64,000 nucleotides of DNA from Achromobacter insolitus. GTDB lineage: Bacteria > Pseudomonadota > Gammaproteobacteria > Burkholderiales > Burkholderiaceae_B. The position numbers and the translations under genes were made by a program. Positions 1 to 64,000 of this stretch are shown piece after piece (position 1 is the stretch's first letter; the number at the start of each line of letters is the position of its first letter). The notes under the pieces were generated by a model, which worked only from the letters and a program-made list of their open reading frames with translations, was not told where the DNA came from and did no database searches. The stretch is taken from NCBI RefSeq assembly GCF_002209555.1, contig NZ_NJIF01000006.1, positions 62,001 to 126,000 of the forward strand, read 5' to 3'.

Positions 1-126
1 CGCCAGCTCGCTGCCCGCCAGCGAGCTGCGCATGAAGCCCAGCTCGCGCACCAGTTTGCGGGAAAACTCCCGCAGGTCCCGGATGGTCTGCTCACGGGAT
101 TGGATGGGAACATCGATCAGGTCCAT
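1..126 (-). CDS. MarR-type regulator, N-terminal fragment (runs off the window)
   Basis: The first 42 codons of a leftward gene are visible, beginning ATG with MDLIDVPIQS and continuing through an amphipathic helix (REFSRKLVRELG) to LAGSELA at the window edge. This arrangement, a helix ending R-x-L-G-x-x followed by a short linker before the winged helix, resembles the N-terminus of MarR regulators, including those fused to a GNAT acetyltransferase. The DNA-binding helix itself lies outside the window, so the family call is inference. The upstream 55 bp hold two copies of one palindrome, as expected for a self-regulating MarR protein. Confidence 0.5.
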   Translation of the reverse strand, partial: MDLIDVPIQSREQTIRDLREFSRKLVRELGFMRSSLAGSELA

Positions 127-141
127 GGCGCGCCTCTAAAG

Positions 142-176
142 TTGCGGTTCGCAACCAATATACTTGCGAGGCGCAA
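142..176. promoter_or_regulatory. Twin operator TTGCG-N3-CGCAA upstream of the MarR-type gene
   Basis: Two identical-arm palindromes, TTGCG-GTT-CGCAA (142-154) and TTGCG-AGG-CGCAA (164-176), lie with centres 22 bp apart, about two helical turns. Each is followed by CCAAT, so CGCAACCAAT is also a direct repeat (150-159 and 172-181). They sit 16 to 50 bp upstream of the start codon of the MarR-type gene, the usual place for autoregulation by a dimeric repressor. No protein binding is shown by sequence alone. Confidence 0.6.
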
Positions 177-222
177 CCAATTCAATCTTTTTCGCGCGGC
201 CCCCGGCGGAACTGATCAGGCC

Positions 223-867
223 CTATCCGGGCCGCTTGAACTGGGCCCGCGCCGTTTCGACCGCCTGGCGGCAGACGCAGCCGCTCATGTGATCGTTGAC
301 CATTCCGACGGCCTGCATGAAGGCGTACATGGTCGTCGGACCGACAAAGGTCCAGCCGCGCTTCTTCAAGGCTTGCGACAGGACCGTCGACGCCGCCGAG
401 GTCGGATTGCCATTCCAGTAGTCCAGGTCCACCGTCGCCGGCCTGTCTTGCGCGGACGGCTCGTGACGCCAGAGCCAGGCCGCCAGCGACCCCGTTTCTT
501 CGGCCAGGGCACACGCGCGCTTGGCATTGTTGATGGCGGACACGATTTTGCTGCGGTTGCGCACAATGCCCGCGTCGCCCATCAGCCGCTCGACGTCGCG
601 CTCGGTGTAGCGCGCCACCCGCTCGAAATCGAAGTCGTCGAAGGCCGCGCGGAACGCCTCGCGCTTGCGCAGGATCGTGATCCACGCCATGCCCGCCTGA
701 AAGCCTTCCAGGCAGATCTTTTCGTACAGGCGGCGGTCGTCCGCCACTGGCCTGCCCCATTCGTGGTCGTGGTAGTCCGGCATGGACGGCTGCCAGAAGC
801 AGCGCGTCACGCCCTGCCCATCCGTGATCAAGCCTGGGTTGCCGTCGCGCATTTCGTTCGTCTTCAT
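223..867 (-). CDS. tag: DNA-3-methyladenine glycosylase I
   Basis: Base-excision repair enzyme that removes 3-methyladenine from alkylated DNA in the cytoplasm. The 214-residue product has the Tag hallmarks: zinc ligand Cys23 (TRCFW), His33 in the YHDHEWG motif, the LYEKICLEGFQAGMAW stretch with the substrate-pocket glutamate, and a C-terminal VNDHMSGCVC segment supplying the remaining His and Cys zinc ligands. It is slightly longer than the 187-residue E. coli protein at the N-terminus. The reading frame stays open upstream to 1035, but MKTNEM at 867 is the start best matching the family and avoids overlap with the neighbour. It lies 9 bp downstream of the LprI-like gene on the same strand, so co-transcription is possible. 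Confidence 0.93.
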   Translation of the reverse strand: MKTNEMRDGNPGLITDGQGVTRCFWQPSMPDYHDHEWGRPVADDRRLYEKICLEGFQAGMAWITILRKREAFRAAFDDFDFERVARYTERDVERLMGDAGIVRNRSKIVSAINNAKRACALAEETGSLAAWLWRHEPSAQDRPATVDLDYWNGNPTSAASTVLSQALKKRGWTFVGPTTMYAFMQAVGMVNDHMSGCVCRQAVETARAQFKRPG

Positions 868-875
868 GAGGCGGC

Positions 876-1286
876 TTACTGCTTGCCCGGCACGGGGCAG
901 CTCAGGTCGCCTTCCTCGCATTTCAGGTAGGCTTGCAATTCCTTGGTGCGCGCCTGCGTCAGCTTGTCCAGGCACGTGCTCAGCACCATGGGATAGGCGC
1001 TGCCGCCGGACGTGCTGCTGGACGCGAAGGCGCATTCCGCGTCGCGGAAGAACAGCCAGGCCTTCTGGGCGGCATGCAGACGGGTCGTTGCGTCCCTGTC
1101 ATTCTTGAGACGCGCCGTCACCTCCTTGTAGGCGGCGTTCAGGGCGGCATCGGACTTCCGGTACGCCTGATCGGCGCACAGACTCATGTCCGTCTGCGTG
1201 GCCGCGTTGCCGCAATCCAGCGGCTGCGCCTGCGCGCTTGCGGCCAGCGCAAGCGCGGCGGCGGCGGTCATGATGGCGATACGCAT
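876..1286 (-). CDS. LprI-like (DUF1311) secreted protein
   Basis: A 136-residue exported protein. The N-terminus MRIAIMTAAAALALAASAQA is a clear Sec signal peptide cut after AQA. The mature part matches the DUF1311/LprI pattern: an early Cys (LDCGNA), then MSLCADQAYRKSDAALNAAY, a helical LHAAQKAWLFFRDAECAF segment and further Cys residues, probably disulphide-paired in the periplasm. Mycobacterial LprI inhibits lysozyme, but most bacterial members have no tested role, so the function is open. The start at 1286 has an excellent ribosome site (AGGAGG, 6 nt upstream). The gene diverges from the metallophosphoesterase, sharing about 100 bp of promoter region. Confidence 0.85.
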   Translation of the reverse strand: MRIAIMTAAAALALAASAQAQPLDCGNAATQTDMSLCADQAYRKSDAALNAAYKEVTARLKNDRDATTRLHAAQKAWLFFRDAECAFASSSTSGGSAYPMVLSTCLDKLTQARTKELQAYLKCEEGDLSCPVPGKQ

Positions 1287-1385
1287 GGAATTCCTCCTGT
1301 GTGGCTGGTGAACGGAGAAAGTGTCGCATGGAACAATGGCCGCTCGCAGCGGCGACCCCGCCGCCGGTGGCCTAAGATGGCGGCT

Positions 1386-2201
1386 ATGAAGATCCAATTG
1401 CTCTCAGACCTGCACCTTGAAACCGACCCGGACTTCCTGGCACGGCCCGCGCCGGGCGCGGACCTGCTGGTGCTGGCCGGCGACATAGGCTCGTACCGCC
1501 GCGGCTCGCGCATGACCACGGCAGACTTCGGCCTGGGCAGCTACTCGCCGCACAAGGGCTGGCCCACGCCCGTCCTCTACGTGCCGGGCAACCACGAGTA
1601 TGACAATGTCGATTTCGACGAAACCCATGCGCGGCTGCGCGAGCTTTGCCGCGAACTAGGCATCCACTGGCTGGAACGCGAAACCCTGGTCATCGATGGC
1701 GTGCGCTTTGTCGGCACGACGTTGTGGACGGATTTCGACGCGCTGGCCGCGCCTGGCGACACGGTAGGCGCGGCCTTGAAAAAACGTGAAAAGGCATTCC
1801 GCGCCGCCAACTTCTATCTGGAGAAGGCCGAGATGCGCCGCAACGGCGCGCCCTTCATGGCCGAGCAGATGCGCGAACAAGGCCTGCTCTGCCAGCAGTG
1901 GCTGCAAGACGCCCTGCGCGCGCCCCACGACGGCCCGACCGTGGCTATCACCCACTTCGCCCCGACACTGGCGAGCGCCGATCCGCGCTATGGCGTCACA
2001 CCCGGCACCGCAGGCTTCTGCAACGCGCTGGACGCCCTGCTGCCCCTGGCCGAGGTGTGGATGCACGGCCATCTCCACTGCCCGCAGGACTATGTGAAGA
2101 ATGGCTGCCGCATCGTGGCCAACCCGCTGGGCTATGCCAAGAAGGACGAGCAGCAGGACTTCGCGCCGGACCGTCTGTGGGAAGTGGCGTCTAGAACCTG
2201 A
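1386..2201 (+). CDS. Metallophosphoesterase (calcineurin-like)
   Basis: A 271-residue cytoplasmic phosphoesterase of the calcineurin-like superfamily. All metal-binding blocks are present in order: SDLHLE near residue 8, LAGDIG near 34, GNHEYD near 65, ITHFAP in the second half and GHLHCP near the C-terminus. This supports a dinuclear-metal active site. The substrate is unknown; relatives act on nucleotides, phosphoproteins or phosphodiesters. ATG at 1386 (MKIQLLSDLHLE) places the first metal motif right after the start as is usual; an upstream in-frame ATG (MAAMKI) also exists. Its last 11 bases overlap the 3' end of the convergent siderophore receptor gene. Confidence 0.88.
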   Translation: MKIQLLSDLHLETDPDFLARPAPGADLLVLAGDIGSYRRGSRMTTADFGLGSYSPHKGWPTPVLYVPGNHEYDNVDFDETHARLRELCRELGIHWLERETLVIDGVRFVGTTLWTDFDALAAPGDTVGAALKKREKAFRAANFYLEKAEMRRNGAPFMAEQMREQGLLCQQWLQDALRAPHDGPTVAITHFAPTLASADPRYGVTPGTAGFCNALDALLPLAEVWMHGHLHCPQDYVKNGCRIVANPLGYAKKDEQQDFAPDRLWEVASRT

Positions 2202-4380
2202 GGCTGGCGCTCAAGGCATAGGTGCGCGGGTCGCCGGCCTTCACGTAGTCCGGGGACTGGTACAGCCAGTAGCGCTTGTCGGCCAGGTTGTTGATGCCCG
2301 CGCGGAACGTGGTCTCGTAACCGTAGATACGCGTGTCGTAGGTCGCGCCGATGTTGACGATGGCGTAGTCCGATACCTGGACCGCGTTGGACGCCCCCAG
2401 CATGGTGCTGCCGGTGTACTTCACGTCGGCCCTCAGCTTGAGGCCCGGCAGTTGCGGCACCGAGTATGCGACCTGGCCGGCGGCCACGAATTTCGGCGCG
2501 CCCGCGACGCGATTGCCGGTGAAACTGGATCCTTTCTTGTATTCGCTGTCCAGGAACATCAGGCTGCCGCCCACGTTCCAGTTTGTGGCAATGCGCGTGG
2601 AGGCGCCCAGCTCCAGCCCCTGATAGATGGACTTACCGTCCTGCACCAGTTCATTGGCGGCGTTCGTGTACTCCGCTTTTTTCTCGATGCGAAAGAGCGC
2701 TGCCGTGGCGGCCCAGCCATCCTGGTTGGTCTTGATGCCCAATTCGTATTGCTTGCTCTTGAGCGGGTCCAGCAGCGCGCCGTAGTTGGCATACGTATTG
2801 CCCACGGACGAGCCCGGCTCCAGCGATTCGATGTAGCTGGCGTAGGCCATGGTCTGGGGCGTGATGTTGTACATCAGCGCCACCGTCGGCGTCAGCACCC
2901 CGCTCTTGTCGTAACGCGAATTACGCGCTCCTGCCGCATCGAAGCCGACCTGTTCGTAGTCGGTGTAGCGCAGGCCGCCCAGCACGGACCAGCCGCCGGT
3001 CAGGTCTATGGTGTCGCTCGCGAACAGCGCCTTCTGCGTAATCTCTGCGGCGCGGTACAGGTCCAGGCTGCCCTCGCTGTAATAGGTGTTGGTGTTCTGC
3101 GCACGCAAATTACCCGTGCCTTGCAGCTGGTACACGCCGTTGGCGCTGTAGTCGTTCTTCTGCTTTTGCCAGGACGCGCCCGCCACCACCTGATGCTTCA
3201 AAGGACCGGTGCTGAACCTGCCTTCGACCATGCCTTGCAATTGGTTGTAGGCGTAGGCCTCGCCGTAGTCCGAGCGGTAGTCCTGGTAATCGCCCGCCTG
3301 GTTCTGCAAGAACAGCACCGATTCATTGCGGCGCGTGCGGGTGGAACTGTAGCTGTAGTCGGTGCGCACCGACCAATCGGAAGACAGCTGGTACTTCAGC
3401 CCTGTGGAGTAAAAACGGAATTTGTTGTCGGCATATGGCCCCTCGCCCACCAGCCTGCCGTTGTCGTTGCGCACCGGCGAGGGCAGCTCCGAGCCCGCCA
3501 TCTGGCCGGCGTAGATGGTGGGCTCCTGCCCGATCGCCTTGCGGTCCTGGTAGATGGACTGGAAGTCCCACGTCAGCTTGTCGGTCAGGCGCGCGTCCAG
3601 CGCCAGCGACACCGAATCCCGATACAGCGAGCCGCCGTTATAGGTATTGCCCTCTTCATGCGTGGCGTTCAGGCGATAGCCGAAGCGGCCGTCGCCGCCC
3701 ACGCGCCCGCCCAGATCGACGTGTTCACGCAGGAGGCCCTTGGACACATAGCCCAGCTCGATGCTGCGCACCGGCTCGTCGGTCGGCTTCTTGGTGACAT
3801 AGTTGATCAGTCCGCCCGGCGAACCGAAGCCGTACATGAAACCGGATGCGCCCTTGAGCAGGTCGATCTGTTCGAAGTGCTCGTAAGGCAAGGTGGTGAC
3901 GTAGCTAAGGAAGGGCTTGCCGTCGATGCGGTAGGAATTCTGCCAGTCCAGCGGCAGGCCGCGCACGCTCAGGTAGCTTGCCCAGGCGCCGTAGGAGGCG
4001 CTGTTGTCGGTGACGGATGCGTCCAGGGCGAACACGTCGCCCAGCTTGCGGACCTGCCGTTCCTCGATATCCGCGGCGGTGACCACGGCCGTGGAAAACG
4101 GTGTCTCCAGCTGGCTGCGGCTGCCCAGCGCCCCGCTGTTCACCGGCGCGGACAGATGTTCCCGCGTGTCGTCCACCGATGTCGCGTTGACGGTCACGGC
4201 GGGCAACTGGGCTACGCCCTGGGCATCCCCTGCGTCATTCGGAGGCGCCGCCGCGGCGGACTGGGCATGGACACCTGCGGAGTGGGCCATGCCCAGGGTC
4301 AGGGCTAAGGCATAGGACGCAACGGCATGCCGCGCTTGCTTGCGCGCGCGGCACTTCCTGACGGAAGCGGAACGGACCAC
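2191..4380 (-). CDS. TonB-dependent siderophore receptor (1)
   Basis: Outer-membrane ferric-siderophore receptor, about 729 residues. A signal peptide ends at AGVHA-QS. It is followed by a TonB-box-like AVTVNA, a plug domain (TPFSTAVVTAADIEERQ, then LSVRGLPLDWQNSYRIDGKP and EQIDLLKGASGFMYGFGSPG) and a 22-strand barrel ending in Phe (SASLRF). The plug motif LLKGxSGFMYGxGxPGG is typical of the siderophore-receptor branch. I chose GTG at 4380 because GGAG lies 9 nt upstream and the signal peptide then begins in a basic stretch; the frame stays open to an ATG at 4443. A possible Fur box lies upstream. The siderophore cannot be named from sequence. Confidence 0.88.
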   Translation of the reverse strand: MVRSASVRKCRARKQARHAVASYALALTLGMAHSAGVHAQSAAAAPPNDAGDAQGVAQLPAVTVNATSVDDTREHLSAPVNSGALGSRSQLETPFSTAVVTAADIEERQVRKLGDVFALDASVTDNSASYGAWASYLSVRGLPLDWQNSYRIDGKPFLSYVTTLPYEHFEQIDLLKGASGFMYGFGSPGGLINYVTKKPTDEPVRSIELGYVSKGLLREHVDLGGRVGGDGRFGYRLNATHEEGNTYNGGSLYRDSVSLALDARLTDKLTWDFQSIYQDRKAIGQEPTIYAGQMAGSELPSPVRNDNGRLVGEGPYADNKFRFYSTGLKYQLSSDWSVRTDYSYSSTRTRRNESVLFLQNQAGDYQDYRSDYGEAYAYNQLQGMVEGRFSTGPLKHQVVAGASWQKQKNDYSANGVYQLQGTGNLRAQNTNTYYSEGSLDLYRAAEITQKALFASDTIDLTGGWSVLGGLRYTDYEQVGFDAAGARNSRYDKSGVLTPTVALMYNITPQTMAYASYIESLEPGSSVGNTYANYGALLDPLKSKQYELGIKTNQDGWAATAALFRIEKKAEYTNAANELVQDGKSIYQGLELGASTRIATNWNVGGSLMFLDSEYKKGSSFTGNRVAGAPKFVAAGQVAYSVPQLPGLKLRADVKYTGSTMLGASNAVQVSDYAIVNIGATYDTRIYGYETTFRAGINNLADKRYWLYQSPDYVKAGDPRTYALSASLRF

Positions 4381-4434
4381 GTTGAATTCTCCAGAGCGGG
4401 AGGGGAAGAAATGACGAATTTTATAAATAGGACT

Positions 4435-4453
4435 GATTCGCAATTATATTATC
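4435..4453 (-). promoter_or_regulatory. Possible Fur box upstream of siderophore receptor 1
   Basis: The 19-bp stretch agrees with the classical Fur consensus at 10 of 19 positions, with one hexamer (GATAAT on the minus strand) intact and an AT-rich centre. It lies 55-73 bp upstream of the proposed GTG start, where a promoter for an iron-repressed receptor would be expected. The match is weak on its own; gene context carries most of the weight. Confidence 0.35.
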
Positions 4454-4489
4454 AACCGCGAACACCCTCATTCCGCTCTGGCCCTGCAG

Positions 4490-4921
4490 TCACTGCTTGG
4501 ACGTTTTCTCCAGCTGGTTGCGCAGCCGCTCCTCCTGGGCGCGCAGTTCGGGCGTGAATTCCTCGCCAAAGTCCTCGGCTTCGTACAACGGGCGGATTTC
4601 GATGTCGGACGGGCCGGGCATCGGATTGGGACAACGCTTGACCCATTCGATCGCCTCTTGCAGGGACGCGCACTCCCAGATCCAGTAGCCGGCGATCAAT
4701 TCCTTCGTTTCGGCGAAGGGGCCGTCTATCACCTGCCGGCTGCTGCCCGAAAAGTGCACCCGCGCTCCCTTGGAACTCGGTTTCAGCCCATCGCCCGCCA
4801 GCATCACGCCCGCCTTCACCAGCTCCTCGTTGAACCGCCCCATGTCGGCCAGCAACTGCTCGGTGGGCATCACGCCGGCTTCGCTATCGGCAGTCGCCCT
4901 GACTTGAACCATGAATCGCAT
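4490..4921 (-). CDS. YCII-related / DGPF domain protein
   Basis: A 143-residue member of the YCII-related superfamily, with the diagnostic DGPFAETKELIAGYWIWE stretch in the middle, preceded by LKPSSKGARV and followed by EAIEWVKRCPNP. Such proteins form dimeric alpha-beta barrels and often sit next to ECF41-type sigma factors, but none is adjacent here. The biochemical role of the DGPF group is not established. Start at 4921 is supported by AAGGAG 6 nt upstream. It is transcribed leftwards after tas but is separated from it by a convincing terminator, so it is probably expressed alone. Confidence 0.85.
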   Translation of the reverse strand: MRFMVQVRATADSEAGVMPTEQLLADMGRFNEELVKAGVMLAGDGLKPSSKGARVHFSGSSRQVIDGPFAETKELIAGYWIWECASLQEAIEWVKRCPNPMPGPSDIEIRPLYEAEDFGEEFTPELRAQEERLRNQLEKTSKQ

Positions 4922-5049
4922 CTCGGTCTCCTTGTGTGGATGGTGGAACTTGCATGCTCCATCCACACGACGAACAGCGCCAGGCGAAATCGACAACGGC
5001 CGCGAAAAAAAATGTATCCGCGGCCGGATCCCGCATTTTCGCGCCCATG

Positions 5050-5083
5050 AAAAAACCCATGACGCCCCGGGAAGCATCATGGG
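5050..5083 (-). terminator. Rho-independent terminator after tas
   Basis: On the minus strand a 7-bp stem (arms 5077-5083 and 5056-5062, CCCATGA/TCATGGG) with a 14-nt loop is followed directly by six U residues (complement of 5050-5055). It lies 37 bp beyond the tas stop codon. Confidence 0.65.
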
Positions 5084-5119
5084 TCCTGGCCAGGCTGGCG
5101 GACAGAGAGGATCAGCGCA

Positions 5120-6169
5120 TCAAGGCGCCGGATTCGGCTGGCGGGTGTGGATCTTGTCGATGGCTTCCAGCACCTCGGCCGACAGGGTCACGTCCACGCT
5201 GTCGATGTTCTCCTTCAACTGCTCCAGCGTCGTGGCGCCGATCAGGTTGCTGGTGACGAAGGGACGCTGGTTGACCCAGGCCAAGGCCAGGTGCGTAGGC
5301 GAGATGCCGTGCGCGCGCGCCAGTTCGACGTACGCGCGGGTGGCGGCCTCGGCCTGCTCGTTGCTGTAGCGGGTGAAGCGGGTGTAGAGCGTCAGGCGGG
5401 CGCCGGCGGGGCGCGCGCCGTCCAGGTATTTGCCGCAAAGCATGCCCATCGCCAGCGGCGAATAGGCCAACAGACCCACGTCTTCGTGGTGCGAGTACTC
5501 AGACAGGCCGATCTCGTAGACGCGATTCAGCAGGCTGTAGGCGTTCTGGATGGTCGCGATGCGCGGCAAGCCCTTGTTTTCCGCGTGGCGCAGGAACTGC
5601 CCGACGCCCCAGGGCGTTTCATTGGACACGCCGATGTGGCGTACCTTGCCGGCCCGCACGAAGTCCTGCAGCACCTCCAGCGTTTCCTCGATCGGCACGG
5701 TGTAGTCGTCCTTGACCCAGGGATAGGACAGCTTGCCAAAGGTGGCGGTGCTGCGGTCGGGCCAGTGCAACTGGTACAGGTCCAGATAGTCCGTCTGCAG
5801 GCGCTTCAGGCTGGCGTCCAGGGCGGCGGTCAGGTTCTTGCGGTCCAGGTGGGTCTTGCCATCGCGGATGTGGCCGGGACGCTTGGCGTCGCGCACGGGG
5901 CCCGCCACTTTGCTGGCCAGCACAATGTCATTGCGACGCTTGCTGCGCGCGAGCCAGGTGCCGATGTAGGTTTCGGTCAGGCCTTGCGTTTCGGGTTTGG
6001 GAGGCACCGGGTACATCTCGGCCACGTCAACCAGATTGATGCCCCGTTCCAGCGCGTAGTCCAATTGCTGGTGCGCCTCGGCTTCGGTGTTCTGCTCGCC
6101 CCAGGTCATGGTGCCCAGTCCGATCAGGCTGACATCCAGGTCGGTACGGCCGAGTTTGCGGTATTTCAA
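5120..6169 (-). CDS. tas: NADP(H)-dependent aldo-keto reductase
   Basis: A 349-residue aldo-keto reductase closest in pattern to E. coli Tas. It opens MKYRKLGRTDLDVSLIGLGTMTWGEQNTEAEAHQQLDYAL, then has the catalytic Asp-Tyr region DVAEMYPVPPKPETQGLTE, the catalytic Lys in ASKVAG and the catalytic His in QLHWPDRST. The C-terminal NADPH-binding segment reads TSNLIGATTLEQLKENI. The PVPP insertion after the Tyr is typical of the Tas group. The physiological substrate is unknown. Start at 6169 has GGAG 7 nt upstream. The gene has its own terminator and diverges from the DUF4239-like gene. Confidence 0.9.
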   Translation of the reverse strand: MKYRKLGRTDLDVSLIGLGTMTWGEQNTEAEAHQQLDYALERGINLVDVAEMYPVPPKPETQGLTETYIGTWLARSKRRNDIVLASKVAGPVRDAKRPGHIRDGKTHLDRKNLTAALDASLKRLQTDYLDLYQLHWPDRSTATFGKLSYPWVKDDYTVPIEETLEVLQDFVRAGKVRHIGVSNETPWGVGQFLRHAENKGLPRIATIQNAYSLLNRVYEIGLSEYSHHEDVGLLAYSPLAMGMLCGKYLDGARPAGARLTLYTRFTRYSNEQAEAATRAYVELARAHGISPTHLALAWVNQRPFVTSNLIGATTLEQLKENIDSVDVTLSAEVLEAIDKIHTRQPNPAP

Positions 6170-6329
6170 TTTCTGCTCCGTGCGGTGTCGCTTACAAGGG
6201 AAGCGACACCTTACTCCAAGACGCGCCCCGCAGGACCGGCAACAATGCCCGGCTCCGGGTTATTCGCCCCTTGCCCGTCCCGATCCTCTCGGCATACGCT
6301 TTATCCCCAAATAACTACAGGAAATCAAC

Positions 6330-7106
6330 GTGCTGCGGGACATCGATGAAACCTACGTCTTTTTCATCTGCGTCATGGTTTGCCTGGCCATCATCGAGTT
6401 GGGCTTCCGGCTGGGACGCAAGCGCCGCAGGGCGTCCGACGACGCGGCCAAGACCCACATCGGCGCGCTGCAGACCGCCCTGCTGGGCCTGCTGGCGCTG
6501 CTGCTGGGTTTTACCTTCGCAATGTCCGTAACGCGGTTCGAGACACGCAAGAACCTGGTGCTGGAAGAGGCCAACGCCATCGGCAATGCCTACTGGCGTT
6601 CGCAACTGCTTCCTGCCGCCGCCCGCGAGCCCATTGCGAAGCTGTTGCTCGAATACACGACGACGGCGCTGGAGTTCAGCGACGCCGACAACGATAAGCA
6701 GCGCCTGACGGCAGCCAGCGCGGAGTCGCGCCGCATCGAACGCCAGATCCGCGCCACCGCGGCAAGCGTGCTGGAAAATCCGCCTTCGATTTCGACCGTC
6801 ATGTTCATCCAGGCCATCAACGAGATGGCACAGGTCAATGAAAAACGCCGAGTTGCGCTGGAGAACCACGTACCCGAACCCGTCTTCTACCTGCTTTTCA
6901 TCGTCACCGCGGGCGCGATGGGGTTCATCGCATACGGAACCGGCCTGCACAAGCGCAGGCGCATCATCTCGACCGGCCTGTTCGCCACGCTTATTTCGCT
7001 GGTCCTGACGTTCATCCTCGATATCGATCAGCCGGCCACCGGCGTCATCATGGTCAGCCAGGAAAGCATGGTGCGGATGAAGGCGACGCTGGAGCAAGAG
7101 CGCTAG
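6330..7106 (+). CDS. DUF4239-like membrane protein
   Basis: A 258-residue inner-membrane protein resembling the bestrophin-like DUF4239 family. Visible segments are an N-terminal TM helix (YVFFICVMVCLAIIELGF), a second one (ALLGLLALLLGFTFAMSV) followed by the family-like RFETRKNLVLEEANAIGNAYWRS motif, a long charged helical region, then two C-terminal TM helices (VFYLLFIVTAGAMGFIAYG and LFATLISLVLTFILDI). The LEEANAIG stretch after the second TM is the most diagnostic part. The function is unknown. The start codon is GTG at 6330, preceded by AGGAAA; no ATG fits. Confidence 0.82.
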   Translation: MLRDIDETYVFFICVMVCLAIIELGFRLGRKRRRASDDAAKTHIGALQTALLGLLALLLGFTFAMSVTRFETRKNLVLEEANAIGNAYWRSQLLPAAAREPIAKLLLEYTTTALEFSDADNDKQRLTAASAESRRIERQIRATAASVLENPPSISTVMFIQAINEMAQVNEKRRVALENHVPEPVFYLLFIVTAGAMGFIAYGTGLHKRRRIISTGLFATLISLVLTFILDIDQPATGVIMVSQESMVRMKATLEQER

Positions 7107-7137
7107 GCCAGCAGCCCGCGCCCCGGCTCCAGGCGCA

Positions 7138-9333
7138 TCAATACTGGTAACGCATCGTCAGCATGGCGCTGCGCCCCGCCGCCCAGGCTCCCTGGCTGTA
7201 GAACCCGATCTGGCTGTAGTACTTGCGATCGAACAGGTTGTTCACGTTGAGCTGGGCGCTGAGGTTGCGGTTGAAGCGGTAGCGGGCCATCAGGTTGGTG
7301 ATGGCGTAGCTGCCCTGCCCGACGCGCTCGTCGCCATTAGGCCCGCTGGCGATGGTGTAGACCTGACTTTGCCAGTTGACTCCACCCCCCACGGTCAGCC
7401 GGTACCAGTCGCCGGGCAACTGGTAGGTTGTGAACAAGCGCACCAGGCTGCGCGGTTGATCGGTCTGGATGGCATTGCCGTTGCCGTCGCGGCCGGTCCA
7501 ATGCGACCAGCCAGCGGCCAGGTTCCAGCCCGGCATCACCTCGCCCGAGACTTCCAGGTCAAAGCCGCGGCTGCGGGTGCCCTGCGCCGCCGTATAAGCC
7601 TGGTTGACCGTGCCCGGCACCATGTGGCCGGGGTCCACCTGGGCCACATTGTCCTGCTCCACCTGGAACACGGCGGCGCTGGCGTTCAGCCTGCCTTCCA
7701 GGAATTCGCCCTTGATGCCGGCCTCGTACGACTTGCCTTCCAGCGGGTCCAGCCAGTTGCCGCTGCGGTCCTGATAGCTCTGCGGATTGAAGATTCCGGT
7801 ATAGCTGACATAGGCCGTGTAGTTTTCGTTGAGATCGTAGAGCAGGCCGGCATACGGAATGAACTCGCTCTTGTCGAACGCCTGGGCGTCGCCTCCGCCA
7901 AAGCCGACGGAATCCGTCTTCCAAGTGCTGTAGCGGCCACCGACGATGAGCTTGAGCGGATCCGCCAGATTCAGGCGCAGCGCGCCGTACCAGCCGGTTT
8001 GCTTGGTGGTGTAGCGGCTGGCAGTGGTGGCGGAATCGCTCCAGTCGGGCTCGGGATATGAGCCATTCCAATCCAGGAAGTTGCCCACCGGCGCCACGGA
8101 CAGTGCCGAACGGTAGTCGAAATCGGCGTACTGGCGGTTGAAGCTTGCGCCCACGACGGCCTCGTGCCGGCGCCCGAACAGCGTGAACGGGCCCGAGGCC
8201 TTGAGATCCACGCTGTTCTGCTTGCGGTCGCCCAGGTACCAGGCGGGCGACGCTCCCATGCCCAGGCCGGTTTCGCGGTCGGGCCACCCGAACAGGTACA
8301 GCAGCTTCGCGTCCATCTCGTTCTTGGAGTGCGAGGCCACCGCATTGACGGTCCAGCCATTATCGAAGCGGTGCTCGAGATTGGCGAACGCACCTTGTGT
8401 CGTGCTGCCCCACGACGTCCAGTCGGCGCCAGTGTTCAGCGAGCGGCTCCAGTCGGTACGGCCACCGTCGGCATACCAGAGCGGGAAGCCGCCCCAACTG
8501 CTGCGCTTCGGGTCGTTGTCCTGGTAGTTGAAGCCCAGGCTGAGCGTCGTGCGAGACGTGATGTCCGCATCCACGACGCCGTAGAAGATCTTCTTGCGGT
8601 TCTGGTAGCCATCCAGGTAGGAATGGCTGTCCTGATAGGCCGAAACGATGCGCCCGCGCACGCTGCCCGCCGTGTTGAGCGGCGTAGACAAGTCCACCGT
8701 GGCCCGGTAGGTATCCCAGTTCCCTGCGCTGACGCTCATGTCCGCCGTGAATTCGCGGCTGGTGGCGCGCTTGCGCACCAGGTTGATCGACGCCGACGGA
8801 TTGCCCGCGCCGGTCAGGAGCCCCGTCGCCCCGCGCACGACTTCGACACGATCGTAGATGATGGGGTCCAGCGCGGACTCCCCCGCGGCATAGCCGGTGT
8901 CGAAACTCGTGGGGATGCCGTCATACATGTAATTGCTGATGCTGAACCCGCGCGAGTTGAATGAATACCGCTCGCTGTCGAAGTTCTGCACCGAGATGCC
9001 CGGCGTGCTGGCCATCACGTCCACCAGCGAGAGCATGTTCTCGTCCTCCATGCGCTGGCGCGTCACCACCGTGACCGACTGCGGGGTTTCTCGCAAGGTC
9101 AGCGGCAATCCCGTGCTGGCGGCGGTAGCACGCGGCGTATAGGAGCCGGTGCCTTCGGTGGTCGTGCTGTCGGCGTTGCCGATCACCTGCACCGAGGGCA
9201 AGGTGGCCACGCCCTCCTCCTGCGCGGCGACCGCGCCGCAGGCTAATGCCATCAGCACCAGGCACGGCGTGCGCCGCAAGACCAGGCGTGGACGCGAGGA
9301 ATGAAGGCGGCGCGCAGGCCGGACGTGTTGCAT
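7138..9333 (-). CDS. TonB-dependent siderophore receptor (2)
   Basis: Outer-membrane receptor of about 731 residues in the FpvA/FoxA-like group. After a signal peptide (ends GAVAAQ) come a TonB-box-like SVQVIG, then plug motifs ETPQSVTVVTRQRMEDENM, DVMASTPGISVQNFDSERYSF, SRGFSISNYMYDGIPT and DRVEVVRGATGLLTGAGNPSA. The barrel ends TMRYQY. The ETPQSVTV/PGGVxV/RGATGLLxGxGxPSA order is typical of hydroxamate-type receptors, but the ligand is not determinable. The start MQHVRPARR at 9333 has AAGGA 6 nt upstream; an ATG 18 bp earlier lacks one. It lies downstream of the DyP gene on the same strand with 205 bp between them and carries its own Fur-box-like site. Confidence 0.9.
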   Translation of the reverse strand: MQHVRPARRLHSSRPRLVLRRTPCLVLMALACGAVAAQEEGVATLPSVQVIGNADSTTTEGTGSYTPRATAASTGLPLTLRETPQSVTVVTRQRMEDENMLSLVDVMASTPGISVQNFDSERYSFNSRGFSISNYMYDGIPTSFDTGYAAGESALDPIIYDRVEVVRGATGLLTGAGNPSASINLVRKRATSREFTADMSVSAGNWDTYRATVDLSTPLNTAGSVRGRIVSAYQDSHSYLDGYQNRKKIFYGVVDADITSRTTLSLGFNYQDNDPKRSSWGGFPLWYADGGRTDWSRSLNTGADWTSWGSTTQGAFANLEHRFDNGWTVNAVASHSKNEMDAKLLYLFGWPDRETGLGMGASPAWYLGDRKQNSVDLKASGPFTLFGRRHEAVVGASFNRQYADFDYRSALSVAPVGNFLDWNGSYPEPDWSDSATTASRYTTKQTGWYGALRLNLADPLKLIVGGRYSTWKTDSVGFGGGDAQAFDKSEFIPYAGLLYDLNENYTAYVSYTGIFNPQSYQDRSGNWLDPLEGKSYEAGIKGEFLEGRLNASAAVFQVEQDNVAQVDPGHMVPGTVNQAYTAAQGTRSRGFDLEVSGEVMPGWNLAAGWSHWTGRDGNGNAIQTDQPRSLVRLFTTYQLPGDWYRLTVGGGVNWQSQVYTIASGPNGDERVGQGSYAITNLMARYRFNRNLSAQLNVNNLFDRKYYSQIGFYSQGAWAAGRSAMLTMRYQY

Positions 9334-9376
9334 GTTGGCTTCCTTTCCCATGTTGAGCTAACAAATCGGAAGAAAG

Positions 9377-9395
9377 TGTAATGCAAACGATTCTC
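9377..9395 (-). promoter_or_regulatory. Probable Fur box upstream of siderophore receptor 2
   Basis: 12 of 19 positions agree with the classical Fur consensus; on the minus strand it reads GAGAATCGTTTGCATTACA. It lies 44-62 bp upstream of the receptor start codon, a normal position for iron-dependent repression. Confidence 0.5.
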
Positions 9396-9456
9396 AGGCG
9401 CTTTTGCAAATAAAGGACCGGATTGTTTGGACGACTCGGCCGCCAGAATGACAACT

Positions 9457-9482
9457 GGCGCGGCCACCTGCGCGGCCGCGCC
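9457..9482 (-). other. GC-rich hairpin between the DyP and receptor genes
   Basis: Arms GGCGCGGCC (9457-9465) and GGCCGCGCC (9474-9482) form a 9-bp stem with an 8-nt loop. There is no U-run, so it is not a standard intrinsic terminator, but it may act with the palindrome at 9501-9520 to end the DyP transcript or stabilise its 3' end. Confidence 0.4.
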
Positions 9483-9500
9483 AGAAAATCCGGCACTCTT

Positions 9501-9520
9501 GGCGCGACGCGCGTCGCGCC
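9501..9520. repeat. Perfect 20-bp palindrome just after the DyP gene
   Basis: The 20 bases are fully self-complementary (half-site GGCGCGACGC) and start 18 bp past the DyP stop codon. Folded, they give an 8-bp stem with a GCGC loop. They are followed on the plus strand by a small tandem repeat (CGTATGCC twice, 9521-9536). No poly-U follows. Either a transcript-end hairpin or a protein-binding palindrome would fit. Confidence 0.5.
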
Positions 9521-9538
9521 CGTATGCCCGTATGCCCG

Positions 9539-10549
9539 TCAGCCCGCCTTGGCCGCCGCCGCCAACACCGGCGCGGCGGACTCGCCCGTGTCCGCACAGG
9601 CCGCCGGACTGCGGTCGGCCAACGCTTCCAGGAGGTCGGCCGATGGCACGAAGAACAGGCCGCCCGTGACCGCGTGGCTGAAATCGAGCAGCCGGTCGTA
9701 ATTGCCGGGCGGGCGTCCGACGAACATGTTCTCCAGCATCAGTTCGATGGGACGGGGCGAACGCGCATAACCGATGAAATAGGTGCCGAACTCTCCCGCG
9801 CCCGGCCGGCCGAACGGCATGTTGTCGCGCAGGATCTTCAGTTCCTGGCCGTTTTCCTCGATGGTCGTCAGGGCGCTGTGCGAAGACGAGGGCTTGATGT
9901 CGTCGTCGAGTTCCACGTTGGACCATTTATGGCGGCCGATGACCCCTTCCTGGCCTTCGACGGTCAATGCGTTCCAGGCCGCCATGTCGTGCAGGTACTT
10001 CTGCACCAGCACGTAGCTGCCGCCGGCGAACTCGGCGTCTTCGTCGCCGATGACGGTGAAGTCGACCGCTTCCCGCCCTTCGGGGTTTTCGGTTCCGTCG
10101 ACGAAGCCGATGATGGCGCGACGATCGAAATAGCGGAAACCATGGACTTCATCCACGACGGTGACGGCATCGCCCAATCCGCCCAGCAGCAGGGTCGCAA
10201 GTTCGAAACAGAAATCCATCGAGTCCGCGCGGATGTGCAGCAGCAAGTCGCCGGGCGTGGCGACGGCCAGGCGCTCGCCCGAACCGAATTCGCGGAAGGG
10301 ATGCAGCGCGGCCGGTCGCGGCGCACCGAAAAGCGTGTCCCAGGCTGTGGAACCAAACGCGGTGACACAGGAGAGGTTCTGCTCGGGCGCGCGCGTGGCC
10401 ACCGTTCGGACCACGCCCGCGATGTCGGCGCACCAGCCGCGCACGGTGTCGGCCGCGGCGGCACCGTCATTAAGCGTGGCAACGATGAAAATCGCGTGTC
10501 GGGTAGTCGGATTGTGTACGGCTTGGGGTGCGGATTGACGGTCTGACAT
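9539..10549 (-). CDS. DyP-type (dye-decolorizing) haem peroxidase
   Basis: A 336-residue cytoplasmic peroxidase like E. coli YfeX (class B DyP). It shows the GxxDG-type distal motif as GFVDGTENP, with the catalytic Asp. The proximal haem His is probably in PSSSH, and the distal Arg in ILRDNMPFG. GTYFIGYARSPRPIELMLENMF is the characteristic C-terminal haem-cleft segment. It has no Tat or Sec signal and no neighbouring encapsulin gene. Such enzymes oxidise dyes and porphyrins with peroxide; release of haem iron has been proposed for YfeX but is disputed. It is transcribed towards siderophore receptor 2. Confidence 0.92.
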   Translation of the reverse strand: MSDRQSAPQAVHNPTTRHAIFIVATLNDGAAAADTVRGWCADIAGVVRTVATRAPEQNLSCVTAFGSTAWDTLFGAPRPAALHPFREFGSGERLAVATPGDLLLHIRADSMDFCFELATLLLGGLGDAVTVVDEVHGFRYFDRRAIIGFVDGTENPEGREAVDFTVIGDEDAEFAGGSYVLVQKYLHDMAAWNALTVEGQEGVIGRHKWSNVELDDDIKPSSSHSALTTIEENGQELKILRDNMPFGRPGAGEFGTYFIGYARSPRPIELMLENMFVGRPPGNYDRLLDFSHAVTGGLFFVPSADLLEALADRSPAACADTGESAAPVLAAAAKAG

Positions 10550-10639
10550 CGGATCGGGAACCTTGAAAAACGGGCGCGCTGGCGCGGGAAAAGCGAGTCC
10601 AATTCTAAGCGCGGACGATGACTGCGTGAACCCGGCCCG

Positions 10640-11428
10640 CTACGGCACCGCCCTCAGCCACTCGCTCACCACATCCAGCACGATGCGGCTCTGCTCGCGA
10701 TGCGGAACGTGGCCGCAGTTTTCCAGCAGCACGGGGCGCGCGCGCGCAAGCGCCACGATTTTGTCCTGATGCAGCGGCGAGCCGTACTCGTCCATTTCAC
10801 CGTGCAAGGCCAGCACGGGACAGCGGACCTGGCGCAGTTGCTCGTCGAGATTCCAGTCGGCGAAGCTGGGCGACAGCCACGTATTGATCCACGCGCCCAG
10901 CACCCATTCGGCTTTTTCGCCGTGGTACTTCTTCAGGCGGTCCAGTTGCCCAGGTTCCGCGAAGTTCTGCCTGGCCGCGCGGATGCCTTCCAGCGTGCGG
11001 TCTTCGGCGTACATCTGCGCCGACTCCGTGATCAGCGCCTGGCAATCGTCGCCATACACGCCAGCGCTGCAAACCGCCATGCCCCCACCCACACTGTGGC
11101 CGAACGCCACGAACGAACCAATGCCCAGTTCTTCGCGCAGGCGACGAAAACCGCCTTGCGCCTCTTCTGCGACGAAGCCCGGTTCGAACACCGCGTCGTT
11201 GGGATCGGACCGGCCGAAGCCAAGACGGTCGTAGGCGATAACGCTGCGTCCGGTCGCCTGCGCCAACTGTTCGGGGAAATCCCGCCACAGCTCCACGCAA
11301 CCCAGAGAATCATGGAACATTACGATCGGCGCTCCGGCCTCGTCCTCCCCGGCGGGGTCCCAGCGGCGCGCGAAAAGACGCCCCTCGCTGGTCTGCACGT
11401 AGACATCCTGGCTGGTAATGGCAAGCAT
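10640..11428 (-). CDS. Alpha/beta hydrolase
   Basis: A 262-residue cytoplasmic alpha/beta-fold hydrolase. The nucleophile elbow is GHSVGGG, the oxyanion-type segment is MFHDSLGC, the acid is the Asp in LHGEMDEYG and the catalytic His is in NCGHVPHREQ. It belongs to the broad esterase/C-C hydrolase group and the substrate is not inferable. The start at 11428 (MLAITSQDVYVQTSEGR) has AGGA 8 nt upstream and gives a family-like N-terminus; the frame stays open to 11470. It stands alone between the DyP gene and the DUF1634 operon. Confidence 0.85.
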   Translation of the reverse strand: MLAITSQDVYVQTSEGRLFARRWDPAGEDEAGAPIVMFHDSLGCVELWRDFPEQLAQATGRSVIAYDRLGFGRSDPNDAVFEPGFVAEEAQGGFRRLREELGIGSFVAFGHSVGGGMAVCSAGVYGDDCQALITESAQMYAEDRTLEGIRAARQNFAEPGQLDRLKKYHGEKAEWVLGAWINTWLSPSFADWNLDEQLRQVRCPVLALHGEMDEYGSPLHQDKIVALARARPVLLENCGHVPHREQSRIVLDVVSEWLRAVP

Positions 11429-11497
11429 GAAATCGTCCTGGGAAAGAGCGGCAACGCGCCGCGGCAACATGCTCCGATTATAGGAAAGCCGCCGCCC

Positions 11498-11818
11498 CTA
11501 GCTCAGTCCGGACACGATGCCCGCCGCGATGATGAGCAGCACCAGTCCCGAGATCACGGCGTAGGCGTAGTCGCGTTCGCGCAGGAAGATCGCCAGCATC
11601 AACCCCACCCGCGCCACCGGCAACAGGATGAAGAGGGCCACCCCGGCCTTGACCAGCTCGAGCCCGAAGCCGGGCCCGGGCAAGCCGACCTCCCCTGGCC
11701 GGGCGAACTCGAACGCCATGCCCGCGGCGATAAGGGCCGAGGCGATCCAGGTGCCGTACCACAGCAGCGCCGCGATGATGCGGTCGCGCCGTCCCGGGTT
11801 GTCCGCCGCGCGCGTCAT
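11498..11818 (-). CDS. DUF1634 membrane protein
   Basis: A small 106-residue inner-membrane protein with about three TM helices (IIAALLWYGTWIASALIAAGMAF, LVKAGVALFILLPVARVGLMLAIFL, YAYAVISGLVLLIIAAGIVSG). The VARVGLMLAIFLRERDYAYA segment is typical of DUF1634 proteins, which are regularly encoded just after TauE/SafE exporters. Here the start codon overlaps the stop of the TauE/SafE gene (ATGA), so the two are translationally coupled and may form one transport unit. No function has been assigned to the family. Confidence 0.88.
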   Translation of the reverse strand: MTRAADNPGRRDRIIAALLWYGTWIASALIAAGMAFEFARPGEVGLPGPGFGLELVKAGVALFILLPVARVGLMLAIFLRERDYAYAVISGLVLLIIAAGIVSGLS

Positions 11819-12672
11819 GCCGGGCCTCCCGGAAACTGCACGCCCAGCGCGCTCAGGAGCATTTGCACCGCCAGCAGGGACAGCACGATCACGAAGAAGA
11901 GGCGCAGCTTGTCCGCGGGCAAGCCCATCAGCAGGCGGGCGCCGAGCAGCGCGCCCGCGACCGAGCCCAAGGCAACAGGACCCGCGATGCCGATGTCGAT
12001 GTCGCCGCGCACGAAGTAGGCGCCCGCGCTTGCCGCGGCCGTGACCCCGATCATGAAGTTGGACGTGGCCGACGAGACTTTGATAGGCAGCCGCAACGCG
12101 GCGTCCATGGCGGGAATCTTCAGCACGCCCGAACCGATGCCGAGCAAGGCGGAGATCAGGCCGGCGCCGTACATCAATGACAGGCCCAGCGGCACGCGGC
12201 CCACCCGGTAGTGCACCTCGCGCCCCAGCGCGGGGTCGGGAAAACTGGAATGCAAACGTAGCGCCGTGGCCCAGCCACGGGCGTCGGACACGGCTGCCGG
12301 CGCCTCGCGGCGACGCGCCAGCATCTGCCGCGCGGACACGGCCAGGATGGCGGCAAATAAGCCATACAGGAAACTCGTGGAGACCACGCCGATGAGGAAC
12401 ACGCCCGTCAACGCGCCCAGCGTGGTGGCGGTCTCCAGGACGATGGCCAGCCTGACGTTGGTCAGGCGCCCCTTCAGGAACGGCGCAGCGCTGCCGCAGG
12501 AACAGGCGATCACCGAAATGATGCTGGCGCCGATGGCCACGTGGATATCCACGCCGAACAACAGCGTCAGGATGGGCACGATGAAAATGCCGCTGGCCAT
12601 CCCGAGCACGCCGCCCAGCGCGCTGGCGCCAAAGGCGGCGGCGAACAGCCAGAAGATCGTCGATGTCTCCAT
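11815..12672 (-). CDS. TauE/SafE (TSUP) family anion exporter
   Basis: A 285-residue polytopic membrane protein of the TSUP family, which move sulfite, sulfoacetate or related organic anions. Two homologous halves each start with a G-rich TM pair: GGVLGMASGIFIVPILTLLFG in the first, ALLGIGSGVLKIPAMDAALRLPIKVSSATSNFMIG in the second. The second half carries the family's SSATSNFMIG signature. It sits 10 bp after the GntR gene and overlaps DUF1634 by four bases, so the three form one operon. The regulator next door suggests induction by a small organic molecule, perhaps the exported compound. Confidence 0.9.
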   Translation of the reverse strand: METSTIFWLFAAAFGASALGGVLGMASGIFIVPILTLLFGVDIHVAIGASIISVIACSCGSAAPFLKGRLTNVRLAIVLETATTLGALTGVFLIGVVSTSFLYGLFAAILAVSARQMLARRREAPAAVSDARGWATALRLHSSFPDPALGREVHYRVGRVPLGLSLMYGAGLISALLGIGSGVLKIPAMDAALRLPIKVSSATSNFMIGVTAAASAGAYFVRGDIDIGIAGPVALGSVAGALLGARLLMGLPADKLRLFFVIVLSLLAVQMLLSALGVQFPGGPA

Positions 12673-12682
12673 GGCCGCCAGC

Positions 12683-13426
12683 TCAATCCCGCTTGCGCGG
12701 CAGCCGGGACAGGCGAGTGGTGAACCGGATCAGGTCACCGCGGTAGTACAGCTTTTCATAGTCGACGGGGCGCTGTCCCTCGCTGTAAGAGGTGCGCTCG
12801 ATAAGAAAGATGGGGCTGCCGGGCTCGACCCCCAAGGCTCTCGCCACGCGCTCGTCCGCCGTCACGGCTTCGAGCTGGTACTGGGCCTCGATCAGCGGGA
12901 GGTCGTAGCGCAGTTCCAGCAGGTCGAAGATGGGTTCGGCTTCCAGGTCATTGCTGGCGACCTTTTCGCCGATGTCCAGCGGCAAATAGGTTTCATCGAA
13001 CGACATGGCCACGCCATCGGCCAGGCGCACGCGCTCAATGCGGTAGACCAGCGCACCGCGCGCCACGTCCAGCTGGCGCGCCACGTCCTCGGTGGCAGGC
13101 ACCGGCCGCTTGTCCAGCAGGCGCGCCGTCGCGTGGCGGCCAAGCTCGGTCATGTCTTCGACGAACCCGCTCAGCGACGTCAGCGCCTGGGTCAGCTTGG
13201 GTTCCGTAACGAACGTGCCCTTCCCGCGCCGGATTTCGACCAGGCCGCGGGCAACCAGGTTTTCCACCGCCTTGCGCACCGTGGTGCGGCTGACGGTAAA
13301 GCGTTCGATCAGCCGGTCTTCCGTGGGCAACTGGCTGCCGGCCGGCAGGATGCCGGCCGCGATTTCCGCGGCCAGCGCCGCTTCCACCCGGGCGTAAAGA
13401 GGAGCATGTTCGGCGTCATTTTGCAT
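12683..13426 (-). CDS. GntR/HutC-type regulator with UTRA ligand domain
   Basis: A 247-residue repressor. The N-terminal winged helix (residues about 8-75) has the GntR pattern LPTEDRLIERFTVSRTTVRKAVENLVARGLVEIRRGKGTFV. The C-terminal UTRA domain shows LVYRIERVRLADGVAMSFDETYLP and RVARALGVEPGSPIFLIERTSY. HutC-subfamily proteins bind a small effector in UTRA. It is the first gene of the TauE/SafE-DUF1634 operon and has a near-perfect palindrome almost touching its start codon, which argues for tight autoregulation of all three genes. Confidence 0.93.
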   Translation of the reverse strand: MQNDAEHAPLYARVEAALAAEIAAGILPAGSQLPTEDRLIERFTVSRTTVRKAVENLVARGLVEIRRGKGTFVTEPKLTQALTSLSGFVEDMTELGRHATARLLDKRPVPATEDVARQLDVARGALVYRIERVRLADGVAMSFDETYLPLDIGEKVASNDLEAEPIFDLLELRYDLPLIEAQYQLEAVTADERVARALGVEPGSPIFLIERTSYSEGQRPVDYEKLYYRGDLIRFTTRLSRLPRKRD

Positions 13427-13429
13427 AAG

Positions 13430-13457
13430 TCATCATAACATCATGATGTCATGATGA
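13430..13457. promoter_or_regulatory. Near-perfect 28-bp palindromic operator of the GntR operon
   Basis: 26 of 28 positions are self-complementary; mismatches are only at positions 8 and 21. Arms are TCATCAT (13430-13436) and ATGATGA (13451-13457) around a perfect inner palindrome ACATCATGATGT (13438-13449). It ends 3 bp before the start codon of the GntR gene, so bound repressor would cover the ribosome-site region, implying a start of transcription inside or just beside the palindrome. Confidence 0.7.
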
Positions 13458-13562
13458 CGCAGCCCTCAAATCGCGTTACGGATGCCGAGGCCGGCAACTG
13501 GTAGTCTTCGCAAGCCTGCTGGCGCCTCCCGCGCCAGCGTCCACTCTCAAGCGAGACACGAA

Positions 13563-14072
13563 ATGAGCAGTTTCATGCACAGCGCCTCCGTACCCGTCCT
13601 GACGCAAATGCTGTCGGCCCTGTCCGACGTGCTGAAGAAAGCCGAAACCCACGCCACGGAAAAGAGCATCGATCCGCAAGCCTACCTGGGTGCGCGCCTG
13701 TTTCCCGACATGTTCCCCTTGTCGCGCCAAGTGCAGATCGCGTCGGATTTTGCCCGTGGCATCGCCTCGCGCCTGGCTGGCGCAGAAGTGCCGTCCTGGC
13801 CGGACAGCGAAGCCAGCTTCGCCGGTTTGCAAGCCCTGATCGCCAAAACGCTGGAGCATCTCGCCTCGTTTGGTCCCGAACAATTCGAGCAGAGCGAAGC
13901 CCGGGAAATCGTGCTGCGTCCCGGCACGCCGAAGGAAAAGAAGCTGAACGGCAGCGCCTATCTGCTGCACTATGGCCTGCCGCAGTTTTTCTTCCATGTG
14001 ACCACGGCCTACGACATCCTGCGCCACAACGGCGTGGAAATCGGCAAGCGCGATTACATGGGCAAGTATTGA
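13563..14072 (+). CDS. DUF1993 family protein
   Basis: A 169-residue soluble protein of the DUF1993 family. The family-like N-terminus reads MHSASVPVLTQMLSALSDVLKKAETHA, and the C-terminal part includes LHYGLPQFFFHVTTAYDILRHNGVEIGKRDYMG, which carries the most conserved His residues. These proteins resemble the four-helix DinB/MetalA-type fold and may bind a metal. No function is established. The start at 13563 follows a short leader with a weak AAGCGAGA ribosome site. It converges on the aldolase gene across a strong shared hairpin. Confidence 0.85.
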   Translation: MSSFMHSASVPVLTQMLSALSDVLKKAETHATEKSIDPQAYLGARLFPDMFPLSRQVQIASDFARGIASRLAGAEVPSWPDSEASFAGLQALIAKTLEHLASFGPEQFEQSEAREIVLRPGTPKEKKLNGSAYLLHYGLPQFFFHVTTAYDILRHNGVEIGKRDYMGKY

Positions 14073-14080
14073 TGGGGTTA

Positions 14081-14107
14081 CGCGGGCCCCGCGCAACGGG
14101 GCCCGCG
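14081..14107. terminator. Shared hairpin between the convergent DUF1993 and aldolase genes
   Basis: Perfect 11-bp arms (CGCGGGCCCCG at 14081-14091, its complement at 14097-14107) with a 5-nt loop lie between two facing stop codons. No U-run follows on either strand. The position suggests a bidirectional transcript end, possibly Rho-assisted. Confidence 0.5.
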
Positions 14108-14112
14108 CCCGG

Positions 14113-14877
14113 CTACTCCGCGTAGCCGGGGTTGCGGCGATCCAGGCGGCGCAGCAGACCTGGCCAGGCCAGCATGGCTTTGTGCGCGCGGTCGGCCTGC
14201 GACTCAACCGTCGCATTCTTCAGGATGTCGGGCGGAATGTAGGTCAGCTCGCCGCCGGCCTGCGCCCGCACCTGCACCATGCAGGCGGCTTCCAGCCGGT
14301 GCATGGCCTGGAACGCTTCGGCCATGCTCTGCCCCACGGTCAGCAGGCCGTGGTTGCGCAGGATGAGATAGGTGTTGCTTCCCAAGTCCCGCACCAGTCG
14401 CGGCTGCTCCTCGGGATTGAGCGCCAGCCCCTCGTAATCGTGGTAGCTGAGCGAACGCAACACGATGAACGCGAACTGCGACAGCGGCAACAGCCCCGCC
14501 TTCTGCGCAGACACCGCCACGCCATTGATGGAATGCGTGTGCAACACGCACATCGCGTCCTTGCGCGCAGCGTGGATACAGCTGTGGATGGTGAAGCCGG
14601 CCGGGTTGATGTCGTACTCGGACTCCATGACCTTGCGGCCGTCCAGGTCGATCTTGACCAGGCTGGACGCCGTGATCTCGTCGAACATCATGCCGTAGGG
14701 GTTGATCAGGAAGTGTTCGGTCCCCGGCACCTTGGCCGTGATGTGGGTGAAGATCAGGTCATCCCAGCCAAACAGCGCCACCAGGCGGTATAGCGCTGCC
14801 AGATCCTTGCGCACCTCCCACTCTGTTGCGCTGACCCGTTCGCGCACGCTGGCGCCCGTCTTGCCTACCGTATCCAT
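14113..14877 (-). CDS. Class II aldolase/adducin family protein
   Basis: A 254-residue class II aldolase-fold protein. The metal site is visible as HTHSINGVAV in the middle and NHGLLTVGQSMAEAF near residue 190; the phosphate/substrate region TASSLVKIDLDG and INPYGMMFDE also fits. Members cleave or isomerise sugar phosphates or act as aldolases and decarboxylases on short hydroxy acids. Gene context (Bug receptor, CoA transferase, enoyl-CoA hydratase) suggests an organic acid rather than sugar substrate, but that is inference. It follows the Bug gene on the same strand after a good terminator, so it probably has its own promoter. Confidence 0.88.
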   Translation of the reverse strand: MDTVGKTGASVRERVSATEWEVRKDLAALYRLVALFGWDDLIFTHITAKVPGTEHFLINPYGMMFDEITASSLVKIDLDGRKVMESEYDINPAGFTIHSCIHAARKDAMCVLHTHSINGVAVSAQKAGLLPLSQFAFIVLRSLSYHDYEGLALNPEEQPRLVRDLGSNTYLILRNHGLLTVGQSMAEAFQAMHRLEAACMVQVRAQAGGELTYIPPDILKNATVESQADRAHKAMLAWPGLLRRLDRRNPGYAE

Positions 14878-15020
14878 GTTGTCTCCCAGTCTTGATGATT
14901 GTCCGCGGCGGCTGCGCGGACGCTATCTGGCACTTTATTCGTTTTGCCCGCGGCAGGCACGGACGACGGCCAAGGGGCGGTCATCTCGGCCTCGCGGAGC
15001 GGCCTGGACCGCCTTTCACC

Positions 15021-15047
15021 AAAAAAAAGGGCGCCCCGCTGGCGCCC
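15021..15047 (-). terminator. Rho-independent terminator after the Bug receptor gene
   Basis: On the minus strand a 7-bp stem (GGGCGCC/GGCGCCC, arms 15041-15047 and 15029-15035, 5-nt loop) is followed by eight U residues (complement of 15021-15028). It lies 28 bp past the Bug stop codon. Confidence 0.85.
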
Positions 15048-15075
15048 TGCTTATTTCCTGCTGCGTCCTTGCCGC

Positions 15076-16068
15076 TTACTGCGGTTCGATCTTCGCGTCG
15101 ACCGCGCGCTGGGTCCAGACCTGGCGCTGCGATTGCGCAAAGGCCTGGTGCTCGGCCAGCGTGTTGGGCGAGACCTGCATGCCCAGGGATTCAAAGCGCT
15201 GCAAGACATCCGGCTCGCGCAGGATGGCTGTGACTTCCTGATTCAGCTTCTGCGCGATGGCATCGGGCGTCTTGGCCGGTACCGCCACGCCGACCCACAC
15301 GACCAGGTCGAACTTCTGGTAGCCCAGCTCGGCCAGCGTCGGCACGTTCGGGAATTCCTTGGCGCGCTCGTGGCCGGTGTAGGCCAGGCCACGCAGTTTG
15401 CCTGCTTGCATAAAGGACGTGACGACGGACAAGTCCGCAAACAGGTAGTCGACGTGCCCGCCCAGCAGGTCGGTCACGGCGGGAGGCTGGCTCTTGTAGG
15501 GCACGCCGTTGGCGGCGGCGCCCGCCACGGTGTTGAATGTGGCGCCCGCGATCTGGCTGGTGGGCGAGCCGTATGCGTAGTTCAAGGGCTTGGCCTGGGT
15601 GGCCTTGACGAGTTCCTGCAGCGATTTGTAGGGCGCGTCCTCGCGCACCACCAGCATCATCGGAATGGTGGCGATACGGACCACGTGGGTGAAATCGCCC
15701 GTGGGGTCGAACGGCAGCTTCCGGAACAGCGCCGGCGTGGCCGAGTGCGTCGAGCTGCTGGTGAGGATGAGCGTATAGCCATCGGGCTGGGCGCGTGCCA
15801 CGAACGAGGACCCGATGGTGCCGGACGCGCCGGGCTTGTTCTCGATAACCACCGGCACGTTCAGGCGGGGCCCGAGCTTTTCGGCGATGATGCGCGCGCT
15901 GGTATCGGTTGCGCTGCCTGGCGAGAACGGCACGACGATGGTGATGGGCTTGTCGGGATATGCGCCCTGAGCCAACGCCGCGGACGGCAGGCCGCCAGCC
16001 AGCGCAGTCAGGACGGTGAGGCTGCCGGCGGCCAGCAGGCGGCGGCGTACGCCAAACGGTCGAATCAT
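15076..16068 (-). CDS. Bug-family periplasmic solute-binding protein
   Basis: A 330-residue extracytoplasmic receptor of the Bug/TctC family, which is greatly expanded in Bordetella and Achromobacter. A signal peptide ends ALAQG, followed by the hallmark YPDKPITIVVPFSPGSATDTSARIIAEKL and a later PDGYTLILTSSSTHS segment. Bug proteins bind carboxylates, often with only a few dedicated TctAB membrane partners, and none is encoded here. Its promoter carries a 25-bp element also found upstream of the enoyl-CoA hydratase gene, so the receptor is probably co-regulated with that pathway by the LysR gene between them. Confidence 0.93.
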   Translation of the reverse strand: MIRPFGVRRRLLAAGSLTVLTALAGGLPSAALAQGAYPDKPITIVVPFSPGSATDTSARIIAEKLGPRLNVPVVIENKPGASGTIGSSFVARAQPDGYTLILTSSSTHSATPALFRKLPFDPTGDFTHVVRIATIPMMLVVREDAPYKSLQELVKATQAKPLNYAYGSPTSQIAGATFNTVAGAAANGVPYKSQPPAVTDLLGGHVDYLFADLSVVTSFMQAGKLRGLAYTGHERAKEFPNVPTLAELGYQKFDLVVWVGVAVPAKTPDAIAQKLNQEVTAILREPDVLQRFESLGMQVSPNTLAEHQAFAQSQRQVWTQRAVDAKIEPQ

Positions 16069-16137
16069 GCTTGTCTCCTGTGAGGGGCCGCGGGTCGGCC
16101 TCTTGAACTCTGACCGTATGATGCTTGCGACCCGCTT

Positions 16138-16162
16138 ATCCCAACAAGGGACTAATTTTCAT
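16138..16162 (-). promoter_or_regulatory. Shared 25-bp promoter element, copy A (Bug gene)
   Basis: This stretch matches 19113-19137 at 21 of 25 positions, including a run of 9 or more identical bases around TAATTTTCAT. Just beyond it lies AGACTTATTCCA (16163-16174), whose core AGACTTATT occurs in reverse orientation beside copy B. It ends 70 bp upstream of the Bug start codon. A LysR binding site plus promoter is the most likely reading. Confidence 0.6.
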
Positions 16163-16182
16163 AGACTTATTCCAAACTGGGA

Positions 16183-17094
16183 TTAATTACCTTCGGCTTG
16201 GCGCTGCCGCAGATAATCCTCGGTGGCCTGCAGAAAGGCCGATGCCGCCAGCGACAGCCGCGCGTTGCGGCGCTGGATGAGCCAGAGTTCGTGCCCGTGC
16301 TTGCGCGCGCCGTCGATGGCCAAGATGCGCAGGCCCAGCTGCCGCGCCAAGTCGCAGGCATACCCGGGCACCACCGTGATGCCCAGGCCCGCGCCGACCA
16401 GCTTCAGCGCCGAGGTCAGCATGCCGGCTTCGATACGGTAGCGGAATTCCAGGTTCAGGTCGGCCGCCACGCGGTCCAGGCTGCGCCGCACGCTGTACAC
16501 GTTGCGCAGCATGATGTGGTCGTGGGCGGCCACGTCGGCCCACGACACGGAACGCTTGCGCGTCAGGGCGTGGCGTGGCGCGCACACCGCATACATGGTG
16601 TCGCAGTAGATGACACGCGTGGCCAATTCTTCCGAAGGGGTTTCAACCGAAACAATGCCGAAATCGGCGCGGCCGTTGCGCACGTGTTCGATGGTGTCGT
16701 CGGTGGAGAGCTCGAACAGGTCCAGCTTCACGCTGGGATGGGCGCGGTGATAGTCGGCCACCACGTCGCCCAGCAGGCCGACCATCATCAGGGGCGACGT
16801 CGCCACGCCCACCGTGCCGCGTTCCAGCGTGCGCAGGCCCGACATGCTGCGCTCGGCCGCGCGCACGGTCCCCAGGATTTCCTGGGCGTAGGCGTAGAAA
16901 TCCGCCGCGCCGTCGCAAGGCGTGACACTGCGGGTGGAGCGTTCGAACAGCGGCTGGCCGACCTCGGCCTCGAGTTCCGCGCAGAGCTTGCTGACGGCCG
17001 ATTGGGTCACGAAGGCCGCGCGCGCGGCCGCCGTGAAACTGCGCAGTTCGTAGAGCGCGCAAAATACGCGCAATTGCTTGAGAGTGATGTTCAT
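16183..17094 (-). CDS. LysR-type transcriptional regulator
   Basis: A 303-residue LysR protein. The N-terminal helix-turn-helix (residues 4-63) reads LKQLRVFCALYELRSFTAAARAAFVTQSAVSKLCAELEAEVGQPLFERSTR-like with the normal spacing, followed by a linker helix and two Rossmann-like effector lobes (GTVGVATSPLMMVGLL, VVPGYACDLARQLGL). It lies 39 bp after the CoA-transferase gene and just before the Bug promoter, inside the cluster it likely controls. The two copies of a common promoter element at 16138 and 19113 are its best candidate targets. Confidence 0.93.
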   Translation of the reverse strand: MNITLKQLRVFCALYELRSFTAAARAAFVTQSAVSKLCAELEAEVGQPLFERSTRSVTPCDGAADFYAYAQEILGTVRAAERSMSGLRTLERGTVGVATSPLMMVGLLGDVVADYHRAHPSVKLDLFELSTDDTIEHVRNGRADFGIVSVETPSEELATRVIYCDTMYAVCAPRHALTRKRSVSWADVAAHDHIMLRNVYSVRRSLDRVAADLNLEFRYRIEAGMLTSALKLVGAGLGITVVPGYACDLARQLGLRILAIDGARKHGHELWLIQRRNARLSLAASAFLQATEDYLRQRQAEGN

Positions 17095-17133
17095 GGTCGA
17101 AGTCGCCGCCAGGCGCCGCCGGCCATGCCGGCC

Positions 17134-18270
17134 TCAGCGCGCAGGCTTGAGCATATCGCGATCGGCGTCCTGACGCGGCGCCTGGCGCTTGATCTCTCCG
17201 GGCGTGCGCGAGAAGCGCACCGGAATGCCTGCTGCCATCAGCGGCCCTTCGGTCGGATGCTCCACGGGCTGGAAGAACCCCGTCGCCCGCAGGTGCGGAT
17301 CATCGAACAGGGCTTCCGGCGTGTTGACGCGCGAATGCGGGATGTCGGCATCGACCAGCAGCGCCAGCCACTCTTCGGTGCCCCGCAACGCGACGATATC
17401 GGCCAGGTCCTGGTAGAGCTCGTCGAAATGCCGGGCGCGCGCCGTTGCGTCGACGTAGCGCGGGTCCACCGCCAGGTCGTCGCGTTGGGCCAGGGCGAAA
17501 AAGCGCCCCCACTGCGCGTCGGTGTAAGGCAGCAAGGCCAGATAGCCATCGCGGGTGCGGTAGGGACGCCGTTGCGGCGACAACACGCGGCTGTAGCCCA
17601 TGGGCCCCAGCGGCGGCACGAAACTGTGGCCGCTCATGTGCTCGACCAGGGTGAAGGAAACCAGGGTTTCGAACATGGGGACTTCGACGGCCTGCCCCTC
17701 TCCCGAACGCTCGCGCTCGTAAAGCGCCATGGGAATGGCGTAGGCCAGCGTCAACCCCGCGACCTTGTCGGCGAGGATGGTGTTCACGTACGCTGGCGCG
17801 CCGCTGTTGCGGCCCTGCAGGTCGGCCAGGCCGCTCATGGCCTGGATGATGTCGTCAAAGGCCGGGCGCGCCGCATACGGGCCGTCCTGGCCGAAGCCCA
17901 CTGCGGAGCAATGGATCAGGCGCGGGTTGCGCGCGCGCAGCGTGGCGGCGTCCAGGCCCAGCCGCGCCAGGGCCGCGGGACGCACGTTGGATACGAACAC
18001 GTCGGCCCCGTCGATCAAGCGCAGCAGGCTGTCACGGTCGGCCGGCGTTTTCGCATCCAGCGTCACGCTGTACTTGTTGCGGTTGAGGTTCAGATAGGCC
18101 GGCCCCATGCCCGGACTCATCGCCGGGGCCGAAGTGCGGAACACGTCGCCTTCGGGCGATTCCACTTTAATGACCTCCGCCCCCATGTCGGCCAGGATCT
18201 GCGTGCCATACGGCCCCATGGCCACCGAGGTCATGTCGATGACGCGCACGCCCGCGAGCGGGCCAGCCAT
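17134..18270 (-). CDS. CaiB/BaiF family (class III) CoA-transferase
   Basis: A 378-residue family III CoA-transferase, which moves CoA between carboxylic acids. It has the typical start LAGVRVIDMTSVAMGPYGTQILADMGAEVIKVE, then LNRNKYSVTLD, FVSNVRPAALARLGLD and the active-site region YVNTILADKVAGLTLAYAIPMAL with the expected catalytic Asp. It shares one base with the end of the upstream enoyl-CoA hydratase gene and is therefore coupled to it. Together they could activate and hydrate, or isomerise, an imported acid. The acid cannot be named from sequence. Confidence 0.92.
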   Translation of the reverse strand: MAGPLAGVRVIDMTSVAMGPYGTQILADMGAEVIKVESPEGDVFRTSAPAMSPGMGPAYLNLNRNKYSVTLDAKTPADRDSLLRLIDGADVFVSNVRPAALARLGLDAATLRARNPRLIHCSAVGFGQDGPYAARPAFDDIIQAMSGLADLQGRNSGAPAYVNTILADKVAGLTLAYAIPMALYERERSGEGQAVEVPMFETLVSFTLVEHMSGHSFVPPLGPMGYSRVLSPQRRPYRTRDGYLALLPYTDAQWGRFFALAQRDDLAVDPRYVDATARARHFDELYQDLADIVALRGTEEWLALLVDADIPHSRVNTPEALFDDPHLRATGFFQPVEHPTEGPLMAAGIPVRFSRTPGEIKRQAPRQDADRDMLKPAR

Positions 18271-19064
18271 TACTTGGCCTCCTGGTGCTTCTTGCGGTTG
18301 ACGAAGGGCGCCATGTAGCGGCGCGGCTCGTCGGTAGTGAAGGCTTCACCGAATGCCGCCACGCTGCGGTCCAGGCCGGCTTCGACCGTGGATTCGCTCC
18401 AGTAGCGCAGCAACGCCTTCTGCGAGCGCACGGCGATCGGGCCGCTTTCCGCGATGGGCGCCACCGTGCGTTCGACCAGCGCGTCGAGCGCCCCGGTCTC
18501 GCTGACGAACTCCAGGAAGCCCCACTGGCGAGCCTGCGCCGCATCCACGGTCTCCCCGGTGAGCAGCAGCCAGTTGGTGGGACCGGGGCCGATGATCGCC
18601 GGGAGCAGCACGGCATGGATCACCGATGGGATGCCCACACGCACCTCGGGCATGCCGAACACGGCGTCCGCCGACCCCAGGCGGATGTCGCAAGCCGCAG
18701 CCAGTTCCATGCCGGCCCCCAGGCAGAAGCCCGGAATACGGGCGATGGTCGGAACAGGAATTGCGGCGACCGCGTCGCACAGATCGCGCAGTCGGGTGAT
18801 GAATTCGCGCGCCCCCTGAGGCTCGAGTTCGACCATTTCATAGATGTTGGCGCCGCCCACGAAGGCGCGCTCGCCCGAACCACGGATAACGACCGCGCGA
18901 GCATCGTCCTGGGCCGCGACCCAGCGCGCGGCCTCGGTCAGGCTCAGCGTGACCGTCGAGGCCAGGATGTTCAGGCTCTTGGCATCGTGGATCTGCAGGG
19001 TGTAGACACCGCGCTCGTCACGGGTCACGAGGGCATGGGCGAAGGCAGGGATAGGCGCAGTCAT
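18270..19064 (-). CDS. Enoyl-CoA hydratase/isomerase family protein
   Basis: A 264-residue crotonase-fold enzyme. The first oxyanion-loop motif is GSGERAFVGGANI, and the second is IPGFCLGAGMELAAACDIRLGSADAVFGMPEVRVGIPS, in which both glutamates of classical hydratases (in GAGMEL and MPEV) are present. Acyl-CoA hydration is therefore plausible. It is the promoter-proximal gene of a coupled pair with the CoA-transferase, followed by the LysR gene. The promoter carries copy B of the shared 25-bp element. Confidence 0.92.
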   Translation of the reverse strand: MTAPIPAFAHALVTRDERGVYTLQIHDAKSLNILASTVTLSLTEAARWVAAQDDARAVVIRGSGERAFVGGANIYEMVELEPQGAREFITRLRDLCDAVAAIPVPTIARIPGFCLGAGMELAAACDIRLGSADAVFGMPEVRVGIPSVIHAVLLPAIIGPGPTNWLLLTGETVDAAQARQWGFLEFVSETGALDALVERTVAPIAESGPIAVRSQKALLRYWSESTVEAGLDRSVAAFGEAFTTDEPRRYMAPFVNRKKHQEAK

Positions 19065-19112
19065 GGAAACTCCAGCTAGGGTTATGGCTACCGATGCTAA
19101 GGGCGAGGTTTC

Positions 19113-19137
19113 ATCACAACAAACGAGTAATTTTCAT
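19113..19137 (-). promoter_or_regulatory. Shared 25-bp promoter element, copy B (enoyl-CoA hydratase gene)
   Basis: Identical at 21 of 25 positions to 16138-16162. It ends 49 bp upstream of the hydratase start codon and adjoins AATAAGTCTGGAAT (19140-19153), in which AATAAGTCT is the reverse complement of the AGACTTATT beside copy A. It probably marks the LysR-controlled promoter of the hydratase/CoA-transferase operon. Confidence 0.6.
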
Positions 19138-19187
19138 GAAATAAGTCTGGAATGGAATAAATACTGAAGCCCGCCTGGCTTGGGTAC

Positions 19188-19258
19188 GATAGGGCGGCGC
19201 CGAACGCAGCGTGGCCGGCATCGACCGCGGCGACTTCTCAATCGCAGCGCCGCCTATC
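19188..19258. repeat. Long-spaced inverted repeat upstream of the oxygenase-like gene
   Basis: Left arm GATAGGGCGGCGC (19188-19200) pairs with GCGCCGCCTATC (19247-19258), 12 bp with one bulged G, across a 46-nt loop. It lies 80 bp upstream of the oxygenase-like start codon, so it would be in the leader or promoter. No U-run follows, so not a simple terminator. Confidence 0.4.
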
Positions 19259-19337
19259 ATGACGCATACCCTCATCGCACCGGTAGTCATGCGGTCTCCC
19301 GCGTCGCACCCTACCATTTTCCCCGCAGCCTTCCCCC

Positions 19338-20075
19338 ATGAGCCCCGCCCCGCCGCCTTGCATGCCCGACCGACTGGCGTCCTACTACTGGAGCGGCAAT
19401 ACCCTGCGCAGCCGCAGCGTCAGCGGCGCCGTGCTAAGCACCACCTTGGACCTGCCCGCGCCGCCCCCCCGTGTGCTCGCCGACTGGGACCGGGAGATGG
19501 CGACACGCCTGTTCCTCGAACCCGGCGACGTGGAACAGATGCCCTTGGCGCGCACGCAGGCACGCTGGCCCGAGTACGGCCTGTGCCTGCAAGCCATGCG
19601 CCAGTGGACGCGAACACTGGGGTTGCCCGGCGTGCTGGATACCGCCGACACTGCCCTCATGGCCTGCCTCGGCGCCCGCTACCACCATGACGGCGCGCAA
19701 TATGGCTGCGCCGCCTTCTGCAACCTGTTCTTGAGCGAAGACCGGGGCCTGGACGTGCACTTCCCAGGCACCGGCCTGCGCATTCCGCTGCAGCGCGGCA
19801 CCGCCATCATCTTCGATACCGGCCAGCCCCATGGCGTCATCCCGCGCCGTGGCACGGGCTTTCACGAGGCCGATTTCGCGGGCGGCCTCGATCTGGCGCA
19901 GCTCTTCCTGACCTGGGAACTGCCTATCGACGACGCGCGCGTCGCCGGCGCGCTCGGCATCGCCTTCGACATCGATCCGGCGACCGCGGCACGGCTGGAC
20001 GAGGAGCAGGTACGGATGGACGGAAGACGCGTGGACGTCGATCCGGCGTCCGGGCGGTGGCTAGCGAGCGACTAG
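19338..20075 (+). CDS. Putative 2OG-Fe(II) oxygenase-like protein
   Basis: A 245-residue soluble protein I do not recognise by name. Its centre has the facial-triad layout of 2-oxoglutarate/iron oxygenases: His116-x-Asp118 in ARYHHDGAQYG, a beta-strand block (FCNLFLSEDRGLDVHFPGTGLRIPLQRGTAIIFDTGQPHGVIPR) with the distal His165, and Arg170 in the position used for 2OG binding. The N-terminal 100 residues and C-terminal tail (IDPATAARLDEEQ) show no known domain. It is a single gene between the CoA cluster and the convergent LysE gene. The oxygenase call rests on motif spacing alone. Confidence 0.6.
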   Translation: MSPAPPPCMPDRLASYYWSGNTLRSRSVSGAVLSTTLDLPAPPPRVLADWDREMATRLFLEPGDVEQMPLARTQARWPEYGLCLQAMRQWTRTLGLPGVLDTADTALMACLGARYHHDGAQYGCAAFCNLFLSEDRGLDVHFPGTGLRIPLQRGTAIIFDTGQPHGVIPRRGTGFHEADFAGGLDLAQLFLTWELPIDDARVAGALGIAFDIDPATAARLDEEQVRMDGRRVDVDPASGRWLASD

Positions 20076-20117
20076 CGTTGCCGCGCAGAAATAGCGCGCC
20101 CTATGAGCAGCCCAGGG

Positions 20118-20726
20118 TCAGGATCCTGGCAGCGCCGCGCCCATGGCAGCGAACAGGCCGCCGCATACTTTGTTGAAGCGCCGGCCTGCGCGCTCCAGCC
20201 AGGGACGCACACGATGCGCCAGCCGCGCCAGCACATACTCGACCAGGAACTCGACCACCACGAAAGTGGCGGCCATGATCGCGAACTGCGTGTAGAGACT
20301 ACGGGTCGGATCGATGAACTGCGGCAGGAACGCACCGTAGAACAGCAGCGCCTTGGGATTGGAGATGGCGGACAGGAGCCCTTGGCTGAACATGCGCATG
20401 CCACGTGCGCGCGGCATGTCGGGCGCGGGCTGCAACTGCACGCCTGGCGCGCGCCAGAGCTGGATGCCCAGCCAGATCAGATAGGCGCCCCCCGCCCACT
20501 TCAGCACTGTCAATGCAGGCCCCCAGGCCTTGAGCAAGGCGCTAATGCCCAGCATCGACAAAGCGATCAACGCGACAAAACCGACCGCGCCGCCAGCGAT
20601 GGTGCACAACGCCTTGCGATGCCCGTGCAGCGCGCCGTGCGTAAGGGCGAGCAGGGTATTCGGTCCCGGAGTCACCGACAGGCCGATGACCGCGACCAGA
20701 TAGATAAGCCAGCTATGCAGCGCCAT
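20118..20726 (-). CDS. LysE/RhtB family exporter
   Basis: A 202-residue inner-membrane exporter of the LysE/RhtB family, which exports amino acids and similar small molecules. The N-terminal signature VIGLSVTPGPNTLLALTHGALHGHRKA is complete. It is followed by the conserved LKWAGGAYLIWLGIQLWR and QGLLSAISNPKALLFYGAFLPQFIDP, with five to six hydrophobic helices overall. The substrate is unknown. It converges on the oxygenase-like gene (42 bp apart). Confidence 0.92.
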   Translation of the reverse strand: MALHSWLIYLVAVIGLSVTPGPNTLLALTHGALHGHRKALCTIAGGAVGFVALIALSMLGISALLKAWGPALTVLKWAGGAYLIWLGIQLWRAPGVQLQPAPDMPRARGMRMFSQGLLSAISNPKALLFYGAFLPQFIDPTRSLYTQFAIMAATFVVVEFLVEYVLARLAHRVRPWLERAGRRFNKVCGGLFAAMGAALPGS

Positions 20727-20860
20727 GGCGGAATGCGTGAATGATAAGGAAGGGAAGCGGCCAGTCTAGTCCGCGGCGGCGGGGCTACGCAAATTCGCGG
20801 GATGGCCCTGAGGCCATTCATCTCCCGCGCCCTGCCGTGCGCCGGTCCAAGGTATCTGCG

Positions 20861-23461
20861 TCAGCGGCGGAAGCCGCCCCCATGGAAGCCGCCGAAGCCG
20901 CCACCCCAGCCTCCCCGGCCGCCCATGCCGCGCCCCTGCCAGCCGCCGCCTTCGGCGCCGCCCATCCCACGGTCCCGCCACCCACCGCCCTGCCAGCCTC
21001 CGCCTTGCATGCCACGGTCTTGCCAGCCGCCGCCCTCCGCGCCACCCATGCGCTCGCCGGAATAGTCGCGCGCCTGGCGCTGGCCGTTCAGATAGTTGCC
21101 ACCCGACTGCGCGCCAGGCTGCACCGCTTGCCAGCCCGAGCTGGTGTGTTGCTGCCAGCCGTTGTCCGTGTGCTCATAGACGTTGCCATTGCGATCGGCG
21201 TATACGTTGCCGTTGTTCCACGCCATGCCGCTGTCCGTGTTGCGGTTATAGGTGGCGCCGCGGCGGTCCACGCTGCTGGTCCCCTCGCCAGCCGTACCGG
21301 TCGCCGTGGCGGAAGAGATAGTCGTGCGGCCGGTGTTTGTATTCGTACGCACATCCTGGCGGCCGGCGGCCCATTGGCCATCGTCGTTGGCGACCACTCC
21401 CGCGCGGCCGGCGCCGGAAGCCCCCGTCACCGGATTGGTGTAGGCATCGCGCCTGCCCGCGGCCGCATTGCCGGTGTACTCGTTGTAGGCCGCGCCGCGC
21501 GTGCCTTCGAAGGCCGCGCCGGTCTGCGGGTTGTAGCCCTCGGCGTGGGTCCCCTGCCATTCAGTGCCCGTCCAGCCATTCCAGCCGGCCGCGTGCGTGA
21601 CCACGCCGGAACCGCCCCAGGCGCCATAGACGTCCACCTGGTTCACGTTGACCCCGCCCCAATAGGGCGCGCCCCAATACGGCCCCCAGTAGGGAGCCGC
21701 GCCGCCCCAGGTTTCGCCGGCGACAAAGCCAAAAGCGAAGCCGGTCGCGGTGGCGAAGGCCGCGTCGTAACCGTAGCTGGGCGGATAGCCTACCCACGTG
21801 TCCTGCACGATGACCGGCGGATACGCATAACCCGTGCCGTACACCACCGTGCCGTCGGGACTGGCCACCACGCCCATGTAGCCAGGCGTATAGCCGAACA
21901 CCACGCTTTGCGGGGTGGAGCCGTATACCTGCACATAGGTGACGTAGTGCAAGGGGGAACTGACCGGTATCGCGTAGATGGCGGCCGGCACATGATCGGC
22001 CACGCGCCAGGGGCCCATCGGAGAGTCCGCCACGAACCACACCGCGCGCGACAAGGCGTAGTAGCGTCCTTCGGCCTGGATCACCGGCACCGGCGAGTTG
22101 GCCGCGTAGTAAAGCGCCGTGCCCGGGATGGGCCGCAGCGTCGGCGAACCGCCGGCATACTCGACCTGCAGCTTCGCCGCGCTGCGAGACACGGTGGCGG
22201 TCTGCGGAATGGTCGAGGCGATGAGCGCCTCTTTGGCTTGCGGCGTGCCCGGCACCGATGCCAGCACACCCGATTGCGGATCCTGGGCCGGAATCCGCGC
22301 GAAGTCACGCGGCAACTGCTTGCCCGGCACATAGGACCAGGGGCCGTCCAGGCTGGCGCCGCGGAACCAGCGGCCGGACACCAACAGGTAATAGCGGTTG
22401 TCGCCCGGATTCATGAACAGGGCGTGGTCGGCGTTGGCCACCGACAGCAGCGAAGTACCCGGCACGGGCCGCATTTCGGGCTGGCCCACGGTCACCAGCA
22501 ACTCGGCGGGCACGGTCGACACCGCGATGGCCGGCGCGCGATGCGGCGGCTTTCCGCCATGCGGCAGCATCGGATCGGGCGCAGCCTTGCGGCGCGCGGC
22601 GTCAGCGGCCGCAAGCAACGCCGTGGGCGGCTGCGGCAGGTCCGTCCACGGACCGTTGACGCCGCCCGCTTCGTACCAATGCCCGGCCGCTTCGAGGAAA
22701 TAGCGGTCCGCGCCGTTGGCCAGCATCAGTGCGCGCGTATTGACCACCCGGCGCCAGCCCGCGGCCTCGGGCACCTCGGCCAGCACGGGCTCGCCGTCGA
22801 TCAGCACCAGGACGGTGGGCACCGTGCGATAGACGATGCGCGGCGGCGCGTTGTCCACCGGAACCGTCTTCGTGGCCGGATTGTTCTGGGACAGGGTGTA
22901 GCTTAGCTGCAGCGCATCAAGCTTCGTGACCACTCCCTTGGCGGGCAGGCGGGCTTCGAGCTGGCTGCGCAGCCTGGCGGCTTCCTGCGGCGCCGTGGGA
23001 ACCTGCACGCGCTCAATCCGGAAGTCCGACAGGTGCACCAGCCCGGCAGGCTTATTGACCTCGGCCCGCGCGGAAAAATCGGCCACGCCATAGGTCGGGC
23101 TACCCTTGGCGGCGCCGACTGCCACCGCCATCCGGCCCGAAATACGGTCGGCACTCCAGGTATCGATCTGGGGCTGATAGAGCTCCACCCGCGTGCCGTC
23201 GGCAGCCTCGAAGCTGCGCGGCCACTGCAGCGAACGTGCGGCCTCCTCCTGGGCGTCGGATTGGGTGGACGCCGATTGCGTCGGGGTCTGTCCCTGCCCT
23301 TGGGCCAGTGCCACGCCGCCGGGCATCAGGCTCGCGCCGGCAGCCACGCCAGCCACGGCCAATGCGAGGGCGAGGCGTGAAAGACGCCCCGGCGGACTCG
23401 CGGACACGAACGGCGTTGTCGGGGATCCATGCACGCGCCACAGTCGGGTCAGGCTATACAT
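20861..23461 (-). CDS. Large secreted protein with repeated W-GPW modules and a Gly/Trp-rich tail
   Basis: An 866-residue exported protein of unknown function. Signal peptide: hydrophobic LALALAVAGVAAGASLMPGGVALAQG. The middle has four or more modules built around a PG-x-S/A-L-x-x-x-A block, then RYYxLxxxxWxxxxxxxGPW (for example ADRYFLEAAGHWYEAGGVNGPW and NRYYLLVSGRWFRGASLDGPW), suggestive of small beta or SH3-like repeats. Then comes YVQVYGSTPQSVVFGYTPGY, a Trp/Tyr-rich PYWGPYWGAPYWGG run, an Asn/Thr/Gly-rich NxYTGN-type region, and a low-complexity tail of GGGWQDRGM-like repeats. Database relatives are sometimes labelled carbohydrate-binding. The start at 23461 has GAGGAG 7 nt upstream; the open frame continues to 23746. 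It diverges from the sheath operon. Confidence 0.75.
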   Translation of the reverse strand: MYSLTRLWRVHGSPTTPFVSASPPGRLSRLALALAVAGVAAGASLMPGGVALAQGQGQTPTQSASTQSDAQEEAARSLQWPRSFEAADGTRVELYQPQIDTWSADRISGRMAVAVGAAKGSPTYGVADFSARAEVNKPAGLVHLSDFRIERVQVPTAPQEAARLRSQLEARLPAKGVVTKLDALQLSYTLSQNNPATKTVPVDNAPPRIVYRTVPTVLVLIDGEPVLAEVPEAAGWRRVVNTRALMLANGADRYFLEAAGHWYEAGGVNGPWTDLPQPPTALLAAADAARRKAAPDPMLPHGGKPPHRAPAIAVSTVPAELLVTVGQPEMRPVPGTSLLSVANADHALFMNPGDNRYYLLVSGRWFRGASLDGPWSYVPGKQLPRDFARIPAQDPQSGVLASVPGTPQAKEALIASTIPQTATVSRSAAKLQVEYAGGSPTLRPIPGTALYYAANSPVPVIQAEGRYYALSRAVWFVADSPMGPWRVADHVPAAIYAIPVSSPLHYVTYVQVYGSTPQSVVFGYTPGYMGVVASPDGTVVYGTGYAYPPVIVQDTWVGYPPSYGYDAAFATATGFAFGFVAGETWGGAAPYWGPYWGAPYWGGVNVNQVDVYGAWGGSGVVTHAAGWNGWTGTEWQGTHAEGYNPQTGAAFEGTRGAAYNEYTGNAAAGRRDAYTNPVTGASGAGRAGVVANDDGQWAAGRQDVRTNTNTGRTTISSATATGTAGEGTSSVDRRGATYNRNTDSGMAWNNGNVYADRNGNVYEHTDNGWQQHTSSGWQAVQPGAQSGGNYLNGQRQARDYSGERMGGAEGGGWQDRGMQGGGWQGGGWRDRGMGGAEGGGWQGRGMGGRGGWGGGFGGFHGGGFRR

Positions 23462-23518
23462 CTCGCGCTCCTCGTTGCGGGCCGCAGCCGCCAGTCGGGC
23501 CCTTGGCCACTCTGATTT

Positions 23519-23540
23519 CCCGCAGCGCCGCCGCTGCGGG
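23519..23540. other. Strong hairpin in the leader of the 866-residue protein gene
   Basis: Perfect 9-bp arms CCCGCAGCG (23519-23527) and CGCTGCGGG (23532-23540) with a 4-nt loop, 58-79 bp upstream of the minus-strand start codon. There is no U-run. It is part of the 397-bp gene-free stretch 23462-23858, which otherwise holds the sheath-operon promoter and leader. Confidence 0.45.
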
Positions 23541-23627
23541 CCATGCGTCAGCCGGCCTCTCTGCGAGGCGTCCTGCATGCGCCGGCTTCTGAATAAGCAA
23601 CAGAACGTTAACACCGCTGAAAAGCTA

Positions 23628-23656
23628 TTGCCCGCTTTTATCAGACCTTCTATAAA
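23628..23656 (+). promoter_or_regulatory. Sigma70-like promoter of the sheath operon
   Basis: TTGCCC (23628-23633, 4 of 6 to consensus), exactly 17 bp, then TATAAA (23651-23656, 5 of 6). No better pair is visible between the divergent genes. Transcription would begin near 23663, leaving a leader of about 195 nt before the sheath start codon. Confidence 0.55.
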
Positions 23657-23858
23657 ACATCTCACCAGGGCTGCTACTTTTGCCCGATTGCCTTTCCGCT
23701 GCAATCCAACTAGAAGCGCGGCGCAACGCCCGCCACACGCCGGCACTCCCGCGCGTTGCGCCTACGCCCGGACCCTTGCCCGAGGCGCTCTGGCCGTCTC
23801 TCGAAGACTCTCCTGCTGCAAGCACACGTCGCCTAGTAGCCGTGGAAAGGAGCAGTTC

Positions 23859-25037
23859 ATGGCGCCTGCCCTGAATCATCCAGGGGTGTATATCCAGGAA
23901 ACGCCCACTGGCGCGCAGACCATTGCCGGCGGGCCCACGTCGGTAGCCGCATTCCTGGGCACGGCCATGCGCGGACCGCTCAACCGACCGGTCCGGATCC
24001 TGGATTTTGCCAGCTACGAACGCGAGTTCGGCGGGCTGGCCGAGGATTGTGACCTCGGCTATGCGGTGCTCCAGTTTTTCCTCAACGGCGGCGCCGAGGC
24101 CTGCGTGGTGCGCGTGGCCCCGCCTGGGCTGAACGGCGCACAGGACGCGCACGCGGCCTTCATCGGCCAACCTGCGCAGCGCCTGGGCCTCCATGCACTG
24201 GACGAAGCCCATCCCTTCAACCTGCTATGCCTGCCTGGCATCACGCACGCCGGCGTGCTTGCCGATGCCGTGTCCTACTGCAAGAAGCGGCGCGCCTTCA
24301 TGATCATCGATGCACCGCCACAGGCGGTCGACGCCGCGGCCATGGCCACCGCCGTCATGGGTTCGGCGCTACCCAGGTCCGATCAGGCCGCCGTATATTT
24401 CCCCTGGATTCAGGCGACCGATCCCCTGCACATCGGCCAGCGCCGATTGACACCGCCCTGCGGCGCAATCGCCGGCCTGTACGCGCGCACCGATGGCAAT
24501 CGCGGCGTCTGGAAAGCGCCGGCCGGCATTGACGCCAGTCTTGCCGGGGTGCTGTCCCTGGCCGTCACGGTCAGCGACGACGAGAGCCGCAACCTGAATA
24601 CCCTGGGTGTCAATTGCCTACGCACGTTCCCCGGACGCGGCACGGTCTGCTGGGGTGCGCGGACCCTCCAAGGCATGGACCACTTCGCTTCGGAATACAA
24701 GTACGTGCCGGTGCGCCGCCTGGCGCTCCATCTGGAAGAATCGCTCTATCGCGGCACGCGGTGGGCCGCCTTCGAACCCAATGACGAACCGCTCTGGGCG
24801 CAGATCAGGCTGAACGTCGGCGCCTTCATGAACGCATTGTTCCGCCAGGGCGCATTCCAGGGCGGCACGCCGCGCGACGCCTATCTGGTCAAGTGCGACG
24901 CGGAGACCACCACGCAACATGACATCGATCATGGCGTCGTCAACATCCTGGTGGGCTTTGCCCCGCTCAGGCCGGCCGAGTTCGTCGTCATCCGCGTGCA
25001 GCAACGAGCGGGACGGACTGAAGGATCGCAGCCATGA
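23859..25037 (+). CDS. Contractile tail sheath protein (eCIS/phage-tail type)
   Basis: A 392-residue sheath protein like those of contractile phage tails and extracellular contractile injection systems. The N-terminus is diagnostic: HPGVYIQETPTGAQTIAGG, then PTSVAAFLGTAMRGPLNRPVRI and FASYEREFGG. The C-terminal domain (about residues 280-385) reads EESLYRGTRWAAFEPNDEPLW, then NVGAFMNALFRQGAFQGGTPRDAYLVKCD and DIDHGVVNILVGFAPLRPAEFVV, which is the interlocking domain of sheath subunits. ATG at 23859 has AAAGGAG 7 nt upstream. No tube, baseplate, spike or tape-measure gene is within the window. It is coupled by ATGA overlap to the AAA+ gene, the usual partner in eCIS loci. Confidence 0.92.
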   Translation: MAPALNHPGVYIQETPTGAQTIAGGPTSVAAFLGTAMRGPLNRPVRILDFASYEREFGGLAEDCDLGYAVLQFFLNGGAEACVVRVAPPGLNGAQDAHAAFIGQPAQRLGLHALDEAHPFNLLCLPGITHAGVLADAVSYCKKRRAFMIIDAPPQAVDAAAMATAVMGSALPRSDQAAVYFPWIQATDPLHIGQRRLTPPCGAIAGLYARTDGNRGVWKAPAGIDASLAGVLSLAVTVSDDESRNLNTLGVNCLRTFPGRGTVCWGARTLQGMDHFASEYKYVPVRRLALHLEESLYRGTRWAAFEPNDEPLWAQIRLNVGAFMNALFRQGAFQGGTPRDAYLVKCDAETTTQHDIDHGVVNILVGFAPLRPAEFVVIRVQQRAGRTEGSQP

Positions 25038-25621
25038 ACGTGCCCGCCGAACCGCGGATTCTGGCGCTGTGGGACACCGGTAGCGAGAGCCGTTCCCACG
25101 CACTGGCACAGGCATCCGCAGGCGCCGAGGCGCTGGCGCGCGAAACCGGGCTGACGCTGCATCGCGTCGACCTTTCTCGCATCATCGGCAAGTACATCGG
25201 GGAAACCGAAAAGAACCTGAACCGCCTGTTCGAGTCCGTGGAGCAAGCCGGCGCCATCTTGCTGTTTGACGAAGCCGACGCGCTCTTCGGCAAACGCACG
25301 AACGTCAGGGACAGCCATGACCGCTACGCAAACATCGAGGTCAGCTACCTGCTCCAACCCATAGCACCGTACCTCGGCCAGGCGTCCGGGGCCGCGGGCC
25401 TTAAGTCCAACGTGGACAGCACGTTCCTGCGGCGGCTACGCCTTGTTGTCGTGTTTCCGGCTGCCGCGCCGGATCCCCGCGCGCGCATCTGGCGCCGCGC
25501 ATTCCCGGCCGCCGCCCCCGGCGCCGAAGTCACCATGACGCGCCTGCTGCAAGCGGTCCGCGCCGAAGCAACCCCACATGCCCGGCCCTTGCCTGGCACC
25601 AAGCTGAGAGAACATCCATGA
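25034..25621 (+). CDS. AAA+ ATPase-like protein, eCIS type, with degenerate Walker A
   Basis: A 195-residue protein clearly derived from the AAA+ ATPase of contractile injection loci. Residues 31-110 read AEALARETGLTLHRVDLS, IIGKYIGETEKNLNRLF, AILLFDEADALFGKRT (Walker B at 75-80) and RYANIEVSYLLQ. FLRRLRLVVVFP (131-142) holds the arginine finger. The P-loop expected before AEALARE is replaced by WDTGSESRSHALAQASAG, with no GxxxxGK[ST]. Sensor 1, usually LATN before LKSN, is GAAGLKSN. Nucleotide hydrolysis is therefore doubtful. The N-terminal domain of full-length relatives is absent. ATGA overlaps couple it to both neighbours. Confidence 0.85.
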   Translation: MNVPAEPRILALWDTGSESRSHALAQASAGAEALARETGLTLHRVDLSRIIGKYIGETEKNLNRLFESVEQAGAILLFDEADALFGKRTNVRDSHDRYANIEVSYLLQPIAPYLGQASGAAGLKSNVDSTFLRRLRLVVVFPAAAPDPRARIWRRAFPAAAPGAEVTMTRLLQAVRAEATPHARPLPGTKLREHP

Positions 25622-25833
25622 AACCCGTCATCAATGAGTATGTCCGCGAGCTCAGCCACCCTGGCTACGACGCGGCCCAGCGCAATGCCTTCGTCGCCGC
25701 CATGGTTAGCAGGCGGCTGATGCGGCGCACGGAGGAGCAGCGCGAGGCGGGCGAGGCCGATGCCGCGCTGGCAAGCGCCCTCGGCGACAATGCCACGGGC
25801 TCTGACGCCCGCGCCGACAACGGCAAGACTTGA
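25618..25833 (+). CDS. 71-residue protein, third gene of the sheath operon
   Basis: A small acidic/basic helical protein (MKPVINEYVRELSHPGYDAA..., ending in a polar GDNATGSDARADNGKT tail). No signal peptide, TM helix or known motif is visible; the segment NAFVAAMVSRRLMRRTEEQ looks like one amphipathic helix. Its ATG overlaps the stop of the AAA+-like gene, which makes it a genuine coupled gene and a likely partner of the sheath or ATPase-like protein. No function can be assigned. Confidence 0.7.
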   Translation: MKPVINEYVRELSHPGYDAAQRNAFVAAMVSRRLMRRTEEQREAGEADAALASALGDNATGSDARADNGKT

Positions 25834-25990
25834 GTGCTGCGCCGCTGCAGGATGACCCTGCGACCGCCATGGGCGCCGCGCGCGCGGACAAGCCCGGCCG
25901 GCCGCCACGGTATCATCAGGCCTGTTGCGCCGGCTTGCTCCTCCAGGGGCAACTGGCGCTGCCATTCCCGCCCACATCCTGCAAAACGCG

Positions 25991-26536
25991 ATGACCCCAT
26001 ACATCTCGGCCGGCATTCTGCTATCAGGCGTTTTCGCCGCCATCGCCTACCGCGGGAAGCGGCAGCGCGCGATAGACACAGCCGGCCGGCGCCTCGGCAG
26101 CGATCTGGTCGCGGGCGGCGCGCTCTACGGCGTGGCCGCGCCTCCTATCGGCGGCGCAGGCGTGGTCATGGGCCTGACCGCCGCAACCCGTGATCCCGAG
26201 ACCCTGCTCATGCTGGTCTACGCCTTGCCCTGGTTCTACATTTTCGGCTTTGTACCCGCATTGCTGTGCGGGGTCGTGGCCGGCGCGCTGCGGCCGGCGC
26301 ATCCGTCCTGGCGCGCCTGCGCCGGGATGGCGCTGGTCGGCGCCGTCTATGGCTTCGTTTTCCTGGTCGGTTTCATTTCCCACAACAGACCATGGCAGGA
26401 GGAACTGGGCTTCCCCCTGACCGTGGGCGCCGCGCCCGGCGCGGTGAGCGCTTTCCTGTGCGCGCGCTTGTTCTATGGCAGGCCGGGCGGCCGCGGCGCG
26501 TCAGGCGGCAACGCTCCGCAATCGGCGATGCAATAA
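25991..26536 (+). CDS. Small polytopic membrane protein of unknown function
   Basis: A 181-residue inner-membrane protein with about five hydrophobic helices: ISAGILLSGVFAAIAY, LVAGGALYGVAAPPIGGAGVVMGL, LLMLVYALPWFYIFGFVPALLCGVVAGAL, GMALVGAVYGFVFLVGFI and a C-terminal LTVGAAPGAVSAFLCARLF. I recognise no family. ATG at 25991 starts directly before the first helix; the frame is open 66 bp further upstream. It is 157 bp beyond the sheath operon and may be separate. It converges on the histidine kinase gene 28 bp away. Confidence 0.7.
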   Translation: MTPYISAGILLSGVFAAIAYRGKRQRAIDTAGRRLGSDLVAGGALYGVAAPPIGGAGVVMGLTAATRDPETLLMLVYALPWFYIFGFVPALLCGVVAGALRPAHPSWRACAGMALVGAVYGFVFLVGFISHNRPWQEELGFPLTVGAAPGAVSAFLCARLFYGRPGGRGASGGNAPQSAMQ

Positions 26537-26564
26537 CGTCCCAATGTGCCATCACGGCCGGCCC

Positions 26565-30284
<3,720 letters not shown>

Positions 30285-30412
30285 GGCCTTTCCTATTTTG
30301 TGGAACAGAGGTGGTCGCGCATGCGCGACTCCCGGAGAGGCGCGGCCACTTGATGATATCCCACGGAGGAAAGGCGATTCGAGGCAAGTCGCAACTGAAG
30401 TAACGAGTTGCC

Positions 30413-31198
30413 TCAATGCCGCAGCGCGGCCGCCAACCCCCTTACTTCTTCCAGTGCGCCAGCCACGCCGCGTTCGGCCAACACCTGCGCCAGCCGTGAA
30501 CCGACAACCACCAGATCGGCGTATCGGGCGACAAGCCGGGCTTCGTCGGGCGAGCGCACGCCAAACCCGGCGGCCAGGGGCAGCCGGGTCTGCGAGCGCA
30601 AGCGATCCAGGTCCTGCGCGATGCGGCGCTCGTCCGGCAGATCCGCGCCCGTCGTCCCGGCCAGCATGATGTGATAAACAAAACCGCTGGCGTCGTGCAG
30701 CAATGCGGCCAGCCGGGCATCCTCCGAAGTCGGCGCGGACATGCGGATGAGATGGATGCCGTGCGCGCGCGCTTGCCGGGCGATATCGCCGGCATGCTCG
30801 ATCGGCAGATCGATGATGATCAGGCCGTCCACACCCGCGGCGGCGGCGTCTTCGATGAAGGGCGCCACGCCATGACGCAGAATGGGGTTCAGGTAGCCCA
30901 TCAGCACCACCGGCGTGTGCGCGTCCGTCTCGCGAAACTCGCGCACCAGGGCCAGCGTGCGCTTCAAGGTCTGGCCGCCCGCCAACGCGCGCACGTTTGC
31001 CTGCTGCAGGACGGGGCCGTCGGCGACCGGATCGCTGAACGGCATGCCGAGTTCGATCATGTCGGCGCCCGCCGCGCGCAAACCGCGCAGCAGTTCCAGG
31101 CAGGCGCCTGGATCGGGATCGCCCGCGGCAAAATAAGTGACCAGGCCGCTGCGTCCGGATTGGCGCAGCGCCGCAAGGGTTTGGTCCAACCGAGTCAT
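30413..31198 (-). CDS. trpA: Tryptophan synthase alpha chain
   Basis: A 261-residue TIM-barrel subunit that cleaves indole-3-glycerol phosphate and passes indole to TrpB. Catalytic Glu49 and Asp60 are present in [41 protein letters not shown] and the phosphate-binding [11 protein letters not shown] and VVGSRLAQ blocks follow in order. It overlaps trpB by four bases (ATGA), as expected for a pair translated in equal amounts. Confidence 0.97.
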
Positions 31199-32403
31199 GC
31201 CGCCACCTCGCCAAATTGCGTAACCGTGTCCATGTCCTTGTCGCCGCGTCCGCTGAGGCACACGACAAGAATCTCGTTGCGCGCCATCTGCGGCGCCAGC
31301 TTGCGCATATAGGCCAACGCATGCGCGCTTTCCAGCGCCGGCAGGATGCCCTCCCTGCCCGTCAGCCAATGAAAGGCCGCCACGGCTTCCGCGTCCGTGA
31401 CGGACACATAGTCCACGCGCCCACGATCATGCAACAGGGCGTGTTCGGGGCCGACGCCGGGATAGTCGAGTCCGGCCGAAATCGAATGCGCGTTCACGAT
31501 CTGGCCGTCGTCATCCTGCAGGTAATAGCTGCGGCAGCCGTGCAGCACGCCTTCGTGGCCCGCGCTGATGCTGGCGGCGTGCGCCCCGCTGGCCAGGCCC
31601 AGACCGCCGGCTTCGACGCCGTACAGGCGCACGTCCGCCAGTTCAAGGAAGGGATAGAAGAACCCCATCGCGTTGGAGCCGCCGCCCACGCAGGCCACCA
31701 TGGCGTCGGGCATACGGCCGGTCTTGGCGGCGATCTGCTGGCGCGTCTCCACGCCGATGACCTTCTGGAATTCGCGCACCAGCCAAGGATAGGGGTGCGG
31801 GCCAGCCCCCGTGCCCAACAGGTAGTAGGTAGCGGCGGGATTCGCAATCCAATCGCGCAGCGCCTCGTTCATCGCGTCCTTCAGCGTGGCGGTGCCGGCA
31901 TGCACGGCGCGCACCTCTGCGCCCAGCATATGCATGCGCCGCACGTTGACGGACTGGCGCGCCATGTCTTCGGCGCCCATGTACACCACGCACTCCAGGC
32001 CGAACAAGGCGCAGACCGTCGCCGTCGCCACGCCATGCTGTCCCGCGCCCGTCTCGGCGATGATGCGGCGCTTGCCCATGCGGCGAGCCAGCAGGATCTG
32101 CCCCAGGCAGTTGTTGATCTTATGCGCGCCGGTATGGTTCAGGTCTTCGCGCTTCAGATATACCTGCGCGCCCCCAAGCTCCTCTGACACGCCGCGAGCC
32201 AGGAACAGCGGGCTCGGCCGGCCCACATAGTCGGCCAGCATGCCGCGATAGCTATGCCAGAAGTCCTCGTCGGCCAGCGCTGCCTTGAACTCGCGTTCAA
32301 GCTCGTCCAGGGCGGGGACCAGCGTTTCGGGCATGTAGCGCCCGCCGTAGGGGCCGAATTGGCCATGGCTGTCGGGCGCGGCCGGATGGATGGAGGATGG
32401 CAT
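31195..32403 (-). CDS. trpB: Tryptophan synthase beta chain
   Basis: A 402-residue PLP enzyme that joins indole and serine to make tryptophan. The PLP lysine is Lys95 in [36 protein letters not shown], the PLP-phosphate loop [12 protein letters not shown] and the C-terminal [14 protein letters not shown] are intact. It is the first gene of trpBA, divergent from a TrpI-like LysR gene as in pseudomonads. No other trp gene is nearby, and trpF is not adjacent. The ribosome site is weak (GGAA about 10 nt upstream). Confidence 0.97.
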
Positions 32404-32428
32404 GGGCTAAGGTTCCATGAACAGGTGG

Positions 32429-32444
32429 TAAGGATTTTTCCTTA
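32429..32444. promoter_or_regulatory. Palindrome TAAGGA-TTTT-TCCTTA in the trpB/LysR intergenic region
   Basis: A 6-bp inverted repeat around four T, 26 bp upstream of the trpB start codon, within the 114-bp AT-rich stretch between the divergent genes. Position suits a LysR-type activator site or overlap with the trpB promoter. No other clear dyad of this length is seen there. Confidence 0.4.
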
Positions 32445-32517
32445 TGCTATCTTCATGGAAAATTTATTTGAATCAATGATTTATTAATTATCCATGTAAG
32501 TTGAACTAACAGATTTC

Positions 32518-33441
32518 ATGAGACGCCTACCCTCCCTCAATGCCCTGCGATTCTTCGATAGCGCGGCCCGCCAAGCGAGTTTCACGCTGGCGGCGAAGGA
32601 ACTGTGCGTGACCCACAGCGCTGTCAGCCAGCAGATCCGGCAATTGGAAGAATGGCTGGGCTGCGCGCTTTTCGAGCGCCGCGCCGCACGCGTCCAGCTG
32701 ACGGCGGCCGGCTTGAGGCTGCAACAGGCGGCCCACGATGCCTTCGATCTGCTGGAGCGACGGTGCGACGAACTCAAGCGCAGCACGCAGCCGGCGGAAC
32801 TGACGGTGGGAGCACCGGCCAGTTTTCTCTCCAATTGGCTGATCCCGAGGCTCGAACGTTTCGAAGCCCTGCATCCGGCCATCCGCGTCAGGCTGCAGAC
32901 GGCGGCGGATCCCGCCTTGCTGAACACGCAGCGCGTGGACGCCCTGATCCTGGCCGGACGCACATGGCCGCAAACGTGGGATGTGACTCCGCTTTTCGCC
33001 GAGACGATAGGCCCGGTCTGCACGCCGGCCCTGGCTGCGCGTATCCGCAGCCCTGCCGATGTGCTGGACGCGCCGCTGCTGCACACCAGTTCACGGCCCG
33101 ACGCCTGGAAGGATTGGGCAGCGCTCCAGGGCATCGCGCTGGCCCCGCGACAGCCGGGGCGCGAATTCGACCATCTGGGCCACATGCTGGAAGCCGCCGC
33201 CGCCGGCCTGGGCATGGCCATCGCGCCCGCGGTGCTGGTGGAGTCCGAGCTGCATCGCGGCAGGCTGGCCGCCCCCTTGGACTTCGTAGAAAGCGGCGCG
33301 GCATTCAGCCTGTGCCTGCGCAAGGCTGCGGCCCGGCCCGATGGCGCGCACGAGCGCTTGCGCGACTGGCTGCTGGCCAGCGCCGGGCTGGATCTCAGCC
33401 CATACCAGGGCGATAAGGCCGCAGCCACGCAGGGCCGCTAG
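32518..33441 (+). CDS. TrpI-like LysR-type regulator
   Basis: A 307-residue LysR protein of the GcvA/TrpI branch. HTH residues 5-63 read LPSLNALRFFDSAARQASFTLAAKELCVTHSAVSQQIRQLEEWLG followed by LFERRAARVQLT. The effector domain includes FLSNWLIPRLERFEALHPAIRVRL and a C-terminal GLGMAIAPAVLVESELHRGRL. Divergence from trpBA is the classical TrpI arrangement, in which the regulator activates trpBA with indoleglycerol phosphate. That role is inferred from position; the branch is hard to separate from other GcvA-like proteins by eye. Confidence 0.88.
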   Translation: MRRLPSLNALRFFDSAARQASFTLAAKELCVTHSAVSQQIRQLEEWLGCALFERRAARVQLTAAGLRLQQAAHDAFDLLERRCDELKRSTQPAELTVGAPASFLSNWLIPRLERFEALHPAIRVRLQTAADPALLNTQRVDALILAGRTWPQTWDVTPLFAETIGPVCTPALAARIRSPADVLDAPLLHTSSRPDAWKDWAALQGIALAPRQPGREFDHLGHMLEAAAAGLGMAIAPAVLVESELHRGRLAAPLDFVESGAAFSLCLRKAAARPDGAHERLRDWLLASAGLDLSPYQGDKAAATQGR

Positions 33442-33565
33442 CGCCAGGGGCCGACCGCGCCACAGGCGGGGCCTCTACCGCCCCCATTTATTGCAATCCC
33501 CCGCCGCTATACTGGACTTAACTCAATACCCTTTACGCGCCGCGCCTTTTCTGCTGCGCCCCGTT

Positions 33566-35647
33566 ATGTCCGTCTTGTCGTCCATGCTGCGCCCCGTTGG
33601 CCGGGCGCTATTTTGTGCCTTCGCCACCCTCCTCTACGCCCATGCGTTCGCCGCGCCGCCAACGCTGGCGCAATGCCACGGCATCAAGGATCTGGCTTTC
33701 GTTGCCCATCTGGACGACGACCTGCTGTTCATGAACCCCGACATCGCTTCCAACATCGAGGCGGGCGGTTGCGTGCGCCTGGTGTATCTGACTGCCAGCG
33801 ATGCCGGCGAAGGCGACGGCTACATGCTGGGACGCGAGCGCGGCGTGCGCGCGGCCTATGCCTATATGGCGCACCAGCCCGATGAATGGAAGGAAGACGC
33901 CGGCACGGCGGGCGGACGCCGCATCGCGCGCTTCACCCTGAAGGGCAACCCGCGCGTGCAGCTTTGGCACATGCGCCTGAAGGACCCCTGGCTGGGCAAG
34001 GGCTGGGGCAGCCTGACGCCGCTGAGCCGCACCGAATCCGAACCCGGACAGAACGTCGACACACTCGGTCCTTATGCCGAGTCCTATACGCGCGAGCAGC
34101 TGATCGACACGCTGGCCGACCTGATCCGCCAGTATGCCCCGACCACGGTGCGCCACCTCGACGACACGATCGCCGTCCCCTACACGCAATTGTGCTGGCG
34201 CTGCGCCGGTCACGGGCATCCCGACCACATCGCCAGCGCGCGGCTGGCGCGCGAGGCCATGTTGCGCGCGCCCGGCAACTACGCCGAGATGGGCTATGTC
34301 GACTACCCCAGCCAGGAACGCGCCACCAACCTGACCGAAGCCGAGATCGCCAACAAGTCGCTGATCTTCCAGCACTATGCCTGGAACGACTATCACTATT
34401 GCGCGGGCCCCACCGGTTGCAAGGAACCCGCCGGCCCGGCGGCCGCCTGGGTGCAGCGCGCCTATTACGTATCGCGCCAGGACATTGCGCCGCAGCTCTA
34501 CCCGGACGGGCGCGGCGGCCTGGTGGTGTTTGCGGCCGGCGAGACCAACGGCGCCGTCAACCGCTGGGATGCCGGCCAGCGCCGCTGGCAAAGCCTGGGC
34601 GGCCGCACCAGCGGCCCCCTGGTCTCGTTCACGCATGCCGACGGCACGGCCGGGCTGATGGCTCGCGACCCGCTGGGCGGCGTATGGGCCAACAAACAAC
34701 GCCACGACGGCACCTGGCAAGGCTGGCAGGCCCTGGGCGGCCTGCGCGTGACCCAGATACCTGCGGTGGCGCCGCGTGGCGAAGCCGCCGCCGTGGCGCT
34801 GGGCTACGACGGGCTGCTGCACTGGATCACGCCGTCCGGCGTCGACGGCAGCTGGAGCACCTGGCAGGACCTGCCGCCGCTTGAAGGCGTGACCGGCTCC
34901 CCGGCTGCTGCGCTGGGCGGTGACGGACGCTACGTCATCTTCGCCGTCACGGGGAACGGCGAACTCCACTACACCCGCCAGTTGCCGGCGGCCAAAGGCC
35001 AGCTTCCCGAATGGCAGGACTGGCGCCGCGTGCCCGCCCCCCAGGCCGCCGGCGGGCTGGCAGCGATCCGCAACCACGAAAACCGCGTCGAACTGTACTT
35101 CCGGCAGCGCGGCAACAACCATCTGACCCGCCTGATGGAAACCGGCGATACCACCGACCTCAATATGGACTGGAGCGCGCCGACCGACATGGGCGTGCCC
35201 TACATCGGCCGCCCCGCCATCAGCGCCGACGCCACGGGCAATGTCATGGTCGCGCTGCTGGAACGCGCCGGAGGACAGCTCTGGCTGGTGGAGCACGGCA
35301 GGCCGGCCAAACTGGACGCCGAAGCCGCATCGCCGCCTGCGATCAATCTGGTCAATGGCACGCTTTACATTGTGGCCCGCGCCACCGGCGGCCCGCAGCG
35401 CTACGAAGTACTGTCGCGCCACGAAGGCAACTGGACCCGCGGCCTGACGCTGGAAGGCGTGCCGTCCGCCGGCGGCGGCCCCTTCGAGGCAGTGGCCGCC
35501 CGCCCCGTGGACCTGCCCAAGCTCGGCGCCAACAACGCCAACAATGCGGCCGTGGTCCGGCCGTCCGCGGACGATCCGGGCGCGCTCAGCGTGGGACGCA
35601 TGCCGACCCAGGCTTCACAGGCAGCAACCCCCACGACGGTCCGATAA
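33566..35647 (+). CDS. Secreted PIG-L family deacetylase with propeller-like C-terminal domain
   Basis: A 693-residue exported protein. Signal peptide: MSVLSSMLRPVGRALFCAFATLLYAHAFAA. The PIG-L zinc site is present: His48-x-Asp50-Asp51 in VAHLDDDLLF and His216-Pro-Asp-His219 in GHGHPDH, so N-deacetylation of an amino sugar is plausible. From about residue 335 to 650 come repeated blocks such as NRWDAGQRRWQSLGG, GVWANKQRHDGTWQGWQALGG and LHWITPSGVDGSWSTWQDLPP. These look like PLL/lectin-type beta-propeller blades, perhaps binding glycans. A candidate -10 TATACT lies at 33508. The enzyme may act on surface polysaccharide or peptidoglycan, but that is inference. Confidence 0.85.
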   Translation: MSVLSSMLRPVGRALFCAFATLLYAHAFAAPPTLAQCHGIKDLAFVAHLDDDLLFMNPDIASNIEAGGCVRLVYLTASDAGEGDGYMLGRERGVRAAYAYMAHQPDEWKEDAGTAGGRRIARFTLKGNPRVQLWHMRLKDPWLGKGWGSLTPLSRTESEPGQNVDTLGPYAESYTREQLIDTLADLIRQYAPTTVRHLDDTIAVPYTQLCWRCAGHGHPDHIASARLAREAMLRAPGNYAEMGYVDYPSQERATNLTEAEIANKSLIFQHYAWNDYHYCAGPTGCKEPAGPAAAWVQRAYYVSRQDIAPQLYPDGRGGLVVFAAGETNGAVNRWDAGQRRWQSLGGRTSGPLVSFTHADGTAGLMARDPLGGVWANKQRHDGTWQGWQALGGLRVTQIPAVAPRGEAAAVALGYDGLLHWITPSGVDGSWSTWQDLPPLEGVTGSPAAALGGDGRYVIFAVTGNGELHYTRQLPAAKGQLPEWQDWRRVPAPQAAGGLAAIRNHENRVELYFRQRGNNHLTRLMETGDTTDLNMDWSAPTDMGVPYIGRPAISADATGNVMVALLERAGGQLWLVEHGRPAKLDAEAASPPAINLVNGTLYIVARATGGPQRYEVLSRHEGNWTRGLTLEGVPSAGGGPFEAVAARPVDLPKLGANNANNAAVVRPSADDPGALSVGRMPTQASQAATPTTVR

Positions 35648-35754
35648 TCCGTTTGGTCTTGTCATCCTTCGTTACCGGAGAGAAAATTCCGCCTAGCCGC
35701 GCGGTCCAGCCCGAGCGTGCATGAAGCGCCATGTCGCCGCAGGGGGAACCGCAA

Positions 35755-36669
35755 GTGAAGGATGCTGGCCAGTACCAGACACACGCCGCCACCGTGCTCG
35801 AACCCAGTCCCGCATCGGACTGGCTTTACCACTGCGCGATGAGCCTGCTCAAGCTGCCGGCCGACGACGCCATATCGGAACAGCTGGCGTACATGGGCGA
35901 GACCTCCGACGTGGACCGGTCCTGGATGATCGAATACCGCCCGGACATGCTGCGCCTGCGCAATACCCACGAATGGTGCCGGGGCCAGACCGAGCCTTTC
36001 GTCGCCGAACTCCAGGACGTGCCGACTACGCTGATCGCCTGGCTGCACAAGTTCATGATGAAGGGCCAGGCGGTTGCCATACATGATGTCAACGACCTGC
36101 CCCGCACCGCGCGCGCGATCCAGGTCGAGTTCCAGCGCCAGGGAAATAAGAGCGTGCTGAGCGTGCCGGTTTTCCATGACGGAAAGCTCTACGGCATCAT
36201 CGGTTTCGACACCACCGTCCGGCACCGCAACTGGTCTGCCGGCGAAGTCGGCGCCCTCTTCCAATGCGCCAACCTGATCGGACAAGCCAAGTACGGAAAC
36301 GGCCGCGATCCCCACCGGCCGCGCCATGACAGCGCCACCTCGGTGATCTATCTGAGCATGCGCGGCGTGGTCCGCGGTGTGCTGCCCGAAACCATTGTGG
36401 GGGTGCGCTCCGCGGGAAACTACAGCGAAATCTGGCTTGAAGACGGATCCATGGTGCTGGACTCCCGTGCGCTCGGCATATGGTCGACCCTGTTGCCGGA
36501 GAAGACCTTCTTCCGGGTGCACCGGACCGCCATTGCAAACGCGCTGCATGTCATGGACGTGGACCGCAGAAGCGTGGACAAGTGGCTGATCAGGATGCGA
36601 GCGGTGGACGAAACCTGGCCGGTGTCCCGGTCATACCGCAAGCCGCTGCGCGAACGCATGGGGATCTGA
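35755..36669 (+). CDS. GAF-LytTR transcriptional regulator
   Basis: A 304-residue regulator. An N-terminal GAF-like sensor (about residues 15-175) includes DRSWMIEYRPDMLRLRNTHEWC, SVLSVPVFHDGKLYGIIGFDTTVRHRNW and a final helix. A LytTR DNA-binding domain (about 205-300) shows GVRSAGNYSEIWLEDGS, LLPEKTFFRVHRTAIANALHVM and a basic RMRAVDETWPVSRSYRKPLRERM. GTG at 35755 has AGGGGGAA 7 nt upstream and is preferred over an ATG at 35731. It is encoded right before, and on the same strand as, the serine-hydrolase operon, which it probably controls from the 151-bp gap. Confidence 0.85.
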   Translation: MKDAGQYQTHAATVLEPSPASDWLYHCAMSLLKLPADDAISEQLAYMGETSDVDRSWMIEYRPDMLRLRNTHEWCRGQTEPFVAELQDVPTTLIAWLHKFMMKGQAVAIHDVNDLPRTARAIQVEFQRQGNKSVLSVPVFHDGKLYGIIGFDTTVRHRNWSAGEVGALFQCANLIGQAKYGNGRDPHRPRHDSATSVIYLSMRGVVRGVLPETIVGVRSAGNYSEIWLEDGSMVLDSRALGIWSTLLPEKTFFRVHRTAIANALHVMDVDRRSVDKWLIRMRAVDETWPVSRSYRKPLRERMGI

Positions 36670-36712
36670 ATCCAGCCCGCCGGCCACGACGCCCCGTCAA
36701 TATGCAATTCGT

Positions 36713-36724
36713 CATGCCGGCATG
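36713..36724. promoter_or_regulatory. 12-bp palindrome CATGCCGGCATG before the serine-hydrolase operon
   Basis: Perfect palindrome in the 151-bp gap between the LytTR gene and the first hydrolase gene. It is flanked by two TTCGTC motifs (36708-36713 and 36730-36735). LytTR proteins usually bind spaced direct repeats rather than palindromes, so the TTCGTC pair is the better candidate for that regulator. Confidence 0.35.
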
Positions 36725-36820
36725 TTGTTTCGTCCTTGGAGAAGTGGCCGCGCATCGAGTTTTTGGGATCATCGCGCATGCGGAGGAAATCCCCGTTCCT
36801 CGAGCTACCTGGAGAACCGC

Positions 36821-37966
36821 ATGCCGACGTCCCGCATCCTGTCGCGCCTCACCATACTGGCGCTGAGCGCCGCCTGCGCCGTGGGCGCAAGCCAGGCGCG
36901 GGCGACCGACCTTGCCTTGCAGGATGCCGTCTCCATGGCAGGCATGCAGCTGTATCTGAATTCAGGCGCGCCTGGGTTGATCATCGCTGCGGTGCGCGGC
37001 GATGACGTGGTGGTCCAGGGTTATGGCGAAACCGCGCCGGGCAGCGGCGTCGAGCCCGACGGACGATCCATTTTCCGGATCGCTTCCGTTTCGAAAGTAT
37101 TTGCGGGCGACGTGCTGGCGGCGCTGGCGGCCAAAAACAAGCTCAAGCTGACCGATCCCCTGGCGAAATATGCGCCGGAGAACGCCAGGGTGGAAAGCAA
37201 CGGCCGCCCGTTGACGCTGCTGGACCTGGCCACGCATTCCGCCGGCCTGCCCCGCGAACTGCCCAATCCCGATGCCAAGCCGTCCGACAACCCGTTCGCG
37301 GCGTTCGATCGCGCCTATTACTGGAAATGGATCGGTAGCCACAAGCCGGCTTATGTGCCCGGCACCACCACGCTGTACTCGAACCTGGGGTTCGGGCTGC
37401 TGGGCGATGCGCTGGCCAAGGCCGGCGGCGCGGATTATTCGACGGTGCTCGCGGACGAAGTCCTGAAGCCGGCCGGCATGGCCGACACCACCAATGCGCT
37501 GTCAGATGCCCAGAAAAAACGCTTGATGACCGGCCTGGACCCGTTCGACAAACCGGATCCCAACGCCCCAGTCCCCGACGTGATGTACGCCAGCGCCGGC
37601 ATCTACTCCACCGCCGATGACATGGTGCGCTGGATGCGCTGGCATCTGGACGGCGCCAGGCAGGCCAGGGAGGCAGCCTTGCTGGCCCACACCTTGTGGC
37701 TGCCTTATGACGGGCTGAAATCCGTCGTGGGCACCGAGGTCACCGATGCCGACGGCATGGGGCTGGGCTGGGTCGTGACCCTGCCGCGCAACGGCACCCC
37801 CTTGCTGCTGGGCAAAAGCGGCGGCCTGGGCGGCTTCATGTCCTACGCGGTCCTGTCGCCCAACCGGGGGCTGGGCGTATTCGTCGTCGCCAGCCGCGTG
37901 AACTTCGCCATGTTCGGCAATATCCATTCCCAGGTGCGCGAATTGGCGGCAGAGTTGGCGCGGTGA
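36821..37966 (+). CDS. Secreted serine hydrolase, class C beta-lactamase/AmpH-like
   Basis: A 381-residue periplasmic penicillin-binding-type serine hydrolase. After a signal peptide (LTILALSAACAVGASQARA) come Ser89-x-x-Lys92 (IASVSKVF), Tyr188-x-Asn190 (TTLYSNLGFG) and the KSG triad (LLGKSGGLGGF). The length and order match AmpH-type DD-peptidases and class C beta-lactamases. Gene context does not favour a resistance role; peptidoglycan or D-amino ester hydrolysis is more likely. The start at 36821 has GGAG 7 nt upstream. A GTGA overlap couples it to the following outer-membrane barrel gene. Confidence 0.88.
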   Translation: MPTSRILSRLTILALSAACAVGASQARATDLALQDAVSMAGMQLYLNSGAPGLIIAAVRGDDVVVQGYGETAPGSGVEPDGRSIFRIASVSKVFAGDVLAALAAKNKLKLTDPLAKYAPENARVESNGRPLTLLDLATHSAGLPRELPNPDAKPSDNPFAAFDRAYYWKWIGSHKPAYVPGTTTLYSNLGFGLLGDALAKAGGADYSTVLADEVLKPAGMADTTNALSDAQKKRLMTGLDPFDKPDPNAPVPDVMYASAGIYSTADDMVRWMRWHLDGARQAREAALLAHTLWLPYDGLKSVVGTEVTDADGMGLGWVVTLPRNGTPLLLGKSGGLGGFMSYAVLSPNRGLGVFVVASRVNFAMFGNIHSQVRELAAELAR

Positions 37967-39135
37967 AAAGATTTTGTCGGACGCTGCGCAAAGCCGCGGC
38001 GGCAGCGCTGTTGAGCGTGGCTGCCCAGGGTGCCGGCGCGCAGGAAGCCCGGGATATCTTCAAGACGGAGATTTTCCTGACCCCCTACAGCGAACTGGGC
38101 GACGGCGGCGAAACCTATCCGCAGTTAAACGGCCGGTTCCTGCTGATGACCGGCTACACCGGGTTCTTCGGCGTGCAGGACGATAACGGCCAGCTCCCGC
38201 GCTCGCACTGGAGCAGCGTCCAGCCCACCGCGGAAGCCGCCCTGGTCCTGCAGCTGACGCGGCAGTTTTCCATCCGCACCAAGGCGACCTTCAATTCGTC
38301 CACCAACGACACCAAGGACAATGCCTTCTCCGACCTGGGCGTGGACCTGGACAATCTGTTCGCCGCCTACACCGCGGACAACTACGCGCTATATGGCGGC
38401 AAGATGGACCTGGGCTTCGGCGACGCCTGGCATGTGGTCGACGGCTTATACACAGGTTTTAACGAAAACTCCGAGTTCCGCGGCTCGATCGGGCTGGGCG
38501 GTCGCTACACCCTGGGCACTTCTGGCAGCGGAACGCATTCCGTGGCCGCCATCCTGTTCAAGCGCGACAACACCGCCATGAACCATCGGCTGAGCCTGGA
38601 CGGGGGCCTCATCGGGCCCGATCAACCCCCGATGTTCAGCGACCAGCTGAAGTCCTTCATTCTTTCCTATGATTTCCGCGACCTGCCAGGGCTGGAGGGC
38701 CTGTCTGGCGGGCTGGATGCCGGCCGGCTGCACCTGGATCCCCAGCAGGGAAAAAGCGCCAACACGGTATCGGCGCGCCTGCGCTACGACGCGCCCGTGG
38801 GCCGCGCCTGGAACCTGAGCTGGTTCAACGAGGCCACCTATTCCAGCGCCTTTCGCGGAGCGCCCGTGTCCAACGGCAACGGCGTCACCTCCCTATCGCT
38901 GTCGCGCGACCGCTGGCAGTTGACCGCCACGGCGGCCGTGCGCAAGCTGTCCGGCAACGGCCAGGAACTGGCCCGATACGGCTTGCAGGACGATACGGAT
39001 TGGGGCATTTCAGGCGCGGTCACTTACGTCACTCCCATTGGTTTCATCGTGCAGGCAGGAGTCACGCATCAACGCGACCAAACCTTGCGCATCAACCAGG
39101 GCGTTTTTCGCATCGCTTATCAAGCAGGATTCTGA
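37963..39135 (+). CDS. Predicted outer-membrane beta-barrel protein
   Basis: A 390-residue exported protein of no family I can name. Signal peptide: basic MKRFCRTLRK, then AAAAALLSVAAQGAGAQ. The rest alternates polar and hydrophobic residues in barrel-like strands (FLLMTGYTGFFGVQDD, AALVLQLTRQFSIRTKATF, NYALYGGKMDLGFGDAW, SFILSYDFRDL). It ends with FRIAYQAGF, the terminal Phe typical of outer-membrane barrels. It may be a porin or substrate channel for products of the two hydrolases around it. The start codon is GTG at 37963, inside the previous gene's stop (GTGA). Confidence 0.7.
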   Translation: MKRFCRTLRKAAAAALLSVAAQGAGAQEARDIFKTEIFLTPYSELGDGGETYPQLNGRFLLMTGYTGFFGVQDDNGQLPRSHWSSVQPTAEAALVLQLTRQFSIRTKATFNSSTNDTKDNAFSDLGVDLDNLFAAYTADNYALYGGKMDLGFGDAWHVVDGLYTGFNENSEFRGSIGLGGRYTLGTSGSGTHSVAAILFKRDNTAMNHRLSLDGGLIGPDQPPMFSDQLKSFILSYDFRDLPGLEGLSGGLDAGRLHLDPQQGKSANTVSARLRYDAPVGRAWNLSWFNEATYSSAFRGAPVSNGNGVTSLSLSRDRWQLTATAAVRKLSGNGQELARYGLQDDTDWGISGAVTYVTPIGFIVQAGVTHQRDQTLRINQGVFRIAYQAGF

Positions 39136-39142
39136 GGCCATC

Positions 39143-40720
39143 ATGAACAGCAGACACACGCTCATTGCCGGGGTATTCGTTCTTGCACTGGGCGGCGCTA
39201 CGCCAACCTGGTCACAGCCGGTGACCATCGCCAACGCCCCCAACCCGCCCGCCGACGCGGTGGCCATTCCTGCCGGAAGCAGGGAACGCGCGGTGCAGGA
39301 ACTGCCGCGCGTCGTCGCGGAAATCATGAAACGCAGCCAGGTCCCGGGGATGGCGGTCGCGGTGGTCGTCGATGGCAAGACCGTGCTGACGCAGGGCTAC
39401 GGCACGCGGGAAGTGGGCAAACAGGCGCCCGTGGATGCGCACACCGTGTTCCAGATCGCCTCGATCTCAAAATCGCTCTCGGCGACAGTCGCGGCCATCG
39501 AAGTGTCCCAAGGCAAGGCCGCCTGGGACGATCCCGTATCGCGTTACTTGCCGGACTTCAAGCTCGGCAATGCCTATGTGTCAGAACACGCCACCATCGG
39601 CGACTACTTTGCCCACCGCTCCGGCTTGCCGGGCACCGCCGGCGACGATCTTGAAGACCTGGGCTTTAGCCGCAACGAGGTCCTCGCCCGTCTGCGCCTG
39701 CTGCCGCTGGACGCATTCCGCACCTCTTACCACTACGCCAACTTCAGCACCACCATAGGCGCGGAGGCAGTCGCCAAGGCCGCCGGACGCCCCTGGGAAG
39801 CGCTTGCCGACGAGCAACTCTTCAAGCCGCTGGGCATGAAATCGACCAGCTACCGCTACCGCGACTTCGAAGCTCACACCAACCGCGCCGTGCTGCACGC
39901 CTATCAGAACGGTCGGTTCGTGCCGGCGGGCCAGCGCGATGCGGATCAGCAAGCGCCCGCGGGCGGCGTGTCCTCCACGGTCGTCGACCTGGCGGAATGG
40001 CTGAAGCTGTTGCTGGCGGACGGACAGTACCAAGGCAAGGCCATGATCTCCCCTGCCGCCCTGCTGCCCGCGCTCTCTCCCCAGGCATTCAGCGCCCGCG
40101 CGCACGACCTGGACTCGCGCTCGGGCTTTTATGGCTATGGCTTCAACGTCAACACGGAGCTGGGAGGGCGTCCTTCCATGGGGCATTCCGGCGCCTTCCT
40201 GATGGGAACAGGCACTACCTTCAGGATCGTGCCGTCCGCCGGCATCGGCATCGTGGTGCTGACCAATGGCGCGCCGGTGGGCGCGGCGGAATCCGTCGCT
40301 GCCTCGTTCATCGACACTGCGCTGTACGGCAAGCCCACGCGCGACTGGTTTGCCGCCTACAACGGCGCCATGAAGGCATTCTTCGAGCCCCAGGCAGATC
40401 TGTCCGGTCAGGCCGATCCTGCCAGGCCCGCGGCGCCGCAAGCGCTGTCGCAATACACGGGGCGCTTCGACAATCCCTATTACGGCCCCGCCGAAATCCA
40501 GGAGGCCAACGGCGCCCTGACGCTGGTACTGGGTCCGAAAGGCATGCGCTTCCCCATGCGGCACTGGGACGGCGACACTTTCGCCTTCTCGCCGGCGGGC
40601 GAAGCCGAGCTGGTCGCGTCCCTGGCGTCCCTCTCCTTCGGCAAGAGCCAAGGGCAGGTCCAGGACTTCGACATCAAGTTCTACGGCGACAACGGCCTGG
40701 GACGGTGGACCCGCAAGTAG
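39143..40720 (+). CDS. Secreted serine hydrolase with C-terminal lipocalin-like extension
   Basis: A 525-residue beta-lactamase-fold hydrolase. A signal peptide ends TWSQP. The active-site set is Ser107-x-x-Lys110 (IASISKSL), Tyr198-x-Asn200 (YHYANFS) and HSG (MGHSGAFLM). After the roughly 390-residue catalytic domain a C-terminal beta-rich domain (LSQYTGRFDNPYYGPAEIQEANGALTLVLGPKG... to GRWTRK) resembles the DUF3471-type extension seen in esterase/peptidase relatives. It begins 7 bp after the barrel gene and closes the operon; a strong hairpin follows 2 bp past the stop. Substrate unknown; D-amino peptides or esters are plausible. Confidence 0.88.
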   Translation: MNSRHTLIAGVFVLALGGATPTWSQPVTIANAPNPPADAVAIPAGSRERAVQELPRVVAEIMKRSQVPGMAVAVVVDGKTVLTQGYGTREVGKQAPVDAHTVFQIASISKSLSATVAAIEVSQGKAAWDDPVSRYLPDFKLGNAYVSEHATIGDYFAHRSGLPGTAGDDLEDLGFSRNEVLARLRLLPLDAFRTSYHYANFSTTIGAEAVAKAAGRPWEALADEQLFKPLGMKSTSYRYRDFEAHTNRAVLHAYQNGRFVPAGQRDADQQAPAGGVSSTVVDLAEWLKLLLADGQYQGKAMISPAALLPALSPQAFSARAHDLDSRSGFYGYGFNVNTELGGRPSMGHSGAFLMGTGTTFRIVPSAGIGIVVLTNGAPVGAAESVAASFIDTALYGKPTRDWFAAYNGAMKAFFEPQADLSGQADPARPAAPQALSQYTGRFDNPYYGPAEIQEANGALTLVLGPKGMRFPMRHWDGDTFAFSPAGEAELVASLASLSFGKSQGQVQDFDIKFYGDNGLGRWTRK

Positions 40721-40721
40721 T

Positions 40722-40760
40722 CTGCGGGGCCGCCTATCAGAAGCGATAGGCGGCCCGCAG
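40722..40760. terminator. Shared bidirectional hairpin between hydrolase and autotransporter genes
   Basis: Arms 40722-40738 and 40745-40760 pair over 16 bp with one bulged G and a 6-nt loop. The minus-strand arm includes the last codons and stop of the autotransporter gene; on the plus strand the hairpin starts 2 bp after the hydrolase stop. No U-run, but the stem is very stable. Confidence 0.6.
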
Positions 40761-43700
40761 GGTCAGGGACTGGTCGCGGTATTGGCCGTTGCCGCGCAGG
40801 CCGTACTCTGTCTTGAACTCCACGCCCTTGCGGGTCACGTATTCCAGCCCCGCCGACAGATTGCCGTAGGTCTTCGGCATGCCGGACCGCAGCGTGAAAG
40901 GCACCGCGCCTGGACCATTGAGCTGCATGGTGGTGACCACGTCGCCCCCGCTGAGAAAGCTCATGCCGCCCGCTACGTATGACCGCAAAGTCGCGCCGTT
41001 GGCAAGATCCTTGCGTCCACCCAGCTCTATCATGGGCGTGGCCATGAACGAGGTCGTATCGTTTCCGCGCACCTTCAGGTTGAAGGCTCCGGCCCCCTGT
41101 TCGCCATAGCCTTCCTGCCGGACATGGTTTACATCGAAATCCACGTACGGACGCAGGTACCACGAGGGCTGACTGAACTCGTAGGCGGTGCGCAGCCGGG
41201 CGGCAAGAAAGGAAGATTCCGGCTTGCTCTTGGCCACGCCATCCAGCGTGCCGCGCGACATCCTGCTTTTCTCCACGCCGCCGTGGACGGCAACGGACAC
41301 CTGCCACGGCGCATTGTTGTACTTCAAGGCCAGGCCGCCCGCGTAGGTGTCGCTATTGCCCGAAAGGTCCGAGGCCGAGGTGGTCTTGCCGTAGGCGTAG
41401 CTCAGCGACCCGCCCAGGAACCAGTTGGTGGCGATTTCCCGTTGTGCGCCCACAGTGAGCGTGCTTTGGCGGACGCGGTAGCCCTCGTCGTCCGACGTGG
41501 ACTTGCGCTGCGTCCAGTTGGTGTCCAGCCGCGTCCAGACGCAATCGCCTTCGCGCAGGATCGTGCTTTCACCGACGAACGTCGGACAACTCATCATCCG
41601 GTTCAACGATGCGTAGGACGCGTGCATCTGGTTGGCAGCGCGGGCAAACTGGCCATCATGGGCAATGCCGTTCAACGCATCGCGGTACTGCTCCGCGCTC
41701 TGGATTCCCGTGAATTTGTCGAAGGTGGAGGCATCGCTCTTTTTTCCCTGGTCCCACAGCGCCTGCAGCGAATTCGCGATCCTCGCGCGATCGGCATTGA
41801 GCGGGAACGCGGCGGGAGTAAAGTCGGCATCGACGGAAATCAAGGGATCGCGCAAGCCCGCGGCGCCGTTGTTCTTGAGCGTGTACTGGAACAAGGGGCT
41901 ATCGCTTGCGGTCGCGGGCATGCTGTCTTGTTCGGCAGCGAAATGGCCGATGCCCAGCCACACGTTCTTTACGGGATTGCGCAATACCGGCCTGACGGTG
42001 CCGGCCAGGGTCGATGGACCCGAGACCGAAATGAAGTCGCTGTTATGGCCGCCAAAATCCAGGTCCGGCCGGTAGGTCCCCGTGTGGTTCAACGTGCCCG
42101 TGATGCGCGTGGCCGTGAACACACCCGGGCCGCCGGGGTTCAGGATGCCGGCGCTGGCCAGATCGCCCTGGAATCGCGCGCCGCTATATAGCGTGGCGCC
42201 CGGGTTGTTGTTGAAGGTGCTGCCGGGACCCATCAGCACATCGCCCGCCACGGTCCCGTTGTTATAGACGACGGCAGCGCCGGCCACGTCGATCGCCGTC
42301 TTCGCCTGGATGACGCCGGCGTTGGTGATGGTGGTGCCAGCAAAAGGCGTCACCGCCAGGATGCCTGTTCCGGAGGTGCTGTCGGCGCTGACCAGCGCGT
42401 TCTGACCCAGGTTGACCGAAATGGCCCGGCCGCCCCCATAGGCGCCGTTGCTCAGCGCGACCACGGCCGGCGAACTTCCGCCGGAGGCGATCACCTGTGC
42501 CGCATGGCCGATGTCTATGCTTAGCGGCCCGCCGTAAGCCGGATCATTGCCCGGGGTGCTGTATTGGTAGAGGACGCCATCCTTGAACACGCCGCCTCCG
42601 CCCACGCTCATTGCCAGGATCGCGGGCGCGTTCGAGCCTGAGGTCTGGACCGTTCCTCCCGTGCCGACGGTCACGTTAACCGCGCCGCCGTTGCCCTTGC
42701 CGCCGGTGAGGCCGGCATTCTGTACGAGGCCGGCCAAGGATTGCGAGAAAGACTGGTCGCCCGCCAATCCGCCGCCCCCGCCCACGCTCTGCGCCAATAT
42801 GCCGGCAGCCCCCCGGCCCGAGGTCGCCACCCGGCCCGCGACGGACACAGTGACCGTGTTGCCGTCGCCACCTTGCGCGGGGGAAGCAACGGATTGCAAG
42901 GCCACCAGGCCTGCTTGCGTCGCCAAGCCGGCGATGCCCCCGCCGCCGCCCACGCTTTGCGCGACGATGGCGTGCGAATTCGTGCCGGCCGTGACGATGC
43001 TGCCGCCCACGTCCTGCGTCACGGTAACGGTCCCTGCGGGGCCTGCCATTGGCGCGCTCGAACCGAACCTGATGTTCGCCGCATTCGCGGCGGGTCCGGC
43101 GCCGTTGTCTATCGTGACAAGTCCACCGCCCCCGCCGACACTTTGCGCCAGCACGCCGAACGACAGCGCGCCGCTCGTGGCGATGCTGCCGCCCGTGTTC
43201 GTAACCGTGACATTGCCGCCCGCACCATTCAGGTTACTGGCAAACGGGCCTCCCGCATCGGTCGCGGTGCTGCCCAGCCGGATATCGACGCCGCTGAGGA
43301 TAACGGTGGACGACACTGCGGCCACGCCGCCGCCACCGCCCACGCTTTGCGCGAGTATCCCCGGCGCATACACGCCTTGCGTCACGATGCGGCCGAGGTT
43401 GTTGGCCGCATTTACGGAACCGGCGGACAACTGGCTCGCGCTGAATCCACTGTAGCTGTCTGACGGATAGTCGCCGCCCACGTTGATGGAGAGGGTGGCG
43501 GTCTGCGCAATGGCGGCGACGCTCGCATTGCGCATGGCCAAGGCGCTGACGCCCCCGCCTCCGCCCACGCTCTGCGCCAGGATCCCCGCCGAACCACTCC
43601 CACCGGTCGCGAGCGTCCCCCCGTGGACCACGCTTGCCGCGCCTCCCGTGCTCGTCTTCATGCCCTGCCCCGGATCTCCCGCGGCGCCCAGGGATAGCGT

Positions 43701-46700
43701 CGATGTGGCCTGGCTCCACAGGAACAGAGGCTGGTCGACCATCGATATGCCGCCACCTCCGCCGACGCTCTGTGCAAGGATCCCAGGCGCTTGACTGCCC
43801 TGCGTCGTGACCCGGCTGGTCGAGGCGCTGGCATCGACCGTGACCGCGCCGCCCGCGCCGCTGGCTCCCGCCAGGCCGCCGTTGCGCACATTGATGAGCC
43901 CGCCCAGCAGAGACCCGCCCTTCGTCCCCAGAATATTGATGATGCGCGTGATCCCGTCGATGATCGCGGGCGCCTGGCCCCCCGCGCCGGCCGACACCAC
44001 CGCCTGCAGATCCTGGCCGCTGGCAGCGCTTCTGCCGCCGCCTCCGCCTATGCTTTGGGCGACGATGCCGGCCGAACCATTGCCCTGCGTCGCGATCGTT
44101 CCGGTGTTTGTGACGATCGCCGGATCGGAGGCGGTGCCGCCACCGGTGCCCGCCGCGCCGCCGTTGCCGCCGGTCTGATGCGTAATGTTCGTTTGCGGCA
44201 GCGCCACGGTAAACAGATCCTGCGCGCCCGATTCGGCCGCCTTGATCAACGCATCGATGCTGGACAACAGCGTGGACGCCCCCGCCGAATCTATCGCTCC
44301 GGCGTTGCCGCCCCCGCCGCCCACGCTCTGCGCAAGAATGCCGAGCGCGTGATCGCCCGCCGTGGCGATGGCGCCGTCGTTGCGCACGCTGAAGGCGCTG
44401 GCCGCATTACCTGCCCCGCCGTTGCCGCCGGCCGTCACGCCGACGGACAGGCTGACGGCCTTGCTGAACGCGAGTTGCGGCCCCTTCTCCAGCCAATCGG
44501 CTGCTTTCGTCAACAAGCCGGCCAGGTTACCTGGCGCGCCCAGGATGTCATTGAATGAGCTGGCGTCATGCATCTGGACTATGCCGCCGTTGCCGCCACC
44601 CCCGCCTATGCTTTGCGCGACGATCCCGGCCGCTCCGACGCCCGCCGTCGCGATAATGCCGGTAACGTCATTTCCGGCTTGCACGGGGCCGCCGCTGCCG
44701 CCTGGGCCTCCCTGCCCGCCATGCTGGACGGTCAATTGCAGATTGATCAGCGAATTGCCGATGACTGGCGTCTTGACGGGCGCCAACACACCGCCGCCAT
44801 TGCCGCCGCCTCCGCCTATGCTCTGGACCAGCACGCCATTGCTGTGCGCGTCCAAGGTATGGATTTCCCCCTGGTTCATAACCAGGATCGTGCCGCCATC
44901 GCCAGCCCCTTGGCCCGCGCCGCCGTTGGAAACCGCCAGCGTGACCGCCCCGCTCGGGTTGTCGCCCAGTTGCGGCGCAATCGTGACGACGCGGGAGTTT
45001 GCCAAGCCGCCGCTGCCGCCGCCTCCGCCTAGGCTTTGGGCCAGCACGCCATTGCTGTGCGCGCCCTGCGTCGTAATGACGCCCTGCCTGGCCTGCGTAA
45101 ACGACACCGTGTTGCCGGAGCCGCCGCTACCGCCCTTGCCGCCGGTCGCCAGCGCCACGTTGAGTCCCACGCCCACCCCCACCGCATTGGCCGAGCCGCC
45201 GCTGCCTCCCCCGCCGCCGATGCTTTGCAACACCACGCCGGAGGCATTGCCGCCCCGGGTCAGGATTTTTCCTTGTGAGAAAAACTGGATCAGGCCGCCG
45301 TTGCCTGCCGCGCCTCCAGAGCCGCCGATGGCCACCGACGCGATGACGCCGGTGCTGTTCGCGTCGCCGCCCACCCCGCCGCCGCCGCCGATGCTTTGCA
45401 GCAGCACAGCGGCGCTGTTGTCGCCCGAGGTGTCGATGCCGCCGCTGTTCGACATGGCGATGCCTCCGCCGGCACCGCCCGTTCCGCCGTGCCCTCCGCC
45501 CACGGCGATGATCCCGTTGCTCGAGGAGGCCAGCCCGCCGCCGCCACCCGCGCTATTCGCGATGACGGCGGCGGCGTCGTTGCCATAGGTGCTGATGGCG
45601 CCTGCATTGGTGATGGTGATCGCTTGCCCCGCGACGGCGCCCGCGCCGCCATTGCCTCCCGCTCCGAATGCGCCGCTGGCGCCGCCGGGACCACCCTCTC
45701 CGCCCAGGACGCTGGCCACGATGCCCTTCGCGCCCACGGTGTCATTCGTGCCGACCGTGATCGAGCCCGTGTTCGTGATCGTGATGGCGCCTGGCGATCC
45801 GCCCGCGCCTCCATCGTGGCCCCCCGACCACGAGCCATTGCCGCCGTTGCCGCCATTGCCGCCCTGGGTCAGCGCATAGATGCCAATTCCGCGATTGCCA
45901 TCGGCCAGGATCGCGCCGCCGTTGTTGATGGTGATCTGGCCGGCGTTGCCTCCCGCAGCCGCCTTGGTGTCGGTGCCGTTGGCGGTTGACGCATTGCCGC
46001 CGAGGGAGCGGGCGATCACGCCATGCCCCCCATCGCCGTGGCCAGCGACGGACACGCCCGCCGATGACGTGAACGTGACCGCCGAGGCATCGCCGCCACG
46101 CCCGGCATCGCTGTGCCCGCCGAAGTCCCCCGTGTGTTCAGCCGCGCCGCCGTTTCCGCCCGACGAGATCAGGCCCACCCCCGCGCTGACGTCGCCCGGC
46201 CCCGGTCCGCGCGCGGTCACCGATGTCGTGCCTTGCAGGATCACGGCCGCCAGGCCGGCGCCACCGCCATGGCCGGATGTGTACGCCCCGCTGAAGCCAT
46301 CGGCGATGGCGCTGTCCGTTCCCGCCCCGCCCCAGGACTGGACGGCGATGCCGAAGCCCGTGCCCGATACCGTCACATTGTTCAGCGTGGCACGGGCCTG
46401 ATGCCCGTCGCCGCCGATGCCGTAGCCGCCATTAGGCCCGTCCGCATTGCCCCACAGGCCGCCGTTGCCTCCGGTCGAATACAGGTCTATGCCGCGGCCC
46501 GCGGCATAGACCGTGCTGGCTGCCAGGGTGTAGTCGATGATCCGCCCGCCGCCGCCATTGCCGCCCCAGTGGTTTTCGTTTGCGTCCCTGCCGTTACCCC
46601 CGTTACCGCCGCTGACGTCGATCAGGATGCCGGTCTGGCCCGGCGCGCCCGCGCTGATGCGCTGGTTGCTGTCCGTCTGCACGAAGTCGCGCTGTCCCCA

Positions 46701-46910
46701 TTGCCCGTCGTGGCCGTTATTGGGATGGCCGCCACTGGAACAGCATGTGCCGTCGGCGCCGCGCAATTGATAGGCCAGCGGCGCCGTCTGCGCCGATGCC
46801 GGCCGGCCGAAGACGTACACCGTGGAAAGTCCTGCCTGCAACAACAACGCCAGCCAGGTAAGCCGCAGACCGTTGCGGCCGGGCGTCGGAAAGTCTTGCG
46901 CGGAATTCAT
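40737..46910 (-). CDS. Giant Gly-rich autotransporter (type Va)
   Basis: A 2057-residue autotransporter. Signal region: LTWLALLLQAGLSTVYVFGRPASAQ. The passenger (about residues 50-1750) is extremely Gly-rich: 13 exact copies of QS[IVL]GGGGG plus variants, each after a ...GxxAxGIxA stretch and spaced roughly 60-110 residues. This is a parallel beta-helix pattern encoded at about 42580-45480. A VYNNGTVAGDVLMGPGSTFNNNPGATLYSGARF region then leads to the roughly 270-residue C-terminal barrel (TLTVGAQREIATNWFLGGSLSYAYG onward), ending RAAYRF. Two Cys sit near the barrel entry (SCPTFVGESTILREGDC). No protease or classical adhesin motif is seen. No strong ribosome site precedes the chosen start at 46910. 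Confidence 0.85.
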   Translation of the reverse strand: MNSAQDFPTPGRNGLRLTWLALLLQAGLSTVYVFGRPASAQTAPLAYQLRGADGTCCSSGGHPNNGHDGQWGQRDFVQTDSNQRISAGAPGQTGILIDVSGGNGGNGRDANENHWGGNGGGGRIIDYTLAASTVYAAGRGIDLYSTGGNGGLWGNADGPNGGYGIGGDGHQARATLNNVTVSGTGFGIAVQSWGGAGTDSAIADGFSGAYTSGHGGGAGLAAVILQGTTSVTARGPGPGDVSAGVGLISSGGNGGAAEHTGDFGGHSDAGRGGDASAVTFTSSAGVSVAGHGDGGHGVIARSLGGNASTANGTDTKAAAGGNAGQITINNGGAILADGNRGIGIYALTQGGNGGNGGNGSWSGGHDGGAGGSPGAITITNTGSITVGTNDTVGAKGIVASVLGGEGGPGGASGAFGAGGNGGAGAVAGQAITITNAGAISTYGNDAAAVIANSAGGGGGLASSSNGIIAVGGGHGGTGGAGGGIAMSNSGGIDTSGDNSAAVLLQSIGGGGGVGGDANSTGVIASVAIGGSGGAAGNGGLIQFFSQGKILTRGGNASGVVLQSIGGGGGSGGSANAVGVGVGLNVALATGGKGGSGGSGNTVSFTQARQGVITTQGAHSNGVLAQSLGGGGGSGGLANSRVVTIAPQLGDNPSGAVTLAVSNGGAGQGAGDGGTILVMNQGEIHTLDAHSNGVLVQSIGGGGGNGGGVLAPVKTPVIGNSLINLQLTVQHGGQGGPGGSGGPVQAGNDVTGIIATAGVGAAGIVAQSIGGGGGNGGIVQMHDASSFNDILGAPGNLAGLLTKAADWLEKGPQLAFSKAVSLSVGVTAGGNGGAGNAASAFSVRNDGAIATAGDHALGILAQSVGGGGGNAGAIDSAGASTLLSSIDALIKAAESGAQDLFTVALPQTNITHQTGGNGGAAGTGGGTASDPAIVTNTGTIATQGNGSAGIVAQSIGGGGGRSAASGQDLQAVVSAGAGGQAPAIIDGITRIINILGTKGGSLLGGLINVRNGGLAGASGAGGAVTVDASASTSRVTTQGSQAPGILAQSVGGGGGISMVDQPLFLWSQATSTLSLGAAGDPGQGMKTSTGGAASVVHGGTLATGGSGSAGILAQSVGGGGGVSALAMRNASVAAIAQTATLSINVGGDYPSDSYSGFSASQLSAGSVNAANNLGRIVTQGVYAPGILAQSVGGGGGVAAVSSTVILSGVDIRLGSTATDAGGPFASNLNGAGGNVTVTNTGGSIATSGALSFGVLAQSVGGGGGLVTIDNGAGPAANAANIRFGSSAPMAGPAGTVTVTQDVGGSIVTAGTNSHAIVAQSVGGGGGIAGLATQAGLVALQSVASPAQGGDGNTVTVSVAGRVATSGRGAAGILAQSVGGGGGLAGDQSFSQSLAGLVQNAGLTGGKGNGGAVNVTVGTGGTVQTSGSNAPAILAMSVGGGGVFKDGVLYQYSTPGNDPAYGGPLSIDIGHAAQVIASGGSSPAVVALSNGAYGGGRAISVNLGQNALVSADSTSGTGILAVTPFAGTTITNAGVIQAKTAIDVAGAAVVYNNGTVAGDVLMGPGSTFNNNPGATLYSGARFQGDLASAGILNPGGPGVFTATRITGTLNHTGTYRPDLDFGGHNSDFISVSGPSTLAGTVRPVLRNPVKNVWLGIGHFAAEQDSMPATASDSPLFQYTLKNNGAAGLRDPLISVDADFTPAAFPLNADRARIANSLQALWDQGKKSDASTFDKFTGIQSAEQYRDALNGIAHDGQFARAANQMHASYASLNRMMSCPTFVGESTILREGDCVWTRLDTNWTQRKSTSDDEGYRVRQSTLTVGAQREIATNWFLGGSLSYAYGKTTSASDLSGNSDTYAGGLALKYNNAPWQVSVAVHGGVEKSRMSRGTLDGVAKSKPESSFLAARLRTAYEFSQPSWYLRPYVDFDVNHVRQEGYGEQGAGAFNLKVRGNDTTSFMATPMIELGGRKDLANGATLRSYVAGGMSFLSGGDVVTTMQLNGPGAVPFTLRSGMPKTYGNLSAGLEYVTRKGVEFKTEYGLRGNGQYRDQSLTLRAAYRF

Positions 46911-47197
46911 GGCGGCAGTTGCAGCAGAAATGGGCAGATTGAGAAATTCGCCGTTCGCCGCCCGCGGTACAAGCCCAAGATGACGAATCAACCATTCCGT
47001 CTGATGAGTAGCCGACGCCCGCGGCCCCGGATCCCGTGCCGCTACAAACCTTTGAGTTACATCAAGGTTTGACCGGCGAGCGCCACCGCGGGCCGCCGCC
47101 CCTGCGCCATAATCAGAATGCAGCAGCCCCTCAGCGCTGCGCGGGGCTTCCCGGCCTCTTCGGTTTCCCTTACCTCGATCAGGCGGACCCGGCATAC

Positions 47198-48079
47198 ATG
47201 CAAAGACTTATCCTCCCGCTGCCCGGCAATGAAGGATTCGCCAAGCGCCTTGCCGCCCTGTGCCAAGGCGAACTCGGCGCCGTGGAAACCCGCCAATTCC
47301 CCGACGGCGAAAGCTACGTGCGCCTGCATGGCGATCCGCGCGGACGCGCGGTCGACATCGTCTGCACGCTCGCCCGTCCAGACCCGCGCTTCCTGAGCCT
47401 CGTGTACGCGGCCGACACCGCGCGCGAGCTGGGCGCGACTCAGGTCAACCTGATTGCGCCCTATCTGGCCTACATGCGCCAGGACAAGCGATTCCAGGAA
47501 GGCGAAAGCATCAGTTCGCTGTCGTTTGCCCGCCTGGTGTCCTCGACCTTCGACCGCTTGCTCACCGTCGACCCGCATCTGCATCGCCACCCCACGCTGT
47601 CTGCGCTGTACACCATACCCACCACCACACTGCACGCCGCCCCGCGCCTGGCCAGCTGGATCGCGGCCAACGTGCAATCGCCACTGATCATCGGACCGGA
47701 CGAAGAAAGCGAGCAATGGGCCGGCTCCATCGCCGAGCGCATCGGTGCGCCGCACGTGGTGCTGCGCAAGACCCGGCAGGGCGACCGGCAGGTCGACATC
47801 CAGGTCCCCGACCTCTCGGCCTGGCAGGATCGCACGCCGGTCCTGGTGGACGATATTGCCTCGTCCGGCCGCACCCTCGTCGTGGCGGCCGGAAAACTCG
47901 CCGGCATGAGGCCGCCGCAATGCGTGGTGGTGCATGCCCTGTTCGCCGAGGACGCGTGGTCCCAGGTATCCGACTGCTTTGAACGCGTCGTTTCCACTGA
48001 CGCCGTGCCTCATCCCAGCAACCGCATCGAACTCGCGCCGCTGCTGGCCAACGCGCTCTTGCGCGATTTGCGCGATTGA
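47198..48079 (+). CDS. Ribose-phosphate diphosphokinase (PRPP synthetase-like)
   Basis: A 293-residue enzyme of the PRPP synthetase family, making PRPP from ribose 5-phosphate and ATP. The family blocks are present: QFPDGESYVRL, the metal/ATP region LLTVDPHLHRH, and the PRPP loop VLVDDIASSGRT. It is shorter than the usual 310-320-residue housekeeping enzyme and resembles the compact class III type. It heads a four-gene rightward set with the ThDP-fold protein (25 bp away), a beta-CASP hydrolase and a nucleoside phosphorylase, so a dedicated role rather than the essential prs seems likely. ATG at 47198 is chosen; no strong ribosome site is visible. Confidence 0.85.
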   Translation: MQRLILPLPGNEGFAKRLAALCQGELGAVETRQFPDGESYVRLHGDPRGRAVDIVCTLARPDPRFLSLVYAADTARELGATQVNLIAPYLAYMRQDKRFQEGESISSLSFARLVSSTFDRLLTVDPHLHRHPTLSALYTIPTTTLHAAPRLASWIAANVQSPLIIGPDEESEQWAGSIAERIGAPHVVLRKTRQGDRQVDIQVPDLSAWQDRTPVLVDDIASSGRTLVVAAGKLAGMRPPQCVVVHALFAEDAWSQVSDCFERVVSTDAVPHPSNRIELAPLLANALLRDLRD

Positions 48080-48104
48080 CCACCCGATTTCAAAGGAACC
48101 CGCG

Positions 48105-50468
48105 ATGACGCTCCGCGAGCATTGGCTTTCCGGCCATGGCCCGATCCAACACCGCGCCGACACCGTCGAGCGCGTCGACGCGCTGGTGCGGCGGCTTGCC
48201 GCCAGCGGCCGCCTTGCCCACCAGGACGAGGCCTACGCCATGCTGGCCGCCGCCGACAGGCTCTGCTGCGCGGCGATGAACGTCGTGGCGCACATGACCT
48301 ATGCGCGCCGCATCGCCCTGGACGGCGCTTCACTATCCGCCGATGACTTCAAGCCCAATCCCGAAGGCCATACGGGCGGCTCGCTGAATATGGTGCCCGC
48401 CTTCGTCGCCTATCTGCTGGCCAATGCGTTGACGGGCAAGACCCGCGGCTGGCTGATGGGCCAGGGACATTGCGTGGCCGCCATCGAGGCCGTCAACGCC
48501 TTGACCGGCGACGTCTCGCCTGCCCAGCGCGGCCGCTACGATCGCAGCGAGGCGGGACTGGCACGGCTGATCACGGACTTCTATTCCTACGCCATCGACG
48601 CGCAGGGACTGCCTGCCGCGCCGTTGGGCAGCCATGCCGGCCCCAATACGGCGGGCGCCGTGTCCGAAGGCGGCTACCTGGGATTCGCCGGCCTGCAATA
48701 CGTGCACATGCCGCTGCCGGGCGAAAGCCTGGTGGCCTTCCTGAGCGACGGCGCCTTCGAGGAACAGCGCGGCTCGGACTGGGCTACACGCTGGTGGCGC
48801 GCCGAGGACTGCGGCCAGGCCGTGCCCGTCATGATCCTGAACGGACGCCGCATCGAGCAGCGCACGCAGATCGTGCAGGAAGGCGGCGCGCACTGGCTGG
48901 CCGAGGACCTGCGGCACAATGGCTTCGATCCGCTCATCGTCGACGGCCGCGATCCAGCCGCCATCGCCTGGGCCATCCTGGCTGCCGAAGAGGATCTGGC
49001 CGACAAGCTCGCGGCGCCGGATTTTCAATATCCCGCCCGGCTGCCCTACGTCATCGCCGAAACCGAGAAGGGATTCGGCTTTCCCGGCGCGGGCACCAAC
49101 GCCGCGCACAACCTGCCCCTAGGCGGCAACCCTCACACGGACAGCGCAGCCCGCGCAGCGTTCAACGCCAGCGCGGCCCGGCTATTCGTCCCTGGGCCCG
49201 ACCTGGACGCGGCGCTGGCCGCGCTGGCCAATCACGCTGCACAGCAACGCCCGCTGGAAAGCGGGCATCCCATGGCGCACCGGCACCCTGAAGCGCCGGC
49301 CCTACCCGAGCCCGCCTGGGAGGCCGCGGGCTCCCAGGGCAGCGCCATGGCCGCGCTGGACCGCTGGTTCGTGGAACTGGTGCGCGCCAATCCTCGCCTG
49401 CGGGTGCGCATCGGCAACCCGGACGAACTCGCCAGCAACAAGATGGGCGGCACGCTGGCATTGCTGAAACATCGCGTCGATCATCCCGAGGCCGGCGTCG
49501 CCGAAGACCGGCATGGCGCCGTCATCACTGCGCTGAACGAAGAAGCCGTGGCTGCCGCCGCTCTGGCGAACAAGGGCGGCCTGAATCTCATCGTGAGCTA
49601 CGAAGCCTTCGCCGTGAAGATGCTGGGGCTGCTGCGCCAGGAGATCATCTTTGCCCGCCGCCAGAAAGAGCTTGGGCAGGCGCCGGGCTGGCTGTCGGTG
49701 CCGCTGGTGGTCACTTCCCACACCTGGGAGAACGCCAAGAACGAGCAGTCGCATCAGGATCCCACGATCGGCGAGGCCTTGCTGGGGGAAATGTCGGATA
49801 CGTCCCGCGTGCTTTTCCCGGTGGACGGCAACAGCGCCGCCGCAGCGCTGCGGGCCGTCTATGCGCAGCGCGCCCAGGTCGCCTGCATGGTCGTATCCAA
49901 GCGCGACAGCGCGCAGCGCTTCGATGCGCAAACGGCGCAAACGCTGGTCGAACAGGGCGCGGCCCACATCGCGGGCGATCCGACGGCCAGCGCACTGCAG
50001 TTCGTCGCCATTGGCGCCTACCAGCTTGAAGAAGCGCTGAAGGCCCGCGCCCTTCTGGCGCGTCTGGGCCATGAGTGCTGCGTGTCGGTGGTACTGGAGC
50101 CCGGCCGTCTGCGCGTCCCGCGCGATGACCTCGAATCCGCCTTTGTCCTGTCCGACGCCGCCGTGCACGCGCTCTTCCCGCCCGGCATGCCGCGCGTGCT
50201 GTTGTGCCACACGCGTCCGGAACCCATGCTGGGCGTCCTGCGCCGCCTGGACGGCGGACCGGCGCTCACCCGGGCGTTGGGCTACATCAGCCGGGGCGGC
50301 ACGCTGGACGTGCCCGGCATGCTGTTCGCCAACCGCTGCACTTGGGCCCATGCCGTCGACGCCGCGGCTGCCGTCGCCGGCTGGCGCCGCGAGGACGTGC
50401 TCGATACGCCGAGGCTGCTGGCTATCGACGGCAGAGGCAATCCCGCCGACCTCGCCCATCCACTCTGA
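48105..50468 (+). CDS. ThDP-fold phosphoketolase/transketolase-like protein (xylulose-5-P epimerase-like)
   Basis: A 787-residue protein with the phosphoketolase layout. The Pyr/PP region has PNPEGHTGGSLNMVPAFVAYLLAN, GQGHCVAAIEAVNAL and FLSDGAFEEQRGSDWATRWWRAE followed by MILNGRRI (the metal-binding block is S-D-G...L-N, not the exact GDG-NN). Later blocks are RIGNPDELASNKMGGTL and VTSHTWENAKNEQSHQDPTIGEALLGE. Some relatives are annotated xylulose 5-phosphate 3-epimerase; a phosphoketolase-type reaction is the alternative. Either would act on a pentose phosphate. It lies 25 bp after the PRPP synthetase-like gene with AAAGGAA upstream. Confidence 0.8.
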   Translation: MTLREHWLSGHGPIQHRADTVERVDALVRRLAASGRLAHQDEAYAMLAAADRLCCAAMNVVAHMTYARRIALDGASLSADDFKPNPEGHTGGSLNMVPAFVAYLLANALTGKTRGWLMGQGHCVAAIEAVNALTGDVSPAQRGRYDRSEAGLARLITDFYSYAIDAQGLPAAPLGSHAGPNTAGAVSEGGYLGFAGLQYVHMPLPGESLVAFLSDGAFEEQRGSDWATRWWRAEDCGQAVPVMILNGRRIEQRTQIVQEGGAHWLAEDLRHNGFDPLIVDGRDPAAIAWAILAAEEDLADKLAAPDFQYPARLPYVIAETEKGFGFPGAGTNAAHNLPLGGNPHTDSAARAAFNASAARLFVPGPDLDAALAALANHAAQQRPLESGHPMAHRHPEAPALPEPAWEAAGSQGSAMAALDRWFVELVRANPRLRVRIGNPDELASNKMGGTLALLKHRVDHPEAGVAEDRHGAVITALNEEAVAAAALANKGGLNLIVSYEAFAVKMLGLLRQEIIFARRQKELGQAPGWLSVPLVVTSHTWENAKNEQSHQDPTIGEALLGEMSDTSRVLFPVDGNSAAAALRAVYAQRAQVACMVVSKRDSAQRFDAQTAQTLVEQGAAHIAGDPTASALQFVAIGAYQLEEALKARALLARLGHECCVSVVLEPGRLRVPRDDLESAFVLSDAAVHALFPPGMPRVLLCHTRPEPMLGVLRRLDGGPALTRALGYISRGGTLDVPGMLFANRCTWAHAVDAAAAVAGWRREDVLDTPRLLAIDGRGNPADLAHPL

Positions 50469-50486
50469 AGCCGCACAAGGAAAACC

Positions 50487-51845
50487 ATGCTCGCACTCAC
50501 CTGCCTGGGCGGAGCCGGCACCGTCACAGGATCCAAACACCTGCTGAGCCACGCAGATACCCACCTGCTGATTGACTGCGGCCTGTTCCAGGGCCTGAAG
50601 AACCTGCGGGAGCTCAACTGGCAGCGTCTGCCATTGGCGCCCGCCGATATCGATGCGGTGGTCTTGACGCATGCCCACCTCGATCATTGCGGCTACTTGC
50701 CACGGCTGGTGGTAGAGGGCTTCAAGGGCAAGATCCACGCCACGCCCGCAACGCGCGACGTTGCCGAGCTGATCCTGCTGGACAGCGCCAATCTGCAGGA
50801 AAAAGACGCGGACTTCGCCAACCGCAAGGGCTTCTCGAAGCACAAGCCGGCGTTGCCGCTCTACCGCGTGGTCGACGCCGAGCGCGCGCTGGCGCGTTTT
50901 TCCGACGTGGCGCTGCACCAGGAAACCGTCCTGCCAGGCGGCGCGAAGCTCACGCTGCGCCGCGCCGGCCACATCCTGGGCGCGACGACCGCGCAGGTCG
51001 ACATCGGCGGCATGCGCGTGGTGTTCTCCGGCGACCTGGGGCGCTACAACGATCCGGTCATGCATGATCCCGAACCCGTGCCACGGGCCGACTACATCGT
51101 CATCGAATCCACCTACGGCAATCGGCGCCACGATCCCGCCGACCCCATTGAAGCCCTGGGCGCCATCATCGAACGCACCGTGCAGCGCGGCGGCACCGTC
51201 GTCATACCCGCGTTTGCAGTGGGCCGGGCGCAGACCCTGATCCATGCGCTCTGGAAGCTGCGTCAGGCGGGCAGGCTGCAGAACATTCCGGTCTACCTGG
51301 ACAGCCCCATGGCAACCAGCGCCACTGAACTGCTGGACCGCCACGCCGCGGAGCACAAGTTGTCTGCGCGCGAATACGAGGCGGCCTGCTCCGCCGTGAC
51401 CTACGTGCGCGACGTCGAGGAATCCAAGGCGCTGTCCGCCAACCGCTATCCCAAGGTCATCATCTCGGCCAGCGGCATGGCAACCGGCGGCCGGGTGCTG
51501 CACCATATCGCCGCCTTTGGCACAGACCATCGCAACACCCTGCTCTTCTCCGGCTTCCAGGCCGCGGGCACGCGCGGCCGCAAGCTGCTCAACGGCGCCA
51601 CGGAAACCAAGATCTACGGCCAGTGGACCCCTATCAATGCCGAGGTGGCCGAACTGCCCATGCTGTCGGCCCACGCGGACAGCGATGAACTGATGCGCTG
51701 GCTGTCCGGATTCCATGAGGCTCCCCGTCGGGTCTTTATCGTCCATGGCGAACCCGAAGCCTCCGAAGCGCTGCGCGAACGCATCGAGCGCGAACTGAAC
51801 TGGCATGCCACCGTGCCGCTGCAGGACCAGAGGTACGAGCTGTGA
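50487..51845 (+). CDS. Beta-CASP metallo-beta-lactamase-fold RNA hydrolase
   Basis: A 452-residue MBL-fold nuclease of the CPSF73/YSH1-like bacterial group. The zinc motif is His62-x-His64-x-Asp66-His67 (LTHAHLDHCGYLP); it is followed by GHILGA, FSGDLGRY, the beta-CASP motif A ESTYGNRRH, ISASGMATGGRVLHH and the C-terminal LSAHADSDEL and FIVHGEPEA. Such enzymes cut or trim RNA. In this operon it could supply nucleoside monophosphates to the phosphorylase encoded next (ATGA overlap), but this is inference. Confidence 0.9.
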   Translation: MLALTCLGGAGTVTGSKHLLSHADTHLLIDCGLFQGLKNLRELNWQRLPLAPADIDAVVLTHAHLDHCGYLPRLVVEGFKGKIHATPATRDVAELILLDSANLQEKDADFANRKGFSKHKPALPLYRVVDAERALARFSDVALHQETVLPGGAKLTLRRAGHILGATTAQVDIGGMRVVFSGDLGRYNDPVMHDPEPVPRADYIVIESTYGNRRHDPADPIEALGAIIERTVQRGGTVVIPAFAVGRAQTLIHALWKLRQAGRLQNIPVYLDSPMATSATELLDRHAAEHKLSAREYEAACSAVTYVRDVEESKALSANRYPKVIISASGMATGGRVLHHIAAFGTDHRNTLLFSGFQAAGTRGRKLLNGATETKIYGQWTPINAEVAELPMLSAHADSDELMRWLSGFHEAPRRVFIVHGEPEASEALRERIERELNWHATVPLQDQRYEL

Positions 51846-53359
51846 GCAGCATTCCCGAATTGAAGCCGCCCGCGCTGCGCGCCACGCGCATGCGTCTGCA
51901 TGCGCAGCACCAGCCCATCGCGCTGATGCGCGCGGACTGCCACGTCTGCCGGTCCGAGGGACTGGCTTCCCGCTCGCAGGTCCTGATCACATCCAATGGC
52001 CATGAAGTCCAGGCTCAGCTGTACCAGATCGACAGCGACCTGCTGGCGCTGGACGAAGTGGCGCTGTCCGAGGAAGCCTGGGATGCCTTGGGCATCCGCG
52101 ACGGCGACAGCGTGCACGTGCGGCACCCGCCGGTGCTCGAATCCCTGGCCGGCGTGCGCCAGCGCATCTACGGACGCCGCCTGGGCGAGGAAGATCTGGC
52201 CGCCATCGTCCACGACGTCGTGCGCGGCCGCTACACGGACGTGCACTTGTCGGCTTTCCTGACCGCCACGGCCACCCTGCCGCTGAGCATCGACGAGACC
52301 ATTTTCCTGACCAAGGCCATGGTCGAGGTCGGCGACCGCCTGAGCTGGCAAGCCCCCATCGTGGTGGACAAGCATTGCGTGGGTGGACTGCCCGGCAACC
52401 GCACCACGCCGCTGGTGGTCGCCATCGCCGCCGCCAATGGCCTGGTCATGCCCAAGACCTCGTCGCGCGCGATCACCTCGCCCGCGGGTACCGCGGACAC
52501 CATGGAGATGCTGGCACCGGTGGAGCTGGGTATCGAACGACTGCAGCAGGTCGTGCAGGCCGAGGGCGGCTGCATCGCCTGGGGCGGCGCCATGCGCCTG
52601 AGCCCGGCCGATGACATTTTCGTGCGCGTGGAGCGCGAACTCGACATCGACACCGAAGGCCAGTTGATCGCCTCGGTGCTGTCCAAGAAGATCGCAGCCG
52701 GCGCCACGCATGTCGTGATCGACATACCGGTAGGTCCCACGGCCAAGATCCGCAGCCGCGAGGCGGGCGAGCGCCTCGCCGGGCATCTGATAGAAACGGC
52801 CGCTCATTTTGGGCTGACCTTGCGCTGCCTGTACACCGACGGCAGCCAGCCCGTGGGCCGCGGCATCGGTCCGGCCTTGGAAGCCCGCGACGTCCTGGCC
52901 GTCCTGCGCAACGAAGCGGACCAGCCGCAAGACCTGCGCGAACGCGCCGCCCTCGTGGCGGGCGCCGTGCTGGAAGTCGGCGGTGCGGCGCCGGCAGGAC
53001 AAGGCATTGCCCTGGCCCTGCGGACCTTGGACAGCGGCCTCGCCTGGGAAAAATTCAGACGAATCTGCGCCGCCCAGGGCGGGCTGCGCGAGCCGCCCCG
53101 AGCTGCCCACGTCGAACCCTTGGCCGCGCTGCAGGCCGGCCGCGTCACCCACATCGACAACCGCAAGCTTTCACGCCTGGCCAAGCTGGCCGGCGCGCCG
53201 GAACGGCCCGCCGCGGGAGTGTCCCTGCACGCACGACTGGGCGACGAGGTGGCGCGCGGGCAACCCTGGCTCTTTCTCCATGCGCAGACCCGCAGCGAAA
53301 TGGCCTACGCGCTGGAGTACGCGCGGCACGCCGGGGATATCGTGACGATAGAAGCCTGA
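51842..53359 (+). CDS. AMP/thymidine phosphorylase family protein
   Basis: A 505-residue enzyme of the thymidine phosphorylase type 2/AMP phosphorylase family. The length and an N-terminal extra domain (residues about 1-85) match archaeal AMP phosphorylase rather than the 440-residue E. coli thymidine phosphorylase. Key blocks: IVVDKHCVGGLPGNRTTPLVVAIAAANGLVMPKTSSRAITSPAGTADTMEMLAPVEL with the phosphate/base loop, and LIASVLSKKIAAGATHVVIDIPVGPTAKI. It likely releases ribose 1,5-bisphosphate from NMPs or ribose 1-phosphate from nucleosides. Last gene of the operon, coupled to the beta-CASP gene by ATGA. Confidence 0.88.
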   Translation: MSSIPELKPPALRATRMRLHAQHQPIALMRADCHVCRSEGLASRSQVLITSNGHEVQAQLYQIDSDLLALDEVALSEEAWDALGIRDGDSVHVRHPPVLESLAGVRQRIYGRRLGEEDLAAIVHDVVRGRYTDVHLSAFLTATATLPLSIDETIFLTKAMVEVGDRLSWQAPIVVDKHCVGGLPGNRTTPLVVAIAAANGLVMPKTSSRAITSPAGTADTMEMLAPVELGIERLQQVVQAEGGCIAWGGAMRLSPADDIFVRVERELDIDTEGQLIASVLSKKIAAGATHVVIDIPVGPTAKIRSREAGERLAGHLIETAAHFGLTLRCLYTDGSQPVGRGIGPALEARDVLAVLRNEADQPQDLRERAALVAGAVLEVGGAAPAGQGIALALRTLDSGLAWEKFRRICAAQGGLREPPRAAHVEPLAALQAGRVTHIDNRKLSRLAKLAGAPERPAAGVSLHARLGDEVARGQPWLFLHAQTRSEMAYALEYARHAGDIVTIEA

Positions 53360-53396
53360 GGCGGGCGGCACAGCCATCCGCCATGCGGCGACACGC

Positions 53397-55604
53397 TTAG
53401 AAATCCATCGAGGCGGAAAGCATGAAAGTGCGCGGCGCGCCCAGGGCCAGGCTCGACAACTGCGGCATGCCCCAATAGGCCTTGTTCGTCAGATTGTTGA
53501 CGGCCGCCCGCAGCACGATCGGGCGGTCGGCCACCTTGGTTGCGTAGCGCGCGCCCACGTCGTAGGTCGTCCGTCCCGCCACCGATAGCGAATTGTCGGC
53601 GCTGATGTACTGCTTGGACACGGCGGTCGCGTTGGCTGTCAACGTCAGGCCCTGCACCGCCGGCACATCCCACTCCACGCCCAGCTTGCCCTGGAGCTTG
53701 GGGATGCCGGTGGCCTGCTTGCCCTCATTGGCGGCGATGGCGGTCTTCGTTACCTTGGGATCGATGTATGCCACCCCTCCCATCAGGCGCAAGCCGCGCA
53801 TCGGCTCGCCGAAGAAGCCCCATTCCACGCCCTGGTTACGCTGCTCGCCGCCGAACGAGAAAACGTTGGTGGCAGGGTCCGTGTAGCTGCTGGGCCGTTT
53901 TATCTCGAACAGGCTGACGGTATGGGTGAAGTCCCCCAGATCGACCTTGACGCCGACTTCTGTCTGCTTGGTCTTGTACGGCGCGAACAGCTGCCCCGCG
54001 TTGGCCGCGGTGACCGGCGCCGTCTGGCCCTTGCTCAAGCCTTCGATGTAGTTGGCATACACCGAAATATTGTCGGTCGCCTTGATCAGCAGCGCGGCGG
54101 CGGGCGTCGTTGCGCTGGCGTCGTAGCGGCTGGTCCGCGCCCCGGTCGTAACGCTGTAGCTATCGGTACGGACTTCCTGCCGCCGCGCGCCCAGCGTCAG
54201 CTGCACCCGGTCCTCTGCGAAAGACAAGGTGTCCGCCAGGCCATAACTGACCAGGCGCGTCTTGCTATGCAGTATCGGCGGCCAGCTGGTGTCGGGAGCC
54301 GGCCCCCAGACCGGGTGGTAGATGTTGGTCACCCAATCCGCCCCAGGCACCGTTCTGCGGCCATAGTCCCGCTGGTTGTCCGAATAGTAGGTGGCGTTCA
54401 GCACCCACTGGTGCTTGATGCCGCCGGTCTGCAGCTTGCCGCGCAAGCCGGCCTCGCCCGACGTTTTCTTCACGTTCATGTTCAGCTGGCCCATCGAGGT
54501 GCGATAGTCGCCCGCCTCGTTGAACACCTGCGCCACCATGGCGCCATTGTAGGTGTACTCGGACCGGCTCTTGCCTATGGCGGCGTAGGCCATCAAGTTG
54601 TCGCTGACGTCGAACTCGCCGCGGATCATGGCGGCCCTGTCCTGGTTCTTCACATAGGCCCAGTCCGGATTCAACAGGGTTTCAGGCTTGGGCGGCTTGG
54701 GCACGCCGATGCCGGGCGCCAGGTTGATGCCGCGGGTCACGCCGTCCACGCGCTCATCGCTGTCGTACATGTCAATGGAAATGCGCGCTCGTTCGCCGCG
54801 CCAGTCCAGGCCCAGCGCAGCCAGCTGCGCCTTCTTCTTCTGGTTATCGACCGGGCCGTCGCCATCCCTGTAGACGCCGTTCAAGCGCAGGCCGAACTGC
54901 TGGTTCTCGCCAAAGCGCCGTCCCAGGTCCAGGTGTCCGCCGAACTGCGAATCGGACATGTAGGTCGCGGTCAAGCGCGTCAGGGGCTCCGCGCCCGCGC
55001 GCTTGGGCACCAGGTTAACGGTGCCGCCGACGGAACCGCCTGGCGGCATGCCATTGAGCAAGGCCGACGGACCTTTAAGCACTTCGATGCGCTCGAACAT
55101 TTCCGGCGTGGTCCGGTAGTACGGCGCCATGCCGAACAGCCCGCCAAAGGATATGTCGGTGGTGCTGGAACTGAAGCCACGGATCGAGTAGTTCTCGCTC
55201 CATGCCCCCGTCACGCCGTTGCTGAATACCGAAGGATCGGTCCGGGCGATCACGTCAGTGATGTCCTGCGCCTGCAGGTCCTCGATGTACTTTTCCGTGT
55301 AGCTGATGACGGAAAACGGCGTCTCCATGGAATCCTTGTCACCCAGGAAGCCCACACGCCCGCCATAGGTAACCTGTCCGCCGGCATAGGGCGTGGCCGG
55401 CGCTTCGGCCTGCCCCGTGACCGTCACCGTCGGCAGGGTTTTGACCGCGGCCTCGGCAGCTTCCTGGGCCCAGGCGGAAGGAGCGGCGCCCAGCGTCAGT
55501 CCGAACAAGGCCGCGGCCAGATGGTTGGGGGAAAAGATGGGGTGTGCGTGGCTGGCGTGCGATGAAGGACGTGCGACGCGGCCGCGATGGCGACGTTTGC
55601 TCAT
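53397..55604 (-). CDS. TonB-dependent siderophore receptor (3) of the uptake operon
   Basis: Outer-membrane receptor of about 735 residues. A long, basic signal peptide ends PSAWAQ. It has a TonB-box-like TVTVTG, a plug with METPFSVISYTEKYIEDLQAQDITDVIA, YSIRGFSSSTTDISFGGLFG and FERIEVLKGPSALLNGMPPGGSVGGTVNLVPKRA, and a barrel ending SASMDF. It is the last member of a leftward siderophore-import set, 102 bp after the binding-protein gene, with its own weak Fur-like site. It is probably the outer-membrane gate for the ABC system upstream. The siderophore is unidentified. Confidence 0.92.
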   Translation of the reverse strand: MSKRRHRGRVARPSSHASHAHPIFSPNHLAAALFGLTLGAAPSAWAQEAAEAAVKTLPTVTVTGQAEAPATPYAGGQVTYGGRVGFLGDKDSMETPFSVISYTEKYIEDLQAQDITDVIARTDPSVFSNGVTGAWSENYSIRGFSSSTTDISFGGLFGMAPYYRTTPEMFERIEVLKGPSALLNGMPPGGSVGGTVNLVPKRAGAEPLTRLTATYMSDSQFGGHLDLGRRFGENQQFGLRLNGVYRDGDGPVDNQKKKAQLAALGLDWRGERARISIDMYDSDERVDGVTRGINLAPGIGVPKPPKPETLLNPDWAYVKNQDRAAMIRGEFDVSDNLMAYAAIGKSRSEYTYNGAMVAQVFNEAGDYRTSMGQLNMNVKKTSGEAGLRGKLQTGGIKHQWVLNATYYSDNQRDYGRRTVPGADWVTNIYHPVWGPAPDTSWPPILHSKTRLVSYGLADTLSFAEDRVQLTLGARRQEVRTDSYSVTTGARTSRYDASATTPAAALLIKATDNISVYANYIEGLSKGQTAPVTAANAGQLFAPYKTKQTEVGVKVDLGDFTHTVSLFEIKRPSSYTDPATNVFSFGGEQRNQGVEWGFFGEPMRGLRLMGGVAYIDPKVTKTAIAANEGKQATGIPKLQGKLGVEWDVPAVQGLTLTANATAVSKQYISADNSLSVAGRTTYDVGARYATKVADRPIVLRAAVNNLTNKAYWGMPQLSSLALGAPRTFMLSASMDF

Positions 55605-55648
55605 GGAATGCTCCGTTCGGTTGAGCGATGGGTCGCCTGCCATATCAG

Positions 55649-55667
55649 GCGACTGGGAATCATTTAC
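55649..55667 (-). promoter_or_regulatory. Weak Fur-box-like site upstream of receptor 3
   Basis: About 10 of 19 positions agree with the Fur consensus on the minus strand (it begins GTAAATGAT). It lies 45-63 bp upstream of the receptor start codon. Weak by sequence; context is the main support. Confidence 0.3.
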
Positions 55668-55705
55668 ATATGGACCGGCAACTTCCCCCGATCCCGGCAC
55701 TGATA

Positions 55706-56704
55706 TCAGTGCTGATAGGCCTTGATGACGTCGTCGATGATCAGCTTCAGCGAACTCACGCTGGCGGCCGTGACATACCAGGCCTCGGCATCGGCAAAGA
55801 CCACGCGGCCGTTCTTCCAGGCCGTTGTCTGCCGCAAGAGCGGGTTGCCCAGCGTCTCGGCGTTGAGGACGGGCCGGCGCTCCATCACCGCCGTGCGATC
55901 CACCACATACAGAATGCCGGGGTTGGCCTGCTGGATGAACTCGCTGGAAATGGGCTGGCCGTGCAGTCCGGAGTCGGCTGCGGGGCTGGCGGACTTGACG
56001 CCAAGGGTCTTGAAGACAAAGCCGTAGCGGGACTGCTCGCCAAAGGCGCTGAAAGCGCCGTTGTTGTGCAGCACGATGAGCGCCGTCTCGGGACGGCCGT
56101 GCACAAGTTCTTTTGCCTGACGGACCTTTGCATCCAGCTCCGCCACCTGCTGACGGGCGAGATCTTCCTTTTCGAAGATCCGGCCCAGCGTCAGGAGATG
56201 GTCCTTGATGACCTCGATGTGGTTTGCCTGACTGTCCCGATAATCCACGTCGAAATGGATCGTGGGCGCGATCTCGCTGAGCTCCTTGTAGTGGTTCGCC
56301 TGCAGCGAGGTAATCAGGATCAGATCGGGTTTGGCCGCGTGCACCCGCTCCAGGTTGGGCTGGACAATCGCCCCCATGTCCTGCACGTCGACCGCGTGCC
56401 GGTACTTGGCCAGAAAGTGAGGCACGAAGTCCTTGGGCATGCCAACAACCTGGACGCCGAGCTCGTCCAGGTTATCGACTTCGTTCATGTCCAGCGCCAC
56501 CACGCGCCGTGGCAGCTTCTCGATGACGGTCGTTCCCAGCTTGTGCTGGACGGTGATGCTGGCATAGGGCTGCCGGGAGGAAGGACTCCCCGCCGGCTCT
56601 CCCGCTGCCTGGGGTGGTTTGGCGGCTTCCTGGCCGCAGCCCTGTAGGGCGACCATTGCGGCCAACACCAGGGCCGGCGCCCAGGGCCTGTGTTTGGTGA
56701 TCAT
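55706..56704 (-). CDS. Siderophore-binding lipoprotein of ABC importer (FecB/CeuE-like)
   Basis: A 332-residue substrate-binding protein. Start MITKHRPW overlaps the ATPase stop (ATGA). The lipobox MVALQGCG places the lipidated Cys at residue 23, so it is anchored in the inner membrane facing the periplasm. Folding motifs of class III binding proteins follow: RVVALDMNEVDNLDELGVQVVGMP, LERVHAAKPDLILITS, LLTLGRIFEKE and NPGILYVVDRTAV. Conserved Arg residues near YRDSQANH and SRYGF may contact the siderophore. It is likely the periplasmic partner of the two FecCD permeases encoded just upstream. Confidence 0.92.
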   Translation of the reverse strand: MITKHRPWAPALVLAAMVALQGCGQEAAKPPQAAGEPAGSPSSRQPYASITVQHKLGTTVIEKLPRRVVALDMNEVDNLDELGVQVVGMPKDFVPHFLAKYRHAVDVQDMGAIVQPNLERVHAAKPDLILITSLQANHYKELSEIAPTIHFDVDYRDSQANHIEVIKDHLLTLGRIFEKEDLARQQVAELDAKVRQAKELVHGRPETALIVLHNNGAFSAFGEQSRYGFVFKTLGVKSASPAADSGLHGQPISSEFIQQANPGILYVVDRTAVMERRPVLNAETLGNPLLRQTTAWKNGRVVFADAEAWYVTAASVSSLKLIIDDVIKAYQH

Positions 56705-57477
56705 TTCAGTTCTCCAGGGGGATTGAAGTAGTTGCACAGGCGCCCGCGGTCGCCTTGCATAATCTCGAAATCCAGTCCGTACAGTTCCCCCAGCTGATCC
56801 GCGGTCACGACTTGCGGTACGGTCCCCGCGCGATGCACCACGCCGCGCTTCATTGCGACGATGTGGTCGGAATAGCTGGCCGCGAAATTGATGTCGTGCA
56901 CCACCAGGATTACCGTGCGGCCGTGCTCATCGCACAGGCGGCGTAGCGCGCGCATGATCTGAACGGCATGCTTGATATCGAGGTTGTTCAAAGGCTCGTC
57001 GAGCAGCAGGCAATCCGTCTGCTGGGCGATCGTCATGGCCAGGAACGCCATCTGGCGCTGCCCGCCGCTGAGTTCGTCGAGATAGGCCGCGCGCAGCGGT
57101 TCCAGCGAGAGGAATGCAATGGCCTCGCCGATCACGCGGCGGTCTTCCTGTGTCAACGCGCCGCGGCTGTATGGAAACCGTCCGAAGGCGACGAGCTCCT
57201 CCACCGTCAGCCGCAGGTTGAAATCGGGCGATTGACGCAACGTGGCCACGCGCTTGGCGTAATCCCCGATACGGATGTCCGACACCCTGGCGCCCTCGAT
57301 CAGGATCTCTCCCCGGCTGGGTTCCAGCAGCCGCGCGGCCATCATCAGCAATGTGGTCTTGCCCGCGCCATTGGGGCCGATGAGCGAGGTCAGCCGCCCA
57401 GCGGGGAACTGCACGCTGACATCGCGCAGAACCGTCTTCGGCCCATAACTTTTCGAGAGATTCTTGATCGTGATCAT
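56701..57477 (-). CDS. Siderophore ABC importer ATPase (FecE/FepC-like)
   Basis: A 258-residue ABC ATPase. Walker A at residues 34-41 (GPNGAGKT), Q-loop in VATLRQSPDFN, signature LSGGQRQMAFLAMTIAQ, Walker B CLLLDEPLNNLD and H-loop VVHDINFA. It energises the two FecCD permeases next to it. ATGA overlaps couple it to both the permease before it and the binding lipoprotein after it. Confidence 0.94.
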   Translation of the reverse strand: MITIKNLSKSYGPKTVLRDVSVQFPAGRLTSLIGPNGAGKTTLLMMAARLLEPSRGEILIEGARVSDIRIGDYAKRVATLRQSPDFNLRLTVEELVAFGRFPYSRGALTQEDRRVIGEAIAFLSLEPLRAAYLDELSGGQRQMAFLAMTIAQQTDCLLLDEPLNNLDIKHAVQIMRALRRLCDEHGRTVILVVHDINFAASYSDHIVAMKRGVVHRAGTVPQVVTADQLGELYGLDFEIMQGDRGRLCNYFNPPGELK

Positions 57478-58421
57478 GCGGTGCCCCGCGAGCGTGCCAT
57501 CAGCGCCAGGAACCAGGCGCCGCAAACCAGGTTGACCAGGATGCCGACGCTCGTTCGATAGTTGAAGAGATGTTCAACCGCAAGCTGCGCCAGGATGAAA
57601 ATGCCGACCGCGATCGCGCAGCCGGCGGGCAGCGTAGCTCGATGCCGGCGCGTGCGCGTCAGGGCATAGGCCGTGTTGGCGACGAAGATGCCCATGAAGG
57701 CGGTGGGTCCCAGCAGGCTGGTCGACACTGCGACCAGCACCGCAATCAGCGCCAGATGCAGCCGCAAGGCGCGCTGATAGTCCACACCCAGGGAGATGGC
57801 CTGGTCGCGTCCCAGCGAGATCACGTCCAGCGCCGGCAGCGTCTTGATGCCGGCCAGGCACACCGCCGCGACGGCGATCGCGGAAACCAGCAACTGGCCG
57901 GGTTCCGCCTTGTTGAAGGAAGCCTGGGTAAAGCCAAGCAAAATGGAGAATTCGCCAGGGCTGGTCTTCAACTGCACGAACTGCGTGAAGGTGCCGATCA
58001 CCATCGTCAGCACCAGTCCCACCAGCAGCAGGAAGTACACGTTCTGCCTGCCATCGCGGAATAGCCAGCGTTGGATGATCCACGAATAGCCCAGCATCAG
58101 CAGCACGGACAGGGAGAAGTGCCCGTTTGCGCCCAGCAGGACCAGGCTCTGGGCCCCCATGGCCAGGATCATCAGGGATTGCAGCAACAGGTAGACGGCC
58201 TCATAGCCCATGATGGCCGGCGTCAGGATCCGGTTGCCGGCGATGGTCTGGAACACGATGGAGGACCACGCAATGCAGACGCCACCGATAAGCATGGCCG
58301 CAAGCCGGGCAAGCCGCCTGGGAATGATGTAGTCGAAGTCCAGGTTGGAACGGAACAGCAGGAAAGCCACGGCCAACGCGATGACCGCCACCCATACCGT
58401 ATGCCGGGGAAGCGCGCGCAT
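57474..58421 (-). CDS. Siderophore ABC importer permease B (FecCD family)
   Basis: A 315-residue polytopic permease of the BtuC/FecCD family with about nine hydrophobic helices. Family blocks include MLIGGVCIAWSSIVFQTIAGNRILTPAIMGYEAVYLLLQ, DVISLGRDQAISLGVDYQRAL and TSLLGPTAFMGIFVANTAYAL; the last contains the coupling-helix G-x-x-x-F-x-G. ATG at 58421 (GGAGG 8 nt upstream) is used; a GTG at 58424 is equally possible. It overlaps both neighbouring genes. Confidence 0.92.
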   Translation of the reverse strand: MRALPRHTVWVAVIALAVAFLLFRSNLDFDYIIPRRLARLAAMLIGGVCIAWSSIVFQTIAGNRILTPAIMGYEAVYLLLQSLMILAMGAQSLVLLGANGHFSLSVLLMLGYSWIIQRWLFRDGRQNVYFLLLVGLVLTMVIGTFTQFVQLKTSPGEFSILLGFTQASFNKAEPGQLLVSAIAVAAVCLAGIKTLPALDVISLGRDQAISLGVDYQRALRLHLALIAVLVAVSTSLLGPTAFMGIFVANTAYALTRTRRHRATLPAGCAIAVGIFILAQLAVEHLFNYRTSVGILVNLVCGAWFLALMARSRGTA

Positions 58422-59362
58422 CACCGGTGCCTCCAGAAGATCAGCACGAGGAACAGGATGCCGCCCACGCCACCCGCGGTGAGGCCGATGGGCACCTCAA
58501 ATGGGTAGATCAGAAGGCGGCCCAGGATGTCGCAGGCCAGCAGCAGCGTCGCGCCTCCCAGCGCGACGACGGGCAAGGTGCGGCTCAGGTTGTCGCCATA
58601 GCGCAGCGCGACCAGATTGGGGATGACCAGCCCCACGAAAGGAATTGCCCCGACGGTAATGACCGTGGCGGACACGGTGACGGCCACCAGGATCAGCCCC
58701 AGCGCGACGGTAGCCGGATAGTTCAGGCCCAGGCCCGCCGCCATGCCTTCGCCCATGCCTAGGACGGTGAAGCGGTGCGCGTAGAGATAGGTCAGCGCAA
58801 CGATAGGCAGGATGAGGTAAATGATCTCGTAGTTGCCCTGCACGATCCTGGAGAAGTCGCCCAGCAGCCAACCCTGCATGCTCTGCATGATGTTGTTGCG
58901 ATACGCGTAGAACTCCGCCAGGGCGCTCAGCACGCCGCCATACATCAGACCCATGACCGGCACGAGCACCGTATTTTTGAATTTGACGCGGCGGACGACG
59001 GCGATGAAGACCAGGTTGGCCGCGAAGCAGAAGCCCAGCGCGAATAGCATCCGTGCAGCCGGCCCGGCGGCAGGCATCGACAGCATCGACACCAGGATGC
59101 CGAGTTTGGCCGCATCCAGTCCGCCCGACGTTGCCGGCTCGACGAATTTGTTGCGCACGATGTGCTGCAGGATCACGCCGCACACGGCCAGGCCGATGCC
59201 TGTCAGCACCAGCGCCGCCAGGCGCGGTAGCCGGCTTGCGGTCAAGGTGAGCCACGCATCGCCCGATAGCGAGAACAGCTGCGGCCAGGCGATCTGGCGC
59301 GCGCCCACCAGCAGCGACGCGCCGCAAAGCACGAAGAACAGACCGACCAAGCTGACACGCAT
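58421..59362 (-). CDS. Siderophore ABC importer permease A (FecCD family)
   Basis: A 313-residue FecCD permease with about nine TM helices. Motifs: RLPRLAALVLTGIGLAVCGVILQHIVRNKFVEPATSGGLDAAKLG, MGEGMAAGLGLNYPAT and GAIPFVGLVIPNLVALRYGDN (coupling region). It probably forms a heterodimer with the next permease. It starts inside the stop of the exporter-fold ABC gene (TGATG). Confidence 0.92.
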   Translation of the reverse strand: MRVSLVGLFFVLCGASLLVGARQIAWPQLFSLSGDAWLTLTASRLPRLAALVLTGIGLAVCGVILQHIVRNKFVEPATSGGLDAAKLGILVSMLSMPAAGPAARMLFALGFCFAANLVFIAVVRRVKFKNTVLVPVMGLMYGGVLSALAEFYAYRNNIMQSMQGWLLGDFSRIVQGNYEIIYLILPIVALTYLYAHRFTVLGMGEGMAAGLGLNYPATVALGLILVAVTVSATVITVGAIPFVGLVIPNLVALRYGDNLSRTLPVVALGGATLLLACDILGRLLIYPFEVPIGLTAGGVGGILFLVLIFWRHR

Positions 59363-61116
59363 CAGGAGCGCGCCCCTGCAATGCGCCAGCCGCGGGCGGC
59401 CTTGCGCTGATCCAGGAATTGCGCGTATAGCCCCTGGCTCTCACGCAGCGCCGCGGGCGTGCCTTGCTCGGCGATCCGTCCGTCCTCAAGCACGACGATC
59501 TGGTCGGCCATCGCCACGGTAGAAAGCTGATGCGCGATCACCACCAGCGTGCGCTCCCCGCGCAGGCGCGCCAGAGCGCCGGTGATGATGGCCTGGTTCT
59601 CCGTATCCAGCGCCGCGGTCGCCTCGTCCACCAGCATGATGGGGGCATTATTGAGCAGCGCACGCGCGACGGCGATGCGTTGGCGTTCGCCGCCGGACAG
59701 GCGCGCGCCGCCCTCGCCTACCTGCGTGTCCAGCCCCTGCGGCAGGCGCGCGGCGACGCAGTCCACGCCGGCCCGACCTGCGGCTTCCATCAACTCGGCA
59801 TCGCTGCAGCCCGGCCTGCCGGCGCGGATGTTGTCGGCGATGGATCCCGTGAACAGGTAGTTGTCCTGGAAGACCTGGCTGATCTGGCCGGCCAGCCTCG
59901 AGCTGGACATCTGCCGCACGTCCACGCCGCCAACCAGCACGCTGCCCTGGTTCACGTCGAAGAAGCGCGCGATCAGGCGCGCCAGCGTGGTCTTGCCCGA
60001 ACCGGATGCGCCGACCAGGGCAATCATGCTGCCCGGTTCGATGCGCAGATCCACGCCTCGCAGTACCTCCGGCTCGCTATCCGCGTAGCGGAAATGCACA
60101 TTGCGCAATTCGATCGACGCATCGCGCGGTTCCAGTGGCGCGTCGGGCTCGGGCAGCGGCTGCACGGCGTACAGCGCTTCGATGGCGTCGAGTTGTCCGC
60201 GCGCGCCGCGCAGCACCTCTCCATAGCCGGCCACCTCCAGCAACGAATCGATGTAGCGGACCGCGAGCAGAAGCGCGACGATCGCAGCCACGCTCTGTCC
60301 AGGTGCCAGCGGTTTGCCCAGGATACCGTCCAGCCACCAGGCCGCGGCGGCCAGCAGGACGGCAAAGACGGCCTGCACGGCCGCGAGGTTGAGAACGGCC
60401 GCCCCGGCCGATAGCCAGATCAGCCGAGCTCCGGACTGGCGCTGCCGCTCGACGGCCTGTTCGAGAAAGCGCGTGCTCCCGCCCTCGCCATTGAAGGCGC
60501 GCAGCACCGACTGGGCCTGGGCGAACTCGACCATGCGCTGGCTGGCATCGGCGAAGCGCTGTTGGAATGCCTCGTCCGCGCGCCGCGCCAGTCTTGCCGT
60601 GAGCGCCAGGACGCCGGCCAGCAGCGGCAGCGCCGCCAAGGCGATCAGACCCAATAGCCAGTGCTGCGCAAACAGGGCGACGACGAGCACCGCGGGCGTC
60701 ACCACCCCGACGATGACGGGCGTAAAGACATGCGCGGGGAGCTGGGCCACGGACATCATTCCCTGCGTGACGACGTGCCCGAGACGGGCCGTGTTCTGCG
60801 GTGTGAACCAGCCCACGGGCAGGCGCGCCACATGGTCGCCGAGACGGTGGCGGGCGTCTTGCAAGATTGCGACGCCCACCCGCACGCCGGCCCGCTCCAC
60901 ATGGCGCCGCAGGCCCCAGCAGACCGCTACGCCGGCCAGCAGCGCGCCCAGCCACGGGGCGGCAGCCTGCACGTCTGCCGCAAGCAGATGCGTGAGCAGC
61001 GGCACCAGCGCGGTAATGGTTAGCCCGCAAAGCACGCCATAGGCCACGGCCATCCGGCCATAGCGGCGCAGCACGGATGCGTCCTGGCCAAGCAGCAGCA
61101 TGAAGATCTTCAGCAT
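59362..61116 (-). CDS. Exporter-fold ABC half-transporter, YbtQ/IrtB-like (second)
   Basis: A 584-residue ABC half-transporter: six TM helices (residues 20-310), then an ATPase domain with Walker A at 369-376 (GASGSGKT), signature LSGGERQRIAVARALL and Walker B IMLVDEATAALD. Although built like an exporter, pairs of this kind (YbtPQ, IrtAB) import ferric siderophores. Location inside a siderophore operon and pairing with the gene at 61110 support that. It overlaps the previous gene by 7 bp and the next by 1. Confidence 0.9.
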   Translation of the reverse strand: MLKIFMLLLGQDASVLRRYGRMAVAYGVLCGLTITALVPLLTHLLAADVQAAAPWLGALLAGVAVCWGLRRHVERAGVRVGVAILQDARHRLGDHVARLPVGWFTPQNTARLGHVVTQGMMSVAQLPAHVFTPVIVGVVTPAVLVVALFAQHWLLGLIALAALPLLAGVLALTARLARRADEAFQQRFADASQRMVEFAQAQSVLRAFNGEGGSTRFLEQAVERQRQSGARLIWLSAGAAVLNLAAVQAVFAVLLAAAAWWLDGILGKPLAPGQSVAAIVALLLAVRYIDSLLEVAGYGEVLRGARGQLDAIEALYAVQPLPEPDAPLEPRDASIELRNVHFRYADSEPEVLRGVDLRIEPGSMIALVGASGSGKTTLARLIARFFDVNQGSVLVGGVDVRQMSSSRLAGQISQVFQDNYLFTGSIADNIRAGRPGCSDAELMEAAGRAGVDCVAARLPQGLDTQVGEGGARLSGGERQRIAVARALLNNAPIMLVDEATAALDTENQAIITGALARLRGERTLVVIAHQLSTVAMADQIVVLEDGRIAEQGTPAALRESQGLYAQFLDQRKAARGWRIAGARS

Positions 61117-62912
61117 GCGGCCACCTCTTTGTCCTCGGAAGTTTCATAACCGCCTTGCGCCCACAACCGCGCATAGCTGCCGCCTTGCGCGAGCAACTGT
61201 TCGTGTCTGCCTTGTTCGACAATGGCGCCGTTCTCGACGACGAGAATGCGGTCGGCGTGCATCACCGTATCCAGCCGGTGCGCGATCACCATCACCGTGC
61301 GCCCCCGGGCGAAGCGGGACAGCGCGCCCTGGACTGCCGCCTCGTTGCCGGCGTCGGCCCCGGCCGTGGCCTCGTCCAGCACCAGCACGGGCGGATCCAA
61401 TAGCAAGGCTCGCGCGATGCTGGCGCGCTGGAGTTCGCCGCCGGATAGCTGCGCGTCCTCGCCGATCACCGAATCGTAGCCGCGCGGTAGCGCCAGGATG
61501 CGTTCATGGATACTGGCGCTGCGCGCGGCGTCCTCGATCTCTTGCCGGGTGGCGGAGGGCCGGCCGAGCGCGATGTTGTCGCGCACGCTGGCATGGATCA
61601 GGCGCACCTCCTGCAATACGAAGCCGACGCGCCGGTAAAGCTGCGCGCTCTCGATTCGCTTGAGATCTGCGCCGCCCAGCGTGATGCGCCCTTCGTCGGG
61701 GTCGAAGAATCGCAGCAGCAGCCGCGCCAGCGTGGATTTGCCCGCGCCCGAAGGACCGACGATGGCGGTGACCGTGCCGGGTTCCAGGGTGAAGCTGATG
61801 CCGGACAGCGTCCGGCGCTCCGCGCCATAGGAATAGCCCACGTTCTCGAACCTGACTTCATGGCCCTCCGGGATCTGCTCCTGGCCGGGCGCCAGGGGCT
61901 CCAGTACCGGTGTCTCCAGCAGCGCCTGCACGCGCTGCGCCGCGCTCGCGGCGCTGCCCAGATCATGCAGCAGCGTATGCAGCAGCAGCACCGGCGCGCA
62001 TATGCCCGGCGCCACCAGCGCAAACGGCAGCACGTCCACGGGCGCCATCCAGCCCAGCCCGACGAACAAGGCGCCCGCGGCCAGCACCACGCCCAGCACG
62101 GTGACCGGCGCGATCATTGCATGGGCGTGCGCCATCGCCGCCACCAGCGGACGAGTAAAACTGGCGAAAGCTGCGGCAAAGGCGTCGACGGCCTCGCGGT
62201 AGCCGCGATGCGCCTTGCCCGGGTCGCCGAACGCCTTGACCACGGGCATGCCGCCCACGAACTCGACCGTTGCGCCATTGAGGCGCCCTAGCCGTTCGAC
62301 GAACTCCTGCATGTTCGCCCCCCCGGCCTTCATGGCCCGGCGCAGGAACAGGAAGAAGCCGGGGAACGGCAGCAACGCCACCAACGCCAGGCGCCAGTCC
62401 TGCACGAACAGGTAGATGACCGCAATCGCGATGCCGCCCGCGGCGCGCCCCACCGCCGTGTAGAAATGCGCGGTCAGGCTGTGCAGCGTGCCGATGTCGT
62501 CCTGCATCGCCTGCTTGACCTCGCCCGACGCCCGGTCGGTGAACCAACCCAGCGACACCTGCGACAGCCGCTGCGCGGCGGCCAGGCGCAGGCGGTGCGT
62601 AAGACGGTTATCGGCCAGATGGGCCGTCAATTCACCGGCCGAGATCAGCGCCATGCCAACGAACATGGATGCCAAACTGGCAATGACAGTCCACCAGATT
62701 CCAGGCCAGGCGTGCGCGCCTGCGGAAGGCTCGGCGCCGGCGAGGGCGATACGGGCAATGTGCGCAATTCCCGCCAGCGGCACCAGGGTGAGCATGGTGC
62801 CCGCCGCGGCCAACGCTGCGGCGGCCATCAATTGCCTGCGTATCGGGGCCAGCACCAGGCCTAGCGGACCGGGTTTCCCGGGTCTGGCCGCGGTCGCTTC
62901 AGAACTGCTCAT
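61110..62912 (-). CDS. Exporter-fold ABC half-transporter, YbtP/IrtA-like (first)
   Basis: A 600-residue ABC half-transporter: TM domain (about residues 28-320), ATPase domain with Walker A at 386-393 (GPSGAGKS), signature LSGGELQRASIARALL and Walker B VLVLDEATAGAD. It lacks the extra siderophore-interacting reductase domain of mycobacterial IrtA. It is the first gene of a six-gene coupled operon ending with the binding lipoprotein, and faces a TetR gene across a 142-bp region with a Fur-like site and ACTAA repeats. Confidence 0.9.
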   Translation of the reverse strand: MSSSEATAARPGKPGPLGLVLAPIRRQLMAAAALAAAGTMLTLVPLAGIAHIARIALAGAEPSAGAHAWPGIWWTVIASLASMFVGMALISAGELTAHLADNRLTHRLRLAAAQRLSQVSLGWFTDRASGEVKQAMQDDIGTLHSLTAHFYTAVGRAAGGIAIAVIYLFVQDWRLALVALLPFPGFFLFLRRAMKAGGANMQEFVERLGRLNGATVEFVGGMPVVKAFGDPGKAHRGYREAVDAFAAAFASFTRPLVAAMAHAHAMIAPVTVLGVVLAAGALFVGLGWMAPVDVLPFALVAPGICAPVLLLHTLLHDLGSAASAAQRVQALLETPVLEPLAPGQEQIPEGHEVRFENVGYSYGAERRTLSGISFTLEPGTVTAIVGPSGAGKSTLARLLLRFFDPDEGRITLGGADLKRIESAQLYRRVGFVLQEVRLIHASVRDNIALGRPSATRQEIEDAARSASIHERILALPRGYDSVIGEDAQLSGGELQRASIARALLLDPPVLVLDEATAGADAGNEAAVQGALSRFARGRTVMVIAHRLDTVMHADRILVVENGAIVEQGRHEQLLAQGGSYARLWAQGGYETSEDKEVAAC

Positions 62913-62937
62913 GAAATCAACTTATCCAGATGTTGGT

Positions 62938-62956
62938 GATAATTATTTGCATCACT
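62938..62956 (-). promoter_or_regulatory. Probable Fur box of the siderophore-uptake operon
   Basis: 12 of 19 positions fit the Fur consensus, with GATAAT intact at the left end. It lies 26-44 bp upstream of the first ABC gene, so it is well placed to repress the whole operon under iron sufficiency. Confidence 0.5.
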
Positions 62957-62999
62957 ATAAACTAAATTTCCGAATTAGTTGCATGACACTAAACTAAAT
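62954..62999. promoter_or_regulatory. ACTAA repeat array between the TetR gene and ABC operon
   Basis: CACTA(TA)AACTAAAT occurs at 62953-62968 and, without the TA, at 62987-62999, with the inverted half-site TTAGT at 62975-62979. TTAGT-N8-ACTAA (62975-62992) gives an inverted repeat. The array overlaps the edge of the Fur-like site. It is the likely operator of the divergent TetR regulator. Confidence 0.5.
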
Positions 63000-63054
63000 A
63001 AATCGGGCCGGGTTAAAGTGCAGGTTGAATGACGCCACCCAACCAGGAACAGCC

Positions 63055-63684
63055 ATGACACCGCCAGAGCGCCGCCCCGCGCGGGGACGCCCTCCTACGA
63101 TCACCCGGGAACGTATCGCCGATGCAGGCATAGCAATGGGCCTGCCGAACATCACTTTCGTCGGACTCGCGGCGGCGCTGGGCGTCAGCCATATGGCGCT
63201 GTACAAACACGTGCCCAGCCTGGAGGAACTCAAGCGCCTGGTTGCCGAAGAGATCTTCAAGCGCTGGCAGATACCGCAGGCCTGTAGCACCGACCGCGGC
63301 GAACTGAAGGAATACCTGACCACGTTCGCCGCGTCCGTGCGGGAGTTCGTCAAGGCGCACCCAGGAGTCACGCCGTACGTGATCCGCAGACTGGCGGCCA
63401 CGCCGTCCATGCTCGCGAAGATCGACGAGCAACAGCGCCATATCGCCAACGCCTACGGCATTTCAAGGGAGCAGTCCCGCATCCTGCTGGCGACCGTGGC
63501 CTTTCACGGCATGGCGGTCGCCGACACGGTGTATTCGGTCGCCGGGCTGGAGCCGGTCGTGGACGCGGAACGGACGGCGGAAGAATCCGAGATGGAAGTG
63601 GAATTGGACCAGGGCATGCAGGCGCTGATCGTCGGCCTGCTCGCCACGCTGGCGCTTGAAGATCCTCCGCGCGGTCCCGCATAA
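63055..63684 (+). CDS. TetR-family regulator divergent from the siderophore operon
   Basis: A 209-residue TetR-type repressor. The N-terminal HTH (residues about 10-55) reads RGRPPTITRERIADAGIAMGLPNITFVGLAAALGVSHMALYKHVPS, with the Y-K-H end of the recognition helix; the C-terminal all-helical part is the ligand domain. ATG at 63055 has CCAGGAA 6 nt upstream; TTG at 63025 is an alternative. It may let the operon respond to the siderophore or another ligand in addition to iron. Confidence 0.9.
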   Translation: MTPPERRPARGRPPTITRERIADAGIAMGLPNITFVGLAAALGVSHMALYKHVPSLEELKRLVAEEIFKRWQIPQACSTDRGELKEYLTTFAASVREFVKAHPGVTPYVIRRLAATPSMLAKIDEQQRHIANAYGISREQSRILLATVAFHGMAVADTVYSVAGLEPVVDAERTAEESEMEVELDQGMQALIVGLLATLALEDPPRGPA

Positions 63685-63736
63685 AGACCTGGGTTGTTGG
63701 CCGCAAGACCGGGGCGTCGCCGGCTCGCTTTCATAT

Positions 63737-63755
63737 GCAAATAAAAAGCATTATC
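63737..63755 (+). promoter_or_regulatory. Fur box upstream of the FecI-type sigma gene
   Basis: 14 of 19 positions fit the Fur consensus, the best match in the window, including the whole right part CATTATC. It ends 25 bp before the start codon, as expected for an iron-starvation sigma factor. Confidence 0.65.
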
Positions 63756-63780
63756 ATGAAAGCCCTCCCGACCTCGCGCC

Positions 63781-64000
63781 ATGCCATCACGTCCCCCCCG
63801 CCCGCAAGGCTTCCTGGCCTACTACGAAGAGCTGCTTGCGGTCTGGACCCGGAAGTTGGGCTGCCGCGATGCCGCGCGCGATCTCGCGCACGATGCCCTG
63901 GTCAAATGCCTGGAAACCGATCCCGACCGCGTGACGCAGCCCCGGGCCTATCTGCATCAGGCCGCGCGCAACATGGCCGTGGACAATTTCCGCCGGACGG
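63781..64000 (+). CDS. FecI-type ECF sigma factor, N-terminal part (cut by window end)
   Basis: 73 codons are visible from ATG at 63781. The stretch GFLAYYEELLAVWTRKLGCRDAARDLAHDALVKCLETDP followed by RAYLHQAARNMAVDNFRRT is the sigma region 2 of FecI-like factors (ARDLAHDA and the YLxxxARNxAxD core). Such genes are normally followed by a FecR anti-sigma and a fourth siderophore receptor, which would lie beyond the window. Iron control is supported by the Fur box just upstream. Confidence 0.85.
   Translation, partial: MPSRPPRPQGFLAYYEELLAVWTRKLGCRDAARDLAHDALVKCLETDPDRVTQPRAYLHQAARNMAVDNFRRT

Follow-up and report, generated by a model that had tools for sequence, protein, structure and literature searches.

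In injection machines, sheath proteins form the part that contracts, and the locus described here raises the question of what a tail sheath gene can serve when only two further genes accompany it. The initial annotation of this DNA had left two readings, a decayed remnant or a small stand-alone sheath polymer with a non-injection role. Our analysis favours an origin by reduction that was followed by selection: with a probability of about 0.7, the trio is an eCIS that was reduced by deletions before its Achromobacter hosts, at least seven species, diverged, and that was then selected for a non-injection role.

Architecture of the sheath trio

The three genes lie on the forward strand of the window, i.e., the whole stretch of 64,000 nucleotides from Achromobacter insolitus that was analysed. 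Their layout is given below, with coordinates on the full-cluster locus L028 where joins were mapped.

20861..23461, reverse strand: gene for an 866-aa protein, divergent and outside the trio; marks the locus in relatives
23600..23735, forward strand: conserved promoter and 5' leader block (alignment of seven trio genomes)
23859..25037, forward strand: gene for the 392-aa tail sheath, which has the core fold and lacks the insertion domain (PF04984/PF17482)
24118..24152, forward strand: join in the sheath gene, 371-codon insertion domain lost in frame (L028 8870 to 10019, blastn map)
25006..25013, forward strand: join at the lost tube gene (L028 10871 to 11478, blastn map)
25034..25621, forward strand: AAA-type fusion gene, 195 aa (PF00004, E 1.7e-12; blastn map and alignment)
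25075..25122, forward strand: about 4.1 kb of full-cluster sequence lost where a baseplate-gene start joins the AAA part, the exact point lying somewhere in this stretch
25618..25833, forward strand: gene for a 71-aa protein, homologous to the gene of 80-85 aa after the AAA gene in the full cluster

The sheath gene, the 71-residue gene and the two ATGA overlaps that join the three genes (25034-25037 and 25618-25621) were confirmed by the sequence and, for the sheath, by Pfam (PF04984, E 6.9e-16; PF17482, E 2.8e-10). The sheath starts at ATG 23859, which stands behind AAAGGAGCAGTTC. An upstream start within the long open frame, whose first start is GTG 23193, was ruled out, since all seven trio genomes retain the ribosome-binding site and ATG 23859.

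A promoter-like site was read by eye, with a -35 element TTGCCC (23628-23633), a 17-nt spacer and a -10 element TATAAA (23651-23656). Aligned across the seven trio genomes, the block 23600-23735 shows no variation in 116 of its 136 columns; for third codon positions in the sheath gene, the corresponding count is 160 of 389. A promoter scanner, which requires T as the last base of the second hexamer, listed none. The block is also found in six genomes with a full cluster. Of the 16 genomes with a sheath locus, 15 have the 866-aa neighbour beside it; at the cut-offs used, this neighbour matched nothing in Pfam, NCBIfam or PADLOC.

The trio descends from a complete eCIS cluster

Among 43 Achromobacter genomes, the same locus holds an eCIS cluster in six, the bare trio in seven including this one, and a reduced sheath in three (class B: G039, G008, G022); G026 was left out of all class counts, as its sheath is of another kind (24% identity), and the absence of a match in G033 and G027 says little as these genomes are 57% and 78% complete. 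The seven trio genomes represent seven species and share their deletions.

A blastn map on L028 revealed at least four internal deletions and loss of the right side, and the deletions within genes are all in frame. Trio positions 25014-25074 correspond to L028 11478-11538, 25123-25513 to 15631-16021 and 25499-25739 to 16106-16343, while the tube gene (PF06841) occupies L028 10961-11482. The full-cluster sheath is 760 aa long, and 371 columns of the alignment are absent from the trio sheath. Common descent with the full cluster is supported by the same locus, the collinear blocks, the shared promoter block and the trees.

Trio and eCIS (Afp, PVC, AlgoCIS, Streptomyces CIS) resemble each other in sheath sequence and fold, the AAA part and the small gene that follows it, and the trio shares locus and promoter block with the cluster of the six relatives. 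It differs in what is missing: a genome-wide search for five cluster components (eCIS tube, Pvc16_N, eCIS_core, the 818-aa Baseplate_J-like protein and the 375-aa cluster protein) gave no match at E<=1e-3, and no AAA gene with a Walker A motif stands at the locus. On a different contig, the genome does carry another contractile tail, which is of prophage type with sheath, head-closure and tape-measure matches. The trio as a piece of this tail was ruled out, because the prophage-type sheath lies on that other contig with adjoining tail genes; it matches phrog_23 far more strongly (E 3.9e-129) than the trio sheath does (E 6.5e-61).

The sheath keeps its core, and the AAA gene is a fusion

The best chain in a phmmer search was 8bky, the CIS sheath of S. 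coelicolor (E 1.1e-73), which identifies the trio sheath as CIS-type; its likeness to phage and pyocin sheaths is only distant. An AlphaFold model (pLDDT 84.9, pTM 0.85) gave as best Foldseek matches the H. borinquense sheath (9ezm) and Streptomyces coelicolor CIS sheaths (9gts, 8bky), with E about 1e-31. Nine reference eCIS-type sheaths share 70 invariant residues; 64 of these occur in all seven trio sheaths, including 10 of 10 within the last 28 residues and 7 of 9 within the first 28.

In the second gene, the start of a baseplate-like 244-aa gene runs in frame into that part of the eCIS AAA gene which encodes Walker B. Its product aligns from about residue 31 on to the AAA protein of the Achromobacter full cluster, which is probably the counterpart of Pvc15. 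Walker B LLFDEADALFGKR is retained, whereas a 33-codon lid stretch is missing, and Walker A is absent from the five trio rows aligned to the full AAA protein and did not appear in the remaining two sequences. The fusion therefore lacks the pairing of both Walker motifs within a single domain that an AAA+ ATPase has, and ATP hydrolysis is not expected. What had been called an eCIS-type AAA+ gene is AAA-like by its PF00004 match, but does not encode an intact ATPase. PADLOC found generic AAA similarity only, and AlphaFold gave no usable model (pLDDT 35). A full-length eCIS AAA protein was not found in the genome either; the only other AAA match (32%) is of a kind present in nearly all 43 genomes. 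The 71-residue protein gave nothing in Pfam, NCBIfam, PHROGs and PADLOC beyond one Pfam match below its cut-off (E 0.019).

Selection on the three genes

The sheath is open in all seven trios. Its dN/dS, calculated with a pairwise script of our own (F3x4 codon model) and not an established package, has a median of 0.139 (range 0.078-0.168) over the 21 trio pairs, and 2dlnL against 1 was 55-186 in every pair. The two youngest pairs gave 0.135 (95% 0.089-0.217) and 0.116 (0.066-0.187), and the constraint is therefore recent. In 500 runs of a neutral simulation, with branch lengths set by hand from pairwise dS, the seven sheaths were never all open, and on average 6.97 of 7 were broken. As a control, the six sheaths of equal length were read in five wrong frames: medians were 1.7-3.7 in four of these, but one antisense frame, with 53 stops over the six copies, came out at 0.20, presumably because wobble positions face each other.

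The full-cluster sheath has a dN/dS of 0.019, so that constraint in the trio is about seven times weaker. Values for short segments are rough, and the full-cluster segment run gave numerical warnings; with this reservation, the weakest constraint lies in the first 25 sheath residues (0.387 in trios versus 0 in full clusters), and residues 201-278 reach 0.063 in trios. This weak constraint, being weakest at the first 25 residues, could mean that a sheath lattice is no longer selected.

Among all trio segments tested, dN/dS is lowest at the N-terminus of the small gene (residues 1-38: 0.043, versus 0.041 in full clusters). The small gene is open in all seven trios, and its dN/dS lies below 1 with 2dlnL >3.84 in 19 of 21 pairs, the other two being not distinguishable from 1. 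The fusion gene, for which the input was cut at residue 141 in G004 and at the stop in G042, passes the same threshold in 20 of 21 pairs; the pair G016-G042 (0.78) does not differ from 1. Its residues 37-112 gave 0.126 and residues 142-195 about 0.6. This tail is broken in two of the seven trios, by a stop after 152 residues in G042 and by loss of frame after 141 in G004. Broken frames and dN/dS near 1, the marks of a pseudogene, are hence absent from sheath and small gene and present in part in the AAA tail.

Distribution in the family and reduction in a sister lineage

The small gene has matches at E<=0.01 in 16 of 268 family genomes, of which 13 are strong (E<=1.4e-27) and correspond exactly to the six full-cluster and seven trio genomes. 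No trio was found outside Achromobacter among the 268 genomes. A widespread trio was rejected on the basis of six matches outside the genus: two close ones (G192, G193) have an adjoining tube, and four are distant (28-33% identity). Conservation of the bare trio across genera, which the initial annotation had considered, is thus not borne out in the genomes searched, where the trio is seen in one genus.

In the sister lineage the locus was lost stepwise, down to scrap or nothing. Class B genomes keep the sheath core with or without an AAA scrap, lack the small gene and retain a -10-like TATAA while most of the leader is gone. G002 has about 35 codons of the sheath start left, out of frame as read by eye, and nothing was found at the locus of G019. 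The trees were midpoint-rooted for drawing, so that support for the trio (class A) and class B as sisters comes from the sheath tree that includes outside rows (84/83) and from how the marker-gene tree was rooted. The joins differ, as the AAA part is fused to the baseplate-gene start in class A and, as a Walker-B scrap, to the tube start in class B. Fully independent reductions were nevertheless rejected, since the break points of insertion domain and AAA part are at most tens of bases apart between the classes; judging from these positions, both reductions may have shared their first steps.

Our literature searches returned no work on eCIS in Achromobacter, and Achromobacter combined with tail sheath protein returned phage papers. 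Judged by titles and abstract starts, no description of a tube-less sheath operon was found among reduced or remnant systems.

Discussion

Is the trio kept for a function, or is it still disappearing? The initial annotation had set a complete cluster at the same locus, paired with decay of the trio, against a functional unit. Such a cluster exists in six relatives, and the trio is a remnant by origin, but pseudogene-like decay reaches the AAA tail and spares the sheath and the 71-residue gene. As seven species keep the trio, with sheath and small gene uninterrupted and dN/dS values under 1, it is quite likely that the unit is selected and functional. That the machine was lost and its leftovers are slowly decaying is unlikely in our judgement. 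Such decay would agree with the series at one locus from full cluster via trio and class B sheath to the G002 scrap and the empty G019, with the two broken AAA tails and with constraint below the full-cluster level; it is hard to reconcile with seven open sheaths and small genes where neutral simulation breaks nearly every sheath, with youngest pairs at 0.12-0.14 and with a small-gene N-terminus as constrained as in full clusters.

The two ATGA overlaps, the low dN/dS of small-gene residues 1-38 and the coincidence of its strong matches with the 13 full and trio genomes would also fit a locus in which the 71-residue gene alone matters and translational coupling keeps the sheath and AAA frames open. 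Coupling preserves frames, not amino acids, though, and sheath residues 201-278 and AAA residues 37-112 are constrained as sequences; moreover, the small gene is intact in G042 and G004, where the AAA frame no longer ends at its start, and class B keeps a sheath without it. We regard this explanation as improbable. Still less probable is a decoy or dominant-negative set that spoils the assembly of related contractile machines in the cell. Retention of a polymer-forming protein and an ATP-dead AAA piece with the rest lost would suit it, and poisoning of structures by incomplete parts is a plausible logic; yet none of the 43 genus genomes holds trio and full cluster together, the sheath is distant from those of phages and pyocins, and the fusion's PADLOC similarity is generic.

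For the selected trio, we tentatively consider a tube-less sheath assembly, a reading that we hold to be possible but doubtful. With neither tube nor baseplate, injection would be impossible. After deletions in the common ancestor of the trio species had cut the eCIS down, the sheath core, with the invariant residues of its end regions mostly kept, might assemble in the cytoplasm without a tube. Recombinant sheaths offer a precedent: phage FV3 gp053 is reported to form tubes without other viral proteins and to polymerise still when truncated by as many as 25 N-terminal or 100 C-terminal residues (PMC6357053), and recombinant T4 gp18 is described as prone to polysheaths (PMC9230969). The trio resembles these in having a one-domain sheath core and no tube or baseplate; unlike these recombinant products, it is a natural operon, in which no further part of the machine is encoded. 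Rhapidosomes, which are tubular bacterial particles, are possibly sheath-like tubes. A stand-alone sheath polymer, as initially proposed, may be formed.

The AAA-derived fusion, which would hydrolyse no ATP, could serve as a binding piece or adaptor. Pvc15 is reported to load cargo into the tube and to lose ATPase activity upon change of its Walker B glutamate E555 (PMC11495950); the fusion aligns to its presumed counterpart, but has no Walker A and no tube to load. According to the same source, Walker mutations do not abolish unfolding of tagged proteins by Pvc15, and an eCIS AAA protein may therefore act without ATP hydrolysis. PVC particles are, however, also reported to form without Pvc15 (PMC11495950), so that no need of a sheath for the AAA piece is known. 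The N-terminal part of the 71-residue protein, which is the most constrained segment, would be a partner in sheath assembly. The complete picture, in which an eCIS turned into a tube-less, non-injecting assembly of sheath core, ATP-dead AAA adaptor and 71-residue partner under clade-wide selection, with a sister lineage that also kept sheath core and AAA scrap, is likewise no better than tentative. If a sheath has indeed been selected after loss of tube, baseplate and ATPase, this would directly show that a cell can make use of a sheath by itself, and the series at one Achromobacter locus, from full cluster over trio and sheath only to scrap and empty site, makes the role of a non-firing sheath testable.

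Three forms of the sheath locus in Achromobacter

A sheath search of 43 Achromobacter genomes returned matches in 17, of which one (G026, 24% identity) was another kind of sheath and was left out. The remaining 16 genomes show three classes at a single locus, adjoined in 15 of them by the same divergent 866-aa gene (window 20861-23461, minus strand), our marker gene. Six genomes (class F: G003, G007, G014, G024, G032 and G037) encode a 760-aa sheath followed by a cluster of the extracellular contractile injection system (eCIS) type. Seven (class A: G000, the 6.44 Mb genome holding the window, G001, G004, G005, G016, G041 and G042) carry a bare trio of sheath, AAA-type fusion and 71-residue gene, the named records among them being Achromobacter xylosoxidans B_1 and A. 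anxifer LMG 26857. The sheath of the other three (class B: G008, G022 and G039) measures 371-375 aa. In two of these three, the small gene after the sheath (G039, L063 10521-10850; G008, L065 10596-10895) joins the opening codons of the tube gene to an AAA Walker-B piece.

In the class F cluster of Achromobacter sp. Root83 (L028), Pfam identified a tube (PF06841), Pvc16_N, an AAA protein with a winged-helix domain and eCIS_core (PF13699); a baseplate match (PF12322) was sub-threshold and CIS_tube fell just below the cut-off. Downstream lie further large genes, some Baseplate_J-like, which G024 and G032 have in common. All six F genomes contain the full-length AAA, tube, Pvc16_N, small gene, eCIS_core, 818-aa Baseplate_J-like and 375-aa proteins. 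The latter three found no match in any of the ten class A and B genomes, for eCIS_core (PF13699) anywhere in the genome, and the sole tube match outside class F was a 31-residue start in G008. A further eCIS_core (PF13699) gene, distant from the cluster, is present in every F genome. On another contig of G000 lies a prophage-type contractile tail (L080 4969-10529) with a sheath and matches to head-closure and tape-measure proteins.

The seven trios form one clade in the sheath tree (94/94) and in the marker-gene tree (100/99). Class B forms a separate clade (100/99 and 100/97, respectively), in the marker-gene tree together with G002 and G019. When outside rows are included, the sheath tree joins classes A and B (84/83), as does the marker-gene tree under a midpoint root (98/98). 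As read by eye, the sheath start survives in G002 as about 35 codons, out of frame, and no trace is visible beside the marker gene of G019, which gave no sheath match. The marker gene itself is present in 17 of the 43 genomes, namely 15 of the 16 with the sheath locus (G039 being the exception) plus G002 and G019. It matched nothing in Pfam, NCBIfam or PADLOC and may be a functional partner of the locus or merely a clade marker.

Deletions and the architecture of the trio

The trio is arranged in the window as follows.

23628-23656, plus strand: promoter-like site (TTGCCC, 17 nt, TATAAA) within a conserved block
23859-25037, plus strand: tail sheath gene, 392 residues
25034-25621, plus strand: AAA-type gene, 195 residues
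25618-25833, plus strand: small gene, 71 residues

As proposed in the initial annotation, the stop and start codons overlap as ATGA at both junctions, and the promoter-like site assigned to the trio lies in a block (23600-23735) in which 116 of 136 columns do not vary across the seven trio genomes, as compared to 160 of 389 third codon positions of the sheath. About 38 leader bases behind the -10 element are identical or nearly so in an alignment of four trio and six full-cluster genomes. The block may contain a site for a regulator, or its leader may be structured.

Mapped on the L028 DNA, the trio resolves into five collinear blocks (window 23801-24117, 24153-25005, 25014-25074, 25123-25513 and 25499-25739). 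Between these blocks, the sheath has lost an insertion domain (371 codons, in frame) and the tube gene is gone. A further ~4.1 kb, running from the baseplate-like gene into the central part of the AAA gene, is missing, which created an in-frame fusion, and 33 codons of the AAA lid are also absent. For the part of the cluster that lies to the right of the small gene, no match was found. The sheath and fusion joins appear the same in all seven trios apart from a one-codon gap in G004, where a larger loss replaces the lid deletion. The second gene had been described as AAA+; its Walker B motif LLFDEADALFGKR is indeed kept, but it is a fusion without the Walker A loop. Judging from the AAA family, ATP hydrolysis would therefore not be expected.

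Strong matches to the small gene occur in 13 of 268 family genomes, which are exactly classes F and A; weak matches were found in three other genomes, with an additional one in G007. In seven of nine other eCIS loci, the AAA gene is immediately followed by one of 78-104 residues (likeness by eye), so the small gene seems to be an eCIS part.

Constraint on the reduced genes

All trio pairs diverged after the shared deletions, so that pairwise dN/dS reports selection on the reduced form. For the sheath, the median was 0.139 (range 0.078-0.168), far from 1 in 21 of 21 pairs (2dlnL 55-186). The fusion (median 0.195) was distinguishable from 1 in 20 of 21 pairs, the exception being G016-G042 (0.78), and the small gene (median 0.229) in 19 of 21. 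The fusion meets a stop after 152 residues in G042 and loses its frame after 141 in G004. Six pairs each of the neighbours gave 0.041 (marker gene) and 0.006 (lysE); the class F sheath core gave 0.019 (15 pairs), the class B sheath 0.139 (3 pairs) and the class B fusion 0.289 (G039/G008 only, 2dlnL 15.2).

dN/dS by segment (residues of the trio proteins)
Sheath 1-25: class A 0.387, class F 0
Sheath 26-90: A 0.129, F 0.008
Sheath 91-120: A 0.321, F 0.037
Sheath 121-200: A 0.134, F 0.035
Sheath 201-278: A 0.063, F 0.018
Sheath 279-340: A 0.118, F 0
Sheath 341-392: A 0.115, F 0
Fusion 1-36: A 0.151
Fusion/AAA 37-112: A 0.126, F 0.003
Fusion/AAA 113-141: A 0.191, F 0
Fusion/AAA 142-195: A 0.599 (10 pairs), F 0.073
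Small gene 1-38: A 0.043, F 0.041
Small gene 39-71: A 0.170, F 0.247

Thus, constraint on the trio sheath is ~7-fold weaker than in the full cluster, yet plainly present, and at the start of the small gene it is undiminished. Over residues 1-38, the full and trio versions of the small protein are very different, and across the seven trios this segment has since hardly changed, as though a partner had been switched once.

A decayed remnant under a good promoter would fit a complete eCIS at the same locus, as six relatives indeed have, but less readily the sheath dN/dS of 0.139. The two youngest sheath pairs gave 0.135 and 0.116 (upper 95% limits 0.217 and 0.187). In neutral simulations, on average 6.97 of seven sheath copies were broken and all seven stayed open in 0 of 500 runs; the first 141 fusion codons likewise stayed open throughout in 0 of 500 runs, as compared to 2 of 500 with the small gene. 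Of five wrong-frame controls, four yielded 1.7-3.7 and the fifth, an antisense frame with 53 stops, 0.20. We put the probability that the trio is a unit under selection for some role at roughly 75%.

Possible sheath assembly and role of the trio

The predicted sheath model is of good quality (pLDDT 84.9, pTM 0.85), with pLDDT falling below 50 only in residues 1-15 and 386-392, and its nearest solved structures are the H. borinquense and Streptomyces coelicolor CIS sheaths, contracted ones included (9ezm, 8bky). Nine eCIS-type sheaths served as references; the loci of eight of them gave a tube match, and none was found for L041. All seven trio sheaths keep 64 of the 70 residues invariant in these references, including 7 of 9 at the N-terminal end (first 28 residues) and 10 of 10 at the C-terminal end (last 28). 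According to PMC6357053, a phage sheath produced alone forms stable tubes, also when up to 25 residues are removed from its N-terminus or up to 100 from its C-terminus, but no longer when 29 are missing from the N-terminus; PMC9230969 describes extra sheath domains as additions to a conserved core. An absent insertion domain and relaxed N-terminal constraint are therefore not enough to forbid assembly, and the trio sheath may assemble.

Because tube and baseplate are missing, injection by the trio should be excluded. For PVC, PMC11495950 reports that the AAA protein loads cargo. Particles form in its absence, which gives no grounds to expect that a sheath needs the AAA piece. Walker mutations are said there not to abolish unfolding of tagged proteins, which leaves room for an ATP-independent role. 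Within the portions of open-licence papers covered, we found no account of a conserved operon that has a sheath but no tube. The trio descends from an eCIS operon but does not count as one under a published filter of at least ten core genes (PMC8213781). Our favoured reading, tentative and by itself rather doubtful, is that the sheath would form an assembly in the cytoplasm, with the putatively ATP-dead fusion and the small protein possibly serving as its partners.
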